Assembly (NCBI RefSeq): GCF_004099695.1
Contig: NZ_SCHL01000004.1
Location: 124,001 to 188,000 of the forward strand
Origin: Methanosarcina sp. MSH10X1
GTDB lineage: Archaea; Halobacteriota; Methanosarcinia; Methanosarcinales; Methanosarcinaceae
Direction of reading: 5' to 3'
Length of the DNA: 64,000 nucleotides
Shown here: piece after piece, positions 1-64,000 of the stretch
Layout of the letters: every line of letters starts with the position of its first letter
Position numbering within the stretch: position 1 is the first letter of the stretch
The notes under the pieces: model-generated
Told to the model about the DNA's origin: nothing
Seen by the model: the letters and a program-made list of their open reading frames with translations, nothing else
Database searches by the model: none
Made by a program: the position numbers and the translations under genes

Positions 1-36
1 ATCGAAGGATTACCTTAAGCCTCCAGCTTTAGTATA

Positions 37-1203
37 TCAGGCTTTTTGACCGGCTTTAGGCCCATTACCGTTGCCTATTCCGTGAGCCCCATTCCCCGAC
101 AGGTTGGTATTCTCTTCCGAATCAAGCAGCCCGAGAACCTCATAAGGATTATTTCCTGCCTGCTTCATTTCGTTCAGGGTAGCTTCATCAATATCGGTTA
201 CTGAAATTACCGAAACGAGTCCTTCGGTATCCCAGTTTTCCCTGTCCATAAGCCAGAGGTCCGCTAAATACTTGGAGATCCAGGCAGGATCATTGGCTTT
301 TGCTCCGCATTCAGCATTGACAATATTAAAGTCAAATCCGAGAACAACAGCTTTTCTAGTCCCGGCATTTTTATCCGCAACCACGAAAATGCCTGCAGGA
401 GAGTTGCCAATTGCTTCTTTTTCATCATCTGTCAGTGCGGACATCCAGACTCCTCCTTTCCCGGGAGTTGCATCCCAACGCTTCACAAAAACGTCTTCTT
501 TGCACCAGTTGGGGCAGGAAAAAACCGTATAACTTACATTTGCTTCAAGCGGATAGTTTTCTTCCATCCAGTTTGCAAGTATAAAACCGCTGGAAACGCC
601 TGGACAGAAATGGTTGTGCAGCTCCAGACACTGCATAAGCTCATAATCGAGCTTTCCGGTAGCCCAGCCATTGGAAATCGTAAGGATGGCAAACTCGCGC
701 CCGTTAAAGACCGTTGAGTTCACCTTTTCATTCCATGCAGCTCTCGACTTCGGTGTTTTCGAAAGCTTATCAAAGTCTATATTTTCCGTCACCTGGTAGC
801 TTATTTCACTTTCGTTTTCGTAAGAGACCTCGATATAAGTACAGTTCCCGCTGCTTTTATCGAAGAATGCAAACCAGAGAGGGCTGTTCCTTGCATTCTG
901 GACTACAAGCAGATTCTGTGTATAAAGGAGATCCCTGTCATAAAATTCCGAGTAGAAATCGTCCAGGAAAGCATAAGATTCCGCAGGAGAGCCTATGTCC
1001 GTAATGATAAGTGTCTCTTCAGGCCCTATACTTCCAGGATTTGCTTCGGCTGCAGTAAAAACCTCAGCCATCAAATTCAAGTTACTACCTTCGGCTGCCA
1101 TTCCCGGCATAGCGCCAAGGGAAAAACTCAGCGCTGTCAGGAGAAGAAGGCAGATAAATTTCACGTTAATTCTTTCGAGATCTATAACGCCTTTTCCAAT
1201 CAT
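37..1203 (-). CDS. Secreted FmdE-family protein
   Basis: The protein carries the FmdE-like signature ELHNHFCPGVSSG in its middle, the motif with His and Cys found in the small Zn/Fe-binding FmdE domain of formylmethanofuran dehydrogenase-associated proteins. The N-terminus is a typical signal peptide (basic stretch, then a Leu-rich core ending near MPGMAAEG), so this copy acts outside the membrane and is unlikely to be a subunit of cytoplasmic Fmd/Fwd. Other Cys residues (FSCPNWCK, NAECGAK) could bind metal. The C-terminus is a Gly/Asn-rich tail. I place the start at 1203 because an AGAGGA Shine-Dalgarno lies just upstream of that ATG; an in-frame ATG at 1224 has none. Substrate and role are unknown. 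Confidence 0.75.
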   Translation of the reverse strand: MIGKGVIDLERINVKFICLLLLTALSFSLGAMPGMAAEGSNLNLMAEVFTAAEANPGSIGPEETLIITDIGSPAESYAFLDDFYSEFYDRDLLYTQNLLVVQNARNSPLWFAFFDKSSGNCTYIEVSYENESEISYQVTENIDFDKLSKTPKSRAAWNEKVNSTVFNGREFAILTISNGWATGKLDYELMQCLELHNHFCPGVSSGFILANWMEENYPLEANVSYTVFSCPNWCKEDVFVKRWDATPGKGGVWMSALTDDEKEAIGNSPAGIFVVADKNAGTRKAVVLGFDFNIVNAECGAKANDPAWISKYLADLWLMDRENWDTEGLVSVISVTDIDEATLNEMKQAGNNPYEVLGLLDSEENTNLSGNGAHGIGNGNGPKAGQKA

Positions 1204-1224
1204 GCTTTTTCCTCTACTACTCAT

Positions 1225-1706
1225 TAAATCCGATTTTTACAGTCTGAAAGTTGAAAAATAACACATATCAGGGAACAAAGTTTAATAGTTAAGATAAAAC
1301 CTAAATATAGTGTTTTTTAGTGTTACAAAAAATGATAAAAATAATACATAAAACTTTCTGTTTTTGTTAACATTGAGAATAGAGAGAGGAAAATATAAAG
1401 AGAAATGAAAAATATGCAGCGACAAGCAGGCAGAGAAGCGTGATGAGGATTAATCTAAAAAAGAAGTGAAGGAATTATTAGCAGGTTAATAAAGAACTAA
1501 TAAAGGACTAATAAAGGACTAATAAAGGACTAATAAAGGACTAATAAAGGACTAATAAAGGACTAATAAAGGACTAATAAAGAACTAATAAAGGACTAAT
1601 AAAGAACTAATAAATAGTTAATTAAAAGTTAATTAAGAGTTAATGGAATTAATAAGAATAAAACTGGAAAGTTGATAAAAAGTAAATAAAATATAAAATA
1701 AAAAAA
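1225..1706. repeat. Intergenic minisatellite, 11-bp unit
   Basis: This 480-base gap holds a tandem array at about 1488-1641. The unit is AATAAAGGACT (11 bp): roughly twelve well-kept copies, some with GAACT for GGACT, followed by decaying copies (AATTAAGAGTT). The period is close to one helical turn, so the A/T tracts lie in phase, which may bend the DNA. I see no gene in the gap. It lies downstream of cofD and upstream of the FmdE-like gene, both on the minus strand. Confidence 0.85.
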
Positions 1707-2636
1707 TTAAGGACAAACAAGTGTATCAAAGAGCCCCAATATGATCTCTGCGAGTTCCCTGCTCTTTTCGGTTGAGGTCATTATTGTGTCGGCGCGGGTG
1801 GCACGGCATCCGACTCTTTCAAAAGCAAATTCGTCTGCCTGATCCCGCTCATCGAAAACGAAGACATCCAGGAAATCCTGATAATATTCTGCAACTCCCA
1901 TTGAAGAGACCTCAAGCCCGGATGCTTCCATCAGCTTTCCGGCAGGCCCGCTGACAGGGGCATTGCCAATTATCGGGCTGACCGCCACAACCATTTTCTT
2001 TTGCAGCAGATCCTTCATTCCTGGCAGAGAGATAATAGGACCAATGCTCGTAATCGGGTTACTTGGTCCTATAAGGACTTTATCATCAGTCTCCAGGGCT
2101 TCGAGTACTTTTGGAGAAATTGAAGCTTCGGAGACTCCTCTTATGTCAACCCCCAGCACCTCGGGGTCTCCATGCTTCCCGATCCAGAAATCTTGAAAAT
2201 GCATAATGCCTTCTGGAGTTTCTATATAGGTAAAAATGGGGTCGTCAGACATAGGCAAAATTTCTGCATTAATTCCGAAGATGGACGCAAGCTCTAACGT
2301 CGCATCTGTAAGGGAAATCCCCTGTCTGAGAAAGTTCGAGCGAATAATATGAGTTGCCCTGTCCCGGTCTCCCAGTTTCATACTTTCGGTGACGCCAAGT
2401 TCCTGCATGCGCTCATTAGTCAGGAAGGTGTCCTCTTTTATGCCCCACCATCTTTTACGGTCGATCTGGTCTGAGAAAAGATAGAGCACTGTGTCCAGGT
2501 CAGGACAAATCATATTTCCCGAAACCCAGAGGTCTTCGGCAGTGTTTACAACAACGGTCAGTTCCTCTTCCGGGAGGATTTCCTTGAGTCCGTCAAGGAG
2601 CTTTGGAGTTCCGGTGCCGCCTGAAAATATAATCAT
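1707..2636 (-). CDS. cofD: 2-phospho-L-lactate transferase (F420 biosynthesis)
   Basis: CofD joins a lactyl-phospho group to the deazaflavin Fo, giving F420-0, in coenzyme F420 biosynthesis in the cytoplasm. The N-terminus begins at once with the family nucleotide-binding signature FSGGTGTPKLLDGL, followed by VVVNTAEDLWVSG and CPDLDTVLY; later GPSNPITSIGPI and SPIIGNAPVSGPAGKLM are also characteristic. The 309-residue length is normal for the family. The gene is divergent from the HD phosphohydrolase at 2747. I see no sign of an operon with other cof genes here, although an aldehyde dehydrogenase related to lactaldehyde dehydrogenases lies at 13.5 kb. Confidence 0.96.
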   Translation of the reverse strand: MIIFSGGTGTPKLLDGLKEILPEEELTVVVNTAEDLWVSGNMICPDLDTVLYLFSDQIDRKRWWGIKEDTFLTNERMQELGVTESMKLGDRDRATHIIRSNFLRQGISLTDATLELASIFGINAEILPMSDDPIFTYIETPEGIMHFQDFWIGKHGDPEVLGVDIRGVSEASISPKVLEALETDDKVLIGPSNPITSIGPIISLPGMKDLLQKKMVVAVSPIIGNAPVSGPAGKLMEASGLEVSSMGVAEYYQDFLDVFVFDERDQADEFAFERVGCRATRADTIMTSTEKSRELAEIILGLFDTLVCP

Positions 2637-2720
2637 GATAATACCTATTCCGGCTTTCTTTTAAACTTTCGGGTAGCGAGTATTTCTGCAAATCTACAGT
2701 ACCAGAGTAATAGTAACAGC

Positions 2721-2730
2721 AATATATAAT
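2721..2730 (+). promoter_or_regulatory. Probable TATA box of the HD gene
   Basis: AATATATAAT lies about 26 bases before the ATG at 2747. With usual archaeal spacing, transcription would begin at or next to the start codon, which suggests a leaderless or nearly leaderless mRNA. No Shine-Dalgarno is visible, which agrees. Confidence 0.5.
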
Positions 2731-2746
2731 GAAATCTGTCTAAAGA

Positions 2747-3946
2747 ATGATGAAGGTTGTCCTCGATCCCGTACACGGTTACATCGAGCTGGATGATCTG
2801 GCTCAGGATCTTCTTTCCACGCCCCAGATGCAGCGCCTCAGGAGGGTAAGACAGCTTGGTTTTTCCAATCTGGTCTATCCGGGAGCGAATCATACACGTT
2901 TCGAACACTCACTTGGAGCAATGCACCTCGCTTCCACACTAACCAAAAGTCTCGACTCGATTGAGGAGGACAGGAAAACCGAAATAAAGGCTGCCACTCT
3001 TCTGCACGACGTAGGGCACGGACCTTTTTCTCACGTTACCGAGAATGTTATTGACAAATACACACGGTGCAGGCATGATGATGTAAAAGAAATCCTGGGG
3101 AAAAGTGAAATAAGGGAAGTCCTGGGCAAATACGGAATTTCTCCCGGAAATCTCGTAAAACACATTAAAGGAGAAACCTCCCTGGGGCAGATCCTTAGCA
3201 GCGAGATCGATGTGGACCGGATGGACTATCTTGTTAGGGACGCCCATTACACAGGTGTGGCTTTCGGGGTCGTGGATTATAACCGCCTGATAAACCAGAT
3301 GAATTTCTACGAAGACAGGCTCGTTGTGGACTATGGCGGGCTGAAAGCTGCCGAATCCCTTCTAGTCTCACGTTTCTGGATGAATACATCGGTCTACTAC
3401 CATCACGTAACAAGGATCTCGGAAGCTATGTGTTCCAGAGCAGTCGAGTACATGATTGAAAATAACGAGCTTGACCCGCTCAGGCTCAGACAGATGGATG
3501 ATATAGACCTTGTTGCCTCCCTGCGAAACGCATCCGGGTATGCAGGAGAACTCTCACGGCTGCTGGATGCCCGTAAACTCTACAAGCGGGCATTATACGT
3601 AGGCCTGGCAGATACCGGGAAAGCCGTACTGAGGCATCGCGATCGGATCCGTAGGGCAGAAAAAGAAATTGCAGAACTGGCAGGGGTCGACCCTGAGTAT
3701 GTACTTGTGGATATTCCAAAAACGCCTGAAATGCTGGAAATGCGGGCAATGATAAAAACTGACCACAAAATGATACCTCTTAATGAGGCTTCCCATTTCG
3801 TATCCATCCTGCAGGAAGCGCATATGGACAACTGGAGAATGGGAGTATACAGCCCGAAAGAACATTGCGAAGCTGTGGGAAGAGCTGCGAGAGACTATTT
3901 TGAGGTAAAGAAATCCCTAAGACAGTTTAAACTGAGTGATCTCTAA
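2747..3946 (+). CDS. HD-superfamily phosphohydrolase
   Basis: This is a COG1078-type HD phosphohydrolase of 399 residues. The metal-binding signature is intact: RFEHSLGAMHLA near residue 50, HDVGHGPFSH near 87-96, and SEIDVDRMDYLVRDAHYTG near 150. Relatives include dNTP triphosphohydrolases and other nucleotide phosphatases, but the exact substrate of this archaeal branch cannot be read from sequence. It is followed at 115 bp by the LpdD-like/ubiX pair and may be co-transcribed with them. A TATA box just upstream points to a leaderless transcript. Confidence 0.85.
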   Translation: MMKVVLDPVHGYIELDDLAQDLLSTPQMQRLRRVRQLGFSNLVYPGANHTRFEHSLGAMHLASTLTKSLDSIEEDRKTEIKAATLLHDVGHGPFSHVTENVIDKYTRCRHDDVKEILGKSEIREVLGKYGISPGNLVKHIKGETSLGQILSSEIDVDRMDYLVRDAHYTGVAFGVVDYNRLINQMNFYEDRLVVDYGGLKAAESLLVSRFWMNTSVYYHHVTRISEAMCSRAVEYMIENNELDPLRLRQMDDIDLVASLRNASGYAGELSRLLDARKLYKRALYVGLADTGKAVLRHRDRIRRAEKEIAELAGVDPEYVLVDIPKTPEMLEMRAMIKTDHKMIPLNEASHFVSILQEAHMDNWRMGVYSPKEHCEAVGRAARDYFEVKKSLRQFKLSDL

Positions 3947-4060
3947 ATAGGTAAAGGAAGAGGTAGATTTAGAGGATAAAGAGGAGCTTCCTTGAGATTA
4001 AGAAGTAAACTTAACAAGTCTGATACCATTTACACGTTTAATAAGGCTTGAAGCCAGAGT

Positions 4061-4474
4061 TTGAAAAGTTTGAAGGACCGGGGCAGGAATTTGTTTCATA
4101 TTAAACGGAAAGTGGGGAAAATCGAGATAGCGCTTGACGCGAAAAAGATCGGAGAAGATTACCTGTTTACCCTTACAGGGGGGGAAGAACATGTGGGAGC
4201 TGTTGCCTTAGGGCTTTATGATGAGAAAAGCCAGAGAGCAAGTTCATCGGTTTTAACAATGCCCGGACACAGGGAAGAGTATCTCGCCCTGCAGGGAGCA
4301 AGACAGGTGAGCAGGGCGACAAAAAAGACTTCGGTATTTGTTGCAGGTATACACCAGGATAACGTTAGCCCCGAGGAAATAAGGGATATAGTCTCAGCTG
4401 CAGATGAAATGCTAGAAAGTTTCATTGCTTTTTATAAAAAAAGAGACAAACCGGCGGAGCGAGATAAAGACTGA
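4061..4474 (+). CDS. Small LpdD-like prenylated-flavin chaperone domain protein
   Basis: This 137-residue protein resembles the LpdD-like (PAC-type) small proteins that accompany UbiD/UbiX systems; the recognisable part is GGEEHVGAVALGLYD and later GHREEYLALQGARQVSRATKK. Its position about 100 bp upstream of ubiX supports a role in handling prenylated FMN or in maturing a UbiD decarboxylase. The family assignment is from memory of sequence pattern and is moderate. The start is a TTG at 4061; a GTG at residue 18 is an alternative. No UbiD-like decarboxylase lies in this window. The short gap before ubiX holds a 17-bp repeat (ATTAAAGGCACGA). Confidence 0.55.
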   Translation: MKSLKDRGRNLFHIKRKVGKIEIALDAKKIGEDYLFTLTGGEEHVGAVALGLYDEKSQRASSSVLTMPGHREEYLALQGARQVSRATKKTSVFVAGIHQDNVSPEEIRDIVSAADEMLESFIAFYKKRDKPAERDKD

Positions 4475-4574
4475 AGCACCGGGCAGAAATGAAAATGGAA
4501 AATACGGCAGAGATACGAGTACGGAAAATAAAGGCACGAATATTAAAGGCACGAATATTAAAGGCAGGAATTAA

Positions 4575-5126
4575 ATGGAGATAACGGTAGGGATCAGCGG
4601 AGCCTCAGGAGTCCAGTATGGAATTCGCCTTCTTGAAGTACTGGCGGAAAAAGGAATTAAAACCCATCTGGTTTTAACGGATGCGGCAAGCCAGATAATA
4701 GGGATCGAAACGGATTATACCCCCGAGGCAGTGAAGAAACTTGCAACCTGGAGCTATGCCCAGAAAGATTTTTTAGCACCGATAGCCAGCGGTTCTTACA
4801 GGACAGGGGGAATGGTTATCGTCCCCTGCAGCATGAAAACTCTTGCAGCCGTGGCAAACGGGGTATCCGATACCCTTCTTACGAGGGCTGCAGATGTCTG
4901 CCTCAAAGAGGAAAGAAAACTTATTCTGATGACCCGGGAAACCCCGCTTAACCTTATACACATCGAAAATATGCTAAAGGCTAAAAAAGCAGGGGCAAGT
5001 ATCCTTCCAGCCTGCCCGGGTTTTTATTCACGTCCCAGAACTCTCGAAGACCTCATAGATACAATGGTAGGAAGGGCTCTCGACCTTCTCGGGATAGAGA
5101 ATGAGATTTATCACCGCTGGAAGTAA
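4575..5126 (+). CDS. ubiX: Flavin prenyltransferase UbiX
   Basis: UbiX joins a dimethylallyl group to FMN to make prenylated FMN, the cofactor of UbiD-type decarboxylases. The Rossmann-like N-terminus GISGASGVQYGIRLLE, the IVPCSMKTLAAVANG segment, the L-MTRETPL motif and the final PACPGFYSRP are all family signatures; length (183 aa) is standard. The GSYRTGGM stretch fits the active-site loop. In methanogens the UbiD partner is thought to act in quinone or aromatic-like pathways, and methanophenazine biosynthesis is a possible but unproven link. The upstream neighbour is the LpdD-like protein. Confidence 0.95.
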   Translation: MEITVGISGASGVQYGIRLLEVLAEKGIKTHLVLTDAASQIIGIETDYTPEAVKKLATWSYAQKDFLAPIASGSYRTGGMVIVPCSMKTLAAVANGVSDTLLTRAADVCLKEERKLILMTRETPLNLIHIENMLKAKKAGASILPACPGFYSRPRTLEDLIDTMVGRALDLLGIENEIYHRWK

Positions 5127-5236
5127 AGGAATAACCTCAAGAAAACCGGGAATTCGGACAACTCAGGCAGAAAAAATTTCGATTTTCGGGAAAAAATTTT
5201 TTAAAGAAAGCGTGACTGGCCCATGTTCTAACGAAA

Positions 5237-5247
5237 GCTATATAAAG
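5237..5247 (+). promoter_or_regulatory. TATA box of tRNA-Pro
   Basis: GCTATATAAAG lies about 30 bases upstream of the mature tRNA 5' end, the normal spacing for an archaeal tRNA promoter. The purine-rich sequence before it could act as BRE. Confidence 0.6.
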
Positions 5248-5277
5248 GATAATATCCTTTGAGAGGAGGTACCCCTT

Positions 5278-5352
5278 GGGATAGTAGGGTAGCTTGGTCC
5301 ATCCTCGAGCGTTTGGGACGCTTGGACCGCGGTTCAAATCCGCGCTATCCCA
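5278..5352 (+). tRNA. tRNA-Pro (UGG)
   Basis: The cloverleaf closes: acceptor GGGATAG pairs with CTATCCC, followed by discriminator A. The anticodon stem GAGCG/CGCTT encloses the loop TTTGGGA with anticodon TGG, and the T arm is CGCGG-TTCAAAT-CCGCG. No intron. CCA is not encoded. A run of eight T residues about ten bases after the gene is a likely terminator. Confidence 0.95.
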
Positions 5353-5748
5353 TTTACATATTTTTTTTCCAAGTTTTCTACAAATTTTATCTTGTCATAT
5401 TATTTTCTCTGTTTACTTTCTTACTTCTTTGCCTATTTTCCTTACTTCTTTGCCTATTTTCCTTACTTCTTTGCCTATTTTCCTTACTTCTTTGCCTACT
5501 CTCTTACTTTTTCGGTCTATTTTCCTTACTTTTTCGGTCTACTTCCTTCTATCCCCTCATATCCTATGCTCATCTTCCCACTACCCTGAGAATAAACGCT
5601 ACAGGAAGGTAACATCAAAGGTAGATCCAGAGATATTACATTCTAAAAGCAGGTGGGCAGCTTAAGCTGGAAGAAGAGAGCTATATGTAAAACGTGTGGT
5701 CTGAAAATAAGGCATAAAAAATAGAAAATAAGGCATGCCTGAAAGAAT
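5353..5748. repeat. Intergenic minisatellite, 21-bp unit
   Basis: Between tRNA-Pro and the 3' end of herA is a pyrimidine-rich tandem array at about 5421-5504: four near-identical copies of TTACTTCTTTGCCTATTTTCC, followed by two diverged 22-base copies with TTTTTCGGTC. The unit is seven codons long, so all frames stay open and give hydrophobic Phe/Tyr/Leu repeats; I regard those as artefacts. The remainder of the gap shows no gene. Confidence 0.8.
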
Positions 5749-7923
5749 TCAGCGGTGCCTTACTACGCAATTCGAAAGCCCGACTATTTCAACGATATCA
5801 CTGTTGTCCGGGGAATGAATTATCATCTGTCCTTTCTTAAGGTAAGGAATCCTGCGCTCATATTCTTTCGGGACTTTAAGAGACGTGATAGCTGCATCAT
5901 TATTGAGGTTAAGGATCAATTTCGTATTTACCTGCTTGAAAACCGTATCATCGATATCCTGAGGGTCCTGGGTGATTAAAAAGAGACCAAGTGCTTCTTT
6001 TCTACCCTGGCGGGCTGCATCTGCAAAACGGGAGATAATAAGGCGAGAGTGTTCCCCGCTCGCCTTTGAGAGATAACGGTGAGCCTCGTCCAGAGCCAGG
6101 ATAATCGGAGTTTCCTTAATAGCGTCTTTGCCTGTGGTACTCAACTTATTGTCCACGATCAGGCTCATAATTGTTAGCACTATGAGGTCGCGGATTCTCG
6201 GAGCGCTTATGTATTCGGTCGGAAAAACCGAAATCTGCCCTGGCTTGAAGATCTTATCCAGAAGCTCGGTAATTGGGGTGGCTTCCCGGTCAAAAACCTT
6301 CGAGAAGAAAGGATTCCTGACTCTCCTTACAATTCCGTCATAAGAAGACTCGTGCAGCTTCCCGCTGTCAACATAGTAGGAACGGGTACCCTCATTATCA
6401 ATATGGTTGATGAAATTCAGGTAAGTATGGGGCACGCTTGACTTGAAGAAATCCAGAAGAAGCACTTCAAGCCCTATGTACTGAAGTTCGGACATTCCAG
6501 CTGCTGCAATAAGCCAGGTGTTGTGTTCTACAAGCGAGAAGGGAATTGTAAATTCGATTTGCTCGGCTCTTGATTTGTCCCCGGGATATTTTTGCCCGTC
6601 AACTTTCGCCACGAAAGCCTTTGTAGAGGCGACCCGACCATAAGTCACGTTTTCGGATTCGAACCGGAATTTATCATCCTCACTCAGGGTTTCATTATCC
6701 TCGAAAAGCTGGGAATATTCATCCTGAGGGTCCATAATTACCAGACAGGGGTTTTTCCGCGCCTTATCAGGAGAACCCCGCAGCCTGTACCTATTATCGT
6801 CGGTCATGAACTGGCGGAGGATATTTTTTGAAAGGAAAGTTTTCCCTGTTCCTGTGCTCCCGCAGATAAGCATGTGCCTGAAAATAAGAGGATCGCCCAT
6901 AGAATAGTCGTTTCTGAGGTAATAGGCAACCGTTTCGGGCTCGGAATGGGTTTTTAAGAGCTCACCTCCCACGCTCAGGTGACCGAGAAAGATTCCTTCT
7001 TCAGGAATATTGAGCCCTATCTGGACCTCAAGCCTGTCAGTAACAGGCAGGATAGGAGTATTGGGGTGAGGAATCCTATCCGCCATGCGCCGGGTGAGTG
7101 TGCTTCCGGGTTTCAGGTAAAGGATACAGAGCGGATCAAGGCAGGCAAGGAATTTGTAATCTTCCTCTTTTACAAGGTTTCCATGGGCACTGAGCATGCG
7201 CCTCGAGTGAATCTCAGTTGCGTCGTCTACCACAAATTCCTGTCTGTACTGGAGTTTCCCTACCCTGGCAAAGAGTTTTTCTCCATTCTCGTAAGGCACA
7301 ACAACATATGTTCCAAGCCTTATCTCGTCCCGCCGCGCTGAGGTTATATAGCCTGTGATTACAGCCCCTGAAGGGGTTAATTCTAGAGGCTCTATGCCTG
7401 TAGTGACAATCCCGAAGGCTTCTGAGACCGGAGAAGCTCTCAGAGCAATATCACCGTACCCGGCAAAAGGCTCAAAGGGCAGAGCCTCCTCTACGGGATT
7501 CCCGAGAATTTCGGATTCGAGAAAGAGATCCTGAGCAGGCAGGGAAACGGGTTCAGAAAGCGTTGCAGCTTCAGAAAGAGAAGCGGATTTAAAGATAATT
7601 TCAGGAGAGCCTGAGAAAATATCGGATTCGGCTTCAGGGATAAGATCCGAGATATCTTCCGGATTATTTTCTCCGAGAGTATCGGATAAGGGAGCCTGAA
7701 ATTCTTCATCAATTTCAGGCGTTAACGCAGGGATAACCCGATCGGAAATATCTTCAGGTTCAGGGAAGTTCACAGGCTCGCCCGCATTGCTGCCCTTGAA
7801 GCTTATCCCTGCAGAATTTTCCTTTGAACCTTTCTTATCTTCCATTCCTGAATCCACAGGAGCTAGCCCCTTTTTCGGTCTGCAAGAGTCAAAAGCCATA
7901 AGGTCGGTGTTTTCATATTTCAT
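5749..7923 (-). CDS. herA: HerA-family DNA translocase ATPase
   Basis: HerA is a hexameric FtsK-like DNA translocase/helicase that works with NurA and Mre11-Rad50 in 5' end resection. The ATPase core is intact: Walker A GSTGTGKT near residue 355, IMDPQDEYSQL soon after, and the Walker B region ALDEAHRYL near 611, followed by ARQGRKEALG and QDPQDIDD. A HAS-barrel domain precedes it (about residues 185-260). Residues 1-185 are an unusual acidic, Pro/Ser/Glu-rich extension of low complexity, not expected in minimal HerA proteins. The gene overlaps nurA by 11 bases and lies downstream of it, so the two are translated together. Confidence 0.9.
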   Translation of the reverse strand: MKYENTDLMAFDSCRPKKGLAPVDSGMEDKKGSKENSAGISFKGSNAGEPVNFPEPEDISDRVIPALTPEIDEEFQAPLSDTLGENNPEDISDLIPEAESDIFSGSPEIIFKSASLSEAATLSEPVSLPAQDLFLESEILGNPVEEALPFEPFAGYGDIALRASPVSEAFGIVTTGIEPLELTPSGAVITGYITSARRDEIRLGTYVVVPYENGEKLFARVGKLQYRQEFVVDDATEIHSRRMLSAHGNLVKEEDYKFLACLDPLCILYLKPGSTLTRRMADRIPHPNTPILPVTDRLEVQIGLNIPEEGIFLGHLSVGGELLKTHSEPETVAYYLRNDYSMGDPLIFRHMLICGSTGTGKTFLSKNILRQFMTDDNRYRLRGSPDKARKNPCLVIMDPQDEYSQLFEDNETLSEDDKFRFESENVTYGRVASTKAFVAKVDGQKYPGDKSRAEQIEFTIPFSLVEHNTWLIAAAGMSELQYIGLEVLLLDFFKSSVPHTYLNFINHIDNEGTRSYYVDSGKLHESSYDGIVRRVRNPFFSKVFDREATPITELLDKIFKPGQISVFPTEYISAPRIRDLIVLTIMSLIVDNKLSTTGKDAIKETPIILALDEAHRYLSKASGEHSRLIISRFADAARQGRKEALGLFLITQDPQDIDDTVFKQVNTKLILNLNNDAAITSLKVPKEYERRIPYLKKGQMIIHSPDNSDIVEIVGLSNCVVRHR

Positions 7924-9247
7924 TCACGTTACCCCACCGAGTATCATTATAAGTGGTATCGGGATTCATGTTTTCAAAGAATTTATCAATCTCTTGCCTC
8001 TCCACTTTCCGGATTTTTGCTATATGGTCTGCCTTTGTAAGGGTTAGTGGGAAACCATGCAGAGAAAGGTCGAAGAGTACTTTTCTGGTAATTTGCATGC
8101 GGAGAAAATCGTCCTTAACAAGCCCGTAAGGGGCTTCAACCTTGAAGACTATATCTTTGGAAGGCACATAAAGCATGAAAAAACAAAGGGCATAATCTTC
8201 AGACGAAAAATTATGCCTGAGCTTCTGCTGGAGCGAGTCTGCGGCTGCAAGGGGCGAAGTCCCGTTTAGCATCTTCTCATAAAACCTATTGGGCTGCAAG
8301 AACCAGTTAGTGTAAGTAATGTAAGCATTTCTTGAACCGGTGTGCCTGCCATTCTTCCCGTTATTTTTCGAGTTTCTCCCGTTGTGCCCTAATGCACTGT
8401 CAACTTTTTCGGGGGAAAGGAGATTTTTGAAAAACTGGGAGTCAAGCATCCAGGGCAGGTCGAAAGCTTCCCTTTTCTTCCGGACGCTGTCCATAATTTG
8501 CACGTCAGTTGGATTTTTCACGAAACCTACCACAGGGATGCGTTTTTCCAGGAAATGGTCCATAATATCAATGTAATTCTGGAGAATTCTTCGGGCATCG
8601 CTGTTCTGCCGGATTCTTACGTCCTCATCGTCCAGCACCATCCAGTACATTAGCTGTTTGGGATAAATTGGCCCATCCATTATGAAAAAGCTCTCAGGCC
8701 CCATGCTGTCTTTCATGAGAAGGATATGTTCGGATTCTGCGAGATACATGGCAAAACTGTGCACAATGTCAGGAGCCTTTCGTTTCAACTCGTCAGGGGC
8801 AATTGTAACCAGTTTTGCCCTTCCGAACTCCTCATCAAAGCTTTCCCAGCCCGATGTAGCCTGCATGGCTATCCTCTGGGAAGAAGAATAAGCCGCGCAT
8901 ACAATTGTCCTGAATCTCTGAATATCAAGGTTAGTAGGCGTTGCAGCCAGCCCGCAGTGGCAGAAATCAACAAAAAGCCCGCTGTCATACGTCCTGGGAT
9001 TGGTGCTCCCGCTGTCACAGGCGTAAGTAACCGGATACGGGTCTTCACCCAGCGCCATGAGCTCAGTCCTTACAATCCCCCGAAAGAGCCTGTCTATCGC
9101 CTTAAGTATGACCCTTCCATCGAGCTTCAACTCCTCAAGCAGGGAATAGATATCCGCAGCCGTTTTTGCCTCCTGAGACTCAAACGAGCAGTCAATCTTT
9201 TTAGCAAGCTCCGAGATCTTATTCATATGCACGGGCTCAAGGGTCAT
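7913..9247 (-). CDS. nurA: NurA 5'-3' nuclease
   Basis: NurA is the nuclease partner of HerA in double-strand break processing. The N-terminal catalytic motif is present as YACDSGSTNPRTYDSG near residue 75, with further acidic positions in FIMDGPIYP near 205 and a C-terminal KADHIAKI segment typical of the family. At 444 residues it is somewhat longer than many NurA proteins; a low-complexity Asn/Gly/Lys stretch (GRNSKNNGKNGRHTG) near 295 looks like a species-specific insertion. It is the first gene of the nurA-herA pair, with an 11-base overlap. Confidence 0.9.
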   Translation of the reverse strand: MTLEPVHMNKISELAKKIDCSFESQEAKTAADIYSLLEELKLDGRVILKAIDRLFRGIVRTELMALGEDPYPVTYACDSGSTNPRTYDSGLFVDFCHCGLAATPTNLDIQRFRTIVCAAYSSSQRIAMQATSGWESFDEEFGRAKLVTIAPDELKRKAPDIVHSFAMYLAESEHILLMKDSMGPESFFIMDGPIYPKQLMYWMVLDDEDVRIRQNSDARRILQNYIDIMDHFLEKRIPVVGFVKNPTDVQIMDSVRKKREAFDLPWMLDSQFFKNLLSPEKVDSALGHNGRNSKNNGKNGRHTGSRNAYITYTNWFLQPNRFYEKMLNGTSPLAAADSLQQKLRHNFSSEDYALCFFMLYVPSKDIVFKVEAPYGLVKDDFLRMQITRKVLFDLSLHGFPLTLTKADHIAKIRKVERQEIDKFFENMNPDTTYNDTRWGNVNEI

Positions 9248-9962
9248 AAACAGGAGATACTTTGAGGAGTTTATATATTTGTTGAGTGGAAAGGAGGAAA
9301 AGTTTCTGCTTTACTGGAAAAAAGGTGATGGGAATTAGAAAATATATAACTGTTTTTAGGAATTCTCTCAAATGATAGAGAAAGTGCTGGAAAACCGAAG
9401 TCACAGATTAACTGCAATTATAGGGTGATCTTATTATTCGGTTTTCCCAGAAAGATATATTTTTCGGAGATTAGCAGTATTATTATTGTTTCTAAAAGCT
9501 TTGTAATTTCGTATCAAAATTATGATTTATCTGTGCAAAATTATGATTTATCTGTGCAAAATTATGATTTATCTGTGCAAAATTATGATTTTATCTGTGT
9601 ATCAGAGTTATGTGAATTCCGGTTGTCTCTGTACCTTTTTTTGCTGCAAAAATAGAATGCATGTTTACTAATGCATATTTTTTATGATAATCCTCTGTAT
9701 TCCACTGAATATTTCCGGCAATTTGCCGCTGGAATTGGTTCAAAGTAAGCTAATAATCCATATAAAAATAACTCTCTCTCATCGATTGTTTTCGAAATAT
9801 ATATATTCTATACAGATTAATGGACCGTTGTATGCCTTTATTAGGATACTTTTTTATTCAAAGAGAATAGTTTTGCGATTAACTGCTCAATGGAAAATAA
9901 AAGTAAGGATAGTTTTTTCTTAATGTTAATGGCATACAAAAAAAAATTATAAAAAATAAGAA
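9248..9962. repeat. AT-rich intergenic region with 21-bp minisatellite
   Basis: This gap of about 700 bases lies between divergent nurA and the lysozyme gene. At 9515-9599 there are four tandem copies of CAAAATTATGATTTATCTGTG (21 bp); the last has one extra T. The rest is very AT-rich and shows no convincing gene. It marks the left edge of a compositionally distinct segment. Confidence 0.85.
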
Positions 9963-10679
9963 GTGAAAAGATCTATGAAAGCACAAATCAAAAAGACAAT
10001 CGCTATTTTGCTATTAGTTTGTTTCTTATTGTCAGTAGCAGCTTCGGCAGTAAGTGCAGCCCCTACCAAGACTAAAACATATGGAATTGACATCAGTAAA
10101 TGGCAAAAAGGAATGGATTTAGCAAAAGCTAAAAAAGAGGGCGTTAAATTTGTGATTATTAGAGGTATGTATGGAAATGAAAAGGATACAAATTTTAACA
10201 CACATTATAAAAATGCGAAGGCAGCCGGTTTAAAGGTAGGTGCTTATCAGTACACTAGAGCAGTAAATGAAGCTCAAGCTAGAGAAGAAGCACAATTATT
10301 TATTAGTAAATGTTTAAAAGGTAGACAATTTGAGTATCCTATCTATATAGATGTAGAAGATAAGCTATTAAAAAATTTAAGTAAAGAACAAGTTGATGCA
10401 ATTATTACAGCATGGTGTGATGAAATGGAAAAAGCCGGTTACTTTGCAGGATTCTATTGTAATGGTGACTGGTATAAAAATGAAATGCATGGTGCGCAAT
10501 TAATGAAAAAATATACTTGCTGGTATGCAAGCTGGGGAATTACAACTACTAATTATCCAATGCACCAATTCTCGGGAGGAACCAAAAAAGTAGCAGGTAT
10601 GAGCTGCGATCAAGATTATTGTTATGTTGATTTCCCCAGTATTATTGTAAAAGGCGGTTTTAACGGATATAAAAAGTAA
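9963..10679 (+). CDS. Secreted GH25 lysozyme (muramidase)
   Basis: A glycoside hydrolase family 25 N-acetylmuramidase, which cuts bacterial peptidoglycan. A clean signal peptide (KK, then IAILLLVCFLLSV, ending VSAAP) is followed by one GH25 barrel: GIDISKWQKG near residue 41 gives the first catalytic Asp, and YIDVED near 127-132 gives the DxE pair; VIIRGMYG, VGAYQYTRA and ASWGI also fit the family. Six Cys in the mature part could form disulfides. No wall-binding domain. Codon use is AT-rich (TTA Leu, AGA Arg, GGT Gly), unlike neighbours such as nurA. Methanosarcina has no murein, so the target would be other cells. Probably acquired from Firmicutes-like bacteria. The start is GTG 9963 or ATG 9975. 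Confidence 0.92.
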   Translation: MKRSMKAQIKKTIAILLLVCFLLSVAASAVSAAPTKTKTYGIDISKWQKGMDLAKAKKEGVKFVIIRGMYGNEKDTNFNTHYKNAKAAGLKVGAYQYTRAVNEAQAREEAQLFISKCLKGRQFEYPIYIDVEDKLLKNLSKEQVDAIITAWCDEMEKAGYFAGFYCNGDWYKNEMHGAQLMKKYTCWYASWGITTTNYPMHQFSGGTKKVAGMSCDQDYCYVDFPSIIVKGGFNGYKK

Positions 10680-10991
10680 AACAGTAATATACAGTAAATA
10701 ATACTACTGAAACATTATGGGACGTAATATGGCAGTGTGACGATTTTTCTGAAAAACTCAACTCTTAAAAGTTATTGGGTGGAAAATTCCGTGTCGAGAC
10801 ATTAATTTTCCCTCAGTACATAAAAGTTTGATTCCATGTTTACGGTGAATTCGAGACACTGCCTCTTCTCTTGTTCAAAAGCTCATTTTTAGACAACTGG
10901 ATGTTTAAATTCTAACATAAAAAATAACAATTTTAATGTTTTGATTTTTAACCTGATACAGGATAGGAATGACTTATCTTTTATTACTGTC
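10680..10991. other. Intergenic gap, no gene seen
   Basis: About 310 AT-rich bases between the convergent lysozyme and orphan genes. Two similar short segments (GTCGAGACATTAA and TTCGAGACACTGC) recur about 60 bases apart. They may be a relic of an inserted element, but I cannot identify one. Confidence 0.4.
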
Positions 10992-11468
10992 TCAGGTATT
11001 GTTCAGTTCCTCGACTTTTGCCTGTGCTGCTTCCTCTGTTTCGAATATCTCGGTATCCGAGGGAAAACAATATAGACATACTCCATCTGTGACCTTTGCA
11101 GTTCTGTATATAAGGGTGTACACAGGTTTGTCCATATCATCTTCTTTCAGGTAGCTGATTTCATTCTCACCGAAATTTACCAGTGCATATTCCAGACCAT
11201 CTATTTCGATTGTCTCAGGAAATTCCATACCATCGAATATTTGTTTCCCGACTGAAAAATTCAGGTCCTTATACAATAATATCGGTCGAACAAAGACTTT
11301 CGGAAGCTTCGACTCCCTGTCTTCGCCTGAAAAATGTGACACATCCACTTCTTCACTTTCATAGTCAGAAAAGCTCGCGTTTCGAGATGCATACTCGTAT
11401 ACTGACTCATATACCTGTACAATGATTCCATTGATCTCGATCTGAGTTGTCATAAGTTTCAGTCCCAT
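10992..11468 (-). CDS. Hypothetical protein, orphan
   Basis: A 158-residue acidic, soluble protein that I do not recognise. It has no signal peptide or membrane helix. The sequence alternates short strands with acidic turns (for example EIDGLEYALVNFGENEISYL), which suggests a mostly beta protein. A single CLYC pair occurs near residue 133. It is alone on the minus strand between the lysozyme and the Mrr-like gene. The start is ATG 11468 or the ATG five codons later at 11453; neither has a clear ribosome binding site. Coding status is likely from the length and balanced composition in an AT-rich area, but not certain. Confidence 0.5.
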   Translation of the reverse strand: MGLKLMTTQIEINGIIVQVYESVYEYASRNASFSDYESEEVDVSHFSGEDRESKLPKVFVRPILLYKDLNFSVGKQIFDGMEFPETIEIDGLEYALVNFGENEISYLKEDDMDKPVYTLIYRTAKVTDGVCLYCFPSDTEIFETEEAAQAKVEELNNT

Positions 11469-12099
11469 GTATCTCGTAGACCGGTCTAGATATCATTCAG
11501 TAAGAAATGTGTGAAAATTTAAGTTATTTTTAAGTTATTACAAGATATTCATGTTATTACAAGATTATTTTTACGTTATTATTAGACTATTTTTAGGTTA
11601 TTATGAGATTATTTTCCAGGTTATTAAATTATTCATTTTTTAGTAGAATCGGAACTTTTTCAGCCGCAACCACCAGTGAGGCAGTATCATTACGGATAAA
11701 GGATATTGTTATTGCACCTTCTATAATTAATTGGAGAATTAAGCCAGGAATATGAAAGATTTGCTTTTGTGCTATTTAGCTTAGATGGCTTATCCAGTAG
11801 CCTTTCAGCCTGTTTACGTCTCATCAGGGAGATTTCCTTTTTCATGTGTCCAATTATTAATTGATACAAAACAATTAAATTCAATTTAGAAAATAGGCAC
11901 TTAAAGCAACAGTATATTTATATTAAATCATTGTTTTCATTGGTAAGCTGCGGCCATATTTGATTCACTTGCCTCTATAGGGGCATAAACCGGAAATAAT
12001 ATTCTAAAATTATAGAATTATTGTAATTTTTTAACATGCATTAAGGACTTTGCATTACGGACTTGTCGATAGGTTTTAAAAACAGAAGGAAGTAGGCTG
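11469..12099. other. AT-rich intergenic region with degenerate repeats
   Basis: About 630 bases without a convincing gene. From about 11520 to 11630 a loose repeat of roughly 23-30 bases built on GTTATTA-AGATTATTTT occurs four or five times. The remainder is AT-rich; a short reading frame at 11690-11884 on the minus strand has no family features and I do not accept it. Confidence 0.5.
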
Positions 12100-12690
12100 A
12101 TGAAAACAAGTAAAAGAGGGAAGAGAAGAAAACAACGCCGCTCTGGCAATGGAATATTTAAAATTATGTCATATATTTTAGTAAAACCAGTTAAGCTGCT
12201 CATTATTTTTTCAATCTATTCACTGAAATCAATCTGGCTACTATTTAGTTTTTCAATGGGTTTACTTTACAGGCTTACAAAACAACTGTTTAAGAAAAGT
12301 CCATCAAATCCAGCCTTATCCGCATTAGCTGAGATCGACGAAATGAATGGATACAAATTTGAAGAGTTTATGAAACATGTTTATGAGCAGTTAGGATATT
12401 CAGTTTATCACACCCCAAAATCAGGTGATCAGGGTGCAGATCTTATTCTAACATCGAAAGAAAAAACAAGAATCGCTGTTCAGGTCAAACGATACTCGGG
12501 GAAGGTTTCAAACAGTGCGGTACAGGAAGTCGTAGCTGCAAAAGGTTTCTACAAATGTACCGAAGGTATAGTAGTTACAAATAGTTACTTTACCAATTCC
12601 GCCAGACAATTAGCTGAGGCGAACTTTATTGACCTGGTTGATAGAAATGGACTTGAAAAGCTGATCAATAATATTCTAGTTAAGCTCTGA
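12100..12690 (+). CDS. Membrane-anchored Mrr-like restriction endonuclease
   Basis: The C-terminal 110 residues form an Mrr-type PD-(D/E)XK endonuclease domain: NGYKFEEFMKHVYEQLGY, then GDQGADLIL with the catalytic Asp, then VQVKRYSGKV as the QxK element, then the helix GFYKCTEGIVVTNSYF. The N-terminus is very basic (about residues 1-20) and is followed by hydrophobic stretches (LIIFSIYSL, IWLLFSFSMGLLY) that look like two membrane segments, so the nuclease domain should be tethered on the cytoplasmic side. Type IV enzymes of this fold cut modified DNA; the membrane tether suggests action on incoming DNA, which is inference. No methylase is nearby. Codon use is AT-rich like the lysozyme. Confidence 0.85.
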   Translation: MKTSKRGKRRKQRRSGNGIFKIMSYILVKPVKLLIIFSIYSLKSIWLLFSFSMGLLYRLTKQLFKKSPSNPALSALAEIDEMNGYKFEEFMKHVYEQLGYSVYHTPKSGDQGADLILTSKEKTRIAVQVKRYSGKVSNSAVQEVVAAKGFYKCTEGIVVTNSYFTNSARQLAEANFIDLVDRNGLEKLINNILVKL

Positions 12691-13049
12691 ATATAAACAG
12701 CCTGTTTTTGTGTGACTTGCTAGCTGGCTCACCCGGTCATTCTTCCGGCTTAGCTGGCACTTATCAGGTCTATTTGTTATTCTCAGATCTATTATTTTCC
12801 TGGATCTATTATTTTCCTGGATCTATTATTTTCCTGGATCTATTATTTTCCTGAATCTATTATTTTCCTGAATCTATTATTTTCCTGGATCTATTATTTT
12901 CTCAGATATCCTTCTCTCAAATATTCCTCTCTCAGATTTATCTTATCCAGGGTTGTCTATTCTCTCCCTTAACCCTATGATACAGGTAGTCATTGTTTGG
13001 AAATCTGTTTTTGACTAAAAATGCCTCAACAATTCAAATCCCATAACAC
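12691..13049. repeat. Intergenic minisatellite, 17-bp unit
   Basis: A 17-base unit, TATTATTTTCCTGGATC, is repeated in tandem seven times from about 12789 to 12900, with GAATC replacing GGATC in the middle copies. Degenerate CTCAGAT-containing copies continue on the right. No gene is seen in the 360-base gap between the convergent Mrr-like and coiled-coil genes. Confidence 0.85.
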
Positions 13050-13427
13050 TTAATCCGGCTTACTCGATCTATTTTTTCTTATTTCATCTCTTATCGCTGC
13101 CAGTTTACCGCGAGCAGAATTATATTCATTTCTCAGAGTTTCAACATCCTCCGGAACGGTTTTCATCCTTGACTCTACCAGTTCTCTCATCTGTTCATCT
13201 TCAATCTCATCCGATAACTTGCAGGTCAATTCTTCTTTAATCTGTCCTACCTCTTCGATGTATTCGTCGAATTTATCGACGAAGTCTGCCATATTTAGTT
13301 CTCTTGCCACCGTTTCCAGACTTTCTAACTCATCGATCAGAGCATCTGCATTCCTGTCAAGATCGTTCATTTTCTGTTCTAACCTTGTTAGCCTGGACAT
13401 TATATCCTGCCCGGTTGATTCAGACAA
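13050..13427 (-). CDS. Small coiled-coil protein
   Basis: A 125-residue, highly charged and almost fully helical protein with heptad patterns (SRLTRLEQKMNDLDRNADAL and ESLETVARELN), consistent with a coiled coil. No catalytic motif, signal or membrane segment. It starts at TTG 13427, supported by a GGGGGT sequence upstream. It lies 68 bp downstream of the aldehyde dehydrogenase start and on the same strand. Function unknown; a structural or adaptor role would fit such a protein, but nothing in the sequence shows a partner. Confidence 0.65.
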   Translation of the reverse strand: MSESTGQDIMSRLTRLEQKMNDLDRNADALIDELESLETVARELNMADFVDKFDEYIEEVGQIKEELTCKLSDEIEDEQMRELVESRMKTVPEDVETLRNEYNSARGKLAAIRDEIRKNRSSKPD

Positions 13428-13495
13428 TATATTACCCCCATAAAAGATTGAATGTCAGAATTACAATACTAACCCTATAGACTTTAAAGCTCCTC

Positions 13496-14860
13496 TCATC
13501 TATTAACAACAACAGTCTTTATATTCACAAATTCTTTAAGCCCATAATGGGAAAGTTCTCGACCTACTCCGGATTTCTTTACCCCGCCGAAAGGCAACCT
13601 CGGACCGGACCTGATCATTCCGTTGATTGATACGGATCCGGATTTTATTCTTTTTGCCAGTCTTTCGGCTCTACCCAGGTTTCGAGACCAGATTTTAGCT
13701 CCGAGCCCATACTCTGTGGAGTTTGCAATTTCGACAGCTTCGTCTTCATCCTTTGCTGTGATCACAGGGGCAATAGGTCCGAAAACCTCAAGCCTGCATA
13801 CTTCCATATCGGTACTGGCTGCAGGGATAATGACAGGATTGAAGAAGAAACCCTTATTACGCTCTTCTCCGTGTACATGAAGTTTTGCACCTTTTTTCTC
13901 CGCATCTTTAAGAACTTTTCCAAGATTATCGACAAACTCTTTCCTTGCAAGAGGTCCGATATCGGTTTCCTCATCCATGGGATCCCCGATTTTCAGTTTC
14001 TGCACTAGAAGTTCAAATGCCTCGATAAAATCCACAACAACATCTTCTATGACAATGATGCGCTTGGCAGCGATACAGCTCTGCCCGGCGTTCAGAAATC
14101 GAGACTTCGCGGCTGCCTGTGCAGCTTTCTTGATGTCAGCATCTTCAAGCACTATGAAAGGGTCCGAACCTCCGAGTTCCAGGACTACAGGCTTGATCAA
14201 TCTCCCCGCAAGATTCCCGATTTCCAAACCTGCCTCTACGCTGCCGGTAAGTGAAATTCCATCCACCATTTCTTCTTCAATAACCTGCATAGCAGTTTTA
14301 GAGTCAATTAACAGGGTGGTGAAAACGCTTTCAGGAAATCCGGCTTCAATAAAAATTTTCTCAATCTCCAGTGCTGACCCAGGGACATTTGAGGCGTGCT
14401 TGATCACGCACACATTTCCTGCACATATTGCAGGTACTGCAAACCTGAAGACCTGCCAGAAAGGGAAGTTCCAGGGCATGATCCCGAAAATCACTCCAAG
14501 GGGCTCAAAGGTTACGTAGCTTTTTTCAGTGCCTGTATCCACAATTTCATCCATCAGTAACCCTGCCGAGTTTTCCGCATAATAATCACAGAGCCGGGCG
14601 CATTTTTCAATCTCATGCCTTGACTGCCTGATAGGTTTACCCATTTCCTTAGTAATAATTTCGGCATAAACCTCGATATTTTGCCGAAGGATCCTGGCAA
14701 CCCCTATGAAATGCTTTGCCCTTTCCTCCGCAGGCAGCAAACTCCACACTGAAAAAGCAGCCCTGGAATTTTCAATCCGGGCTCTGCATTCCCCGAAAGA
14801 AAATGAATCATATACCCGGTTTATCTCTTCAGTATAAGGGTTAATTGATTTAATTTTCAT
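13496..14860 (-). CDS. NAD(P)-dependent aldehyde dehydrogenase
   Basis: A full-length class aldehyde dehydrogenase (454 residues) of the succinate-semialdehyde/lactaldehyde dehydrogenase type. Visible motifs are GVIFGIMPWNFPFWQ (cofactor and oxyanion Asn), the SLTGSVEAG turn, catalytic Glu in ELGGSDPFIV, catalytic Cys in GQSCIA, and EVFGPIAPV toward the end. Family members close to this one oxidise succinate semialdehyde; in methanogens a related enzyme oxidises lactaldehyde to lactate for F420 synthesis (CofA), so that is a serious alternative given cofD 11 kb away. Substrate cannot be decided from sequence. Confidence 0.88.
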   Translation of the reverse strand: MKIKSINPYTEEINRVYDSFSFGECRARIENSRAAFSVWSLLPAEERAKHFIGVARILRQNIEVYAEIITKEMGKPIRQSRHEIEKCARLCDYYAENSAGLLMDEIVDTGTEKSYVTFEPLGVIFGIMPWNFPFWQVFRFAVPAICAGNVCVIKHASNVPGSALEIEKIFIEAGFPESVFTTLLIDSKTAMQVIEEEMVDGISLTGSVEAGLEIGNLAGRLIKPVVLELGGSDPFIVLEDADIKKAAQAAAKSRFLNAGQSCIAAKRIIVIEDVVVDFIEAFELLVQKLKIGDPMDEETDIGPLARKEFVDNLGKVLKDAEKKGAKLHVHGEERNKGFFFNPVIIPAASTDMEVCRLEVFGPIAPVITAKDEDEAVEIANSTEYGLGAKIWSRNLGRAERLAKRIKSGSVSINGMIRSGPRLPFGGVKKSGVGRELSHYGLKEFVNIKTVVVNR

Positions 14861-15033
14861 ACTCTCCCCCGAAAAAGAGTCATTATTAGTATTGAAATTC
14901 CCAGTATTATAAATTAAGGAAAAATAAAATCTGAAAAGGAAAAAAGATTCTGAGTTTAAATGTGGATAGCCTTTTTCGCGAGAAGACGAATATGTTTGCT
15001 TATGTTACCCTGATTTCGCAAATCAGCTATGAG

Positions 15034-15531
15034 TTACTTCAACACACCGTTTTTCCAGAAGAATTTCTTTTTTGAGTTGCGTTCAAATTTCTCAAACAGG
15101 TCTGAAGGAAGTGCAGAAGATCCTGTTTTTTCAAGAGGGATACAGAACATTCTTTTCGGATTCCTCGCCTTACCACCGAGTCCTATAACAACGTAAAAAG
15201 GGATCTCGTTGTCCTTTGCAAAGATTTTGTAGCGTCCGAGCTGGCTGGGTGCGGACCAGTGAAGTTGATCTCTATACAGATTTGACCTGAATTTGCATTC
15301 AACACAGAAGATTTCATTTGTGGGCCTGTGGCGGAGAACAAGATCCGGGCCGCAATCGGACTCGACAAACCGGGTGTGCTTCCGTGCCATATCGGTAGTC
15401 CACTGCACAATGGAGAAATATTTTTCATCGAAAAGATCCACAACATATTTTTCGAAATCGTCACCTTTTTGTTCGGATTCGTTTTCAAAAATTACCTCGA
15501 TAACCTTTCTCAGCTTTCTTAATAAATCCAT
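15034..15531 (-). CDS. PD-(D/E)XK nuclease-like protein
   Basis: A 165-residue protein with the layout of a small restriction-endonuclease-like fold: an N-terminal helix with GDDFEKYVVDLFDEKYF, then GPDLVLRHRPTNEIFCVECKFRSN, which supplies the D...ExK catalytic triad, and a later strand PFYVVIGLGG. A preceding TRFVESDCGPD stretch fits the beta-hairpin before the catalytic Asp. It may be a nuclease in repair or defence, or a non-catalytic relative. It is monocistronic, between the aldehyde dehydrogenase and the divergent PHP gene. Confidence 0.65.
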   Translation of the reverse strand: MDLLRKLRKVIEVIFENESEQKGDDFEKYVVDLFDEKYFSIVQWTTDMARKHTRFVESDCGPDLVLRHRPTNEIFCVECKFRSNLYRDQLHWSAPSQLGRYKIFAKDNEIPFYVVIGLGGKARNPKRMFCIPLEKTGSSALPSDLFEKFERNSKKKFFWKNGVLK

Positions 15532-15793
15532 AGTTAACCACTAAGATTTTTGTGAAAATATCGGAATATTTCAGTATATTTATAAATCTAATGGTATGAG
15601 CCGGAAGAAAGCTATAGAGTATGCCAGAACAGGAAGAAATTTCTAACAGGTTTTTATTCGGAAATCGGGCAAACCTGAGTCCTGACTTGAATTTGTCCGG
15701 AAAACCTTAATCTAAAAAAAGGATATACTATATTGGGGAGAGATTTAATACTTAATAAAAATAATCAACATAAAATTAAAGTTACCGGATTTT

Positions 15794-16804
15794 ATGCCTA
15801 TGGGGAGAAGGCCGAAAAATTACGAGGAGAAGCTGATTGCTCCGGAACGAGCAGCTGAGCTTATAGAAGAGGGCTGGAAGCGGGCAGACCTTCATGTTCA
15901 CACTACCTGTTCCTTTGACGTACTTCCTGTCAAAGACCTGCATCCGGAAAGTCTTTATGAGAAAGCCCTCAAGCTCGGAATGGATTATATTACGTTTACG
16001 GATCACGACACCTTAGAAGCATATGAAATTCTCGGATGGGACCGGGAAAAGCTCGTTCCTGGGGTTGAAATGAGTGTACACGACCCGGAGTTTGCAGGAC
16101 ACAGCCTGCACATCAACGTTTTTGAATTTGACAGGGAGGAATTCTTAGAACTAAGAGAAATTGCGGAAATCGAACATGACCTGAAAAGCTTTATCAAGTA
16201 TCTCAATCGGCACAAACTTCCTTTTATATATAACCATCCTTTCTGGTTTGAGTTTCACCATGAACCGAATCCGTCTGCAGTACCCAGACTGGCAAGACTT
16301 TTCCCTGTACTTGAATACAATATGCATGAGCTTAAGCAGAAAAATGAACTTACTATTACCCTGGCTGAGAAGTTTGGCAAAGGTATTGTCGCGACGACCG
16401 ACACGCATTCCGGAAGAATCGGGAAGGTATGTACCCTGGCAAAGGGCGATGATTTCAAAGAGTTTTTCGGGAATATAAAAAAAGGGAAAAGCTACATTGT
16501 CCCTGAGAATCTTACCAGAGAGCTTCTGATTGATGAGATGAATACCTGGATAGACCTTATTTTTGAAAAGAGCCAGAAAAGCAGTGATATAAAAGGCTAC
16601 CTGACCGGGATAAAATCCCTGGATACAATGGTCAGGATTTCCAGAAGTACGCTATTGAATTGCTTTCCCGGGCTCAACCGAACAACCATGAGCCTGCTCT
16701 ATATGATTTCAAATACAGGGCTTCCAGCCTCATTTTACCTGTATTCGGAAAAAAGTTTCGTAAAAGAAATTGAAAAGCAAATCGAAATTAAAAAGCAAAA
16801 ATGA
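15794..16804 (+). CDS. PHP-domain metal-dependent phosphoesterase
   Basis: The PHP metal-binding set is present: DLHVHTTCSFD near residue 32, TFTDHDTLE near 73, PGVEMSVHD near 95, a YNHPFWFEFHH block near 147 and ATTDTHSGR near 200. Proteins of this type hydrolyse phosphate esters such as nucleoside bisphosphates or RNA ends. The extra C-terminal 110 residues contain a long helical segment and hydrophobic patches with no known family resemblance that I can name. Start at 15794; an in-frame ATG two codons later is possible. Substrate unknown. Confidence 0.8.
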   Translation: MPMGRRPKNYEEKLIAPERAAELIEEGWKRADLHVHTTCSFDVLPVKDLHPESLYEKALKLGMDYITFTDHDTLEAYEILGWDREKLVPGVEMSVHDPEFAGHSLHINVFEFDREEFLELREIAEIEHDLKSFIKYLNRHKLPFIYNHPFWFEFHHEPNPSAVPRLARLFPVLEYNMHELKQKNELTITLAEKFGKGIVATTDTHSGRIGKVCTLAKGDDFKEFFGNIKKGKSYIVPENLTRELLIDEMNTWIDLIFEKSQKSSDIKGYLTGIKSLDTMVRISRSTLLNCFPGLNRTTMSLLYMISNTGLPASFYLYSEKSFVKEIEKQIEIKKQK

Positions 16805-16867
16805 AACGAATGTAAAGTAATTTAATACGGGCTTAAAGGAAGAAACTGAGACCAAATCAGGAAAAAT

Positions 16868-17034
16868 GTGAAGAGAAAAGGGAAAAGGAAAAAGAAGAAA
16901 AAAGAGAAAAGGGAAAAGGAAAAAGAAGAAAAAAGGGAAAAGGAAAAAGAAGAAAAAAGAGAAAAGGGAAAAAGGAAAAAGAAGAGAAAAGGAAAAAGGA
17001 AAAAGAAGAGAGAAGAAAGAGAAAATTAAATAAC
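16868..17034. repeat. Purine-only tandem repeat
   Basis: About 165 bases made almost only of A and G, built from a unit of about 31 bases (GAGAAAAGGGAAAAGGAAAA with an AGAAGAAAAAA tail), repeated with shortening copies. It lies just after the PHP gene and before the 3' end of dmrB. A reading frame through it on the minus strand encodes Phe/Ser/Leu repeats and is an artefact. Polypurine tracts of this size can form triplex DNA. Confidence 0.85.
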
Positions 17035-17061
17035 AAGAGTTGTTTTGAGAGCCAGGAAAAA

Positions 17062-17781
17062 TTAAAAGAAATCCAGGATTTTTTCCGGGCTTTCAAGTAC
17101 GGTAATTCCCTGCAAGCCTTTTACAATTTCAACATTGCGCATATCAACATCCCTGACCAGAACTTCTACAGGTCCGCCTTTGATTGCACCATAAGGGCAG
17201 AGTTCCTTACAAATTCCGCAGCCCTTACACTTAAGAAGTTCGATCTGATCTGTTAAACCGTTTTTCTCAGTTATTGCCCCGTGAGGGCAGTTCTCTCGCG
17301 GAGGACAATCCTCGCAGTGCCTGCACTGTTTCCGGTCGATATTATAGGGCATTTCCGAAACTATTGAACCTTCAATATCTACGGGCACAATATAAACAGG
17401 CACTCTCCCTTTTACAGCCTGGGCAACAGCATTGGTCACAAGCGAATCCGCAATCCCGTAAGCAATTTTCGAAACCGTGTTTGAGGTTGCAGGCGTAACA
17501 AAGAGGGCATCATATCGGTCAAGACAAAAGCGTCCGACCTTCGGTGAACTCGAACCCTGCTCGCTTTCCCTGAAGATTTCTTCAAGGTAGTCCCCTCCAG
17601 AGATTTTAACAAGCTTCTGCTCAAGTCCGTACATGCGTAAAACCTCCTCGGCAGCTCTGGAAATAAATGTGTTTATGGAAACTTCCGGGTTTCTGAGCTT
17701 AATTTCTTTAAAAACCTGGTAACTGCGGTCCAGGAAATGCCCGGCACCTGTAATGCCCCACGCGATTCTCTGAAAACTCAT
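17062..17781 (-). CDS. dmrB: Dihydromethanopterin reductase (acceptor), DmrB-like
   Basis: An FMN-binding archaeoflavoprotein domain (residues 1-150: AWGITGAGHFLDRSYQ, FVTPATSNTVSKIAYGIADSL) is followed by a ferredoxin domain with two 4Fe-4S motifs, CRHCEDCPPRENCP and CKGCGICKELCP. This domain order matches DmrB of Methanosarcina, which reduces dihydromethanopterin to the tetrahydro form in the last step of tetrahydrosarcinapterin formation, taking electrons via Fe-S clusters. Its neighbours upstream (DUF447, CitG-like, marker 9) also belong to methanopterin-associated gene sets, which supports the call. Confidence 0.88.
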   Translation of the reverse strand: MSFQRIAWGITGAGHFLDRSYQVFKEIKLRNPEVSINTFISRAAEEVLRMYGLEQKLVKISGGDYLEEIFRESEQGSSSPKVGRFCLDRYDALFVTPATSNTVSKIAYGIADSLVTNAVAQAVKGRVPVYIVPVDIEGSIVSEMPYNIDRKQCRHCEDCPPRENCPHGAITEKNGLTDQIELLKCKGCGICKELCPYGAIKGGPVEVLVRDVDMRNVEIVKGLQGITVLESPEKILDFF

Positions 17782-17892
17782 GGAAAGTAGTCATGCCCCA
17801 GGGGGATAATATAATTTTCTAAAAAAGGTTCAGGATAATGAACGCGGAAGATTATAAATTTTGATTGAAAAACTGTCAAAGCCAGAAAAGTA

Positions 17893-18531
17893 TCACATTC
17901 CCAGAACTTCATAAATCAATTCCATAGCTTTCTTCTCGTTTTCTCCCCCGCATCTGGAAGCCAGAGATTCATATCTGCGGATCAGCTCAAGATACTTTTC
18001 ATCTTCCGTAAGCTGGTAGCGGGTTGCATGGACAGCTGCTTCAAGCACTGCGTTAAATCCCCTGTTGGGAACAGGCAGGCTTTTCAGATTAGCTTCATTG
18101 AAACCTGCTTCTACAGGAATGAGATCGGCTATAAGCGCCTGATCCGTATCCTTGATATTCGCACATTCGAAAACGACCCAGGCTGCGGCTTTTTTTAAGA
18201 CCGGAAAATTTAGCCCGCGAACAGGCACATAGTCAAATTCGGAGGGCTCAAGATCGAAAAAAGTTGAACGCACAAAGAGCAGGGAGTCGTAAACTATGTT
18301 TGCAGCCAGATATTTTTCATTAAAAACGTTTTCCCAGGTATGGGTGCCTTTGAAAAGCCGGACAAACGTTCTTCCGCCTTTTACGATGATTCCGACAGGG
18401 GCTGCATTAGGGGATTCAGTTCCTGTACTGACTATAGTTTCGGAAATTCCTTCCCGGATCCCGAAGGAAGAAAGCTCTACAGCGGAAGATTTACTTCCTT
18501 TTTTTCCGCACTCAGGGGGAAATTCGGTCAA
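17893..18531 (-). CDS. DUF447 family protein
   Basis: A 212-residue archaeal protein of the DUF447 family, related to split-barrel flavin-binding proteins: GIREGISETIVSTG, NAAPVGIIVKGGR and the helical C-terminal VLEAAVHATRYQLT region are recognisable. Homologues occur with C1-pterin biosynthesis genes in methanogens and methylotrophs, so a role in methanopterin formation is a reasonable inference. Its TTG start overlaps the stop of the upstream CitG-like gene (TTGA), showing translational coupling. Biochemical function is not known to me. Confidence 0.75.
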   Translation of the reverse strand: MTEFPPECGKKGSKSSAVELSSFGIREGISETIVSTGTESPNAAPVGIIVKGGRTFVRLFKGTHTWENVFNEKYLAANIVYDSLLFVRSTFFDLEPSEFDYVPVRGLNFPVLKKAAAWVVFECANIKDTDQALIADLIPVEAGFNEANLKSLPVPNRGFNAVLEAAVHATRYQLTEDEKYLELIRRYESLASRCGGENEKKAMELIYEVLGM

Positions 18532-19556
18532 AAGCGCAACCCCCCCAGAAGGGCAATGAAAAGTCCGGCTATGATAATATCGGCTGTTGAGCCCGGATTG
18601 ATTTTCTTCCTGAGAAGTTCGGAATCAAACTCCTGTATAGCAGGAAGTAAAGCTGCAAAGTCTCTGGTGTTATTCCCTGAGGATTTCTCCAAGGCTGAAA
18701 GAATCTCTCCTGCCCTGAATGAAACATAGTCCGCAGTAGCTTCATCGAATTTCGTCTGGATGAAAGTATCTCTGTGCCGGGAAAGCAATTTCAGGAAGGT
18801 ATAGACTATAGCTTCGTTTATACCTGTACCCGAGCAATTGAGAACCGAAGCTTCTGCTTCCGAATCCTGAGCCTGCATGAACTCAGTTATACTTCTTGCC
18901 CCCTCAAGGCAGCGTCCGAAACCTGAGGTCCATTCATTCGCAATCAGGTCATAGTCCCTGGCGATATCCATAAGTTCGTAAAGGGTGACTCCCTGTGCCC
19001 TGAGTTCGACTGCTGACTCGGGGTCTCCAAGGCTGAACTCCTCCACGCTGTTAACCCTGACACCCGCTACTTCGAAAGCCCGGTAGAACTCGATAGCATC
19101 TTCACAGTCTGTTGCCCGGACAAAAGCATGCGCATGCGCAGCAAGAGCCTCGAATTCATCCGGTGAAAGCTTACCGGGGATTTTTCCGCAAGAACCGAAG
19201 AGTTCTCCTGCTGCCATTGAAAGAGGGATCAGTAATAGAAAAGCCCCGAAATGGGTATTTCCTCCCCTTTGCCAGGCTGAGCTCTCACAAACCGCACTTC
19301 GAATAAGCGCGCCTATGCCGTTCCTGCTTTTTGCAGCCAGCTCGATGACAGGGTAGACGCTTACCGAAGAGGCTATGAAATGCTCAAAGCAGGTATCAGG
19401 ATAGTCATGCTCTCTGTCCACATTTCCTGGCTTGGGAGAAGCCGAAACCTCAAGCAGCATGGCAAGCTGGGCACAGCGGGCAATAAGACTTGACATCTGT
19501 GGGTTTTCTGCCCATCCGGAGACAGGACAGGCAAAACCAGTATTATTCGGATTCAT
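18528..19556 (-). CDS. CitG-like triphosphoribosyl-dephospho-CoA synthase family protein
   Basis: The protein has the CitG/MdcB family signature: EVSASPKPGNVDREHDYPDT near residue 37, the HFIASSVSVYPV helix, and RGGNTHFGAFLLLIPLS near 97. True CitG makes the prosthetic group of citrate lyase, which methanogens lack, so this archaeal branch must use another substrate; its placement between the marker 9 gene and DUF447 suggests methanopterin-like cofactor synthesis. It overlaps the upstream gene by 14 bases and the downstream one by 4. Length (342 aa) is a little above bacterial CitG. Confidence 0.78.
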   Translation of the reverse strand: MNPNNTGFACPVSGWAENPQMSSLIARCAQLAMLLEVSASPKPGNVDREHDYPDTCFEHFIASSVSVYPVIELAAKSRNGIGALIRSAVCESSAWQRGGNTHFGAFLLLIPLSMAAGELFGSCGKIPGKLSPDEFEALAAHAHAFVRATDCEDAIEFYRAFEVAGVRVNSVEEFSLGDPESAVELRAQGVTLYELMDIARDYDLIANEWTSGFGRCLEGARSITEFMQAQDSEAEASVLNCSGTGINEAIVYTFLKLLSRHRDTFIQTKFDEATADYVSFRAGEILSALEKSSGNNTRDFAALLPAIQEFDSELLRKKINPGSTADIIIAGLFIALLGGLRF

Positions 19557-20682
19557 TTACTGGAATTCTGGCATGATCCAGTACATGTTTTGCCAGTTGC
19601 TCTTTAAGTTTCATGTACTCTGTACCAGAAAGGCCGATTGTGTTTAACACCCCGTCCCTTATCCAGCAAGGCTTGGTGATTTTACAGCACCAGACGAGGC
19701 TTCCGAAGCACGTGTCCCCTCCGTATTCCAGCATTGTGCCTTTCGCAAACTCAAGCTTTGTCCTGGCAAACTCTTCTGCCGTATATCCCAGCTTTCGGAA
19801 TTTTTCATGCACAGGACAGGGTTTTACAGGCAGGCAGCAGAAAGCCAGCGCCCTGAAATCCCCTTCACTACAAACGTGCTTGGGAGCATTATACCAGCCT
19901 ATTGACTTCTGGTAAGAGGTGACGTTTTCTACCAGTTCATCTATAAGCCCTGGATTGTCAAGGACTCCCCTTGCTACCGAAACCATATCTGCCCCTCGGG
20001 AAAACATATCCTTCGCAGCCTCAAAGTCCGTTATCGAGTTGTTTCCTATAAGGAACAGCCTTGTAGCATCCCTGTAATTAAGAATCGCATCAAGGTCGGT
20101 CCCGAAGCCTTCCATTACTGCATCAACGTGTATGATATCCGCACCCGACTTGTCGATAAGCCTTGCAAGTTCGATATCATCGACAACATTTGCCCTTACT
20201 TTTACGGAAAGTACGACTCCGGTTTCCTTTATAGCCTTTATCCAGGCCGAAAGCCGTGGTAAATCATGGAGAAGGGCTTCTCCGATTCCTGCTTCAAGCA
20301 TTTCAGGTTGCCTGCAGTGAGCGTTTAACTCAAGGACCGCGCCCTCTTCTTTGACAATCTTTGCAGCTTCAATAAGGGGTTCAAGCGTAGTACTCCTGAC
20401 ATTTACCGCAACGGCACTTCCGGATGTAACTGCCCGGATTTCCTTTCTTATAAGCTCCATAGGTTCATCGGAAATGAACTCTTTTCTACCCCGGGCTACG
20501 AGAGCTGAAGCAACAGCCATTGAAGCCTTATCCAGATTGAAGGCTCCAAGAACTACCAGCCCGGCATTGCCTGCATACTGGTTGGCAAAAGCACTATCGG
20601 CAATTCCTGCCATAGGCGCCAGTGCAATAGGGTTTTTAAAACGGACATATCCAATATGCAAATCGAATAGACAATCACTCAT
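19543..20682 (-). CDS. Methanogenesis marker 9 protein, Dus-like TIM barrel
   Basis: Residues 1-235 form a dihydrouridine-synthase/dihydroorotate-dehydrogenase-like FMN barrel (NPIALAPMAGIADSAFA, ELNAHCRQPEMLEAG, VKVRANVVDDIELARLI, NNSITDFEAAKDMF, GADMVSVARG). Residues 260-345 are the Cys-rich methanogenesis marker 9 domain (HVCSEGDFRALAFCCLPVKPCP, GDTCFGSLVWCCKITKPCW), which probably binds an Fe-S cluster. The fusion is typical of methanogens and the role is not established. It is first in a tightly overlapping three-gene operon with the CitG-like and DUF447 genes. Confidence 0.85.
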   Translation of the reverse strand: MSDCLFDLHIGYVRFKNPIALAPMAGIADSAFANQYAGNAGLVVLGAFNLDKASMAVASALVARGRKEFISDEPMELIRKEIRAVTSGSAVAVNVRSTTLEPLIEAAKIVKEEGAVLELNAHCRQPEMLEAGIGEALLHDLPRLSAWIKAIKETGVVLSVKVRANVVDDIELARLIDKSGADIIHVDAVMEGFGTDLDAILNYRDATRLFLIGNNSITDFEAAKDMFSRGADMVSVARGVLDNPGLIDELVENVTSYQKSIGWYNAPKHVCSEGDFRALAFCCLPVKPCPVHEKFRKLGYTAEEFARTKLEFAKGTMLEYGGDTCFGSLVWCCKITKPCWIRDGVLNTIGLSGTEYMKLKEQLAKHVLDHARIPVNESE

Positions 20683-21050
20683 GTTTTACCTCTTGAAAAT
20701 AAGCCTGCAAACTGACATAAATTATAGTTACTGCCCGATATTAAAGTACCGATAATCTTTTTTCGGACAAGTTCTGGAAATGGAAGATATTCATCTATAA
20801 CTTACGAATTATAATGCATATATATTAATATTTGGACGTACCCCAAACACATAAAATTTATATAAACTATAAGGAAACAGAATACCTCTAACCACGTCTA
20901 TCTTTAACCGCACCTGAAAAGAAGATTAAGCTGTTATAAAATAAGACCCAGGCATCCTGCCATATCTGTAAAAAATTTTATTTTGTATAGTGTGGCTTTC
21001 CAAAAAATATATATAATTAGAAAGATATATAGAGGCAATCAGCAGGTAGC
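20683..21050. promoter_or_regulatory. Divergent promoter region of marker 9 operon and rnpB
   Basis: No gene is seen in these 370 bases. Strong TATA-like stretches occur at about 20814-20828 (GCATATATATTAATA), 20858-20871 (ATTTATATAAACTA) and 21005-21015 (AAATATATATA). The last is 35-45 bases before the RNase P RNA helix P1 and is its likely promoter. The others may serve the marker 9 operon on the minus strand. Confidence 0.5.
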
Positions 21051-21418
21051 ATGCGAGAGAGGCTGGACGGCTGACGGGCCTTCAGGTCTGAGGAAAGTCT
21101 CCCCACCGCTCCGGATACACGAACATCTGTAAAGGATGTCGGGCGAGAGCCCGGGCCCTGGCACAGAAACGAGAACCATCCCCTGAAAATGCGATGATGC
21201 GAAAGTTGAGGTCTCAGGGACAATGGATGAAACGGCGAATCCTCGTGGGTGCAAGTTGGAAATCGGGAATAAAGAGCATTCCGGAATCTCCCGGTTGTTT
21301 TTGGAAACGCATAGCCGAATGCCGTCACTGCAAGAGTCTTCAGGGACCATTTCCTCCACTGATGGGTGACAGGAAATTTTTGCAGGAACAGAAGGGAGCT
21401 TACGTGCCTCACTCGCAT
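21051..21418 (+). ncRNA. rnpB: RNase P RNA
   Basis: The catalytic RNA of RNase P, which removes tRNA 5' leaders. Signature elements are seen in order: GGCTGGACGGCTGACGGGCC, the CR-I motif GAGGAAAGTC at about 21099, ACAGAAAC at about 21163, and GGGTGCAAG toward the 3' half. The ends are set by helix P1: ATGCGAGAGAGGC at 21051-21063 pairs with GCCTCACTCGCAT at 21406-21418 with one mismatch. This gives a 368-base RNA, normal for archaeal type A. Confidence 0.93.
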
Positions 21419-21514
21419 AAATTTACTTTATTCTGTTGTTTTACTCTCTGTTGTTCTACTTACACATTTAATTTTCTTTCTGTATTATATTTACGTTTTT
21501 AACTCTCTTTCTGC

Positions 21515-22705
21515 TTATTTGCTCTTTTTATCACTCTTAGAGGATCCTTCCAGTGTAAGAGACTTTATTCTGGAGACAGGTTCAGCAAGGCAGAAATTCA
21601 ACAACAACCAGCGGATATAGTCTTTATAATTCCTGTTAGTTACTACTTCATCCAGATATTTTTCCAGAATCTCCTTATTGTTGACAGCCAGTTTGAAAGA
21701 AATCTCAGGAAAGCGATGCATTATTTTTTCCATTTTAAGAGAACCGGCAAGGTAATTCCCGAATTCTTGCCTGCAGGAGGATTCGTAGGCTTTAAGGCTA
21801 TTTAACTTCAGGCTGTACATAACAAGATCGGCAACCGCCTCCGCAGCAAGCTGCCCCGACCGGATGGCATACGAAATACCTTCTCCCGAATAAGCATCTA
21901 CAAACCCGGCAGCATCCCCGCTCAGAAGCAACCTGGAATTAAAGGTTTTTCTTTTTACCCCACCTGTAGGGATAATATGGGAATGGACAGGGAAATTGCC
22001 TGATAAGCCATTTTCCTGCAGAAAATCCAGCAGTACTTTTTTCGGGTGCTCAAGGTACTGAGCTGTCCATACAATCCCTGCAGAATAGTATCCCGAATGG
22101 GGAAAGATCCACCCATATCCGCCATGCGCAACTCCGAAGTGAATATTTAGAGCTTCCTGAGACCGATTTCTTATTACCTCACCTTCAGCCGGGATTTCCG
22201 ATACTAGACTCAGCACGTATTGTGTTTTTTTGTCTCTCGGTCTTACCCGGTATTTAAGGGTCCCACACGAACCTTCTGCAATAAGAACAAACCTTCCCAG
22301 GTGGGTATTATCCGTCGTTCTGACCTCAACATGATCTTCTTTTTCAATACAGTCCAGAACTTTTTCTCCGGTATGTACCTCAATTCCGGTTTCTCTGGCT
22401 TTCTCAAGCAGTAAGCTATCAAAAACTTTTCTGGAAATCAGTATGGCAATGTCAGGCTCTCTCATTACCTCTACAAAACGGTCCCGGAAATGAACCCTTA
22501 TCTTAGAAATATTTCTCTCTATTATGTATTCAGGTAGTTCGAAATCCAGGCAGGATAAACCATAAGAAGAAAGAGCTCCTCCGCAGGGCTTGTACCTTGG
22601 GAAGTTTTCTTTCTCGATTAAAAGGGTTAAAAGCCCCCTTTTTCCGGCTGCTCTTCCTGCCGATGCTCCTGAGGGTCCTCCCCCTACTATAATCAGATCA
22701 TACAT
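21515..22705 (-). CDS. Geranylgeranyl reductase family flavoprotein (copy 1)
   Basis: An FAD-dependent prenyl-chain reductase: the dinucleotide motif IIVGGGPSGASAGRAAG at the N-terminus, the FPRYKPCGGALS motif near residue 38 with the conserved Cys, GYGWIFPHSGYYS near 196, and LLLSGDAAGFVDAYSGEGI near 265. The family saturates isoprenoid double bonds in archaeal lipids, menaquinone or similar chains. It is a close paralogue of the next gene upstream (22840-23964). The C-terminal 25 residues are a charged tail absent from the paralogue. With hdrED nearby, reduction of the methanophenazine side chain is a hypothesis. Confidence 0.88.
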   Translation of the reverse strand: MYDLIIVGGGPSGASAGRAAGKRGLLTLLIEKENFPRYKPCGGALSSYGLSCLDFELPEYIIERNISKIRVHFRDRFVEVMREPDIAILISRKVFDSLLLEKARETGIEVHTGEKVLDCIEKEDHVEVRTTDNTHLGRFVLIAEGSCGTLKYRVRPRDKKTQYVLSLVSEIPAEGEVIRNRSQEALNIHFGVAHGGYGWIFPHSGYYSAGIVWTAQYLEHPKKVLLDFLQENGLSGNFPVHSHIIPTGGVKRKTFNSRLLLSGDAAGFVDAYSGEGISYAIRSGQLAAEAVADLVMYSLKLNSLKAYESSCRQEFGNYLAGSLKMEKIMHRFPEISFKLAVNNKEILEKYLDEVVTNRNYKDYIRWLLLNFCLAEPVSRIKSLTLEGSSKSDKKSK

Positions 22706-22839
22706 TGTAAGACACCTGGATATGAATAAGGGCAGTTATATACAGAAAGGAATAACCTACCCCTAAAATAGATTAATACTGGGGCGATAAAAAGATAGAG
22801 GAAAGAAAAGAAATGCCTGAAGAAATTGATATAAATTTA

Positions 22840-23964
22840 TTACCTGAGTCTGAAATTCAGGAGAGCCCAGCGCAGGAAATCCTTATAATTAATTGTAAAA
22901 TCCACAACATCAAGATATTTATCAACCATTTTATTATCTGACGTGAAGATTTTAAATGTTCGGTCAGGAAAACGGTGCATTATCCTGGAAAACATAAGTG
23001 AGTACTTGAGATGAGTCCCGAACTCAGTCCGGCAGAGAGCCTCATACCTGGTCAGATCTTTAAGGTTTTTACCTTGCATGCAAATACCTGCAATGACCTC
23101 TGCTGCAAACTGCCCTGAACTTATTGCATAGGCAAGCCCTTCACCTGAGAAAGAATCTACAAATCCGGCAGCATCTCCGCTTAAAAGTACTCTTGAACCC
23201 GCGACTTTTCGCTTAATTCCTCCCCAGGGAATTTTATGCCCGTGAAGTTTGTACTCTCCGGAAAAGCCATTATCTCTCAGGAACTCGAGTATGGACTCTT
23301 TAGGATGCGGAAAATCCTTAATAACCCCACCTATACCGACGGAATAATAGGTTTTGTGAGGAAAAATCCAGCCGTATCCTCCCCCAGCAACTCCGAAGTG
23401 AAGTTCAATGGTTTTCCCCAATCTTTCCTCAATTTTTTTTTCTTCGGCAGGAACTTCAGTGACAACGCAGATTCCATATTCCTCTTTATTATCAGTGGGT
23501 CTCACACAGGTTTTGACAAGACCCTGAACGCCTTCTGCGACTATTGCAAATCTTGCCCTGTATGTTCCTTCCCTTGTATCCACTTCAACACAGTCAGGCA
23601 TTTCCCTGCAGCAAAGAACTTTCTCCCCGGTGTGGACATCAATTCCTGTTTCTTTTGCCTTTTCAAGAAGGAAATTGTCAAATTTATCCCTGGAGACGAG
23701 TACAGAAAGGCGGTGATCTTTATACGTTTTGACTGATTGCCCCTTAAAAATGACATTTGCCCCTGTAACTTCCCACTCGATAAGATCCTGAGGGAGTTCG
23801 AAATCGAGATAAGACAGCGCATGCTCCGAGAGACCTCCCCCGCAGGGTTTATATCTGGGAAATTTTTCTTTCTCGAGCAGCAGTGTCTTCATGCCAAGTC
23901 TTCCTGCTCTTCTTCCGGCCGAGGCTCCGGAAGGACCACCACCTATTATGATTACATCATACAT
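22840..23964 (-). CDS. Geranylgeranyl reductase family flavoprotein (copy 2)
   Basis: A paralogue of the preceding protein with the same motifs: VIIIGGGPSGASAGRRAG, FPRYKPCGGGLSEHALSYLD, GYGWIFPHKTYYSVGIGG and VLLSGDAAGFVDSFSGEGLAYA. The two are about half identical by eye over the entire length, which points to an old tandem duplication followed by functional split. I chose ATG 23964 because GAAGGTG lies eight bases upstream; the reading frame extends to a Met at 23997 without a ribosome binding site. The copies are 134 bases apart and probably in one transcript. Confidence 0.88.
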   Translation of the reverse strand: MYDVIIIGGGPSGASAGRRAGRLGMKTLLLEKEKFPRYKPCGGGLSEHALSYLDFELPQDLIEWEVTGANVIFKGQSVKTYKDHRLSVLVSRDKFDNFLLEKAKETGIDVHTGEKVLCCREMPDCVEVDTREGTYRARFAIVAEGVQGLVKTCVRPTDNKEEYGICVVTEVPAEEKKIEERLGKTIELHFGVAGGGYGWIFPHKTYYSVGIGGVIKDFPHPKESILEFLRDNGFSGEYKLHGHKIPWGGIKRKVAGSRVLLSGDAAGFVDSFSGEGLAYAISSGQFAAEVIAGICMQGKNLKDLTRYEALCRTEFGTHLKYSLMFSRIMHRFPDRTFKIFTSDNKMVDKYLDVVDFTINYKDFLRWALLNFRLR

Positions 23965-24166
23965 ACAAGCAGCACCTTCAAAAGTATCCTGAGACATTCT
24001 GATTTGTGTCCATATAATCGGAAACTAATGTAAAGTATTAATATTAATTTAAAATTGCGATCGATTGAGGGAAAGCAGCCTGGAAAAAAGAAATTATGAG
24101 GAGGAAAAAATAGATTGTCAGGAGAGAAAAAGATAGAAAAAATTTCTTACTTTTTGTTCATTCCCC

Positions 24167-24787
24167 TCAATTCTTAAAAATTTCAAACATATTCAGGACA
24201 TTCTGGTAATTCACATCTGTCCCGAAGCAGCCATCCCTTTCCATAGGAATGCCATAGGTTATGACTTTTTTTCCTTTAAGCGCGCGCATGACCTTATTGA
24301 GTTCGTAATCACAGGCGATCAGGAGAACACCATCGGCAGCTTCCATTTTAAGGATATTTTTTACATAGGAAGAGCCTGTTAAAATAAATACTTTGTATCC
24401 GTATCTCTCAGCGTCCTTTTTCAGCTGAGTAAAAACGCATTTCCCACAGGATTTACATTGTATCCCTGTCTGAGTGGTGTAAGCCGGACAGTCGAGGCTC
24501 CTCATACAATGCGGAGCCAGGATAATTCTTTTTTTTGTTTTTGCAAAATCAGATTTATAGGCTCGGTTTTTCAAAGAAGCCATCCACTTATCGAGAACAC
24601 GGGTATCGGAGAATTTAAGAAAAATATGCCTTAGAGGCAAATAAAAGAAATCAAGTATACTTACGAAAAAACCTGCGAGATAAACATTCCCAGTGAGACT
24701 CCTTCTGCTGGCAAGCAGGGCTATGCCAGAAAGAAGAAGGGAAGCTACAATAAGAAAGAAAAGAGCCTTCCCAATGATATTATACAT
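24167..24787 (-). CDS. DUF116 membrane protein (copy 1)
   Basis: A 206-residue DUF116 protein. Two hydrophobic segments lie in the first 55 residues (ALFFLIVASLLLSGIALLA and VYLAGFFVSILDFFYL); the remainder is cytoplasmic and carries a Cys-rich core: APHCMRSLDCPAY, then CKSCGKCVF, then a GSSYVKNIL loop and LLIACDYELNKVMRAL. The Cys pattern suggests an Fe-S cluster or zinc. Function unknown. It overlaps the upstream paralogue by eight bases, so the two are translationally coupled and may form a heteromer. Confidence 0.8.
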   Translation of the reverse strand: MYNIIGKALFFLIVASLLLSGIALLASRRSLTGNVYLAGFFVSILDFFYLPLRHIFLKFSDTRVLDKWMASLKNRAYKSDFAKTKKRIILAPHCMRSLDCPAYTTQTGIQCKSCGKCVFTQLKKDAERYGYKVFILTGSSYVKNILKMEAADGVLLIACDYELNKVMRALKGKKVITYGIPMERDGCFGTDVNYQNVLNMFEIFKN

Positions 24788-25415
24788 TGCATATCTCCAT
24801 TTTTTGAATTATTTCCTCAACATTGGCTTCAGTATTGAAGCATCCATCCTTAAGAAGAAGAACCCCCTGCACAGGAACAAACGACACCGCCTGCATGTTT
24901 TCAGCAAGCTCATTATAGCAAGCAACTCCCAGGCAGGCTGCGGGTCTGTGCTCCTTAAAGATTTTTTTGACAAAACTTCCTCCGGGTACTACAAAAACCT
25001 TGAAATTGAGCCTGTCAGCAGCTTCCGAAATTTTTGAAATATCACATAACCCGCATCGTTTGCATTCGTATCCGTGGACCGGATGGCACCTTGCTTTACA
25101 GTCCGGATGGCGCAGGCACTGAGGGAGAAGCAGGATTTTCTTACCCTTAACGTGCAGGAAATCGTCATACATAACGGCATTTCGGACATCAATAAGGATA
25201 TCATCAACGAGGGTGTCCCTTATCCTGAAAACTTTACAAAGCCACTTTGCAGGGGAATAGAAAAGATAAAGTGTGAACAGTACGAATCCCGGAAAAATAA
25301 TTCTTCGGTTTTTGAAAGAGTATGCCCCAATAGTCAGGGCGATCCCGGTTCCTGCAAGCGCGAAAAAGACCAGGAATATAAATATTTTTCCTAGAAATTC
25401 GTAAGGCATATACAT
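24780..25415 (-). CDS. DUF116 membrane protein (copy 2)
   Basis: The second DUF116 copy (211 residues) has the same plan: membrane helices at about 8-28 and 37-53, then LLPQCLRHPDCKARCHP, CKRCGLCDIS, a GGSFVKKIF loop and LGVACYNELAENMQAV. All Cys positions of the core are kept in both copies, so both are probably active. It lies about 100 bases downstream of hdrD, beyond a hairpin, and upstream of copy 1. An in-frame ATG two codons in is an alternative start. Confidence 0.8.
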   Translation of the reverse strand: MYMPYEFLGKIFIFLVFFALAGTGIALTIGAYSFKNRRIIFPGFVLFTLYLFYSPAKWLCKVFRIRDTLVDDILIDVRNAVMYDDFLHVKGKKILLLPQCLRHPDCKARCHPVHGYECKRCGLCDISKISEAADRLNFKVFVVPGGSFVKKIFKEHRPAACLGVACYNELAENMQAVSFVPVQGVLLLKDGCFNTEANVEEIIQKMEICNV

Positions 25416-25482
25416 ATTTAAGGGGAAGGAAGTATCGGTATTTAAGTTTTGCTATAAAATAGCGGAGAATAAAAAGAGAAAG

Positions 25483-25503
25483 AAAGCTGGAGAAGCCAGC
25501 TTT
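25483..25503 (-). terminator. Hairpin downstream of hdrED
   Basis: An eight-base-pair stem (AAAGCTGG/CCAGCTTT, loop of five) lies 13 bases after the hdrD stop codon and is followed on the minus strand by a pyrimidine-rich run. It is a likely terminator or mRNA 3'-end stabiliser. Confidence 0.6.
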
Positions 25504-25515
25504 TACTTTTCCCGA

Positions 25516-26745
25516 TTATTTAGTCTCAAGGCCCAGAGCCTCTGCAACCAGCTCAATGACGTCCTCGACAACCATATCAACGTTGAGTGCGTCTCGCCCA
25601 TCCATCAGGTTTCTTTTACAGAATGGGCAGCAGCTGGAAAGGATATCTGCATTGGTTTCAACGGCATCCTTAACTCTGGATTCTGCAACTCCCAGAGCGA
25701 GGTCAGGAATACCTGCCTTTACACCACCGCCAGCTCCACAGCAGCGCTGGAATTCTTTTACCCTGTCCATTTCTACGAACTTGACACCAGGAATATGTGA
25801 CAGCACATATCTGGGTGCATCAAAGACGCCCACGTGGCGACCAAGGTGGCAGGGGTCATGGTAAGTAACTGTCTTGTTAACAGGCTTCACCCATTTGATT
25901 TTGTCTTCTTTTATCATTCCTGCAAGGAACTCTGAAACGTGGACAACCTCAAAAGGCAGTTCTTTGCCGAGAAGCCTTGGCCAGTCGACCTTTGCAGCAC
26001 GGAAACAGCCTGCGCATGCAAAGAGGACCTTTTTGGCACCTCTCTTCTGGATTGCCTCAACATTATGTTTTGCAAGTTCATAGGGCACATTATTGATATG
26101 TGCCTGACCTGTCCTGATAAGGGCTGAGCCACAGCACCATTCATCTTCGCCAAGCATGGCAAACTTAACGCCTAGCTTGTTGAGTACACGTGAGGTCGCA
26201 AAGGCTAAAGCGAGCTGATTGTATCCTGCAGTACAACCGGTGAAATAGACAATATCTGCTTTGTTTTCTATTTTCACATCTTCTGGAACCCAGGCAAGCC
26301 TGTCCTTCTGGTCCTTCATGTAAGGATTATGGTACTGCCCAATAAGTTTCGGGAACATATTCTGCTTCCCATAAGGACCGATACCTTTCTTTACAAGGTT
26401 TGCCCTCATGGATTCCCAGAGTTCCACAGTGTTAATGCCTGCTTCACAAACTGTTGAACAGATACCACAGGTAGTACAGCCGTGGACATCGTCTTTGAAT
26501 TCCTGAAGCTCTTCATCTGGAATTTCCTGCGGGCCAAAGAGTTTTGCCTTAAGTCCGTAGGACTTGTTCATGTACTGTCTCCAGCGCAGGATCTTGTCTC
26601 TGGGAGCCAATCCTGGTTTCTCGCCGGAAGCAGCATAGGTTGGACACCATTTTACACATTCACCACAGCGGACGCAGGAGTCGAGCTCCATAAGCTGGAC
26701 TGCGGTAAGATTTTTTGTACTGATTGAAGGTTCACGTTTTGCCAT
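25516..26745 (-). CDS. hdrD: CoB-CoM heterodisulfide reductase subunit D
   Basis: HdrD is the catalytic subunit of membrane heterodisulfide reductase, which reduces CoM-S-S-CoB with electrons from methanophenazine. Two 4Fe-4S motifs lie near the N-terminus ([12 protein letters not shown] and [11 protein letters not shown]), followed by two CCG domains (CTAGYN...[10 protein letters not shown]...CAGC, and CHLGRH...RCCGAGGG...SSCCPFC), which bind the noncubane active-site clusters. ATG 26745 is the start because AGGAGG lies 11 bases upstream; this gives 409 residues, as expected. It begins five bases after the hdrE stop. Confidence 0.97.
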
Positions 26746-26749
26746 TTTA

Positions 26750-27532
26750 TTATTCGCCTCCTTTATTTGCAAGTAATGCAAGCGGTATGGCGATTATGTG
26801 AATATATTTACTGAATGGAATAAATGCGATACAGAAGATCAGGGAGATTACGGAATGGAAAAGTGCCGCCGGTGGAGCTATTGAAGGGTCAAGCCCGAAG
26901 TCCCAGATGATTCCCGTGCGGATTCCATCAGCAAGAAAACCGGAAATAGTAACTAAGAAAACTACTCCGATCAAAACCCAATCATACATAATGGAAGCTT
27001 CCCTGACTTCAGAGACAAACAGTCTTCTTACTAATGCTATAAGAACCCCTATAAGCAGGATATACCCGAAGATATAGTTCGGAAGGGAGAGCCATTCTCT
27101 AAACATGTAGGGGGTGAACGGGAGTTCAATTCCGACCATATGGGTCATTTCGACTGCAAACATGAGTCCTGACAGGGCAAAGAGGGTCATCCATCCTCCG
27201 AAAATCAGGATGTGCATGAACCAGCGGAGAGGGCTTCTCTTGAGAATTCTTCTCTGGAAGAGAATATCAAGAATAAGAACTTCCAGGAGAGGCTTTCCAT
27301 GCCCGTGATGAGATTCTTCCGTTACCTGATTCCACCATGTTTTTAAGAATGTGATTGCACTTCCTCTTTTTCCTTCCTGAGGCTCAAGGGCGTAACCTGT
27401 GACTCCTGCCCCCCATTTCTGGAAGGTAATCATCATACCATATAGAAAAATCACAACGGCTATTGCGCTGAGTATCATTATCTGGACAAACGTCATTCTT
27501 AATGCATCCGTGAGCCCAGAGAAGTATGCCAT
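26750..27532 (-). CDS. hdrE: CoB-CoM heterodisulfide reductase subunit E, cytochrome b
   Basis: HdrE is the membrane cytochrome b subunit that takes electrons from reduced methanophenazine and passes them to HdrD. About five transmembrane helices are visible ([83 protein letters not shown]) with His residues suited to haem binding (RWFMHIL, LFHSVI, YIHIIA). The gene order hdrE-hdrD is that of Methanosarcina. An AGGAGG lies 19 bases before the ATG, rather far for a Shine-Dalgarno. Confidence 0.96.
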
Positions 27533-28027
27533 TTCACTACTGATAATATATTCCTCCTATGTATGAATCAAAAACTGGGAACTAATATTGCTTTTACAAT
27601 TGTCATGTTACAGAATCTCAATGATAGTAAAGACAGAATGATAACCGTAGCGACTGTTTGCATAAGGTTTGAATATTCTGTTAGTCTTTGCATCTATTAT
27701 ATTTAAACATTATCTTTATTAAACAATACATAGAAAAGCCCACTGAGTAGCAAAAATGGGGGAATAGAAGTATTCAAAGGGAGGAAGAAAAAAGTAAAAA
27801 ATGAAAAATAAAATCTAAATTATAATATAGGAATTATAAATTGAGCTTATAGAATTCTTCCTGACGGAAAAGTGGGAAATAAATCGACAAAAAAGTAAAA
27901 AGTAAAAGTGCAGGAGACGAAAAAGTCTGCCTTCAAAAAGTAAAACGAAGATAGTGGGGCAACTTAAAAGTGCCTCTGACAGCCAGGAAATCTGACAACC
28001 AGAAAATCTGATAACCAGAAAACCTCT
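27533..28027. other. hdrED leader and intergenic region
   Basis: No gene in these 495 bases. On the minus strand a TATA box (TTTAAATATAAT) lies at 27696-27707, preceded by an A/T-rich BRE-like stretch; this implies an hdrED leader of about 140 bases. The half nearer 28027 is A-rich with short repeats of AGAAAATCTGA-ACC, beyond the end of the sulfite-reductase-like gene. Confidence 0.5.
27696..27707 (-). promoter_or_regulatory. TATA box of hdrED
   Basis: TTTAAATATAAT on the minus strand is the best match to an archaeal TATA box upstream of hdrE. It predicts transcription from about 27675 and a leader of about 140 bases. Confidence 0.5.
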
Positions 28028-28705
28028 TTATAACCCTACCTCGGCTTTGAATTTCTCAAGCCCCATCTCGTCAATAACTTCTCCGATTCTTCTTTGCTTC
28101 GGATACCCTTTGTAAAAGTTAATTATTTTGTCAATAAAATCTATAGCCTGCTCTTCGGTGAGGTCTTTTGCTACTACATTTCCCAGCCGCGGGCGAGGTC
28201 CTGCACTGCCTCCTACAGATAAGGTAAAGCCTTTTGCCGTACCCATGAGCCCTATATCCTTTATCATAGGCTCGGAGCACGAATTCTGGCAGCCGGAAAC
28301 CGCCATTTTGAGCTTGGAAGGAAGCTGCATCCCATGATACTTCTCATCAAGTTTCAATCCAAGCCCGACTGCATCCTGCTTGCCCCTCTTGCAGAAGGTA
28401 GTCCCGGGACAGATCTTGACGCTGCGGACACAGAGCCCTATGGCAGCTCCGGGTTTCAGATTCAGTTCACCCCATGCCGCATCCAGATCTTCTTCTTTCA
28501 GCCCTACAATCGCTATTCTCTGGGCGGAGGTGAGTTTCAGAGCCGCAGCCCCGTATTTCTCTGCAATATCCGCTATCTTCCTCAGGGTCTCCGGGTATAC
28601 GATTCCTCCTGGAATATGGGGAGCAATTGCATACGTTTCGCCATCTCTTTGCAGAATAGCTGCTTTCTCGGGTAGATCACCTTTCACATACTCACGACTT
28701 ACCAT
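28028..28705 (-). CDS. Small dissimilatory sulfite reductase-like protein
   Basis: A compact protein of 225 residues with the sulfite/nitrite reductase fold: ferredoxin-like half (IAPHIPGGIVYPETLRKIADIA, LTSAQRIAIVGL) and the sirohaem-4Fe-4S site CPGTTFCKRG near residue 100 with CQNSCSEP near 140. Methanogens carry several such Dsr-like proteins of unsettled role, some linked to sulfite detoxification or sulfur assimilation. It lacks a ferredoxin domain. I chose ATG 28705 because AGAGGAG lies eight bases upstream; a GTG three codons earlier overlaps that site. Confidence 0.85.
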   Translation of the reverse strand: MVSREYVKGDLPEKAAILQRDGETYAIAPHIPGGIVYPETLRKIADIAEKYGAAALKLTSAQRIAIVGLKEEDLDAAWGELNLKPGAAIGLCVRSVKICPGTTFCKRGKQDAVGLGLKLDEKYHGMQLPSKLKMAVSGCQNSCSEPMIKDIGLMGTAKGFTLSVGGSAGPRPRLGNVVAKDLTEEQAIDFIDKIINFYKGYPKQRRIGEVIDEMGLEKFKAEVGL

Positions 28706-28714
28706 ACTATACAC

Positions 28715-29189
28715 TCCTCTAACTCAATTGATTATATGCTATTTCAAAATTATTCGATTTAATGTTTTTTCCAAATTGATTGCTGTGCCTCACTTTTCGA
28801 TATTATTGTCTAACCTAAAACCGACAGCGGAAAATCGGAAGCAAAGGCTGAGTCCATAGAACCGATCGATTCCTGAATTAATTAGCAGACTACAGCTAAT
28901 TCTACTTCAGCCCCCTGAAATTAAACCCCCATGAGAAGGTGAAGAATCCGATATTCCGGTATTTTTCCGGACTGAATATATATCTCAAACCCGGAAAAGG
29001 ATTTCAGATCCAGAGAGTATATCTGCTCGAAACAATATAAAATTGCATCCCTTATGTGGCCCTTTCTGTAAGACTACAGGATTCGGTTCAGCACTATAAA
29101 GTTTAGTACAGCACTAGAATTGATAGAATAATTAAAGCCCCAGAAAGAGCTTTAAATTTGGAAAAAATAGGATCAAAAGCCCCACATCC
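28715..29189. other. Intergenic region, no gene seen
   Basis: About 475 bases without an open frame of note. A TATA-like GCATATAATC on the minus strand near 28730-28740 probably serves the sulfite-reductase-like gene. A tract near 29090-29120 holds two similar copies of AGCACTA-A-TT. The region leads into the rubrerythrin relic. Confidence 0.4.
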
Positions 29190-29530
29190 TTTATTACTGT
29201 TTTTTAACCTTTTCAGAAATCCGTTAAGTCCTGCCTGGTGCCTCATCAAGAGACGCCCTCTCAAAGAAAAGAGCAGCTTTTGTTTGCCTTCCTTTCTGGC
29301 TATTTCTGCGGCTTCGGCTTTCTAGACTTCAGCTTTGTTTTCCCCTTCAAGCATCATTTCCAGGTTTTCAAGGGTCGTTTCTTTAACAGGTCCTAGTTTT
29401 TCAGCTACTTTGGTAGCATGCCAGGCTTCGTCCACTACAATCTGCTGCAGATAAACCGCAACATCTGCAAACTTAAGATTAATATATTTGGGAGGATAAA
29501 TAAGAGTGCTGAATTCGCCAAATGTAAAGA
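29190..29530 (-). pseudogene. Decayed rubrerythrin
   Basis: The minus strand reads as a broken rubrerythrin. From about 29487 to 29322 the frame gives KFADVAVYLQQIVVDEAWHA, then VKETTLENLEMMLEGEN, which match the ferritin-like domain. A TAG stop follows directly, yet the same frame continues with KAEAAEIARKEGKQKLLFS. A shift of frame near 29270 then restores FERASLDEA-HQAGLNGFL, the second diiron E-x-x-H helix. The N-terminal helix and the rubredoxin domain are missing. At least one stop, one frameshift and loss of both ends show that it is dead. The upstream part is replaced by tandem repeats. Confidence 0.7.
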
Positions 29531-29539
29531 AATTACTGA

Positions 29540-29660
29540 AAAACCGGAACGTGAAAGGCAAGAGCTGGAACAGGAAGGAACTGAAAAAGGAAGAGACTGA
29601 AGCAGGAAGGAACTGAAAAAGGAAGAGACTGAAGCAGCAAAGAAGAGGCACGACAAACTC
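29540..29660. repeat. Purine-rich tandem repeat, 32-bp unit
   Basis: AGGAAGGAACTGAAAAAGGA plus AGAGACTGAAGC occurs twice in direct succession at 29572-29603 and 29604-29635, with partial copies on each side. It adjoins the 5' end of the rubrerythrin relic and may have spread through it. Confidence 0.7.
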
Positions 29661-29762
29661 TTGCATCACAATGGCATCTTACACGAAATAAGGCTTGAAA
29701 ACGTCGTAATAACACACTCGAATACCTCACAATGAGACCGGAACACACGGAAAATAATCTGT

Positions 29763-29960
29763 ATGAAAATATATATTGATGAGAAGAAATGTACAGGCTG
29801 TGGTAAGTGCAAAGCTGCCTGCCCGAAAGGCCCGCGGGTTTATTCAATCGAAGAAAAGCACGGAAAAAAGGTCTGCGTATTAAAGGATCCGTCTTACTGC
29901 CTGGGTTGCAGAATGTGTGTGACTGTCTGTATGGAAGATGCAATCACACTTGAAAACTGA
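29763..29960 (+). CDS. 2[4Fe-4S] ferredoxin
   Basis: A 65-residue ferredoxin with two cluster motifs: CTGCGKCKAACPKG near residue 10 and CLGCRMCVTVCMED near 46. The spacing in the first motif (CPKGPRV) and the longer connecting loop of about 25 residues set it apart from the clostridial type. Electron partner unknown. The next gene on the same strand, a methyltransferase, begins within or just after its 3' end, so they are probably co-transcribed, though a functional link is not evident. Confidence 0.9.
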   Translation: MKIYIDEKKCTGCGKCKAACPKGPRVYSIEEKHGKKVCVLKDPSYCLGCRMCVTVCMEDAITLEN

Positions 29961-29982
29961 TTTTAAAAAAGGACTGAGAAAT

Positions 29983-30741
29983 TTGTCACTTGAAATTCGC
30001 ATAATACTTGTAGAGCCCATGTATCAGGGGAATGTCGGATCTGTTGCAAGAGCAATGAAAAACTTCGGACACGCTGACCTCGTGCTCGTAAATCCCTGCA
30101 AGCTCGAAGGGGAGGCAAGAGCCATGTCGTCCCATGCAAGAGACGTGCTTGAAGGGGCAAGAATTACCTCAACGCTTGAAGAAGCTGTAGAAGGCGCAGA
30201 CCTGAGGATAGGGACAACTGGCGTGGGAAGCCTGAAAACCGGAGAACACATCCGCCTTCCACTGTATACCCCAAGGGAACTAAAAGAAAAACTTAAAGCT
30301 TGCAGCGGAACAGTTGCGATTCTTTTCGGGCGCGAAGATAGCGGTTTTACCAATGACGAACTCAAAAGTTTCGATATGCTCATAACGGTTCCAACTTCCG
30401 AGATATATCCGATTATGAATCTCTCACATGCCGTTGCAGTGGTGCTTTACGAACTTTCCGAACTGGAAGGAGGGAACAATCCGCTTGCCGACGGGTTTGA
30501 CCTCCAGCTTCTATATGGGCATCTGGAGGAGTTGCTGGAGGAAATCGACTATCGTCCTCATAAGAAAGATAAAACTTTCCTGATGCTGCGGAGAATATTC
30601 GGAAGAGCAGGACTTACTCCAAGGGAGGTCCAGACTTTAAGGGGCGTAATAAGAAGAATCGAGAGAAAAATGGGGTATGCATTAAAGGAACCTGAGACAC
30701 GGGAAATAGAAGCTTCGGAAAGCATGGAAAAGTTCATATGA
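29983..30741 (+). CDS. SpoU-family RNA 2'-O-methyltransferase, TrmJ-like
   Basis: A SPOUT-class methyltransferase: IRIILVEPMYQGNVGSVARA at the N-terminus (motif 1, with the conserved Asn and Arg), FGREDSGFTNDEL near residue 105 (motif 2) and YPIMNLSHAVAVVLYE near 133 (motif 3) form the knotted SAM site. The closest known family is TrmJ, which makes Cm32/Um32 in tRNA. A C-terminal helical extension of about 90 residues is present. I place the start at TTG 29983, where family similarity begins and GGA lies eight bases upstream; ATG 29938 would add 15 residues and overlap the ferredoxin. Confidence 0.85.
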   Translation: MSLEIRIILVEPMYQGNVGSVARAMKNFGHADLVLVNPCKLEGEARAMSSHARDVLEGARITSTLEEAVEGADLRIGTTGVGSLKTGEHIRLPLYTPRELKEKLKACSGTVAILFGREDSGFTNDELKSFDMLITVPTSEIYPIMNLSHAVAVVLYELSELEGGNNPLADGFDLQLLYGHLEELLEEIDYRPHKKDKTFLMLRRIFGRAGLTPREVQTLRGVIRRIERKMGYALKEPETREIEASESMEKFI

Positions 30742-30866
30742 GAATAAGCCTCTTCTTACATCAGAATTTATGATACGTATTTTTGACTTTTTTTAAAATT
30801 ATTTTTTAAACGAAAAATTCTGTAACGAAGAGTGAAAATTTTACTTAAAGCCAGATAGAGAATGAT

Positions 30867-32969
30867 ATGACTGAAACAGAAAGCAAGTGGGATGAAAAAC
30901 TAAAAAGGTTTTTTAAAGACTACTACTGGAATGAAATCCTCCAGCTTGCAAACGAGTATCCGGACCAGAGAAGCCTTGTTGTGGATTTTACGGATATAGA
31001 GAAATTTGACAGGGAGCTTTCAAAAGAGTTTCTTGATCATCCCGGAGAACTCATACCGTCAGCTGAGGCTGCCCTGAAAAAAATTGACCTTCCTGTAGAA
31101 AAGAGCCTTGAGCAGGCCCATGTAAGGATAGTTAAAATCCCTAACAGAGTATCTATAAGGGAGCTCAGAAGCAAGAATCTCACCCGATTTGTTGCAATCG
31201 AGGGTATGATAAGGAAAGCTACTGAAGTAAGGCCAAGAATCACTAAAGCCGCTTTCCAGTGCCTCAGGTGCGGCCATCTGACCGTTGTGGAGCAAAATAG
31301 CTTCAAATTTGAGGAGCCTTTTGCAGGCTGTGAAAACGAGACCTGTGGGAAGAAAGGGCCTTTTAAAGTAATAATAGAGGATTCCATTTTTATCGATGCT
31401 CAGAAACTTCAGATTCAGGAATCGCCCGAAAATCTAAAAGGAGGCTCACAGCCCCAGAGCCTTGAGGTTGATTCCGAAGACGACCTGACAGGAAATGTCA
31501 CCCCCGGGGACAGGGTAATAATTAACGGAATCCTGAGATCCAGGCAACGCACTCTGAAAGACGGAAAATCTACTTTCTACGACCTTGTGCTGGAAGCAAA
31601 TTCCATCGAACGCCTGGATAAAGATTATGACGAACTTGAAATAACCGCTGAGGATGAGGAGAAGATCCTTGAGCTTTCTCGCGACCCTGCAATTTATAAC
31701 AAGATAGTCGGCTCGATTGCACCTTCGATCTACGGGTACGAAGACATAAAGGAAGCCCTTGCCCTCCAGCTATTTTCGGGAGTTGTAAAGAATCTTCCTG
31801 ACGGTTCCAGGATAAGGGGCGATATTCACGTTATGCTTGTGGGAGATCCCGGAATTGCAAAATCCCAGCTCCTGCGCTATGTTGTCAAACTCTCCCCAAG
31901 AGGCGTATTTACTTCAGGGCGGAGTGCATCGGCAAGCGGCCTGACTGCAGCCGCCGTAAAAGATGACCTGAATGACGGGAGATGGACAATCGAAGGCGGT
32001 GCCCTTGTCATGGCTGATATGGGAGTTGCCGCGGTTGACGAAATGGACAAAATGAAGACCGAGGATAAGAGTGCCCTGCACGAGGCAATGGAGCAGCAAA
32101 CCATAAGTATCGCCAAGGCAGGAATTATTGCAACTTTAAAATCCCGTTGTGCCCTTCTTGGAGCTGCAAATCCGAAGTACGGACGTTTTGATCGATACGA
32201 AGGCCTTGCAGAGCAGATAAGTATGCCGCCTGCACTGCTTTCCCGTTTTGACCTTATCTTTGTTTTGCTTGATACCCCTAATCATGACCTGGACAGCAGG
32301 ATTGCAAACCATATTCTGCAGTCTCATTATGCAGGAGAACTTTTCGAGCAGCGGGAAAAACTTTCCGGATCCCATATTACGGAAGATTTTGTCGAAGCCG
32401 AGATGGAAGTAATCGAGCCTGTCATACAGGCCGAGATTATGCGAAAATATGTCGCATACGCCCGGAAAAACGTATTTCCTGTAATGGAGGGCGATGCCAG
32501 AGCTTATCTGATTAACTTCTATACTGATCTTCGAAAAACGGGAGAGAGCAAAAACACACCTGTGCCGGTAACTGCCAGGCAGCTTGAAGCCCTTGTCCGC
32601 CTTTCGGAAGCAAGTGCAAGAGTCCGCCTGAGCAATATAGTCACGCTTGAAGATGCAAAAAGAACTATCAGAATCGTTATGAATTGCCTGAAAAACGTCG
32701 GTGTAGACCCTGAAACCGGAGCCCTCGATGCGGATATACTTGCATCTGGTACAAGCATGAGCCAGAGAAATAAGATAAAAATCCTTAGAGACGTAATTAA
32801 AAAGGTAAGTGAGAAGCATTCGGGAGCCAAAGCCCCTCTGGAGGAAGTATATACTGTAGCTGAAAACGAGCACGGGATAGATCGAACTCATGCCGAGGAG
32901 AATATCAAGAAGATGAAGCAGAGAGGAGATCTGCTTTCTCCGGATCAGAACCATATTAGACTTGTTTAA
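30867..32969 (+). CDS. mcm: Replicative helicase MCM
   Basis: The archaeal replicative 3'-5' helicase (700 residues, no intein). The N-terminal domain contains a zinc motif CLRCGHL...CENETCG near residues 132-155. The AAA+ core has Walker A GDPGIAKSQLL near 326, Walker B AAVDEMDKM near 390, the sensor region LLGAANPKYG and the arginine finger in LLSRFDLIF near 460. A winged-helix domain closes the C-terminus. The archaeal GINS subunit and PriS lie 26 kb away. A TATA-like run at 30790-30805 may be the promoter. Confidence 0.97.
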   Translation: MTETESKWDEKLKRFFKDYYWNEILQLANEYPDQRSLVVDFTDIEKFDRELSKEFLDHPGELIPSAEAALKKIDLPVEKSLEQAHVRIVKIPNRVSIRELRSKNLTRFVAIEGMIRKATEVRPRITKAAFQCLRCGHLTVVEQNSFKFEEPFAGCENETCGKKGPFKVIIEDSIFIDAQKLQIQESPENLKGGSQPQSLEVDSEDDLTGNVTPGDRVIINGILRSRQRTLKDGKSTFYDLVLEANSIERLDKDYDELEITAEDEEKILELSRDPAIYNKIVGSIAPSIYGYEDIKEALALQLFSGVVKNLPDGSRIRGDIHVMLVGDPGIAKSQLLRYVVKLSPRGVFTSGRSASASGLTAAAVKDDLNDGRWTIEGGALVMADMGVAAVDEMDKMKTEDKSALHEAMEQQTISIAKAGIIATLKSRCALLGAANPKYGRFDRYEGLAEQISMPPALLSRFDLIFVLLDTPNHDLDSRIANHILQSHYAGELFEQREKLSGSHITEDFVEAEMEVIEPVIQAEIMRKYVAYARKNVFPVMEGDARAYLINFYTDLRKTGESKNTPVPVTARQLEALVRLSEASARVRLSNIVTLEDAKRTIRIVMNCLKNVGVDPETGALDADILASGTSMSQRNKIKILRDVIKKVSEKHSGAKAPLEEVYTVAENEHGIDRTHAEENIKKMKQRGDLLSPDQNHIRLV

Positions 32970-33107
32970 TCTGGAACGGATCAAAGCGCTGAAATTCTAT
33001 AATTATACTTCCCGGACCCGTGAAATGGAAAAACAGTTACAGAATAATTATGTGAGGACGGTTAAGCTGTAAATACTAAAAGGGCATTACTATTTAAAAG
33101 GGAGAAT

Positions 33108-33398
33108 ATGTTTCTAAAAATCTATAAAAATGGAGGGCATGTCCTTGTTGCAGCCTGTGACAGGGAAGTGCTCGGAAAGACCCTTAAACACGGTAATACC
33201 ACAGTGGAGATCAGCAGGGCTTTTTATGAAGGGGAATGTGTTTCCGAGGAAGAACTCCAGAAAGCCCTTGAAGAAGCTACAACTGCAAACCTCTTTGGGG
33301 AAAAAACAATCAAATGTGCCATAAAATGCGGATTAATTGATCCGGATTCCGTGATAATAATCGATGATGTGCCCCATGCTCAGATCTTCAGGGTTTAA
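33108..33398 (+). CDS. DUF424 family protein
   Basis: A 96-residue archaeal protein of the DUF424 family: FLKIYKNGGHVLVAACDREVLGKTL at the start, a Gly-Glu turn in FYEGECVSEEEL and the closing VIIIDDVPHAQIFRV. Members are widespread in archaea and often near translation or replication genes; function not established. It is 138 bases downstream of mcm in the same direction and may be in the same transcript. Confidence 0.85.
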   Translation: MFLKIYKNGGHVLVAACDREVLGKTLKHGNTTVEISRAFYEGECVSEEELQKALEEATTANLFGEKTIKCAIKCGLIDPDSVIIIDDVPHAQIFRV

Positions 33399-33524
33399 CT
33401 TAATATCGCCAGGTTATCCTGGAGGCACTGAGCCAGTGAAAGTCAATAGTCTGGCTTTCAGGGCTGATTATATACCGGAAACAGAACAACCTATGTATAA
33501 AACAAAAATGCAGACCGTGATACA

Positions 33525-34148
33525 GTGACTGAAAACATTGAAGAAGCCGGAATCAGAGTGCTGACAGAAGGGGAACTGATCTCCGCAGTTGTGGAAAAAC
33601 ATAGTCGGTTTCTGGAAGAAAGTAGAAAAGAATTCGGAGAACTGGACAGCAGACTGAGCCAGATCGAAGAAGAAGTAAAAAATGCGAAGAGTTCCAGGCT
33701 CCGAATGGAAGAGAGAAAGGAAGTTCTCCAGGAGAAACGCCAGCAGTTTTACCATCAGGCCGAAGCATACCTTGAAAAGGAGGTCTTCCTGAAGCTGGAC
33801 CCGATTACTGCCAGCAAACTCAGGGAAGAGCTTAAAAAACTCAAAGGGCAGATCGAACCTGAAGAGGAACAGAAACTTAAAGATTCGTTTATGGAAAATC
33901 TGCGCGAAAATATTCAGACCGCGGGCTCAGGGGAGAATGTTCTCCTTCAAACCGAGGTCAGAATGGAGGAAGCCAGGAATTCGAATCTGGAACTGAGAGA
34001 GATAGTACAGTCTGAAAAGCAGCTTGTAGAGAATGATGGCAGCAAGAATGAAGAGATTTTGAAAAGCAAATCCCAGCATAAATGGCTGAGTACTAAAATA
34101 AAAAACCATGAAGAAGCCCTGAATTACTGGGAAAAATTGAAAGTATAA
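33525..34148 (+). CDS. Coiled-coil protein
   Basis: A 207-residue, charged, helical protein with long heptads (GELDSRLSQIEEEVKNAKSS and EERKEVLQEKRQQFYHQA). There is no domain with a known activity. The start is GTG 33525; an ATG 17 bases upstream is out of frame. It ends 21 bases before a second, longer coiled-coil gene, so the two form a unit and probably act together, for example as a scaffold or chromosome-associated pair. This is inference from arrangement only. Confidence 0.7.
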   Translation: MTENIEEAGIRVLTEGELISAVVEKHSRFLEESRKEFGELDSRLSQIEEEVKNAKSSRLRMEERKEVLQEKRQQFYHQAEAYLEKEVFLKLDPITASKLREELKKLKGQIEPEEEQKLKDSFMENLRENIQTAGSGENVLLQTEVRMEEARNSNLELREIVQSEKQLVENDGSKNEEILKSKSQHKWLSTKIKNHEEALNYWEKLKV

Positions 34149-34169
34149 CCCTTTTTCGAAAACACGCGG

Positions 34170-35138
34170 GTGATATACATGACCAACGACGTTTCAACCA
34201 CTGAAATTGCAACGGCCGACCTTTCAAACCTTAACGAACGGGAGCTGAAGGGCAAGGTAAACGAGCTCAGGAGCAGGATAGAGAAAAGCGAAAGGCAGTT
34301 GGCTTCGATTTTTAAGGAACTGAAAATTAACAGGACCGATATCGACGAACTGAAAGAAAAGAGAGACTCTCTGAACCAGCAGGTTAAGGAAAGGGTTGCA
34401 AAAGCACAGGAATTGAGAGATAAACGGGACGAGATTAACAGATCAATCAGTGAGTATAAGGGAAAAAGAAGTAATGTGAATTCAAAGACGCAAGAATTGT
34501 TTTCAGGAATTGCGGGACTCAAGGAACAGCGGGACGAATGCAACAAACTTTCCCACGGAAGTGTGGAATCTCTTACAAAGGCTTATGAAGCCGAACTTGA
34601 CACTTTTCTTCATAAAGAGCTGCCTCTTGCAGTGGAAATTAAAATTTTCCAGAAATTAAATGACCTCAGTAAACGCCTGCAAGCTGCACAGAAGGCAAAT
34701 GAATTACATGCGCAAATCCAGGAAAGTTATAAAGAGTCAAAAGGAATCCATAAAAGAGGGGATGAATTCCATGAAAAGATCCAGACCCTCTCAGATGAAT
34801 CTCAGGCCTGCCACCTGGAAATGCTTGAAAATTTCAAATCCGCTGATGAGATCCGAAAAGAAGCAAATACATACCATGCCCAGCTTACGGATAAAATCAC
34901 AAATATAAATTCAATTAAAGAGAGAATTGACCCGCTTAAAACCAGCATTGCTAACAACCGCAAGGATCTTTCTTTATACCTTGACAGGTTAAAAGACCTG
35001 CAGCTTACCAAAGACGAGCACAAAGTAAGCCAGAAACACAGCGATGCCCGCGAGAAGCTTCAGAAAAACGCTCGTATGAGCCTGGAAGATCTCAAACTCC
35101 TTATCGAGAAAGGGGACGTTAAATTCTCCAACGAATAA
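34170..35138 (+). CDS. COG1340-type coiled-coil protein
   Basis: A 322-residue archaeal coiled-coil protein of the COG1340 type, often mislabelled as phosphoserine phosphatase in databases. Heptads run through most of its length with a break near residue 125-140 (NKLSHGSVESLTKAYEAELD), giving an antiparallel hairpin shape like small SMC arms, but no ATPase head is present. The partner at 33525-34148 is probably co-expressed. Function unknown; cytoskeletal or chromosome roles have only been suggested by shape. Confidence 0.75.
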   Translation: MIYMTNDVSTTEIATADLSNLNERELKGKVNELRSRIEKSERQLASIFKELKINRTDIDELKEKRDSLNQQVKERVAKAQELRDKRDEINRSISEYKGKRSNVNSKTQELFSGIAGLKEQRDECNKLSHGSVESLTKAYEAELDTFLHKELPLAVEIKIFQKLNDLSKRLQAAQKANELHAQIQESYKESKGIHKRGDEFHEKIQTLSDESQACHLEMLENFKSADEIRKEANTYHAQLTDKITNINSIKERIDPLKTSIANNRKDLSLYLDRLKDLQLTKDEHKVSQKHSDAREKLQKNARMSLEDLKLLIEKGDVKFSNE

Positions 35139-35287
35139 GAACTTGCTAGACTTACAGGAAGCCGGTGATAAATTAGTTTCAGATAAACTGTCTCCGGCTA
35201 ATCCTTTTAAATCAGTTTTCCTTTTAAGCCGATTCCGCTTCCTATTCCCCTGGAATCGACATCCCGTTTCAGCGAAGCATTGAAAAT

Positions 35288-35908
35288 TTATCTTCTCTTC
35301 CTTTTTCCTGCAAAGAAACCTGTTACAAGAAGCACGGCACCCAGGCCAAAGAGAAAGAGGGGCATATCAAAACCCTCAGCCTGTGTTTCCAGTCCAGGGC
35401 GAACGGAAGAGGTATTGTCCGAAGTGTTGGCATGCGATTCGACTGGAGTTTGAGGCATGGGAAGTCTTGTATCAAGGTACTGGTATACAGGTGAGAACCT
35501 TACAAGTACTCCATCCGCTCCTTCGTATATCGTGTTCACGGTAAGATTAAGGATTTCGGTAGAATTCTGCGAATATACGAATTGTGAGCCTTCAGTAACA
35601 ATAGCATCCTGGAGGGGGATTCCTTTTCTGCTGAGTTCAATCCAGATTTTTTTACCCTCGGTATCCGTACCTTTTACATAAAGCTGATAGTCCTGCAAAA
35701 AAGTATGGGAGCTGCCTGACCTTATATAAATCTCTTCTCCATCGATAAGGACGATGATAAGTCTTTCTTTAGTATCAGCCGCTAAAGCAGGTGACATAGA
35801 GTGAAAGACAATTGAAAAGCATAATGAGACAAGGAGGAAAAAGGAAAATACAGAGACAGGATTTATCTTCTTATCTTCCTTCCTTCCGTGTTTATTTGGG
35901 ACGCGCAT
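35288..35908 (-). CDS. Small surface protein with one S-layer-like domain
   Basis: The protein starts with a signal peptide (FSFFLLVSLCFSIV, then SPALAAD), continues with one beta-rich domain resembling half of the Methanosarcinales S-layer duplication domain (GKKIWIELSRKGIPL, VTEGSQFVYSQN, LNLTVNTIYEGADGVLVRFSPV), then a Ser/Thr/Asn linker, and ends with a membrane helix (PLFLFGLGAVLLVTGFFAG) and KRKRR. It is thus anchored at the cell surface by its C-terminus. It overlaps the 3' end of birA by 17 bases if ATG 35908 is used. Confidence 0.72.
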   Translation of the reverse strand: MRVPNKHGRKEDKKINPVSVFSFFLLVSLCFSIVFHSMSPALAADTKERLIIVLIDGEEIYIRSGSSHTFLQDYQLYVKGTDTEGKKIWIELSRKGIPLQDAIVTEGSQFVYSQNSTEILNLTVNTIYEGADGVLVRFSPVYQYLDTRLPMPQTPVESHANTSDNTSSVRPGLETQAEGFDMPLFLFGLGAVLLVTGFFAGKRKRR

Positions 35909-36869
35909 AAATGCATCTGCCTGCAATTATTTCTTCTCTGGTATTGTCAGCTTTTCTTATTACTAGAGCTCCGTCAGGGGTTACTCCTACGGCTTTTCCC
36001 TCAATAATTCGTGAAGGAGTTGTCACTTTTACCTCTTTTCCTATAGTGTCGGAAAGAGCAAGCCAGTCGTTCAGGATATGTGAGAACGGATGGGTCTTGA
36101 AATTTATGTACTGCTGCTCAAGCTCGAAAAGAAAATCTTGAAGGAACGAAACCCTCTTTATATGTCTTCCAAGCTCAACTTTCAACGTTGTGGAGCCTGC
36201 ACGGAAAGATTCCGGGATATCTTTTAAATCCATGTTTACATTAATCCCTATTCCCAGTACAACATAGTCCACCCTATCCACTTCAGCCTTCGCCTCGGTA
36301 AGGATTCCGCACACCTTCTTTCCGTTAATGCGAACATCATTTGGCCATTTAATGCGGGCGTCAAGTCCCATGTTGCGAATAACGTTTGCAACAGCAAGCC
36401 CTGTAACAAGGGTAAGCCTTGAGGCATGCCTGAGAGGAATTCCGGGTTTCAGGATTACTGACATCCAGATCCCGCCGTGAGGAGAAACCCATTCCCTGCC
36501 CATCCGGCCCCTACCTCCTTTCTGCACTTCGGCGATTACAAGCGTACCCTCTTCCTCCGAAGCTGCGATCTCTTTTGCAATGCTATTTGTGGAAGTTACT
36601 TCTTCAAAATAATGGATTTTGTTCCCCAGAAGGGTTGTTTTGAGCCCCATCTGGATCTCTTCCGGGTACAGGAGTTGGGGTACGGATTTCAGGACATATC
36701 CCCTTTTCGGAGATGATTCTATTTCGTAACCATCAGCCTGGAGGGATTTGATGTACTTCCAGACCATTGTCCTCGATATCCCTAACTTGAGCCCCAATTC
36801 CTCTCCGGAAACAGGGCTTTTCTGTGCATCTTTTAGTGCCTTGATAATTCGAGATCTTTTATCTCCCAT
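35892..36869 (-). CDS. birA: Bifunctional biotin ligase/repressor BirA
   Basis: Residues 1-60 are a winged helix-turn-helix (SGEELGLKLGISRTMVWKYI), residues 75-260 are the biotin protein ligase core with GGRGRMGREWVSPHGGIWMS near 120 and KWPNDVRINGKKVCGIL near 180, and the last 50 residues are the SH3-like cap. It should biotinylate Lys of PycB; the presence of the DNA-binding domain suggests that it also represses biotin-linked genes. ATG 36869 is preferred over 36887. It lies directly downstream of pycA, in keeping with the pyc-bpl clusters of Methanosarcina. Confidence 0.94.
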   Translation of the reverse strand: MGDKRSRIIKALKDAQKSPVSGEELGLKLGISRTMVWKYIKSLQADGYEIESSPKRGYVLKSVPQLLYPEEIQMGLKTTLLGNKIHYFEEVTSTNSIAKEIAASEEEGTLVIAEVQKGGRGRMGREWVSPHGGIWMSVILKPGIPLRHASRLTLVTGLAVANVIRNMGLDARIKWPNDVRINGKKVCGILTEAKAEVDRVDYVVLGIGINVNMDLKDIPESFRAGSTTLKVELGRHIKRVSFLQDFLFELEQQYINFKTHPFSHILNDWLALSDTIGKEVKVTTPSRIIEGKAVGVTPDGALVIRKADNTREEIIAGRCIYARPK

Positions 36870-36979
36870 CCGCGCACCCCATATCAATGTATACGTTCCA
36901 CCGTATATAATTTTTTAGTTCGAAGTGTTCCATATCAAACTTACCGGAGTCCTGTTCCTGTTTCTCGGGAGGTCTTCTC

Positions 36980-38461
36980 TCAACGCTGCGTTTTCTGCGC
37001 CATGCTCACATAGGCGTGCACGGCAGCCGTGATAGCCGCAACTTTTTTGTCTTTTGCTTCAAGCGCCGAGGCCAGAGTAGCTCCTTTTTCAGCGTCTGCT
37101 TTGACAACTTCTTCAACGGACTCTACAATATTATGGTCCTCGATAAAAGCCGTCGTAAGGTCGCCCCTGCGGAAAGCCTGATTGCGCATAACCGCTTTGT
37201 GGAAGGGTATATTGGTTTTCACTCCAACAACCACATACTCATAAAGCGCTCTCTCCATCCTGGCAATGGCTACATCTCTTGTCTTTCCCCACACGCAGAG
37301 TTTTGAGATCATTGAGTCATAGTAAGGAGAGATGGTGTAACCTGTATGCACTCCGCTATCCACTCTGACTCCAGGACCGCCTGCAGACCGATATCCCCGG
37401 ATTTTTCCGGGAGAAGGCGCAAAATCGTTTAACGGATCTTCCGCATTGATCCTGCACTCGATAGCATGCCCGTCAATAACGATGTCTTCCTGGTTGAATT
37501 CAAGCTTTTCTCCCCAGGCTATCCTGAGTTGCTCCCTTACAATGTCAACACCGGTTACCATCTCCGTTATCCCATGCTCGACCTGCAGGCGGGTATTGAC
37601 CTCAAGAAAATAAAAGCTGCCTTTTGAGTAAAGAAACTCCACTGTTCCGGCATTTACGTAACCAATTGCCTTTGCTACCCTGACTGCAGCTTCTCCCATC
37701 TGTGCCCTGAGTTCAGGGGTCATGATAGGGGATGGAGCTTCCTCGATAAGCTTCTGGTGCCTTCTCTGGATGGAGCATTCCCTATCTGAAAGATAAATTG
37801 TGTTTCCATATCCATCTGCCAGAATTTGAATCTCTATGTGCCTTGGTTCCTCCACATATTTCTCAATAAAGACCGAGGAGTCTCCAAAAGCCGAGCCAGC
37901 CATCTGCCTGGTAGAACTGAGTGCAGTGGCAAGTTCATCTCTGGAATGAACAACTTTCATCCCGATTCCACCGCCTCCGGCCGAGGCTTTGATCAGGACA
38001 GGATAGCCGATTTCCTCCGCTATTTTTAGAGCTTCGCCCGTATCCTCAACCGCATCTTTAGTTCCGGGCACTACAGGTACACCAGCCTTCATCATAAGGT
38101 TCCTTGCCCTGATTTTGCTTCCCATCTCGGCAATTACATGACTGGGAGGCCCTATAAAAACAATTCCTTCTTCTTCACAGCGTTTTGCGAATACAGGATT
38201 TTCGGAAAGGAAACCATAGCCCGGATGAATTGCCTCGGCTCCTGTATTTTTTGCAACTGCAAGGATAGCTTCCATGTTCAGATAACTCTGGCTGGAAGGA
38301 GCCGGGCCTATAAGGTAGGCCTCGTCTGCATATTTGGCAAAAAGGGCGTTTTTGTCAGCCTCCGAACATACCGCGACCGTAGAGATCCCGAGTTCCCGGC
38401 AGGCGCGCATAACCCTGATTGCAATCTCACCGCGATTTGCAACGAGTACTTTTTTGAACAT
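36980..38461 (-). CDS. pycA: Pyruvate carboxylase subunit A (biotin carboxylase)
   Basis: PycA is the ATP-grasp subunit that carboxylates biotin on PycB, giving CO2 for oxaloacetate synthesis. The start [21 protein letters not shown], the Gly-rich lid [12 protein letters not shown] near residue 160, [17 protein letters not shown] near 230 and [16 protein letters not shown] near 290 are all intact. ATG 38461 is used because GAGGTG precedes it; the frame also has a GTG at 38473. The resulting 493 residues is the family length. It follows pycB by about 22 bases. Confidence 0.96.
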
Positions 38462-38483
38462 AACACTTTCCACCTCGTTACAT

Positions 38484-40208
38484 TTACTCGATTGACATTA
38501 TTATATCGCCGGGAGATACAGTGTCCCCTTCGGAAACGAAAATTTCTCTAACAATGCCTGAATGGGCAGCGTGGACAGAGTTTTCCATTTTCATAGCTTC
38601 GATGACAGCAACCGTATCGCCTTCTGCAACAGTATCTTCGACCTTGACCTTAAGAGACAGAACCATGCCCTGCATCGAACTACTGACAGCTCCCTTAACG
38701 GACTCAGCACTGGGCTTTTTGGGAGAAGCTTCGGATATGGAAATTCCCCCGCCCAGAGGTTCAACCCTGACCTCATAGATTTCGTCATCCACTTCGACCT
38801 TGAAATGGTTTGGAATTATATACTCCTGCTGAGCTGCAGGGGCAGCAGGGACAAGAACTGCCAGAGCCTCTTCTTCCATTTCTCCTTTCAGGAATTTGGG
38901 GGCGATAGCCGGATAGAGGATATAGGTAAGGATATCTTCCTCAGATTTTGCAATGCCCATCTCCTCGGCTTCCTTTTTCCTTTTCTCATACTCAGGCTTA
39001 AGGAGATCCGCAGGACGGCAGTGAATAGGTTCTTCATCTCCGATTACCTTGCCTATTATCTCAGGGCTTATGGGAGCAGGAGACCGCCCATACAGGCCGC
39101 GCACGTAATCCTTTACCTCTTTAGGAATAACCTTGTAACGCTCGCCCATGAGCACATTAAGCACTGCCTGAGTTCCTACTATCTGGCTTGTAGGAGTGAC
39201 AAGAGGCGGATATCCTAGTTCTTCTCTAACCTTTGGCATTTCATCAAGAACAGCTCCATACTTATCAAGAGCATTTTGTTCTTTTAGTTGAGAAACCAGG
39301 TTTGAGAGCATGCCGCCCGGGATCTGGTAAATAAGAACATTGGTATCGATCTGCTCGGTAATAGGGTCGAGTATGCCGCGATATTTATCTTTCAAATCTT
39401 TGAAGTATGCGACTACCTCCTCAAAAGCCTCCAGATCCAGACCGGTATCGTATGGGGTGCCTTTAAGGGCGGCTATGACTGTTTCAGTTGGAGGCTGGGA
39501 AGTCCCCCAGGCAAGAGGAGAAAGTGCGGTATCCAGAACGTCAACTCCTGCCCCACAGGCTGCCATATAGCTCATAGGCGCCATTCCGGAGGTACAGTGA
39601 CAGTGCAGGGAAATAGGAATAGATATTTCTTTTTTTATGGCACTGATTATGCGGGTAGCGTCGTTGGGGGAGAGAAGACCTGCCATATCTTTGATACAGA
39701 TGGAATCGCACTCAAGTTCTTCAAGTTGTTTTGCAAGCTCAACATATTTTTCAACAGTATGCACCGGACTTATGGTGTAACAGACCGTACCCTGTACGTG
39801 AGCACCAAGCCCTTTTGCCACTTTGATGGAGAACTCCATATTTCGGATATCGTTGACCGCATCAAAAATCCTGAAAATATCAATTCCATTCTGGTAGGAC
39901 TTAGTAACGAATTTCTCGACCACGTCATCCGAATAGTGCCTGTACCCTACGAGGTTCTGGCCCCTGAGGAGCATCTGTGCATCGGTGTTGTTCATTCCTT
40001 TCTTGATATCTCTCAGTCGCTGCCAGGGATCTTCATTAAGATAGCGGATACAGCTGTCAAAGGTAGCGCCTCCCCACATTTCGAGGGAGAAATACCCGAT
40101 CTGGTCCAGTTGTTCAACCACTTCGAGCATATCTCTTGTCCGCATTCTGGTTGCCAGGAGAGACTGATGTGCATCCCGGAGGATGGTTTCGGTAATTTTT
40201 ACACTCAT
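38484..40208 (-). CDS. pycB: Pyruvate carboxylase subunit B (carboxyltransferase with biotin carrier)
   Basis: PycB transfers the carboxyl group from biotin to pyruvate. The N-terminal barrel shows [31 protein letters not shown] and [14 protein letters not shown] with metal-binding His; the C-terminal 75 residues form a biotin carrier domain with EAMKMEN near residue 537, where Lys is biotinylated. A Pro/Ala linker precedes it. The enzyme gives oxaloacetate for the incomplete reductive TCA branch of Methanosarcina. It is first in pycB-pycA-birA. Confidence 0.96.
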
Positions 40209-40868
40209 GGATGAACCTCTTAAAATCGAATCAAACTAACCTGGTTTACTATTACTGATAGTACACTTTGAACAGTTTACGGGAGATTCGTCTGATACTC
40301 CGGAAACATACAGGTTAATAATCTGATTCGGTTTGAGTAAAGTGTGTTAATCCTCTGATTGTAATTTTAATACAATTTTCTGCGATTTTACCGGAAAAAA
40401 AGCTTCTTCGGTGCTATTTAACCGGCTTTCCGGAATCGCAGTCAGAGGGAATCAATTTTACAGACCTAAACGCAGTACTCAATTGATCTGCGTTGATAAG
40501 AATTCTTTAATATACCATTGTTAACAAGTATATACTTTTCGGCTGTTGACATTAAAAAAGTGGGTTTCCGAAAAATATCCAGATTTATAAAATGAATTAA
40601 ATTTATATAAAAAAGTACTCGGATTCCCGGAATACAGGAAAACTTATCGAGGATTAACCATTCCTGAAATTTAATTGATGAGCCGTAAGAGTGAATAAAC
40701 ACGCAGTAAATACTCAGCGAATTAGAATAGATAAGAGTGGAAGATAACCGATAGTCTGGAGGATTTTCCCGGGAAATAAAGACAGGGGAATTAAAGGATT
40801 AAAAGGTTGAGATAAAAATATATTGTTTCAAGGGAAGAGTATAAGTTTACCTTAATTCAAGCCTCAAA
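40209..40868. other. Intergenic region upstream of pycB
   Basis: About 660 bases with no accepted gene. A symmetric TATA-like element (AATTTATATAAAAAAG) lies near 40598-40613, and shorter AT runs near 40365-40380 could be a closer pycB promoter. A reading frame of 78 residues at 40466-40702 has no family features and a biased composition, so I leave it out. BirA may bind here, but I could not identify a clear operator. Confidence 0.4.
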
Positions 40869-41825
40869 TCAGGCTTTCTGTTTTCTTCCTACAAAGAACC
40901 ACTGATCGTAAGTCCCGTCAGAGTCTGTGTTGTCTACAATCTCACCTTTAACTCCTGCCCTGAACAGCGCTTCGGCAAGAATTTCAATCTCAGGCCTGCT
41001 GCTAACTGTGAAAAGCATTAGGGCGCCCTCATTTGCAACCGAGACCGCCTCTCTCATAATGCCTGTCCAGAGTTCTTTATTAAATTCATAGACAAGCCCA
41101 AGCATAAATCCCATCACTGCATCAAAGCTTCCTTGCTCGAAATATCTGGAAAGGGCAGTTGCATCCATTATAACCGTTTTTTGGGGGTTCAAAACTCCCT
41201 GTTCAAGCCCCTGGCAGACTGCACATTTATTGATTTCTATAGCCAGCGGGTCAAGCCCGAGTCTGTAGAGGGCAAGCGTGGACATTCCGTTTCCACAGCA
41301 AACCTCAAGAAGCCTGCCTTCAGGAGAAAGACCCTTTTTTTGGAGAATGCCGAAGATTTCTGCCACTCTCTGAATCCGGCTTTCGGAAAAAACACTTCCA
41401 TACGATTGGGGCCTGGCAGCGCAAGCTGCGCAGAGATTCCGGTTTACAAGCATAAGAGAGTAATATTCATTAACGGCATCTCGCCAGCTTTCCGAAGAAA
41501 TCTCAATATCCTTTTCAGGCAGATTAGAAGTAAGAATAGAATCTGCAAGAGCTTCAAAAGCCTTCTTTGAGCGTGTTCCGGCAAAGGCTCCCGTAAAAAC
41601 CGACCAGAAATCTACAGGAACTTCATCATTTGCCGGATTAAAAAGCAACAGCCCAAGCGTATGCTCCCCTTCCCGAACCCTCAGAAGCCGCACTAGCCCT
41701 TCCTCTGCAAACCTCCGGACTCCGTTAAGATAGTCAATCGTGCGCTCAATAGTCCTCTGGGCGATATAGCTTTCCTCTACAAAGTAGACCTCTTCATCAA
41801 TGCCAAGGAGTTCCTGTAAAAGCAT
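40869..41825 (-). CDS. SAM-dependent methyltransferase
   Basis: A class I methyltransferase domain occupies the C-terminal half: LLEVCCGNGMSTLALYRLGLDPLAIEIN (motif I, with Cys in place of the usual Gly-Thr), VIMDATALSRYFEQGSFDAVMG (motifs II-IV) and ANEGALMLFTVSS. The N-terminal 140 residues are specific to a small archaeal family and contain NLCAACAARPQ, a possible metal site. The substrate is unknown. It stands alone with long gaps on both sides. Confidence 0.78.
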   Translation of the reverse strand: MLLQELLGIDEEVYFVEESYIAQRTIERTIDYLNGVRRFAEEGLVRLLRVREGEHTLGLLLFNPANDEVPVDFWSVFTGAFAGTRSKKAFEALADSILTSNLPEKDIEISSESWRDAVNEYYSLMLVNRNLCAACAARPQSYGSVFSESRIQRVAEIFGILQKKGLSPEGRLLEVCCGNGMSTLALYRLGLDPLAIEINKCAVCQGLEQGVLNPQKTVIMDATALSRYFEQGSFDAVMGFMLGLVYEFNKELWTGIMREAVSVANEGALMLFTVSSRPEIEILAEALFRAGVKGEIVDNTDSDGTYDQWFFVGRKQKA

Positions 41826-42306
41826 ATCTGACTAGATTCGGATGATCTCATATCAAGATTTCGAAAACAAAACCTACGCCTTAGTCACTCCAGTGTCAGT
41901 AAGTTAGATCCCAACCTGCTGAAAAAAACTAACCTGATTAAGATATTACCACTACAGAAAATACCGATCTAAAAGGTATAATCACAAAGAAAATTGGAAT
42001 CGGCATAAAACAATGCCCTGAGTCCTTTATTCCATTCTCCAGCTGTTGGCAGTTTATGAAAGATTATAAACATATTATTAAATAAGTTAGAAATGATTTA
42101 CCTGGTTTAAAAAAATTTGCGTTTTCAACCAAGCCTCTTCTGGAAAGGTTTAAGCAATTCGGGAAACAATTCGGGCGAAAAAAGGTATTAAAAGCTGAAT
42201 AGGAAGCAAAAACCCAAATATAAGCAAAGTTATTTATAGAATCTAATTACAAAATCAGGGATTAGAAGGATATTATATTAACGAAAAAAGTAGATTGGAG
42301 GATAAT
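41826..42306. other. Intergenic region upstream of the histone gene
   Basis: No gene seen in about 470 bases. For the histone, TTATTTATAGA at 42230-42240 is the best TATA candidate and predicts a leader of about 45 bases, with GGAGG just before the ATG. The rest is AT-rich without repeats. Confidence 0.45.
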
Positions 42307-42516
42307 ATGGCAAAAGTGATACCATTCGCACCAATTGAGCGTTTAATAAGAACCGCAGGTGCTCATAGAGTAAGTGAGAGTGCGGGAATGGCCCTTACGG
42401 AAATTCTGGAAGAATATGGACTTGAGATTTCAAGAGAAGCAATAAAACTTGCAGAACATGCAGGAAGGAAAACCGTAAAAGCTGAAGATATAAAATTAGC
42501 AAAAGAAATGCTGTAA
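42307..42516 (+). CDS. Archaeal histone
   Basis: A 69-residue HMf-type histone that wraps DNA as tetramers or longer stacks. The histone fold is complete: PFAPIERLIRTAGAHRVSE (helix 1), the long helix 2 ending ISREAIKLAEHAGR, then KTVKAEDIKLAKEML (helix 3), with the conserved RKT-type loop present as GRKTV. There are no tails. ATG 42307 is preceded by GGAGG at five bases, so the in-frame TTG at 42295 is not the start. Confidence 0.96.
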   Translation: MAKVIPFAPIERLIRTAGAHRVSESAGMALTEILEEYGLEISREAIKLAEHAGRKTVKAEDIKLAKEML

Positions 42517-42583
42517 GTTCAGACAGAATACCTGTTAAAAGCTATTTATCAGTTTTATCGGCTTCAGGGATAAAATAAAAAAT

Positions 42584-42606
42584 AAAATGCTGAGAACCAG
42601 CATTTT
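42584..42606. terminator. Bidirectional hairpin terminator
   Basis: AAAATGCTG pairs perfectly with CAGCATTTT around a five-base loop. It lies between the convergent histone and ferredoxin genes and is bounded by A-rich sequence on the left and T-rich on the right, so it can end transcription from both sides. Confidence 0.75.
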
Positions 42607-42628
42607 CTATTTTTTACTTAAATTTTAG

Positions 42629-42892
42629 TTATGCGGTCGCGGATTCCAGATCAATTACAGTCAGGGATTCCACGGGGCAAATCTTTGAGCAGGCTCCACA
42701 ACGGACGCAAACCTCATCATTGATAACTGCCACTCCGTCCATGATCCGAATTCCCAGTTCAGCGGTTTCGGGATCAAAGTCTTCGCTTTTCATCAGTTTT
42801 ACATTTACAGGGCAAACGGAAGCACAGATTCCGCACCCAACGCATTTTTTGGACTGAACTATTTTTTTGTTTTTCTTATCTGCCTTTGCCAT
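42629..42892 (-). CDS. 2[4Fe-4S] ferredoxin with basic N-terminus
   Basis: An 87-residue ferredoxin with motifs CVGCGICASVCPVN and CVRCGACSKICPVE, each with full Cys sets. A Lys-rich N-terminal stretch (MAKADKKNKKIVQSKK) precedes the first motif, and a loop of about 30 residues separates the motifs. Partners unknown; methanogens use many such proteins with Ech, CODH or Fwd. Immediately upstream is the composite palindromic repeat, which may affect its expression. Confidence 0.9.
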   Translation of the reverse strand: MAKADKKNKKIVQSKKCVGCGICASVCPVNVKLMKSEDFDPETAELGIRIMDGVAVINDEVCVRCGACSKICPVESLTVIDLESATA

Positions 42893-43044
42893 TAATAGTC
42901 ACCTCAAAACTCCAGAGAACTGCCAGACAACGGGAATAAGCTACACGAAGTTGTAAAAGCAGGAGCTGGCTGTAAAATAATAATTGTAAATTTATATTTG
43001 TTCTGTCGAGAATATATAGATATTTTTAAATTATATGAAGATTT

Positions 43045-43232
43045 CGAAGCAAGCCTTTTCAAAAAATCCTTGATCGCAAGCCTTTTACAAAAAGGCTTGA
43101 GCGAAAACCCATGCTTTATCTAAACCGGTGTAACCGGAGCGTGATCGACCGGCGAAACGCAAGCCTTTTTTGAAAAGGCTTGAGCGAAAATCCCCACGTA
43201 ACGGCGTGATAAACCGGCGCAACGGTTTCGGG
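43045..43232. repeat. Composite palindromic repeat, locus 1
   Basis: An array of modules shared with 55246-55492. Each unit of about 110 bases has CAAGCCTTTT-AAAA, ATCCTTGATCG, a perfect hairpin CAAGCCTTTTxxxAAAAGGCTTG followed by AGCGAAAA, an ATGCTTT box, and a GC-rich box with ACCGG and GCGTGATCGACCGGCG. Unit 1 is 43049-43158; unit 2 (43159-43228) is shorter, lacking the ATCCTTGATCG part. GC content is well above the flanks. It lies between the 3' end of a minus-strand gene and the 5' end of the next. Confidence 0.85.
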
Positions 43233-43292
43233 TCAACAGTCGTGCTACAGCGCTTCAGGTTTAATCGGATATGGGATTACATTTCCAGGGAA

Positions 43293-43805
43293 TTATACTC
43301 CCATCACCAGATCAACGAGACCTATACCTGTCATAGTAAGGGCTGTTACTACGACTCCGGCTATTATCACCCCGAGGACAATTGCCGGTAATGCCTGCCT
43401 GAACTTAACCCCGAATACAAATGCCGCTGCACAGCCTGACCAGGCTCCTGTAGCCGGCAGAGGTATGGCTACGAAGGCGGTCAGTGCAAGAAGACCATAT
43501 TTTTCGAAACTCTCGGTATTGTTCCTGCGGGTTCTTGCGAAGAGCCAGATGAAAAAAGCATCAAAGATCGAGAAGCGTCTGAGATAGTTTGAGACCGGCT
43601 CAAGGAAGAGCAGAAGCGGGACTACAGGGAGAAGGTTCCCGAGCACTGAAAAGAAAAAGGCATCTACAGGTCCCATTTCATAAATGCCCATTGCTACAGG
43701 GATTGCCCCCCTCAGCTCAGAAACGGGTACAGCCCCCAGAATCAAAACTGCAAACCAGTGGGGAACAGACCCCAGCATCTGTACTAATGCTATTTCAACA
43801 GACAT
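43293..43805 (-). CDS. Small multidrug export family membrane protein
   Basis: A 170-residue integral membrane protein of the COG2426 (small multidrug export-like) family: VPVSELRGAIPVAMGIYEMG near residue 28 and a repeated re-entrant-like element AIPLPATGAWSGCAAAFVFG near 113 are the signature, with four to five membrane segments overall. The DedA-like Gly/Pro pattern suggests a transporter fold; the drug-export label is historical and the real substrate is unknown. Confidence 0.85.
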   Translation of the reverse strand: MSVEIALVQMLGSVPHWFAVLILGAVPVSELRGAIPVAMGIYEMGPVDAFFFSVLGNLLPVVPLLLFLEPVSNYLRRFSIFDAFFIWLFARTRRNNTESFEKYGLLALTAFVAIPLPATGAWSGCAAAFVFGVKFRQALPAIVLGVIIAGVVVTALTMTGIGLVDLVMGV

Positions 43806-43924
43806 GGTAATCAGGATTTATTAATACCGTATAGTTATATTTTAATGAGAGGGCAGATTCAGGCCTTTCCAACCTCTTTTAAGAGATCTGGAATATAGAG
43901 AAGCTGCTTCCGGTTCATCGAACC

Positions 43925-44929
43925 TTAATCTGCACTGGAGAGTGCAAAGTGCGCGAGTAAGGCTTCGAGCTGAATCTTTTCAGTGGCCCCTTCAGTAAGC
44001 CTGAAATCAATCTCGCCTATTATATCTACGAGTTCGACAATACGTTTTTCGGAAAGCCCGAGATCCAGAATCATCCGGTTATCCATTTCTGAGATTGCTC
44101 TGTAAATCTGTCCAATTATATCTTCCCCGGAAAGTCCCTCTTCGTAGAGCAACCTGTTCAGTTCCTTTCGCGCAGCCCTGAAATTTCCACGCAGAGCAGT
44201 CTCGATCAGGCTTCTGATATCCTCAGGATTTGCGGTTGCGGTAGTTCTGTAAATGGTTTCCCTGGATATAGGTTTTTCCGGGTCTATGAAAGCCGCAGCC
44301 TGGAGAGAATTCACAGCTTTTCTCATATCTCCCTGAGCTACGTAAACAAGCGCATCATATCCATCTTCAGTTATGGATAAATTCTGATCTCTGGCTATGT
44401 ATTCAAGGCGTTTCCTGATAGCCTCTTCGGAAAGGCGTCTGAACCTGAAAACTGCACAGCGGGATTGGATAGGCTCTATGATCCTGGAAGAATAGTTGCA
44501 GGACAGAATAAACCGGCAGTTATTGCTAAAGCGTTCCATTGTCCGCCGGAGTGCGGATTGTGCATCCGAGGTCAGTGCATCGGCCTCATCCAGGAAGATA
44601 ATCTTGAAACCGGCTCCTCCCATGGGAGCAGTTTTTGCAAAGTTTTTGATTTTTGTCCGGACAACATCAATGCCTCTTTCATCCGACGCATTGAGTTCGG
44701 TAAAATTTTCACGCCAGAGTTCTTCCCCGAAGATCTCCCTTGCAATCGAGACGGCAGAAGCTGTTTTTCCAACTCCCGGCGGCCCGGAAAACAGAAGATG
44801 AGGAAGGTTTTTCGTTGCAACGTAGGATTTCAGGCGTTCAATTGTTTCTTCCTGCCCCGCCACCTGGTCCAGCCGAATAGGCCTGTATTTTTCGATCCAG
44901 ATCTCTTCTTTAATCGTAGAGTCCTCCAT
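43925..44929 (-). CDS. rfcS: Replication factor C small subunit
   Basis: The clamp-loader small subunit, which opens PCNA for loading on DNA. Visible are IEKYRPIRLDQVAGQ, Walker A SGPPGVGKTASA near residue 50, NASDERGIDVVR, Walker B FLDEADALT near 115, and the SRC arginine finger IIEPIQSRCAVFRF near 158, then the collar domain. No intein. I chose ATG 44929; a Met five codons upstream (44944) is also possible, and the TATA-like TTTAAATATTA on the minus strand near 44960 allows a leaderless start. Confidence 0.96.
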   Translation of the reverse strand: MEDSTIKEEIWIEKYRPIRLDQVAGQEETIERLKSYVATKNLPHLLFSGPPGVGKTASAVSIAREIFGEELWRENFTELNASDERGIDVVRTKIKNFAKTAPMGGAGFKIIFLDEADALTSDAQSALRRTMERFSNNCRFILSCNYSSRIIEPIQSRCAVFRFRRLSEEAIRKRLEYIARDQNLSITEDGYDALVYVAQGDMRKAVNSLQAAAFIDPEKPISRETIYRTTATANPEDIRSLIETALRGNFRAARKELNRLLYEEGLSGEDIIGQIYRAISEMDNRMILDLGLSEKRIVELVDIIGEIDFRLTEGATEKIQLEALLAHFALSSAD

Positions 44930-44944
44930 TAATGCTTGCACCAT

Positions 44945-45361
44945 ATTTAGAAAAGATAATATTTAAACTTTTGAACGTCCTCAGTTATTATGTTTAAACT
45001 GCGTTCCAAGACATTTGATGCGTTACAGCCAGGATATAACTAATATATAAATGTATAGAAACAAGGAATAAAAGAGTAACAGGAGAAGAAAAATAGTAAC
45101 TTTAAAGTTGAAAAATAGGAAGCGAGAAGATTTTCATCTGTTTTACTCTTTCAGTTATGCATATCTATTTTTCTAATTTTATTATCATTAATAATTATAT
45201 TAGGCTAAATTTAAAAAATGTGTACAAAAATGTATTTAAAAAGGTTATTGGACTATACTTATAGGGAATTAGTATATTTGAATGCCGATTAAAGATATAG
45301 CGGTTGTCTGCATAAATTACATTGAGAATAAATATTTGTATTTAATTTGGAGGAGTCGGAA
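44945..45361. promoter_or_regulatory. Divergent promoter region of rfcS and the QueG-like gene
   Basis: Four hundred AT-rich bases without a gene. On the plus strand ATGTATTTAAAAAGG near 45230 and CTATACTTATAGG near 45253 are TATA candidates for the QueG-like gene, which has GGAGGAG just before its ATG. On the minus strand TTTAAATATTA near 44960 probably serves rfcS. Confidence 0.45.
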
Positions 45362-46441
45362 ATGGAAGAGCAAACTGAAAAATCGAAAATAGAGGAACTG
45401 ACCGAAGAACTCAAAGAAATGGCTCTGACCCTTGGAGCTTTTAAAGTGGGCATCGCAACAACCGAAACCCTTGCAGGCGGTCCTCCTTCCGTGGACCTGA
45501 CATATGTATTGCCAGGAGCAAGATCGGCAGTCGTTTTTGCCCTTGCTTTTGACCAGAACCTTATAGAGCCTTACTTTAGAAAAGAGGATCATAAATCCCT
45601 CGACACTAATAAGGTGCGAACTACCACCCTTGCCAACGGAATAGCCCTTGAGATGGCAGGATTCTTGCAGCAGTACGGGTACAAAGCTGCCCCCCAGCTT
45701 GCAAATTTCGTATACCGTCAGGATTCGGAAAACTGGCTGCTGGATATGCACCCTCCTATTTCTCACAGATACCTCGCCGTTCGCTCTGGGATAGGATATT
45801 TCGGGTATTCAGGGAATATAATTACAAAGGAATACGGGTCAGCAATTGTCCTGGCATCTGTAGTTACAGACGCGGAGCTTATCCCGACAGAGCCACTGCC
45901 AGAAGAAGATAACTATTGTGATGAATGCAAGATCTGCCTTGCAGTCTGCTCTTCTGGATACGTTGACCCGCTTGAGAAGGTCACCGTAAACCTCGGAGGA
46001 AAGGAGTTTACCTACGGGAAGAGAAGAAGCAACAGCCGATGTTTTCTTGTCTGCGGAGGGCTCACAGGTCTGAATGCCTCGGGAAAATGGTCTACCTGGT
46101 CTCCGGCTCGTTTTGAGATTCCAAAAAAGGACGAAGATTTCATCGTTGCGTTGCCCAGCACAATAGAGGCGTACCTCAAACGGCCGAAAATCAAAGGCGG
46201 ATTTTTCATATGCCTGATTCCAGGAAACAGAATGGAATATACCTGTTCAAACTGTCATTTTGTCTGCCATCCTGACAAAGAAGTCCGGAAAGCACGATAC
46301 AGGATGCTCTCAGAAAGCGGCGTGATAATACAGGAACCCGATGGGACCTGCAGGGCCGTGTCTCCGGAAGAGGCAAAGGAGTTTCTCAAAGCCATGCCTT
46401 CAGAAAGAAGAAAGCTTTACGAATCGGTTCCAGAGGAGTAA
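45362..46441 (+). CDS. QueG/epoxyqueuosine reductase-like Fe-S protein
   Basis: A 359-residue protein like the cobalamin/Fe-S reductases of the epoxyqueuosine reductase and reductive dehalogenase type: GAFKVGIATTETL and PGARSAVVFALAF in the N-terminal nitroreductase-like half, YLAVRSGIGYFGYSGNIITKEYGS, then CDECKICLAVCSSG and a second Cys set YTCSNCHFVCHP. The second cluster region (RCFLVCGGLTG) differs from bacterial QueG, so the substrate is probably not epoxyqueuosine. ATG 45362 has GGAGGAG upstream. It is monocistronic. Confidence 0.72.
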   Translation: MEEQTEKSKIEELTEELKEMALTLGAFKVGIATTETLAGGPPSVDLTYVLPGARSAVVFALAFDQNLIEPYFRKEDHKSLDTNKVRTTTLANGIALEMAGFLQQYGYKAAPQLANFVYRQDSENWLLDMHPPISHRYLAVRSGIGYFGYSGNIITKEYGSAIVLASVVTDAELIPTEPLPEEDNYCDECKICLAVCSSGYVDPLEKVTVNLGGKEFTYGKRRSNSRCFLVCGGLTGLNASGKWSTWSPARFEIPKKDEDFIVALPSTIEAYLKRPKIKGGFFICLIPGNRMEYTCSNCHFVCHPDKEVRKARYRMLSESGVIIQEPDGTCRAVSPEEAKEFLKAMPSERRKLYESVPEE

Positions 46442-46583
46442 CTGATCCAGAGCAGAGGAAGCTAATTCAAAAAGTCACAAACATAATTTGCTCTGGTGCC
46501 GCATAGGAAGAAGATCTAACAGAGAAAACAGAGTCGGAAGAGAAGAAAGGTGTTGAAGAGAAAGAAAATATAATACTAAAAAT

Positions 46584-47129
46584 TTAATCCATGTACACGG
46601 TATGCAGGGTTTCATAAATCGGCCCTTTAGGGGTAAGTGTGCTTTTCTTTAGAGCCACTTTATTTACCCACATGGTACCAATTTCTATATCTTTTAACTC
46701 CTTTACTGTATTTATAAATGCGTTTTTCTTATCTTTCTTGAGGAATTTTATCCTGGCAAGAGTAGCATGGGCGGTAAATTCCCTGTCATCTTTTTCGAAC
46801 TCGAAAGGTTCCAGTAAATTTTCCACATTGTCATGTAACTCCTTGAAATTTCCGGTTGCACCCAGCCAGAGCACTCTGGGATTTGAAGGTTTGGGAAAAA
46901 CTCCAAGCCCCCCGATGGTTGCTTCGAAAGGTTCACATGTGATAGAATCGAGAGCCGCGGAAAGCGGCAAAACCTTTGACTCGTCTACATTTCCCAGGAA
47001 CTTTAAAGTTATGTGAACGAGTTCAGGATCAACTAACTTCAGATCAAAACCAGAGAATCTGTCCTGAAGCTCCCGAATTTTCTCTTTAAAACCGGGGTCT
47101 AATTCTACTGCTATAAATGTCCTGATCAA
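46584..47129 (-). CDS. thpR: RNA 2',3'-cyclic phosphodiesterase (2H family)
   Basis: A 2H phosphoesterase of the ThpR/LigT type, which opens 2',3'-cyclic phosphates on RNA. The two catalytic HxTx motifs are present: HITLKFLG near residue 40 and HATLARIK near 125. Length (181 aa) is typical. The start is TTG 47129, which gives the usual IRTFIAVEL beginning and has GGTGA five bases upstream; the frame remains open to 47141. Confidence 0.9.
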   Translation of the reverse strand: MIRTFIAVELDPGFKEKIRELQDRFSGFDLKLVDPELVHITLKFLGNVDESKVLPLSAALDSITCEPFEATIGGLGVFPKPSNPRVLWLGATGNFKELHDNVENLLEPFEFEKDDREFTAHATLARIKFLKKDKKNAFINTVKELKDIEIGTMWVNKVALKKSTLTPKGPIYETLHTVYMD

Positions 47130-47141
47130 AACATTCACCAA

Positions 47142-47553
47142 TCTTAATTGAAAAGCGAACCAGAAAAAACTTCCTGTTAACTATCTTCCGGGAAAATCAA
47201 GTTTAGATCCGTTTGAAGGAATTGTAAACCCTCCAGGGAATCTTCTAGAAAAAAGGAGTTAAAGAAAAGAATGCAAAAAAGTGGGAAGGCAAAAAGCGGT
47301 AAAAAAGAAAAAATCGAAGGGGTTACAGGAAAATTATAATATATAAGAGATAGGTAGGATGTGTAAATAAGCTTAAGTATTTATAAAGTTGGCTTCAATG
47401 TTAACCTGAGGGATATAGTCAGGACCCGGAAAAAACGGTAAGTTAAAAGATATAAATTCTAAATTTAAGAAAATAATATTAGTTTGAAGAATTAATTTAA
47501 CTTTAAAATAAAAGAATAGAACCGCAAATCGGTTGCTGCAAAAAGAAAAAGCG
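47142..47553. promoter_or_regulatory. Upstream region of dacZ
   Basis: About 390 bases with no gene. AGTATTTATAAAG at 47377-47389 is the best TATA box for dacZ and predicts a leader of about 145 bases. The leader is A-rich with a GC-rich centre (GAGGGATATAGTCAGGACCCGG near 47408-47430) but no known riboswitch pattern that I recognise. Confidence 0.4.
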
Positions 47554-48438
47554 ATGGATCATATGGATAGAGCACGTATAATTGCAGAAACGGCAGCCCG
47601 GATTTCCAGAGAACTTGGTGCTGCCGCAATTATGGTTTCCGGGGAGCTGAGTTTTGAAGGGATCGAAACCGGGGGAATTCCGGTCTATCATATCTCTATG
47701 CGCCCGAAAAGCATAATAGACCATCTGGTCTCCACCGGAAAAGATAGTAAAAACCCTCTAAAGGAGCTCGGCGACCAGATAAACCGGGAAGCCTCAGGGA
47801 ACTCAGAGAACCTTCAACAGGCTGCAGCCATAGAGTACGTGCTTGGAAAACAGGAAAGCGGGATCATTGTGGGCGTAGTCGAAACCCGCGGCTCCAGTTC
47901 AATTATTGTACATAGCCTCGACGAAAACCCCCTCATAAAAGCCATGAAGGAATGCCAGGAAAGGATAAAGTCGGAAGTAATGAGTGCGATCATGAAAATC
48001 TCTTTTGATATCGTCCTGACAGGCAGGGAAGGCAAAAAAATGGGAGCTGCCTTTATTATAGGGGATTCCGAAGAGGTTATGAAACGCTCTCACCAGATAA
48101 TACTGAATCCGTATACCGGGCACGAGGAAGCTTACCGGAGCGTTCTTGACAAAAGAAACTGGGAATCCATAAAGGAATTTGCTCAACTTGACGGAGTCTT
48201 TGTAGTGGATGAAAACGGCATTATCCATGCCGCAGGTCGTTACCTTGACGTAGACGGCAAAAATGTGGATATCGACAAAGGCCTGGGAGGCAGGCATGTT
48301 TCGGCAGCCGCAATCAGCAGGGATACGGTTGCGATAGCAGTTACGATATCCGAGTCTGGCGGCGTTCTAAGGGTGTATAAAGACGCAAAAGAGATAATCT
48401 GTATGGAATGCCTGAAATCTGCGGTAAGGTACATTTAA
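47554..48438 (+). CDS. dacZ: Archaeal diadenylate cyclase DacZ
   Basis: DacZ makes cyclic di-AMP from ATP, an osmotic and potassium-related messenger in archaea. The C-terminal 110 residues are a DAC domain: DGVFVVDENGIIHAAGRYLD near residue 215 (the DGA element reads DGV), LGGRHVSAAAISRDT near 245 with the RHxxA motif, and VTISESGGVLRVYKDAKE. The N-terminal 170 residues are the archaeal-specific domain (AIMVSGELSFEG, TGREGKKMGAAFIIGD). ATG 47554 is used; TTG 47533 is possible. The following gene is a DUF1614 membrane protein, about 190 bases away. Confidence 0.88.
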   Translation: MDHMDRARIIAETAARISRELGAAAIMVSGELSFEGIETGGIPVYHISMRPKSIIDHLVSTGKDSKNPLKELGDQINREASGNSENLQQAAAIEYVLGKQESGIIVGVVETRGSSSIIVHSLDENPLIKAMKECQERIKSEVMSAIMKISFDIVLTGREGKKMGAAFIIGDSEEVMKRSHQIILNPYTGHEEAYRSVLDKRNWESIKEFAQLDGVFVVDENGIIHAAGRYLDVDGKNVDIDKGLGGRHVSAAAISRDTVAIAVTISESGGVLRVYKDAKEIICMECLKSAVRYI

Positions 48439-48628
48439 CATTAAGAATTAGAAACTTTTTTCCTCAGATTGGTAGTTTTTAATATGTTCCAGCACCGCAG
48501 AATTGCAAGCTCGTTAAGGGCAGTTGCTTTCCAGGGGGACATATAAAGAATAAGGGAGCATATACACTCATAAGTGAAGAAAATATATTCCTGAATATGT
48601 GGGAAAATAAAAAGAGTGGAGTAACTCC

Positions 48629-49348
48629 ATGAGAAGACAGTTTTTTTACATTCCTTTTAGTCTTACATTCCTCCTGCTTTTAGTCCTTTTTCTAATTTTG
48701 GGATTTAGTTTTCTCTTTTTTGGAGTCGTCGTTTCAGCTTTTACGAAAATCGGCTTCTCTATAGGGGATGCACTTCTTATCCTGGTCCTGTCCCTCCTCG
48801 GAAGCGGCATCAATATCCCTGTGGCAACTCTCAGGTCCGATACTCCGGCAGTTAAAGACAGCTATATTCGTGTCTTTGGCGTAGTTTATAGAGTTCCAGT
48901 CCGGCGAGTGACAGGAAATGAAACGACAATTGCTGTCAATGTAGGAGGAGCGGTTATTCCGGTTCTGATTTCAGCATACCTTCTTATGAAATTTCCGTCT
49001 TCTCTCCTGCTTGCAGGTGCAGGCGTCTTAGTAGTTTCAATCATAACTTATTCCGTAGCAAGACCGATTCGCGGGATAGGTATCGCCACACCTGCGCTGG
49101 TCCCGCCCCTTACAGCTGCCCTTGCTGCGATTTTGCTGACCTCTGTAGTTCAAATTCCTGATTGCCCGGTTGACCAATGCCGCGTTGTCACTGCCTATGC
49201 AGGAGGAGTACTCGGAACGCTTATAGGTGCCGATCTACTTAACCTGGGGAAAATAAAGAGCCTTGGAGCTCCTGTTGCAAGCATAGGAGGGGCAGGAACC
49301 TTTGATGGAATCTTTTTAAGTGGGTTCATTGCTCTTCTCCTGATATAA
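48629..49348 (+). CDS. DUF1614 membrane protein
   Basis: A 239-residue integral membrane protein of the DUF1614 family with six or seven hydrophobic segments: the first (FSLTFLLLLVLFLILGFSFL) may be a signal anchor; GSGINIPVATL, NVGGAVIPVLISAYL, and GGVLGTLIGADLLNLGKI are family motifs. The last third repeats the Gly-rich helix plan (ASIGGAGTFDGIFLSGF). Function unknown. Located downstream of dacZ in the same direction. Confidence 0.85.
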   Translation: MRRQFFYIPFSLTFLLLLVLFLILGFSFLFFGVVVSAFTKIGFSIGDALLILVLSLLGSGINIPVATLRSDTPAVKDSYIRVFGVVYRVPVRRVTGNETTIAVNVGGAVIPVLISAYLLMKFPSSLLLAGAGVLVVSIITYSVARPIRGIGIATPALVPPLTAALAAILLTSVVQIPDCPVDQCRVVTAYAGGVLGTLIGADLLNLGKIKSLGAPVASIGGAGTFDGIFLSGFIALLLI

Positions 49349-49442
49349 AAAAGGAAAAGAACTGTAAAAAAGGAAAAGAACTGTAAAAAGGAAGAAGGTC
49401 CAGAAAAGAAGAATTCTTTCCCGGATCAGTTACCTGAAAGGC

Positions 49443-51530
49443 TTATTTCTGTTTGGGAAGAGCCTTTATCGAACCAGAGGAATTATCCTTATTATTTTTA
49501 TCACTGATGTCTCCGATAGACTCGGCAACAGCTTTGTCCTCAATAGTAACATCCGTTGCAGGGTAGATAATGTAGCCCTGTGGAGAAACGCTGCCTTTTC
49601 CCTCATCTGAGGTCTGGAAATACCAGGAGTTAGTGAAATAAGTTTTTTTGTCCTTATCCAGATTAATATTGATTGACTTTGAGTTTGCGAGCACTATCCC
49701 GTCTTTTAAAGCTTCCTTTACCTCAAAACCCTGATAGTCATCTCCTTTTTTGATAAGAATAACCCCATCTTTGTCAATGAGCCAGGTATACTTGAAGACA
49801 GCGAAGGAATCGGTAGCACTTGTGAATACAGTGTCAACATAAGTGGTAAAGTAGAGCTGGTCTTTCTTGTCTGCGAAGTCTGAAGTTGCAGCAAAAGTTC
49901 TATCGTCAACTGACCCGTTTGTACTTACAATTCCGGACTCGATTTCTTCCCCGTTTTTATAAAGGGAGAACCAGACCTTTTCACCTTCTACATCTACCTG
50001 GTTAACAGTCAGAGAATAATTTTTCCCCAGATCCCAGGACTCTCCGGTTTTTAACTGCTCTTTTTCTCCGGAAACCTGAGAGACCACAAGGTTTGCAAGC
50101 CGGGTGGAATCGTTTCCAACTGTAACATATGGCTTTCCGAACCAGGCAAGCTTATAGTAAAACATTCCGCCAAGTTTCTCAGGAGTTGTTCTGGGGTTCA
50201 GTTCAAGGTCATAAACGAGTTCGTATTTGGAAGAGAACGGGCGGGTAGAGTAAATTAGTTCTTCTTCGCCTATTACATTGTTTCCGGGACTACTTTTGCC
50301 AAGCTCATACTCCCCGTCTTTTTCTACATACTGAATGCGTTCACCAGACCAGTTCTTAGAAGCTATGAAATTCTTGTGCTGGTTTACAGGATAGTTAAAA
50401 CCCCCAAAGGTAGTTGCAGTCCAGACAAAACCATCAGAGAAGGTTTCGCCAGTATCTAAGGGAAGACCTCTCAAGGTGTAATTTCCAGGACTGCTAAGCT
50501 CTTTTGCTGGATAGAGGATATAACCCTCAGGAGAGCTGCCTTTCCCCTCATCCGAGGTCTGGAAATACCAGGAATCAGTGAAATAGGTCTTTTTGTCTTT
50601 ATCCAGATTAATGTTGATTGACTTTGAATTTGCGAGCACTATCCTGTCCTCTGAAGCTTCCTTTACCTCAAAACCCTGATACTCGTCTCCTTCATTGATG
50701 ATCAAAACATTATCCCTGTCAATAAGCCAGGTGTATTTGAAAACAGCAAAAGAATCAGCAGTTCCCTTGAACACAGAATCTACATAGGTAATAAAGTAGA
50801 GCTGGTCGTTTCCATCCCCAAAGTCTGCACTCGCGGCAAAAGTCTGGCTTTCAACCGTCCCGTCTGCTTCCACTATTGCAGACTCGATTTCCTGCCCGTT
50901 TCTATAGAGGGAGAACCAGACTTTATCGCCTTCGGCGTCAACGTGATTAACCACCAGAGAGTAATTTTTCCCCAGATCCCAGGTTTCACCGGTTTTCAAT
51001 TCTTTCCTCTCATTGCCATTCTGGGCGAATATAATGTTTGCAAGCTGCCTGGCATCTTTTCCAACAGCAATATACGGCTTTCCGAACCATGGAAGTTTAT
51101 AATAAAACATTCCGCCAAGCTCCTCAGGAGTTGCACTGGCGTTTAACTCCAGTTCGGAAACAAGCTCGTATTTATTGGAAAACTGCCTTGTGGAATAGAT
51201 AAGTTCCTCTTCGCCTATAATGTGGTTTCCAGGATTACTTTTTCCGAGTTCGTACTGGCCGTCTTTTTCGACATACTGCAACCGTTCTCCCCACCAGTTC
51301 TCGGAAGCTACGAAGTCTTTGTGTTTATTTACGGGATAATTAAAACCGCCAAATGTGGTAGCGTTCCAGCAGAACTCATCGGATGAGGTTTCGCTCGTAT
51401 CAAAGGGGAATCCAGAAACAGCTGGAGCCGGAGCTGCAAAACCCAAAGGAACAAGTATCAAGCAAATTGTAAACAAAGCAAGCAATGAGAATAAGGTCCT
51501 TTGAACATAGAGTTTCATAGGAATTATCAC
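49443..51530 (-). CDS. S-layer protein with two duplicated S-layer domains
   Basis: A 695-residue exported protein. A signal peptide (LFSLLALFTICLILVPLGFAAP) is followed by two homologous domains of about 300 residues, near 37-350 and 355-650; both begin with a DTxETxSDxFxWxATTFGGFNYPVN pattern and include WGERLQYVEKDGQYELGKS/WSGERIQYVEKDGEYELGKS, FxxKYELVxxLELN, the KLxWFGKPYxxVG segment and a shared KSININLDKDKKTYFT. This is the Methanosarcinales S-layer family duplication domain. Unlike major S-layer proteins, it ends in an Asn/Asp/Ser tail without a transmembrane helix. It stands alone. Confidence 0.9.
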   Translation of the reverse strand: MIIPMKLYVQRTLFSLLALFTICLILVPLGFAAPAPAVSGFPFDTSETSSDEFCWNATTFGGFNYPVNKHKDFVASENWWGERLQYVEKDGQYELGKSNPGNHIIGEEELIYSTRQFSNKYELVSELELNASATPEELGGMFYYKLPWFGKPYIAVGKDARQLANIIFAQNGNERKELKTGETWDLGKNYSLVVNHVDAEGDKVWFSLYRNGQEIESAIVEADGTVESQTFAASADFGDGNDQLYFITYVDSVFKGTADSFAVFKYTWLIDRDNVLIINEGDEYQGFEVKEASEDRIVLANSKSININLDKDKKTYFTDSWYFQTSDEGKGSSPEGYILYPAKELSSPGNYTLRGLPLDTGETFSDGFVWTATTFGGFNYPVNQHKNFIASKNWSGERIQYVEKDGEYELGKSSPGNNVIGEEELIYSTRPFSSKYELVYDLELNPRTTPEKLGGMFYYKLAWFGKPYVTVGNDSTRLANLVVSQVSGEKEQLKTGESWDLGKNYSLTVNQVDVEGEKVWFSLYKNGEEIESGIVSTNGSVDDRTFAATSDFADKKDQLYFTTYVDTVFTSATDSFAVFKYTWLIDKDGVILIKKGDDYQGFEVKEALKDGIVLANSKSININLDKDKKTYFTNSWYFQTSDEGKGSVSPQGYIIYPATDVTIEDKAVAESIGDISDKNNKDNSSGSIKALPKQK

Positions 51531-51809
51531 CTTTTTCCATTCGTTATTAAGTATTAATCATAAGAAGCTGAATCAAATAAGCAAATATTATTATAAATCA
51601 GATTAAAAGTAACAACAAATAAAGATAATTAGTTAATAAATTTTACTAATTTGAACAGAAAAAAATAAAAATACTACTAAGTAGAAAATAAAAAGAAATA
51701 AATAAAAATTTCCGGTTTATTAAAGAAATCAGAGACAGCAAACGCCAGGGATCAAAAAAAATAAAATCGGTAAGAGAGCCTTAATCTTCCAGTTCAAGCC
51801 CAGGCAGGA

Positions 51810-52862
51810 TCAGCCTCTCACCTTGAAACGGAGCAGGGCTGCGATCCCTCCCAGTTTATGAAGCTTTTCTCCGGGTTCAAAAGCTGTGCTGAAAACAACG
51901 ACTTTCCCCTGAGCCTGTTCGACTGCCATAAGGAGTTTGTCGATATCTTCTCCTTTTTCCCGCCCTTCTCGAAGGGTTTCGTCAGCAACAAGCAAAGTTT
52001 CGACAGCCCCGTAATCAAGGGCATTCTTTACATCGGCGAGACCATATGCAGCTTTACCATCCATTGAAATTTCACGGATAAGGTCTTCCATGAGGGCGGA
52101 TTCGCGGGCTATACGGGATTCCTGCATGATGCGGTCCACTGCACCTCTACGGAGAACTTCCTGAAAGCCGGACATTCCTATCATGGAGGTATCTTCTATC
52201 AGGGCTTTTGAAGCCATAGCCGGCTCGATATCCTGAAAATATTTAACGAAATCATCTTTGGTAAATCCGGGACCGGCAATGACTATGGACGCTTCCTCAG
52301 GGACGGCATGCCTGAGCTGGTCTACAACTTCCCGGAAAAATTCATTCCTCAAGCTGGTTTCTCGCTTGCCTGAGGACTGCCTGATATGGGAATAAATCTC
52401 TATTCCGTAGTGGTGCACAAAACCGATATCGGCATCGCCCTCTTCTATTGCGACCATAACAACTTTCGGGCGCTTCGAAGCCTCCTCAGCGTCCTGGATA
52501 CGCTGGAGCTGGTCATTCTTCCAGTGCTCCTTGACGATAGAAAGATTGGTTCCTATCTCTACATTGAGAGTATGATAGGAGCCAGCATCCATCCCATGCT
52601 CTATCGCCCCATGAACTCGCAGCCGGTTTGCAAACTTGTGAAACTCAATCTCCTCTACCCGGATTCCGAGCCTTACCTTTACTTTCTCAACCTTTTCAGG
52701 GCGGATCTTATCACTTGCCGTATCAGCTTTCCGTTTGGTAACTGCAAAAACCAGGTCTCCTTTTTCGATTATATATTTCAGGTGCCAGAGATCGTCGAGG
52801 GTTTCGGCTGTTACTGCAATCTCCCCCTCCCTTCCTTTGAGGGAGCGATTTGTAATCCTCAT
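51810..52862 (-). CDS. pelA: Ribosome rescue factor aPelota (Dom34)
   Basis: aPelota binds stalled ribosomes with aEF1-alpha and triggers splitting by ABCE1. All three domains are seen: an Sm-like N-terminal domain (DDLWHLKYIIEKGDLVFAVTKRK), a central eRF1-like domain without a GGQ motif (AIEEGDADIGFVHHYGIEIYS, VIAGPGFTKDDFVKYF) and a C-terminal domain (ALDYGAVETLLVADETLREG, FEPGEKLHKLGGIAALLRF). Length 350 is standard. Its ATG overlaps the TGA of rqcH (ATGA), so it is translationally coupled to the other stalled-ribosome factor. Confidence 0.96.
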   Translation of the reverse strand: MRITNRSLKGREGEIAVTAETLDDLWHLKYIIEKGDLVFAVTKRKADTASDKIRPEKVEKVKVRLGIRVEEIEFHKFANRLRVHGAIEHGMDAGSYHTLNVEIGTNLSIVKEHWKNDQLQRIQDAEEASKRPKVVMVAIEEGDADIGFVHHYGIEIYSHIRQSSGKRETSLRNEFFREVVDQLRHAVPEEASIVIAGPGFTKDDFVKYFQDIEPAMASKALIEDTSMIGMSGFQEVLRRGAVDRIMQESRIARESALMEDLIREISMDGKAAYGLADVKNALDYGAVETLLVADETLREGREKGEDIDKLLMAVEQAQGKVVVFSTAFEPGEKLHKLGGIAALLRFKVRG

Positions 52863-55141
52863 ACTTTTTTCACTCCACGCATCTCAATCTCCTCTCTGGT
52901 TCCTTTACCGGCTTCTTCTGTGAGTTTTTCCCTGAATTCTCCTTCAATCTCCTCTCTGAGGTCTTTTCCGAATTCCTCTTCAATTTCTTCCTCATTGCCC
53001 TCAGGTTCATTCTCTATTTCCGGCGTCCCATATTCTTCTTCGTGCTCGACCTTCCCTACCTTCCTTTCCGGCTTCTGGTTCTTTAAATCCGATTCTCCGG
53101 GAGGGATCATCATGGCTACCTGGTCAGGAGAAGCGATTTGCTTTACGAAACGGGGATCGTTGAGTTCATCCGCATAGATCCTGTAGATCTTTTTTGAAAT
53201 ATCATTCTGGTTAAACGCCCCAGGAATTATTTCGAGGATATAATCCCCATGCTTCCGGACGGCAGATGCAGGTCCGCCTATCACCCTGGTCTCGCCTCCT
53301 TTGAGTTCAAGCCCCACTGCAACACCGAGAGGAATATCCTTAAAGTAGTTGCGTTCTCCACGGATAATGAAAGCCCCTTTCCTTACATATTCTCCTGATT
53401 CCGGAGTCTTTGTAACCTGCTCGGCTTTAACCCAGTAGCAGTCCCCGCTGAAATGTCCGGCTTTCCAGAGGCTAGAATAGGAAACCGCAAACTGTGCTGC
53501 TTCCCGCAGGGTAAGCTCGGGAATTTCTTTTCCACCGGTCTTGATAACGGTAAGAGGAGCTCCAGGCGCCTGGGTATGAAAAACAAGATCTCTCTTTTCC
53601 AGGTATTTTTTGAAAACTTCCTCATTGGTGTCGGCATCCCTGCCTCCTACGACAAGGAAGCCGTCCGAGGATAAGAACCACCTGAACCTGTCAAACCAGT
53701 GTTTTTTCCTGGAAGCCTGGAGTTTACGACATGCCTTTGCAGCCTTTGCCACAGCCTTTTTCTCCATAGCCTTCCTGGTATCCTCGATAGCTTTGAGAGC
53801 TCCTTCTTTTTTCTTGCTAAATTTCTTAACCTTTTCATAGTATTCCTGAGCGTTCTGCGGTACAGTTTTCCTGATATCAAGGTTGGCGCTCTTTCCGTCA
53901 AGGTCCACTGTTATGGTTCCGGTCCTGGGGTCGATATTTGTGATTTTTTGGGCAGCAGGCACGGTCTTTTTGGCCTGTTTCAGGATGGAGCGGATTTCAT
54001 CCCAGGAATAGCCCTTTGTCCTTGCGCCGTTAAGCACGGAAAAAATCTCCTCTATAATCTGGTAATTTGCGTAGACTGTCTCGGCAAGGGCGTTATTCTT
54101 CTCGATCTCTTTTTCGAACTTTTTAAGGCTTTCTTCCTGCTGGAGAAGCCGCCTTTCATAAACGCCAAGGTTTTTTTCCTTTTTCTGAGCCTCTTTTACC
54201 TCTTCGACCTGCTCAAGCGCCTTTTTCCCAAAGTATTCATCAAGTGCCGTGTTAAAGGAATCAAAATATTCTTTTTCAAACCCGGAATAGCGAGTAAGGT
54301 CAAAAGGAAGCACATCAAAGGTTTCCAGTTTTCCGTTAATCTCTTTTTTAATATGCTGAGGTTTGAGCTCAGGAGCTTCGGCTTCAACCCCGCTTTCGGT
54401 TTCTCTTATACCTTTATCTCCGGCTCCTGCCCTGAAAAGCGGGGAAAAGAGCTCATGCATTGCATTGCAGAGCCGTGATGCGTCATCTTCAGTTGCTTCC
54501 TTTGAAGGCTTTGATTTGTCAACTCCTGCCCTGGAACAAACCTCTTCTGCCAGAACTCCTCCCAGATTGAACCTCGTAGCAATCGTACGGACAATATCCG
54601 CCGTAGACCTGGAAAAAGCCTCCATAAGATCCGAAACCCTGGCTTCCAGCGGGCTCATCTGCGCCTCAGGCAGCTCGTAAATTTCTCCGCTCCGAAGCCG
54701 CCTGTCTTTAAGAGTCACAGGATTCATGGGCAGGATAATCCTGTTTTCCGAATCAACAATAAGCACGTTCCCCCGGGCGAAAAGCTCCACAATAAGCGTA
54801 CTCCTGACTCCTCCTCTTTCGATCCCGATCTTTACTATCCTGTCGAAATCGTGCTGCTCGACAGATACGATCCTTCCCCCTATCAGGTATTTTCTAAGCA
54901 GCATCGGAAAAGACTGGGGAAGTGTCGGGCTTGCCCTGAGGTATTTACTGAGATGAATGCGCTTCCCTGCCTCAATTATCAGGTTGTCCCTTCCCTGGTG
55001 AAAAACGTAAAGATTGATGCGAATCTCCTCATGCGTGGGCTGATAGATCTTCCCGATCTTCGCATCAATAATGGATTTTGGACCCGCTGACAGTTCGGCA
55101 ACAACTGCAGCGACATCCGCACTTGACATATCCTGTTTCAT
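52859..55141 (-). CDS. rqcH: NEMF/RqcH ribosome quality-control protein
   Basis: A NFACT-type protein that binds the 50S subunit with nascent chains, as in Rqc2/NEMF/RqcH. The N-terminal NFACT-N domain (AELSAGPKSIIDAKIGKIYQ, KRIHLSKY) leads to a two-HhH region, a long coiled coil near residues 330-400, and the NFACT-R domain WFDRFRWFLSSDGFLVVGGRDADTNE. The C-terminal Glu/Lys-rich tail is species-specific. ATG 55141 gives the usual MKQDMSSADVAAVVAEL start; the open frame runs to 55222 without a ribosome site. It is followed by pelota in a four-base overlap. Confidence 0.92.
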   Translation of the reverse strand: MKQDMSSADVAAVVAELSAGPKSIIDAKIGKIYQPTHEEIRINLYVFHQGRDNLIIEAGKRIHLSKYLRASPTLPQSFPMLLRKYLIGGRIVSVEQHDFDRIVKIGIERGGVRSTLIVELFARGNVLIVDSENRIILPMNPVTLKDRRLRSGEIYELPEAQMSPLEARVSDLMEAFSRSTADIVRTIATRFNLGGVLAEEVCSRAGVDKSKPSKEATEDDASRLCNAMHELFSPLFRAGAGDKGIRETESGVEAEAPELKPQHIKKEINGKLETFDVLPFDLTRYSGFEKEYFDSFNTALDEYFGKKALEQVEEVKEAQKKEKNLGVYERRLLQQEESLKKFEKEIEKNNALAETVYANYQIIEEIFSVLNGARTKGYSWDEIRSILKQAKKTVPAAQKITNIDPRTGTITVDLDGKSANLDIRKTVPQNAQEYYEKVKKFSKKKEGALKAIEDTRKAMEKKAVAKAAKACRKLQASRKKHWFDRFRWFLSSDGFLVVGGRDADTNEEVFKKYLEKRDLVFHTQAPGAPLTVIKTGGKEIPELTLREAAQFAVSYSSLWKAGHFSGDCYWVKAEQVTKTPESGEYVRKGAFIIRGERNYFKDIPLGVAVGLELKGGETRVIGGPASAVRKHGDYILEIIPGAFNQNDISKKIYRIYADELNDPRFVKQIASPDQVAMMIPPGESDLKNQKPERKVGKVEHEEEYGTPEIENEPEGNEEEIEEEFGKDLREEIEGEFREKLTEEAGKGTREEIEMRGVKKV

Positions 55142-55245
55142 GAAGTGGATATAAGAGAGGCTTTTCGTATAAGTATTTCCCGAGTTGCATCTCGCCCGAA
55201 TCCCGTCCCGCCCGAATACCATCTCGGGAGGACGCTGCCCTTTTC

Positions 55246-55492
55246 ACAAGCCTTTTTCAAAAAATCCTTGACCGCAAGCCTTCTACAAAAATCCTTGATC
55301 GCAAGCCTTTTACAAAAAGGCTTGAGCGAAAACCCATGCTTTCTAAACCGGCTTAGCCGGGGCGTGATAAACCGGCGAAACGCAAGCCTTTTACAAAAAT
55401 CCTTGATCGCAAGCCTTTTACAAAAAGGCTTGAGCGAAAACTTATGCTTTATCGAAAACGTCGCTATCGGCGTGATCGACCGGCGCAACGGT
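55246..55492. repeat. Composite palindromic repeat, locus 2
   Basis: Two full tandem units of 108-109 bases (55274-55381 and 55382-55490), with a partial copy on the left (from 55246). The modules and their order match those of 43045-43232: CAAGCCTTTT, ATCCTTGATCG, the hairpin CAAGCCTTTTxxxAAAAGGCTTG with AGCGAAAAC, ATGCTTT, and the GCGTGATxxACCGGCG box. It lies upstream of rqcH and downstream of the FGE-like gene, both on the minus strand. The rest of the gap to 55684 shows no gene. Confidence 0.88.
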
Positions 55493-55684
55493 CGCAGCAC
55501 AACGGTTCTGATCAGGAGAGCTAATTTATGGCGACAGTATTAGATAAATTTTGAAAGGATACGGGAAAAGAAAAATTGATTGGACCGAGGTAGCCGGAAA
55601 TATTGTCTTTAACCTGTCTTATCCCGCAACTTCTATGCAGCTTTCCAGAGAGAAAATCACGGTACAGGGGTAGACGGAAAAGAA

Positions 55685-56509
55685 TCAAAGTTCCCTCAAA
55701 AGCCTAAACCCGAGATTGGCGAAACAACTCTCAGGTTCGCGCTTGAAGCGGCCAGCGGAACGGCAGAAACCGGTATTGCAGAGCCAGCTACACCCACGGG
55801 AGACCCGATTGGAGCTATTTCCCTCTTCCCATGCAGTACCATCGGGAGGAGCCCCAGTGTAATTTTCATGCCACTTATCCTGTACCCATTCCCAGACATT
55901 CCCATGCATATCGTAAAGCCCCCAGGGATTTGGTTTCTTGAGACCAGCTGCGTGAGTTTTACCGCCTGAATTCTCAATATGCCAGGCATATTCATCGAGT
56001 TTTGACCCATCCTCACCAAGGAAACACCTGGTTTGTGTGCCTGCCCGGCAGGCGTACTCCCATTCGGCTTCCGAGGGTAAGCGGTACTTATCGGTTCCTT
56101 CCAATTCGTTTAGCCTCGCGATAAACTGCTGGGTGTCTCCCCAGGAAATCATCTCAACCGGGCGGTCTTCACCCTTAAAGTGTGAAGGATTGTTTTCCAT
56201 TATCTTTTTCCACTGCTTTTGTGTGACAGCTGACCTGCCCAGGTAAAAAGAGTTCTGAATTGTTACTTTATGGATCGGAGACTCGGAATCGGACCTGTCT
56301 TTCTCCTCGGAAGGTGCCCCCATCTCGAACTCCCCTGCAGGGATCAATACAAATTGTATACCTGTAGAAGGGCTGGTAAAGATTTCAGTGTTACCTGGAT
56401 TATCAGCCGGTGCAAAAACCGATGTTTCCTGGGTTTCCTCTTTCTTCAGGTAGCATCGAACTGTATTAATGTAACTCTTAATGCTGGATTTGCTTCCCAC
56501 AATCCCCAC
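55685..56509 (-). CDS. Formylglycine-generating enzyme-like (SUMF1 family) protein
   Basis: A 274-residue FGE-sulfatase family protein: FVLIPAGEFEMGAPSEE, LGRSAVTQKQWKKIMENNPSHF, PVEMISWGDTQQFIARLNE, RLPSEAEWEYACRAGT, NPWGLYDMHGNVWEWVQD and FANLGFRLLREL are all typical. Near the C-terminus CSWLCNTGFCR holds the CX4C spacing of the two active-site Cys of true copper-dependent FGE, which many SUMF1-like proteins lack; an extra Cys precedes it. It has no signal peptide. It may convert Cys to formylglycine in a partner, but no sulfatase lies in this window. The first 45 residues are unrelated. Confidence 0.85.
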   Translation of the reverse strand: MGIVGSKSSIKSYINTVRCYLKKEETQETSVFAPADNPGNTEIFTSPSTGIQFVLIPAGEFEMGAPSEEKDRSDSESPIHKVTIQNSFYLGRSAVTQKQWKKIMENNPSHFKGEDRPVEMISWGDTQQFIARLNELEGTDKYRLPSEAEWEYACRAGTQTRCFLGEDGSKLDEYAWHIENSGGKTHAAGLKKPNPWGLYDMHGNVWEWVQDKWHENYTGAPPDGTAWEEGNSSNRVSRGCSWLCNTGFCRSAGRFKREPESCFANLGFRLLREL

Positions 56510-57121
56510 TCCGTAAAATCTCCTGTTAATTTACCGGTTTTTATTCGCCAGTTATATGGTTTTTATTCGTCAGTTATATGGTTTTTATTCGTCAGTTACA
56601 TCTGTAAAAGGTCAGTTTATGCTTGTCAATTATCATTTGACAGCTATCATTTTCAACTTTTGTTTAGCCGTTTTGTCCGGGCTTATATTGCCAGATTCTG
56701 TTAATCCTGCTGCATTTATTGTTGTTAATGTTAGAATTAAACCTTACTGCCATAAGATAGCTTAATCGAAAAATCGCTATGCATTCCATTGTAATAAAAA
56801 GGGTTGTCTGCGCCCCAAATTACTGTTAAACCTTTTTAAAAAAACACGCATAACCAAAAGTAAAATATGAGATTGGTTTATCTTAGGAGAACCCAACCAA
56901 AATCCTAAACCAAAAACTTAATCAAAACCCCTGGTCAAAGTCACTATAAAACCCTGGTCAGAATCCATAAATTGAATCCTGATCAAAACCCTTAGATCAG
57001 GACTAATGAGAACCCCCAAATTAAATCGTTATCAGGTCCCTAAACCAAACCCTGATCAGAGCCCTGATAGATCTTTGATCAGATCCCTACCAAGATCCAA
57101 AACCTCAGAAGCCCTAAAACC
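56510..57121. repeat. Intergenic region with 22-bp repeats and CCTGATCA array
   Basis: No gene in 610 bases. At 56536-56601 a 22-base unit (GGTTTTTATTCGTCAGTTATAT) stands three times in tandem. From about 56890 to 57110, directly before priS, the sequence is built from loosely repeated AAACCCTGATCAGA-like words (CCTGGTCA, CCTGATCA, TTGATCAG), at least seven in 180 bases, with many TGATCA palindromes. No TATA box stands out close to priS. Confidence 0.7.
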
Positions 57122-58366
57122 ATGGACAGTCGAACCGCCCGTTTTTTGAAAACCCGCTTTCAGAATTATTATAAAAATGCCGAGATAGGTCTTCCCGACC
57201 ATCTGCCTAACAGAGAATGGGCTTTTATCTTCTATGACGATATGCCTGATAAGATGATGCACAGGCACAAGGCCTTCGGCTCGCCAGGAGAGGCTTTTGA
57301 CTATCTTTACGGCATGGCTCCTGCGCATGTTTATAATTCTACTGCGTATTACGAGTATCCTGATGCCAGGAAGATGAATGAGAAAAACTGGCTCGGGGCA
57401 GAATTGATTTTTGACCTTGATGCCGACCACCTGCCGAATGCCCCGCGGAACTATGCCGATATGCTTGAGCTTGTAAAAAAGGAAACTTTCAAGCTCATGG
57501 ATTTTCTTTTAGATGACTTCGGATTTTCGGAGCAGGAAATCGAGCTGGTGTTTTCCGGAGGGAGAGGATACCATTTCCACATCATGAGCCCGAAAGTCCT
57601 GGCACTTGGGAGTGCTGAAAGAAGGGAAATTGTAAATTATATCAGTGGTAAAGATCTCGATTTCAAATACTTTTTCAGGGAAGTTGCTATGGATGGGGAA
57701 TTCGGGGCAGGCTCAAAGACATTCAAGGGTATGAAAAGCGTGCCCGTGAAATGCACGCTTGTAGGATATGACTCAGGCTGGGGGAAGAGGATTGCCCTCT
57801 ATCTGACGGACTACATGAAAGCCGAGTGTAGAAAAAAGTATAAGAAAGATATGTTTCCCGAGCTTCGCAGGTACGAAAAGGTCGGGGACACCACCATAAA
57901 AAAGTTGATAAATCTTACAAATAGCGAAAATGGCTTAAGTGATATTCTCAAGAAAGGAAGGCTTGACTTTGATGTCAGAAACTTTAAGGATATTGCTGCC
58001 TATTTTATGAAGGAATCTGTTGAGGATTTTCTTCAGAGATTCGGGGCCAGTGTTGACGAGCCCGTGACTGCGGACATTAAACGCTTGATACGGGTGCCAG
58101 GCTCACTGCATGGCGGGTCAGGGATGCTGGTTAAGAAACTTGCTTTATCCGAGTTAGAGAAGTTTGAACCGCTTAACGATGCCGTTATCTTTGGTGAAAG
58201 ACCGGTAAAGGTAACGGTCTCAAAGCCTTTTTCGGTGCAGTTAAAGGGCAGGGATTTAACGGTAGAAGAAGGTAAACAGGAAGTTCCTGAATATGCGGCA
58301 ATTTATTTAATTTGCAGAGGTGTAGCGGAGTATGGACATAGAAGAAATCAGCCAGGTTCTATATAA
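57122..58366 (+). CDS. priS: DNA primase small subunit PriS
   Basis: The catalytic subunit of the archaeal-eukaryotic primase. RFQNYYKN at the N-terminus, REWAFIFYDDMPDKMMHRHK with the zinc and nucleotide-binding residues, the metal-binding IFDLDADHLP near residue 96, and VFSGGRGYHFHI near 138 are all present; LIRVPGSLHGGSGM near 322 completes the active site. Length 414 is normal. The GINS gene begins inside its 3' end (35-base overlap), so primase and GINS are made together. Confidence 0.95.
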   Translation: MDSRTARFLKTRFQNYYKNAEIGLPDHLPNREWAFIFYDDMPDKMMHRHKAFGSPGEAFDYLYGMAPAHVYNSTAYYEYPDARKMNEKNWLGAELIFDLDADHLPNAPRNYADMLELVKKETFKLMDFLLDDFGFSEQEIELVFSGGRGYHFHIMSPKVLALGSAERREIVNYISGKDLDFKYFFREVAMDGEFGAGSKTFKGMKSVPVKCTLVGYDSGWGKRIALYLTDYMKAECRKKYKKDMFPELRRYEKVGDTTIKKLINLTNSENGLSDILKKGRLDFDVRNFKDIAAYFMKESVEDFLQRFGASVDEPVTADIKRLIRVPGSLHGGSGMLVKKLALSELEKFEPLNDAVIFGERPVKVTVSKPFSVQLKGRDLTVEEGKQEVPEYAAIYLICRGVAEYGHRRNQPGSI

Positions 58367-59060
58367 AGAAAAGAACCAGACATTAAAGACAATCCCGGCT
58401 GATTTTTACCTGGAGGCTGAGAAATATATCCGGGATCTTGAGAAAGAGATAGGGAAAGTCAACAATTCCCGTTCTCCTGAGTCCAAGATGCTTCATGACG
58501 AGCACGAAAGAGCGCTTTCGGACCTTGAGACCATCTTCATGAAAAGGATAGGAAAGGTTATTACCAGGGCAACAATCCAGTCTCATGCGGATAAACCTAT
58601 TTCAAAGGATATTGAGAAACTGCTTCCTGCGGAAAAAAGACTTTACGACCTTGTACTCAAGGGAATTGAAGCCGCAAAAACCGAACTCTTAGGTCCTATT
58701 CTGTACCCGGATTCTGAGAATATTCCAGTCTGGCCCGGAATCGGAGTGGAAAAGCAGGCTATTCCTGAAGGCATGCGGGGGGAGACGGAAGCTAGAATTG
58801 GGATTCCTTCTGTTGTAGCCAGAGGAGAGACAGGATCAAAGCCGGACAAAAACAATATAAACGATGAATACGTTGTTGTCCGAATATTGAAGGATCTTCC
58901 CACCTTCACAGGTGCAGACGGCAGGAACTATACAGTCAGTGCCGAAGAAGTCGTTGTTTTGCCTCAGCTCAATGCTACAGGGCTGGTAAAGCGAAACGCA
59001 GCAAAACTGATTGCCGGACAGGAAAATTCCGGAAAAAATTTATTCCCCGGAAAAAATTAA
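58332..59060 (+). CDS. Archaeal GINS subunit (Gins51/Gins15)
   Basis: A GINS replication-complex subunit that links MCM to primase and Cdc45/GAN. The A domain (LKTIPADFYLEAEKYIRDLEKE, SDLETIFMKRIGKVITRA) comes first and a short B domain lies at the C-terminus (YVVVRILKDLPTFTGADGRN, YTVSAEEVVVLPQLNATGLV), the order of the Gins51 (Sld5/Psf1-like) class. A variable acidic/Gly linker of about 60 residues joins them. Its start lies 35 bases inside priS. Confidence 0.9.
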   Translation: MDIEEISQVLYKEKNQTLKTIPADFYLEAEKYIRDLEKEIGKVNNSRSPESKMLHDEHERALSDLETIFMKRIGKVITRATIQSHADKPISKDIEKLLPAEKRLYDLVLKGIEAAKTELLGPILYPDSENIPVWPGIGVEKQAIPEGMRGETEARIGIPSVVARGETGSKPDKNNINDEYVVVRILKDLPTFTGADGRNYTVSAEEVVVLPQLNATGLVKRNAAKLIAGQENSGKNLFPGKN

Positions 59061-59953
<893 letters not shown>

Positions 59954-60016
59954 CCGTATCGGTTAAAGCACTTTACCGGATTAGAGTAAAAGCAATAAAT
60001 AAACAAAATTTGAGAA

Positions 60017-60832
60017 GTGGTGCGAATGGGAAACGATAACTGGCCCGAAGTCGGAGAGTTCGTTGTCTGTACTGTAAAGAATGTGACGGATTTCGGAGCC
60101 TATGTCGAGCTTGAGGAGTTCGGAGGTAGGGAAGGTTTTATCCATATCTCCGAAATTAAAGCAGGCTGGGTCAAGTACGTCAGGGACTACGTAAGGGAAG
60201 GGCAGAAGATAGTCTGCAAGGTTCTTAACGTGGACCCTTCCCGCGGCCACATAGACCTTTCACTGAAGGACGTAAACGAGCATCAGCGGCGCGCTAAAAT
60301 CCAGGAATGGAAAAATGAGCAAAAAGCCGCCAAATGGCTCCAGTTCGTGGCTGAAGAGACGAAAACCGACGAGGATAACCTGAAAACCTTGCATGAAAAA
60401 CTCGTAGAAGAGTTTGGAAGTGCATATTCTGCCTTTGAAGAAGCTGCTATCGAAGGAGAGAAAGCTTTCAAAGGAATCAAAGTCAATAAGAAATACTTAA
60501 AGAGCATAGTCAAAATAGCAGGGGAAAATATCAAACTGCCTTTTGTCGACATTGCAGGCTATGTAGATCTGACCTGTAACCTCCCAAATGGTATAGAGGT
60601 CATAAAACAGGCACTCAGCGCTGCAAATTCTATCAGTGATGTTGATGGAAAAGATGTCAGGCTCGAAGTAAGTTACACAGGGGCTCCGAGATACCGGATT
60701 AAAGTAATTGCCCCGGATTATAAGAAGGCCGAATCAGTCCTTAAAAAATCCGCCCAGACCGCAGTCGATACCATTGCCAAGCTTGGCGGGCACGGGACTT
60801 TCAAGCGGCACATCGAATCAGCAAAGGCGTGA
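60017..60832 (+). CDS. eif2a: Translation initiation factor aIF2 alpha
   Basis: The alpha subunit of aIF2, which delivers Met-tRNAi. An S1 domain opens the protein (WPEVGEFVVCTVKNVTDFGAYVELEEFG, EGFIHISEI, RGHIDLSLKDV), followed by a helical domain and the alpha-beta C-terminal domain (GIEVIKQALSAA, YRIKVIAPDYKKAE). The serine phosphorylation site of eukaryotes is not expected here. Length 271 is standard. The reading frame begins at ATG 60026 or at the upstream GTG 60017, which has GAGAAGTG before it. Confidence 0.95.
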   Translation: MVRMGNDNWPEVGEFVVCTVKNVTDFGAYVELEEFGGREGFIHISEIKAGWVKYVRDYVREGQKIVCKVLNVDPSRGHIDLSLKDVNEHQRRAKIQEWKNEQKAAKWLQFVAEETKTDEDNLKTLHEKLVEEFGSAYSAFEEAAIEGEKAFKGIKVNKKYLKSIVKIAGENIKLPFVDIAGYVDLTCNLPNGIEVIKQALSAANSISDVDGKDVRLEVSYTGAPRYRIKVIAPDYKKAESVLKKSAQTAVDTIAKLGGHGTFKRHIESAKA

Positions 60833-60838
60833 TACCCT

Positions 60839-60994
60839 TTGGGACAAAAGATCCGCAAATGCAAAAATTGCGGCAGGTACACTTTAAGGGAAATTTGTCA
60901 GGTTTGCGGGGGAAAGGCTTTTCCCTTACATCCTGCCCGCTTTTCTCCTCAGGACCCTTACGGCAGGTACCGCAGAATGGCAAAGAAAGGATAA
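60839..60994 (+). CDS. nop10: H/ACA RNP component Nop10
   Basis: A 51-residue gene that begins with TTG six bases after the aIF2-alpha stop. It reads GQKIRKCKNCGRYTLREICQ, then VCGGKAFPLHPARFSPQDPY and GRYRRMAKKG, which is a complete archaeal Nop10: a zinc ribbon (CKNC...CQVC) and the linker and helix that bind Cbf5. It takes part in rRNA pseudouridylation. The position between aIF2-alpha and the PAC2 gene is the usual archaeal order. Confidence 0.95.
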   Translation: MGQKIRKCKNCGRYTLREICQVCGGKAFPLHPARFSPQDPYGRYRRMAKKG

Positions 60995-61003
60995 GGAATT
61001 GTT

Positions 61004-61774
61004 ATGCAGCAGAGTACACTTGTCCGCCTGAAAGAAAATCTTGAGCTTAAAAAACCCACACTTGTAGTCGGACTTCCAGGAGTAGGACTCGTAGGCAAGC
61101 TAGTGGCAGAGCATCTGGTAGACGAACTTGGGGCCGAAAAGATTATGGAGGTTTATTCTCCGCATTTTCCACCTCAGGTTCTGGTAAACAAAGACTGTAC
61201 AGTCCGTCCGGTAAGTAATGCTATATTCCTCGGAAAAGCGAAAGAGAATGATGTACTCTTCCTTGTAGGAGACCATCAGAGCACAACCTCACAGGGGCAT
61301 TACGAGCTCTGTTCTCTCTACCTTGACATTGCAGAAGAATTTGGAGTACCGAGGATTTACACGCTAGGAGGATATCCGACAGGCAAACTTACCTATGAGG
61401 AAACCGTCCTTGGGGTCGCCAATGACACGAGATTGATTGAAGAAATCAAAACATATGGAGTAGAATTCAGGGAATCCGAACCCAGCGGAGGAATTGTTGG
61501 AGCGTCGGGCCTGCTTGTGGCTTTCAGCAAGATGAGGGGTATTGATGCTGCCTGTCTCATGGGCATGACTCCGGGATACCTTATGGACCCTAAAAGTGCC
61601 CAGTCCCTTCTGAAGGTAATCTGCAAAATGTTCGGGATTGATGTAAATACCGAGTCGCTTGAGAAGAAAGCCGAGGAAATGGAGAATATCCTGGAAAAAC
61701 TCAAGGAAAAAGAAGAGCAACAAGCTATCCAGGAAGTAAAACCATCCGAAGAGGACCTGCGCTATATAGGATAA
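61004..61774 (+). CDS. PAC2-family proteasome assembly chaperone-like protein
   Basis: A 256-residue archaeal PbaB-like protein of the PAC2 family: LVVGLPGVGLVGKLVAEHLVD, VYSPHFPPQVLVNKDCTVRP, FLVGDHQSTTSQGHYEL, IYTLGGYPTGKL and GIVGASGLLVAF are all family motifs, and the C-terminal coiled helix (EKKAEEMENILEKLKEKEEQ) is usual. Relatives bind the proteasome core or assist its assembly. It ends the ribosomal/aIF2 cluster and begins nine bases after nop10. Confidence 0.88.
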   Translation: MQQSTLVRLKENLELKKPTLVVGLPGVGLVGKLVAEHLVDELGAEKIMEVYSPHFPPQVLVNKDCTVRPVSNAIFLGKAKENDVLFLVGDHQSTTSQGHYELCSLYLDIAEEFGVPRIYTLGGYPTGKLTYEETVLGVANDTRLIEEIKTYGVEFRESEPSGGIVGASGLLVAFSKMRGIDAACLMGMTPGYLMDPKSAQSLLKVICKMFGIDVNTESLEKKAEEMENILEKLKEKEEQQAIQEVKPSEEDLRYIG

Positions 61775-61834
61775 TAGCGCACTGAATTATTAAAAACGAG
61801 CGCAAGAATTAGAGCTCCCGGTAAAGGGAAGGAA

Positions 61835-63205
61835 ATGAAAGTCAATACAGACCTCCATCTCCATTCAAAGTACTCTATGGCGTCTTCCAGGAGAATGGAA
61901 TTGCCGACAATTGCCAGAGAGGCTTCAAAAAAAGGAATGGAATTGATCGGTACTGCAGATTGCACTCATCCTAAGTGGCTTGAAGAGATCAAACAGGTTG
62001 CTGTTTCGGATGAAGAGATCCGCATAGATGAGATTTATTTTATCCCTACTACGGAAATCGAAGACAATAAGCGCGTACATCACCTTCTGATTTTACCTTC
62101 GATTTCGAAAGCTGAGGAACTGGCTGAACGCATTGCTCCTTTTGGCAATCTTGAGGCTGACGGTCGCCCGAATATCAGGCTGGACGGCAGTGAAATTGCG
62201 GAAATCGCAAAAGACCTTGGAGCACTTATAGGCCCCTGCCACGCCTTTACTCCGTGGACAGCGCTTTACGGGTATCATGACAGCCTGAAAAGCTGCTACG
62301 GGGATATGACGGATTATATCTCTTTTTTAGAGCTTGGCCTGAGTGCGGACAATGATTATGCCGACAGGATAGAGGAACTACACCGCCTGACTTTTCTTTC
62401 GAATTCCGACGCCCACTCCCCTTCGACCAATAAACTGGCAAGGGAGTTTACGCAATTTGATGTGCCTGAGCTTACCTTTGAGGGTTTGAAGAAAGCTATC
62501 CTCAGGGAGCAGGGGTACGGGGCTACTCTGAATGTAGGGTTTTTTCCCGAAGAGGGCAAGTACAACCGGTCAGCCTGCATCAAGTGTTTTACCCAGTATG
62601 CGCTGCCCGAAGCCGTTGAGAATAAATGGCGCTGCCCGATCTGCGGAGGCGTTGTAAAGAAAGGGGTTTTCGACCGCATCAATGAACTTGCAGATTTTAA
62701 AGAGCCGAAGCACCCTGACCACCGCCCCCCTTACCTTCACCTGATTCCTCTTGCCGAGATTATCCAGATGGCGCTCGGGCATGCAAGCGTCCAGACAAAA
62801 GGTGTGCAAACCGCCTGGAATAAATTGATAGAACGCTTCGGAAACGAAATCAATGCGCTTATTTATTCCGAACCGGAGGATCTGAAAATTGTGGGCAACG
62901 ACCGGATTGTAAACGCGATCCTCGCCTTCAGGAAAGGCAATGTAATAATCCACCCGGGTGGCGGAGGCCAGTACGGCTGGGTTGAGCTGCCTGAAAACCT
63001 GAAAGAGGTAGAAATCCGCAATGGACAGCTTTCACTTGCAGACCTTGAGAAACTGAAACCCGGGAAAGGAAGCAAGTCCGGCAAAAAAATCGATAAAAAG
63101 CCCCGGAAAGAAACTGCCGAAGCCGGGAAAGAAGAGTCGGAGAATAAAGAACCTGATGATAAAGAACCGGAAGATGCAGGCCAGAGTTCACTTTTCGATT
63201 TTTGA
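61835..63205 (+). CDS. endoQ: Endonuclease Q (PHP-domain DNA repair nuclease)
   Basis: EndoQ cuts DNA 5' of deaminated bases (uracil, hypoxanthine, xanthine) and abasic sites. The PHP domain carries DLHLHSKYSM, GTADCTHPKW, TTEIEDNKRVHHLL and PCHAFTPWTALYG with the metal ligands, and SNSDAHSPST near residue 190. A zinc finger (CIKC...CPIC) lies near 248-270, followed by a HhH-like C-terminal region (IYSEPEDLKIVGNDRIVNAILAF). The last residues QSSLFDF form a PCNA-box-like motif after a charged Lys/Glu linker. Length 456 is about 30 residues above the Thermococcus enzyme because of that linker. Confidence 0.9.
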   Translation: MKVNTDLHLHSKYSMASSRRMELPTIAREASKKGMELIGTADCTHPKWLEEIKQVAVSDEEIRIDEIYFIPTTEIEDNKRVHHLLILPSISKAEELAERIAPFGNLEADGRPNIRLDGSEIAEIAKDLGALIGPCHAFTPWTALYGYHDSLKSCYGDMTDYISFLELGLSADNDYADRIEELHRLTFLSNSDAHSPSTNKLAREFTQFDVPELTFEGLKKAILREQGYGATLNVGFFPEEGKYNRSACIKCFTQYALPEAVENKWRCPICGGVVKKGVFDRINELADFKEPKHPDHRPPYLHLIPLAEIIQMALGHASVQTKGVQTAWNKLIERFGNEINALIYSEPEDLKIVGNDRIVNAILAFRKGNVIIHPGGGGQYGWVELPENLKEVEIRNGQLSLADLEKLKPGKGSKSGKKIDKKPRKETAEAGKEESENKEPDDKEPEDAGQSSLFDF

Positions 63206-63351
63206 GGTATCACCTCCCGATTTTTAAGGTATCGTTCCCGCTGATGACAAAATATATATGAAAGAAAGTATATTCACTAACCCTGCATCTGAAATACGGT
63301 GAACTAAAAGCGTGGACAGTGCCCGAAAATCTTCTCACTTTAAACCGGAGT

Positions 63352-63435
63352 GCCCAGGTAGTCTAGCGGTAAGGCGACGGTCTCGAAAACCGTTTCTTCT
63401 TTGGGAGAGCGCAGGTTCGAATCTTGCCCTGGGCG
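63352..63435 (+). tRNA. tRNA-Ser (CGA)
   Basis: Acceptor GCCCAGG pairs with CCTGGGC, discriminator G. The anticodon stem ACGGT/ACCGT surrounds CTCGAAA with anticodon CGA. A 17-base variable arm forms a stem (CTTC/GGAG), as expected for class II serine tRNA, and the T arm is GCAGG-TTCGAAT-CTTGC. No intron. The CCA is not encoded. Confidence 0.94.
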
Positions 63436-63519
63436 CTTCTCTTAATATTTCGGCATGTGAAACCTTTTTCCTGCCGTTAACTATTTAAAATAGAAAACAC
63501 ATTTGAGTATCCTTGTTAA

Positions 63520-63711
63520 GGGGCTGTGGCCTAGCCCGGCATGGCGATGGGCTCCAGCGGATAAATGATGAACAACGGGTCTACCGAATCTTTCCCGACG
63601 GGGCAGGATAATGAGGAACCGTTGGAGCACTGATAGATGCTCACCAGAAGACTGTAAAAGCAGTTGTTCGGAGATACCCGTCGATCGTGAGTTCGAATCT
63701 CACCAGCCCCA
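63520..63711 (+). tRNA. tRNA-Trp (CCA) with 118-base intron
   Basis: Exon 1 runs 63520-63557 and exon 2 63676-63711. Acceptor GGGGCTG pairs with CAGCCCC (discriminator A), anticodon stem ATGGG with CCCGT, T arm GTGAG-TTCGAAT-CTCAC. The anticodon CCA is at 63554-63556. The intron 63558-63675 is set by a bulge-helix-bulge: CTCC (63552-63555) pairs with GGAG (63670-63673), with three-base bulges AG/C and AT/A, each cut after its second base. Confidence 0.93.
63558..63675 (+). ncRNA. Box C/D guide RNA in the tRNA-Trp intron
   Basis: The intron has box C ATGATGA (63565-63571), a D'-like CCGA (63584-63587), C' ATGAGGA (63611-63617) and box D CTGA (63630-63633). TGGAGC just upstream of box D pairs with GCTCCA of exon 1; the fifth base before D faces C34 of the tRNA. 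ACGGGT before D' pairs with the start of exon 2; the fifth base before D' faces position 39 (C). So it should guide 2'-O-methylation of C34 and C39, in the manner known from the Haloferax tRNA-Trp intron, where the second target is U39. Confidence 0.8.
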
Positions 63712-64000
63712 CGTTTTTTAATTTAATTTTACTTTCCTGTATTTACCGTTTTAATACTTTTTCTCTATATATTCTATATTCTCTCTAACGTTCCTGCTCT
63801 GCGCATACTCTTTTAATATTTTAATATTTTATTAATATTTTATTAATATTTTAATATTTTAAGATCTATTGAAGTAGATTACGAAGTCGAACTTTTTAAT
63901 ACTTACAAGCATGAAGAGTTTTAAGAAGTAATACTTTCAGGCAACTTCCCCAATGGTTAATAACCTTCAAACCCAATCTTCTTCTACCTGCTCAAGCCTG
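63712..64000. other. AT-rich downstream region, no gene seen
   Basis: A T-run directly after tRNA-Trp (CGTTTTTTAATTTAATTTT) is a probable terminator. From about 63808 to 63862 the words TTTTAATA and TTATTAATATTT repeat. No reading frame is convincing up to the window end. Confidence 0.5.

Follow-up and report, generated by a model that had tools for sequence, protein, structure and literature searches.

The gene described here raises the question of how a methanogen came to carry a lysozyme and what the enzyme would act on; to our knowledge, Methanosarcina has no peptidoglycan. The reading we favor, with a probability of about 0.7, is that an endolysin gene was gained, joined to a native leader and stripped of its wall-binding domains, and that it now encodes a secreted antibacterial muramidase.

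The GH25 gene and its active site

The putative secreted GH25 muramidase gene lies at positions 9963..10679 on the plus strand of the window (the whole stretch of 64,000 nucleotides that was analyzed). The open reading frame encodes 238 amino acids from a GTG at 9963, or 234 from an ATG at 9975, and its stop codon is at 10677-10679. GH25 is the only Pfam domain in the predicted protein, and the match to Glyco_hydro_25 (PF01183, E 4.9e-31) reaches 108.9 bits, where the curated cut-off is 27, which rules out a chance open reading frame. An AlphaFold model of the protein has a pLDDT of 87.8, and a Foldseek comparison of this model with the PDB returned 22 confident matches, every one a GH25-type lysozyme or endolysin. 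The best matches were GH25 lysozymes (TM-score 0.61–0.70 by query), and the fold is a modified TIM barrel of GH25 type.

All four catalytic acids are kept in the protein and are invariant across 61 aligned relatives. These are Asp39 (codon at 10089..10091, plus strand), which sits in the motif GIDISKW; Asp126 and Glu128 of the DxE motif (10350..10358, plus strand), which sit in YIDVED; and Asp212 (10608..10610, plus strand), the fourth conserved acid. Asp126 and Glu128 align with Asp95 and Glu97 of AaMur and with D101 and E103 of 4KRU, a phage lysozyme of solved structure. In the chemistry described for GH25 enzymes, the Asp of the DxE motif is the acid, the Glu supports it, and the N-acetyl group of the substrate assists (PMC7954357). 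Near-invariant positions were retained in 24 of 25 cases, including D39, D126, E128, Y91, Y161, W183, Q198, and D212, as were 78 of the 91 positions that are invariant within the protein's own clade.

The surroundings of these acids have changed. Position 197, which is Trp in 97% of the 61 relatives, is His in the window protein (codon at 10563..10565, plus strand), and a five-residue loop just downstream, close in sequence to the invariant Q198, is missing. Thus, the first-pass annotation of an intact active site was right about D39, D126, and E128, and could have added D212, but it did not hold for Trp197 and the neighboring loop. Judged from the alignment, the substitution and the deletion together could lower or alter activity. 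The lysozyme 4KRU has Phe at this site, so Trp is not strictly needed there.

Genomic setting and distribution

The gene is in the middle of a 264,639 bp contig, and both of its flanks are native and syntenic. On the left, a NurA nuclease gene identified by Pfam (7913..9247, minus strand) is matched at the DNA level in 31 of 31 genomes of the genus, in synteny, and adjoins a HerA gene, also identified by Pfam (5749-7923). On the right, a conserved gene of 158 amino acids (10992..11468, minus strand) marks a flank that is homologous in relatives, and an Mrr nuclease gene lies beyond it (12100-12690). The stretch just past nurA holds other, unrelated genes in the eight relatives examined. Since the right flank is homologous while the intervening genes differ between relatives, we consider the gap between nurA and the 158-amino-acid gene a variable insertion spot. 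Its boundary cannot be fixed, because the relatives carry other genes at the spot and none offers a clean empty site. At the place of window positions 9300-10990, other Methanosarcina have an acyltransferase-like gene, membrane proteins, or secreted proteins.

Repeat-rich flanking sequence had earlier been taken as a sign of recent gain. The repeat exists (9515-9599, four copies of 21 bp, 98% matches), yet it is uninformative about gain, and the variable insertion spot beside nurA and herA is the better evidence. A second tandem repeat is located at 12786-12901 (6.8 copies of 17 bp, 97% matches). Additionally, the intergenic sequence upstream of the gene (9597-9763) has short matches of 73%–90% at several sites in the genus and is possibly a dispersed repeat.

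The gene is present as a single copy in its own 3.56-Mb genome and is the sole GH25 gene among 31 Methanosarcina genomes and among the 238 genomes of the class. Old vertical inheritance was rejected on this distribution (1 of 238 genomes in the class). Across 394 Halobacteriota genomes, there was one further GH25 gene, in a different family of the phylum. Its product (L050:589-2217, minus strand, genome G069) has 542 amino acids and a hydrophobic N-terminus. It differs from the window protein in its long C-terminal part and its position far off in the tree, and we read it from sequence as an independent GH25 gain.

No holin or phage genes were found near the GH25 gene, whose neighbors are those named above (NurA, HerA, the 158-amino-acid gene, and Mrr). 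We therefore rejected the idea that it belongs to a Methanosarcina prophage or virus. The gene is not part of a lysis module, although its domain descends from endolysins.

Sources of the catalytic domain and the leader

The GH25 catalytic domain (10077..10676, plus strand) derives from a phage or prophage endolysin, as indicated by sequence identity, the tree, a PHROG match, and the structure model. Homology to two endolysins, L002 from a metagenome-assembled Bacillota genome and L034 from a phage contig in IMG/VR, begins at residue 34 of the window protein at about 62% identity, and the PHROG endolysin match reaches 4e-51. The closest relatives are L061 (64% identity), L002 (62%), L034 (61%), and L101 (60%), the last also an IMG/VR phage contig. 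A tree built from 65 catalytic domains places the window protein with L002, L034, L101, L061, and L065 at a support of 99/96, although these values are rough, as the bootstrap had not quite settled. This clade is nested in a wider set of endolysins from phages and prophages of one order of Bacillota with small genomes (~0.7–1.9 Mb). The bacterial character assigned to the gene in the first-pass annotation was thus upheld by both the Pfam match and the tree, and the tree shows no old, vertically inherited Methanosarcinales clade around the domain but places it within Bacillota phage and prophage endolysins. That annotation missed that the donor was a phage lysis gene, not a bacterial secreted lysozyme. 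Overall, the sequence comparisons identify a phage or prophage endolysin of the small-genome Bacillota order as the source of the catalytic domain.

The relatives differ from the window protein at both ends. Proteins of nearly all phage and prophage relatives start at GIDIS or a few residues before it, and the closest lack a signal peptide. L002, L034, and L101 share with the window protein a catalytic domain of about 60%–62% identity, the 99/96 clade, and the catalytic acids, but they have C-terminal extensions and are found in lysis modules. For L002 and L034, the domain order is GH25-CW_7-LysM, and a Hol44-type holin adjoins the endolysin. In L034, this holin-endolysin pair is part of a siphophage tail and lysis module with a Gp37-like tail protein and a virion structural protein, and other relatives from the donor order have small membrane-protein-like open reading frames directly upstream of the endolysin. 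The window protein, in contrast, begins with an archaeal leader and lacks a binding domain, and its gene has no holin nearby. It terminates two residues past FNGY, where the linker to CW_7 and LysM starts in the relatives, and no remnant of either domain was seen downstream of the stop in the three forward frames. Since the wall-binding domain is absent, the protein's affinity for cell walls may be weak.

At the other end, residues 1-28 (ATG numbering; MKAQIKKTIAILLLVCFLLSVAASAVSA, encoded at 9975..10058, plus strand) are built like a Sec signal peptide ending in A-V-S-A, and residues 2-23 form one helix in the structure model. The earlier description of a full signal peptide is well founded, as this predicted 28-residue leader matches those of Methanosarcina. 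Searching with the leader DNA gave matches in 25 of 31 Methanosarcina genomes, mostly ~70–117 bp long and 72%–83% identical, with E values down to 2e-15. Each match that was inspected opened a secreted protein of an unrelated kind, for example MKSQIKKTITVLLAVCFLVSLTAMAVSA and MGIKKTLAILLVVCFILSVTAAAVSA. The matches stop at about residues 28–30, and endolysin homology opens at residue 34. In a control search of 146 donor-order genomes, the leader DNA matched only 25-bp stubs, in two genomes. This difference indicates that the signal sequence is Methanosarcina's own, and we rejected a bacterial signal peptide carried in with the gene on the same control. An archaeal leader, a phage catalytic domain, and the disappearance of the wall-binding domains together make the gene a hybrid. 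The first-pass annotation had overlooked the added leader and the lost domains, as well as the change at the near-invariant Trp.

Codon use is intermediate between donor and host. The GC content at third positions (GC3) is 24% for the whole gene and 23.5% for its mature part, compared with 10%–13% for donor genes and 46 ± 4% for the 46 other open reading frames of the window, and the codon log-likelihood of the mature part is also intermediate. This bears out the AT-rich codon use described earlier. The recent gain proposed with it agrees with the donor-like element of this codon use and with the lack of the gene in all other genomes sampled from the genus and the class. Intermediate codon use in an open frame fits a fairly recent gain that is already drifting toward the host, and the codon shift with the frame kept open suggests residence under selection. 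NG86 dN/dS between the window gene and L002 or L034 was 0.23–0.32, which is supportive only, as dS is near saturation and the estimate spans both branches. Long-term selection cannot be measured, because the gene occurs in one genome only.

The main alternative to a working enzyme is a transient acquisition that is losing its function, with a product that no longer cuts peptidoglycan, exported or not. We regard this as unlikely, given that the frame is fully open with third positions well shifted from the donor, and that 24 of 25 near-invariant and 78 of 91 clade-invariant positions are retained. The exact placement of the archaeal leader also argues for past selection. The change of a 97% conserved Trp with its accompanying loop deletion would be expected under loss of function, as would the presence of the gene in a single genome and in a variable insertion spot, although Phe at the changed site of 4KRU weakens the first of these points.

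The same evidence bears on whether the gene is an assembly or contamination artefact. Despite the draft state of the genome (55 contigs) and the uniqueness of the gene in the genus, we rejected this explanation as extremely improbable on the in-frame fusion to a native signal sequence, the mid-contig position between syntenic flanks, and codon use that has moved toward the host. The contamination estimate is 0.17%, and the hybrid junction makes contamination very unlikely.

Proposed function and relation to known hydrolases

In our proposed history, a Methanosarcina took up an endolysin gene from a siphophage or prophage of a Bacillota lineage with small genomes. Its catalytic domain would have been fused in frame after a Methanosarcina leader, consisting of a translation start region and a Sec signal peptide, and the phage enzyme would have dropped its wall-binding domains, CW_7 and LysM, from the C-terminus. 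The product is probably exported, and removal of the leader behind A-V-S-A would leave a free GH25 domain of ~22 kDa. Acting on bacterial peptidoglycan, this domain would hydrolyze the beta-1,4 linkage of MurNAc to GlcNAc; D126 would serve as the acid, E128 would support it, and the N-acetyl group of the substrate would assist. Because the host is without peptidoglycan, neighboring bacteria are the probable target, whether competitors are killed or wall material is freed. We infer export, enzyme activity, and an antibacterial role for the protein and, from its membership of the GH25 family, peptidoglycan as its target. With an export signal added and the catalytic acids kept, a muramidase exported and aimed at bacteria is the likeliest functional reading, and the weapon role suggested in the first-pass annotation is plausible.

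Two other substrates were weighed. The native export signal would also suit an enzyme that acts on the envelope of its own host, for example in cell separation, as Methanosarcina produces a polysaccharide coat of methanochondroitin. However, GH25 enzymes cleave MurNAc-GlcNAc bonds and methanochondroitin is built of other sugars, the catalytic acids are unchanged, and the gene is missing from the other 30 Methanosarcina genomes, which makes this role very improbable. The main functional rival is scavenging, in which wall fragments of dead bacteria would be degraded to sugars, acetate, and peptides that neighbors ferment to methanogenic substrates. No amino sugar use is known in Methanosarcina, which counts against scavenging, and we think this role improbable, although the loss of the wall-binding domain fits a freely diffusing enzyme and the same role has been proposed for the GH25 of Aciduliprofundum (PMC4241558).

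Peptidoglycan hydrolases are already known from archaea (PMC4241558, PMC12352652). The GH25 muramidase of Aciduliprofundum boonei (B5ID12) was gained from a Firmicutes lineage and is antibacterial, with killing activity (PMC4241558). It resembles the window protein as an archaeal GH25 gained from Firmicutes, but it belongs to another archaeal lineage and, judged by its description and its source in a Firmicutes-dominated clade, to a separate transfer (PMC4241558). Woldo and Danwoldo of Halogranum salarium are modular peptidoglycan hydrolases that, like the window protein as we read it, are secreted, horizontally acquired, patchy in distribution, and chimeric in history (PMC12352652). Unlike it, they need both a catalytic and a wall-binding domain, and the former is M23 or glucosaminidase rather than GH25. 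The survey that described them required a wall-binding domain and excluded single-domain enzymes by design, so the window protein falls outside it (PMC12352652), and single-domain archaeal wall hydrolases may be undercounted. In bivalves, co-opted lysozymes are reported as a case of a phage lysis gene that became a host enzyme, which matches the phage origin of the window gene but concerns eukaryotic hosts (PMC5303276). Within the part of the literature on Methanosarcina, lysozyme, and GH25 that was accessible, we found no description of the window gene.

What is new here is a GH25 gene in Methanosarcinia, its phage-endolysin source, and its clear fusion to a native leader. These features suggest that a methane-making archaeon converted a lysis enzyme of phage origin into a secreted enzyme directed against bacteria. 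Methanogens live among bacteria, and the means by which they compete are poorly known. The gene records possible steps of such a conversion, with a catalytic domain taken, the host's own export signal added, and binding domains dropped. Genetic tools exist for the genus, so the question of a weapon is directly testable.

The start of the gene bears on a further idea. The translation start region (AATAAGAAGTGAAAAGATCTATGAAA, 9955..9980, plus strand) was used in a pattern search of 31 Methanosarcina genomes that permitted up to two mismatches, and the 26-nt sequence AATAAGAAGTGAAAAGATCNATGAAA had two matches, one in the window and one in another Methanosarcina species (G015:C49), whereas the reversed pattern had none. 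At the second site, the identical 26 nt belong to the leader of a secreted PG_binding_1 protein of 136 amino acids (L039:1185-1595, minus strand). As read from sequence, this one shared leader is suggestive of repeated capture and no proof of it. That Methanosarcina has a reusable secretion leader, to which imported domains active on peptidoglycan were joined repeatedly (a phage GH25 cutter and a PG_binding_1 binder), is a tentative idea that we consider rather unlikely. If true, such a leader would give a methanogen a home-made route to new antibacterial proteins from phage parts.

As a separate observation, a PG_binding_1 protein of 307 amino acids is encoded beside a hydrogenase small subunit-like gene (L144:1399-2322, plus strand, G000:C33), and similar frames of about 290–330 amino acids are present in most genomes of the genus.
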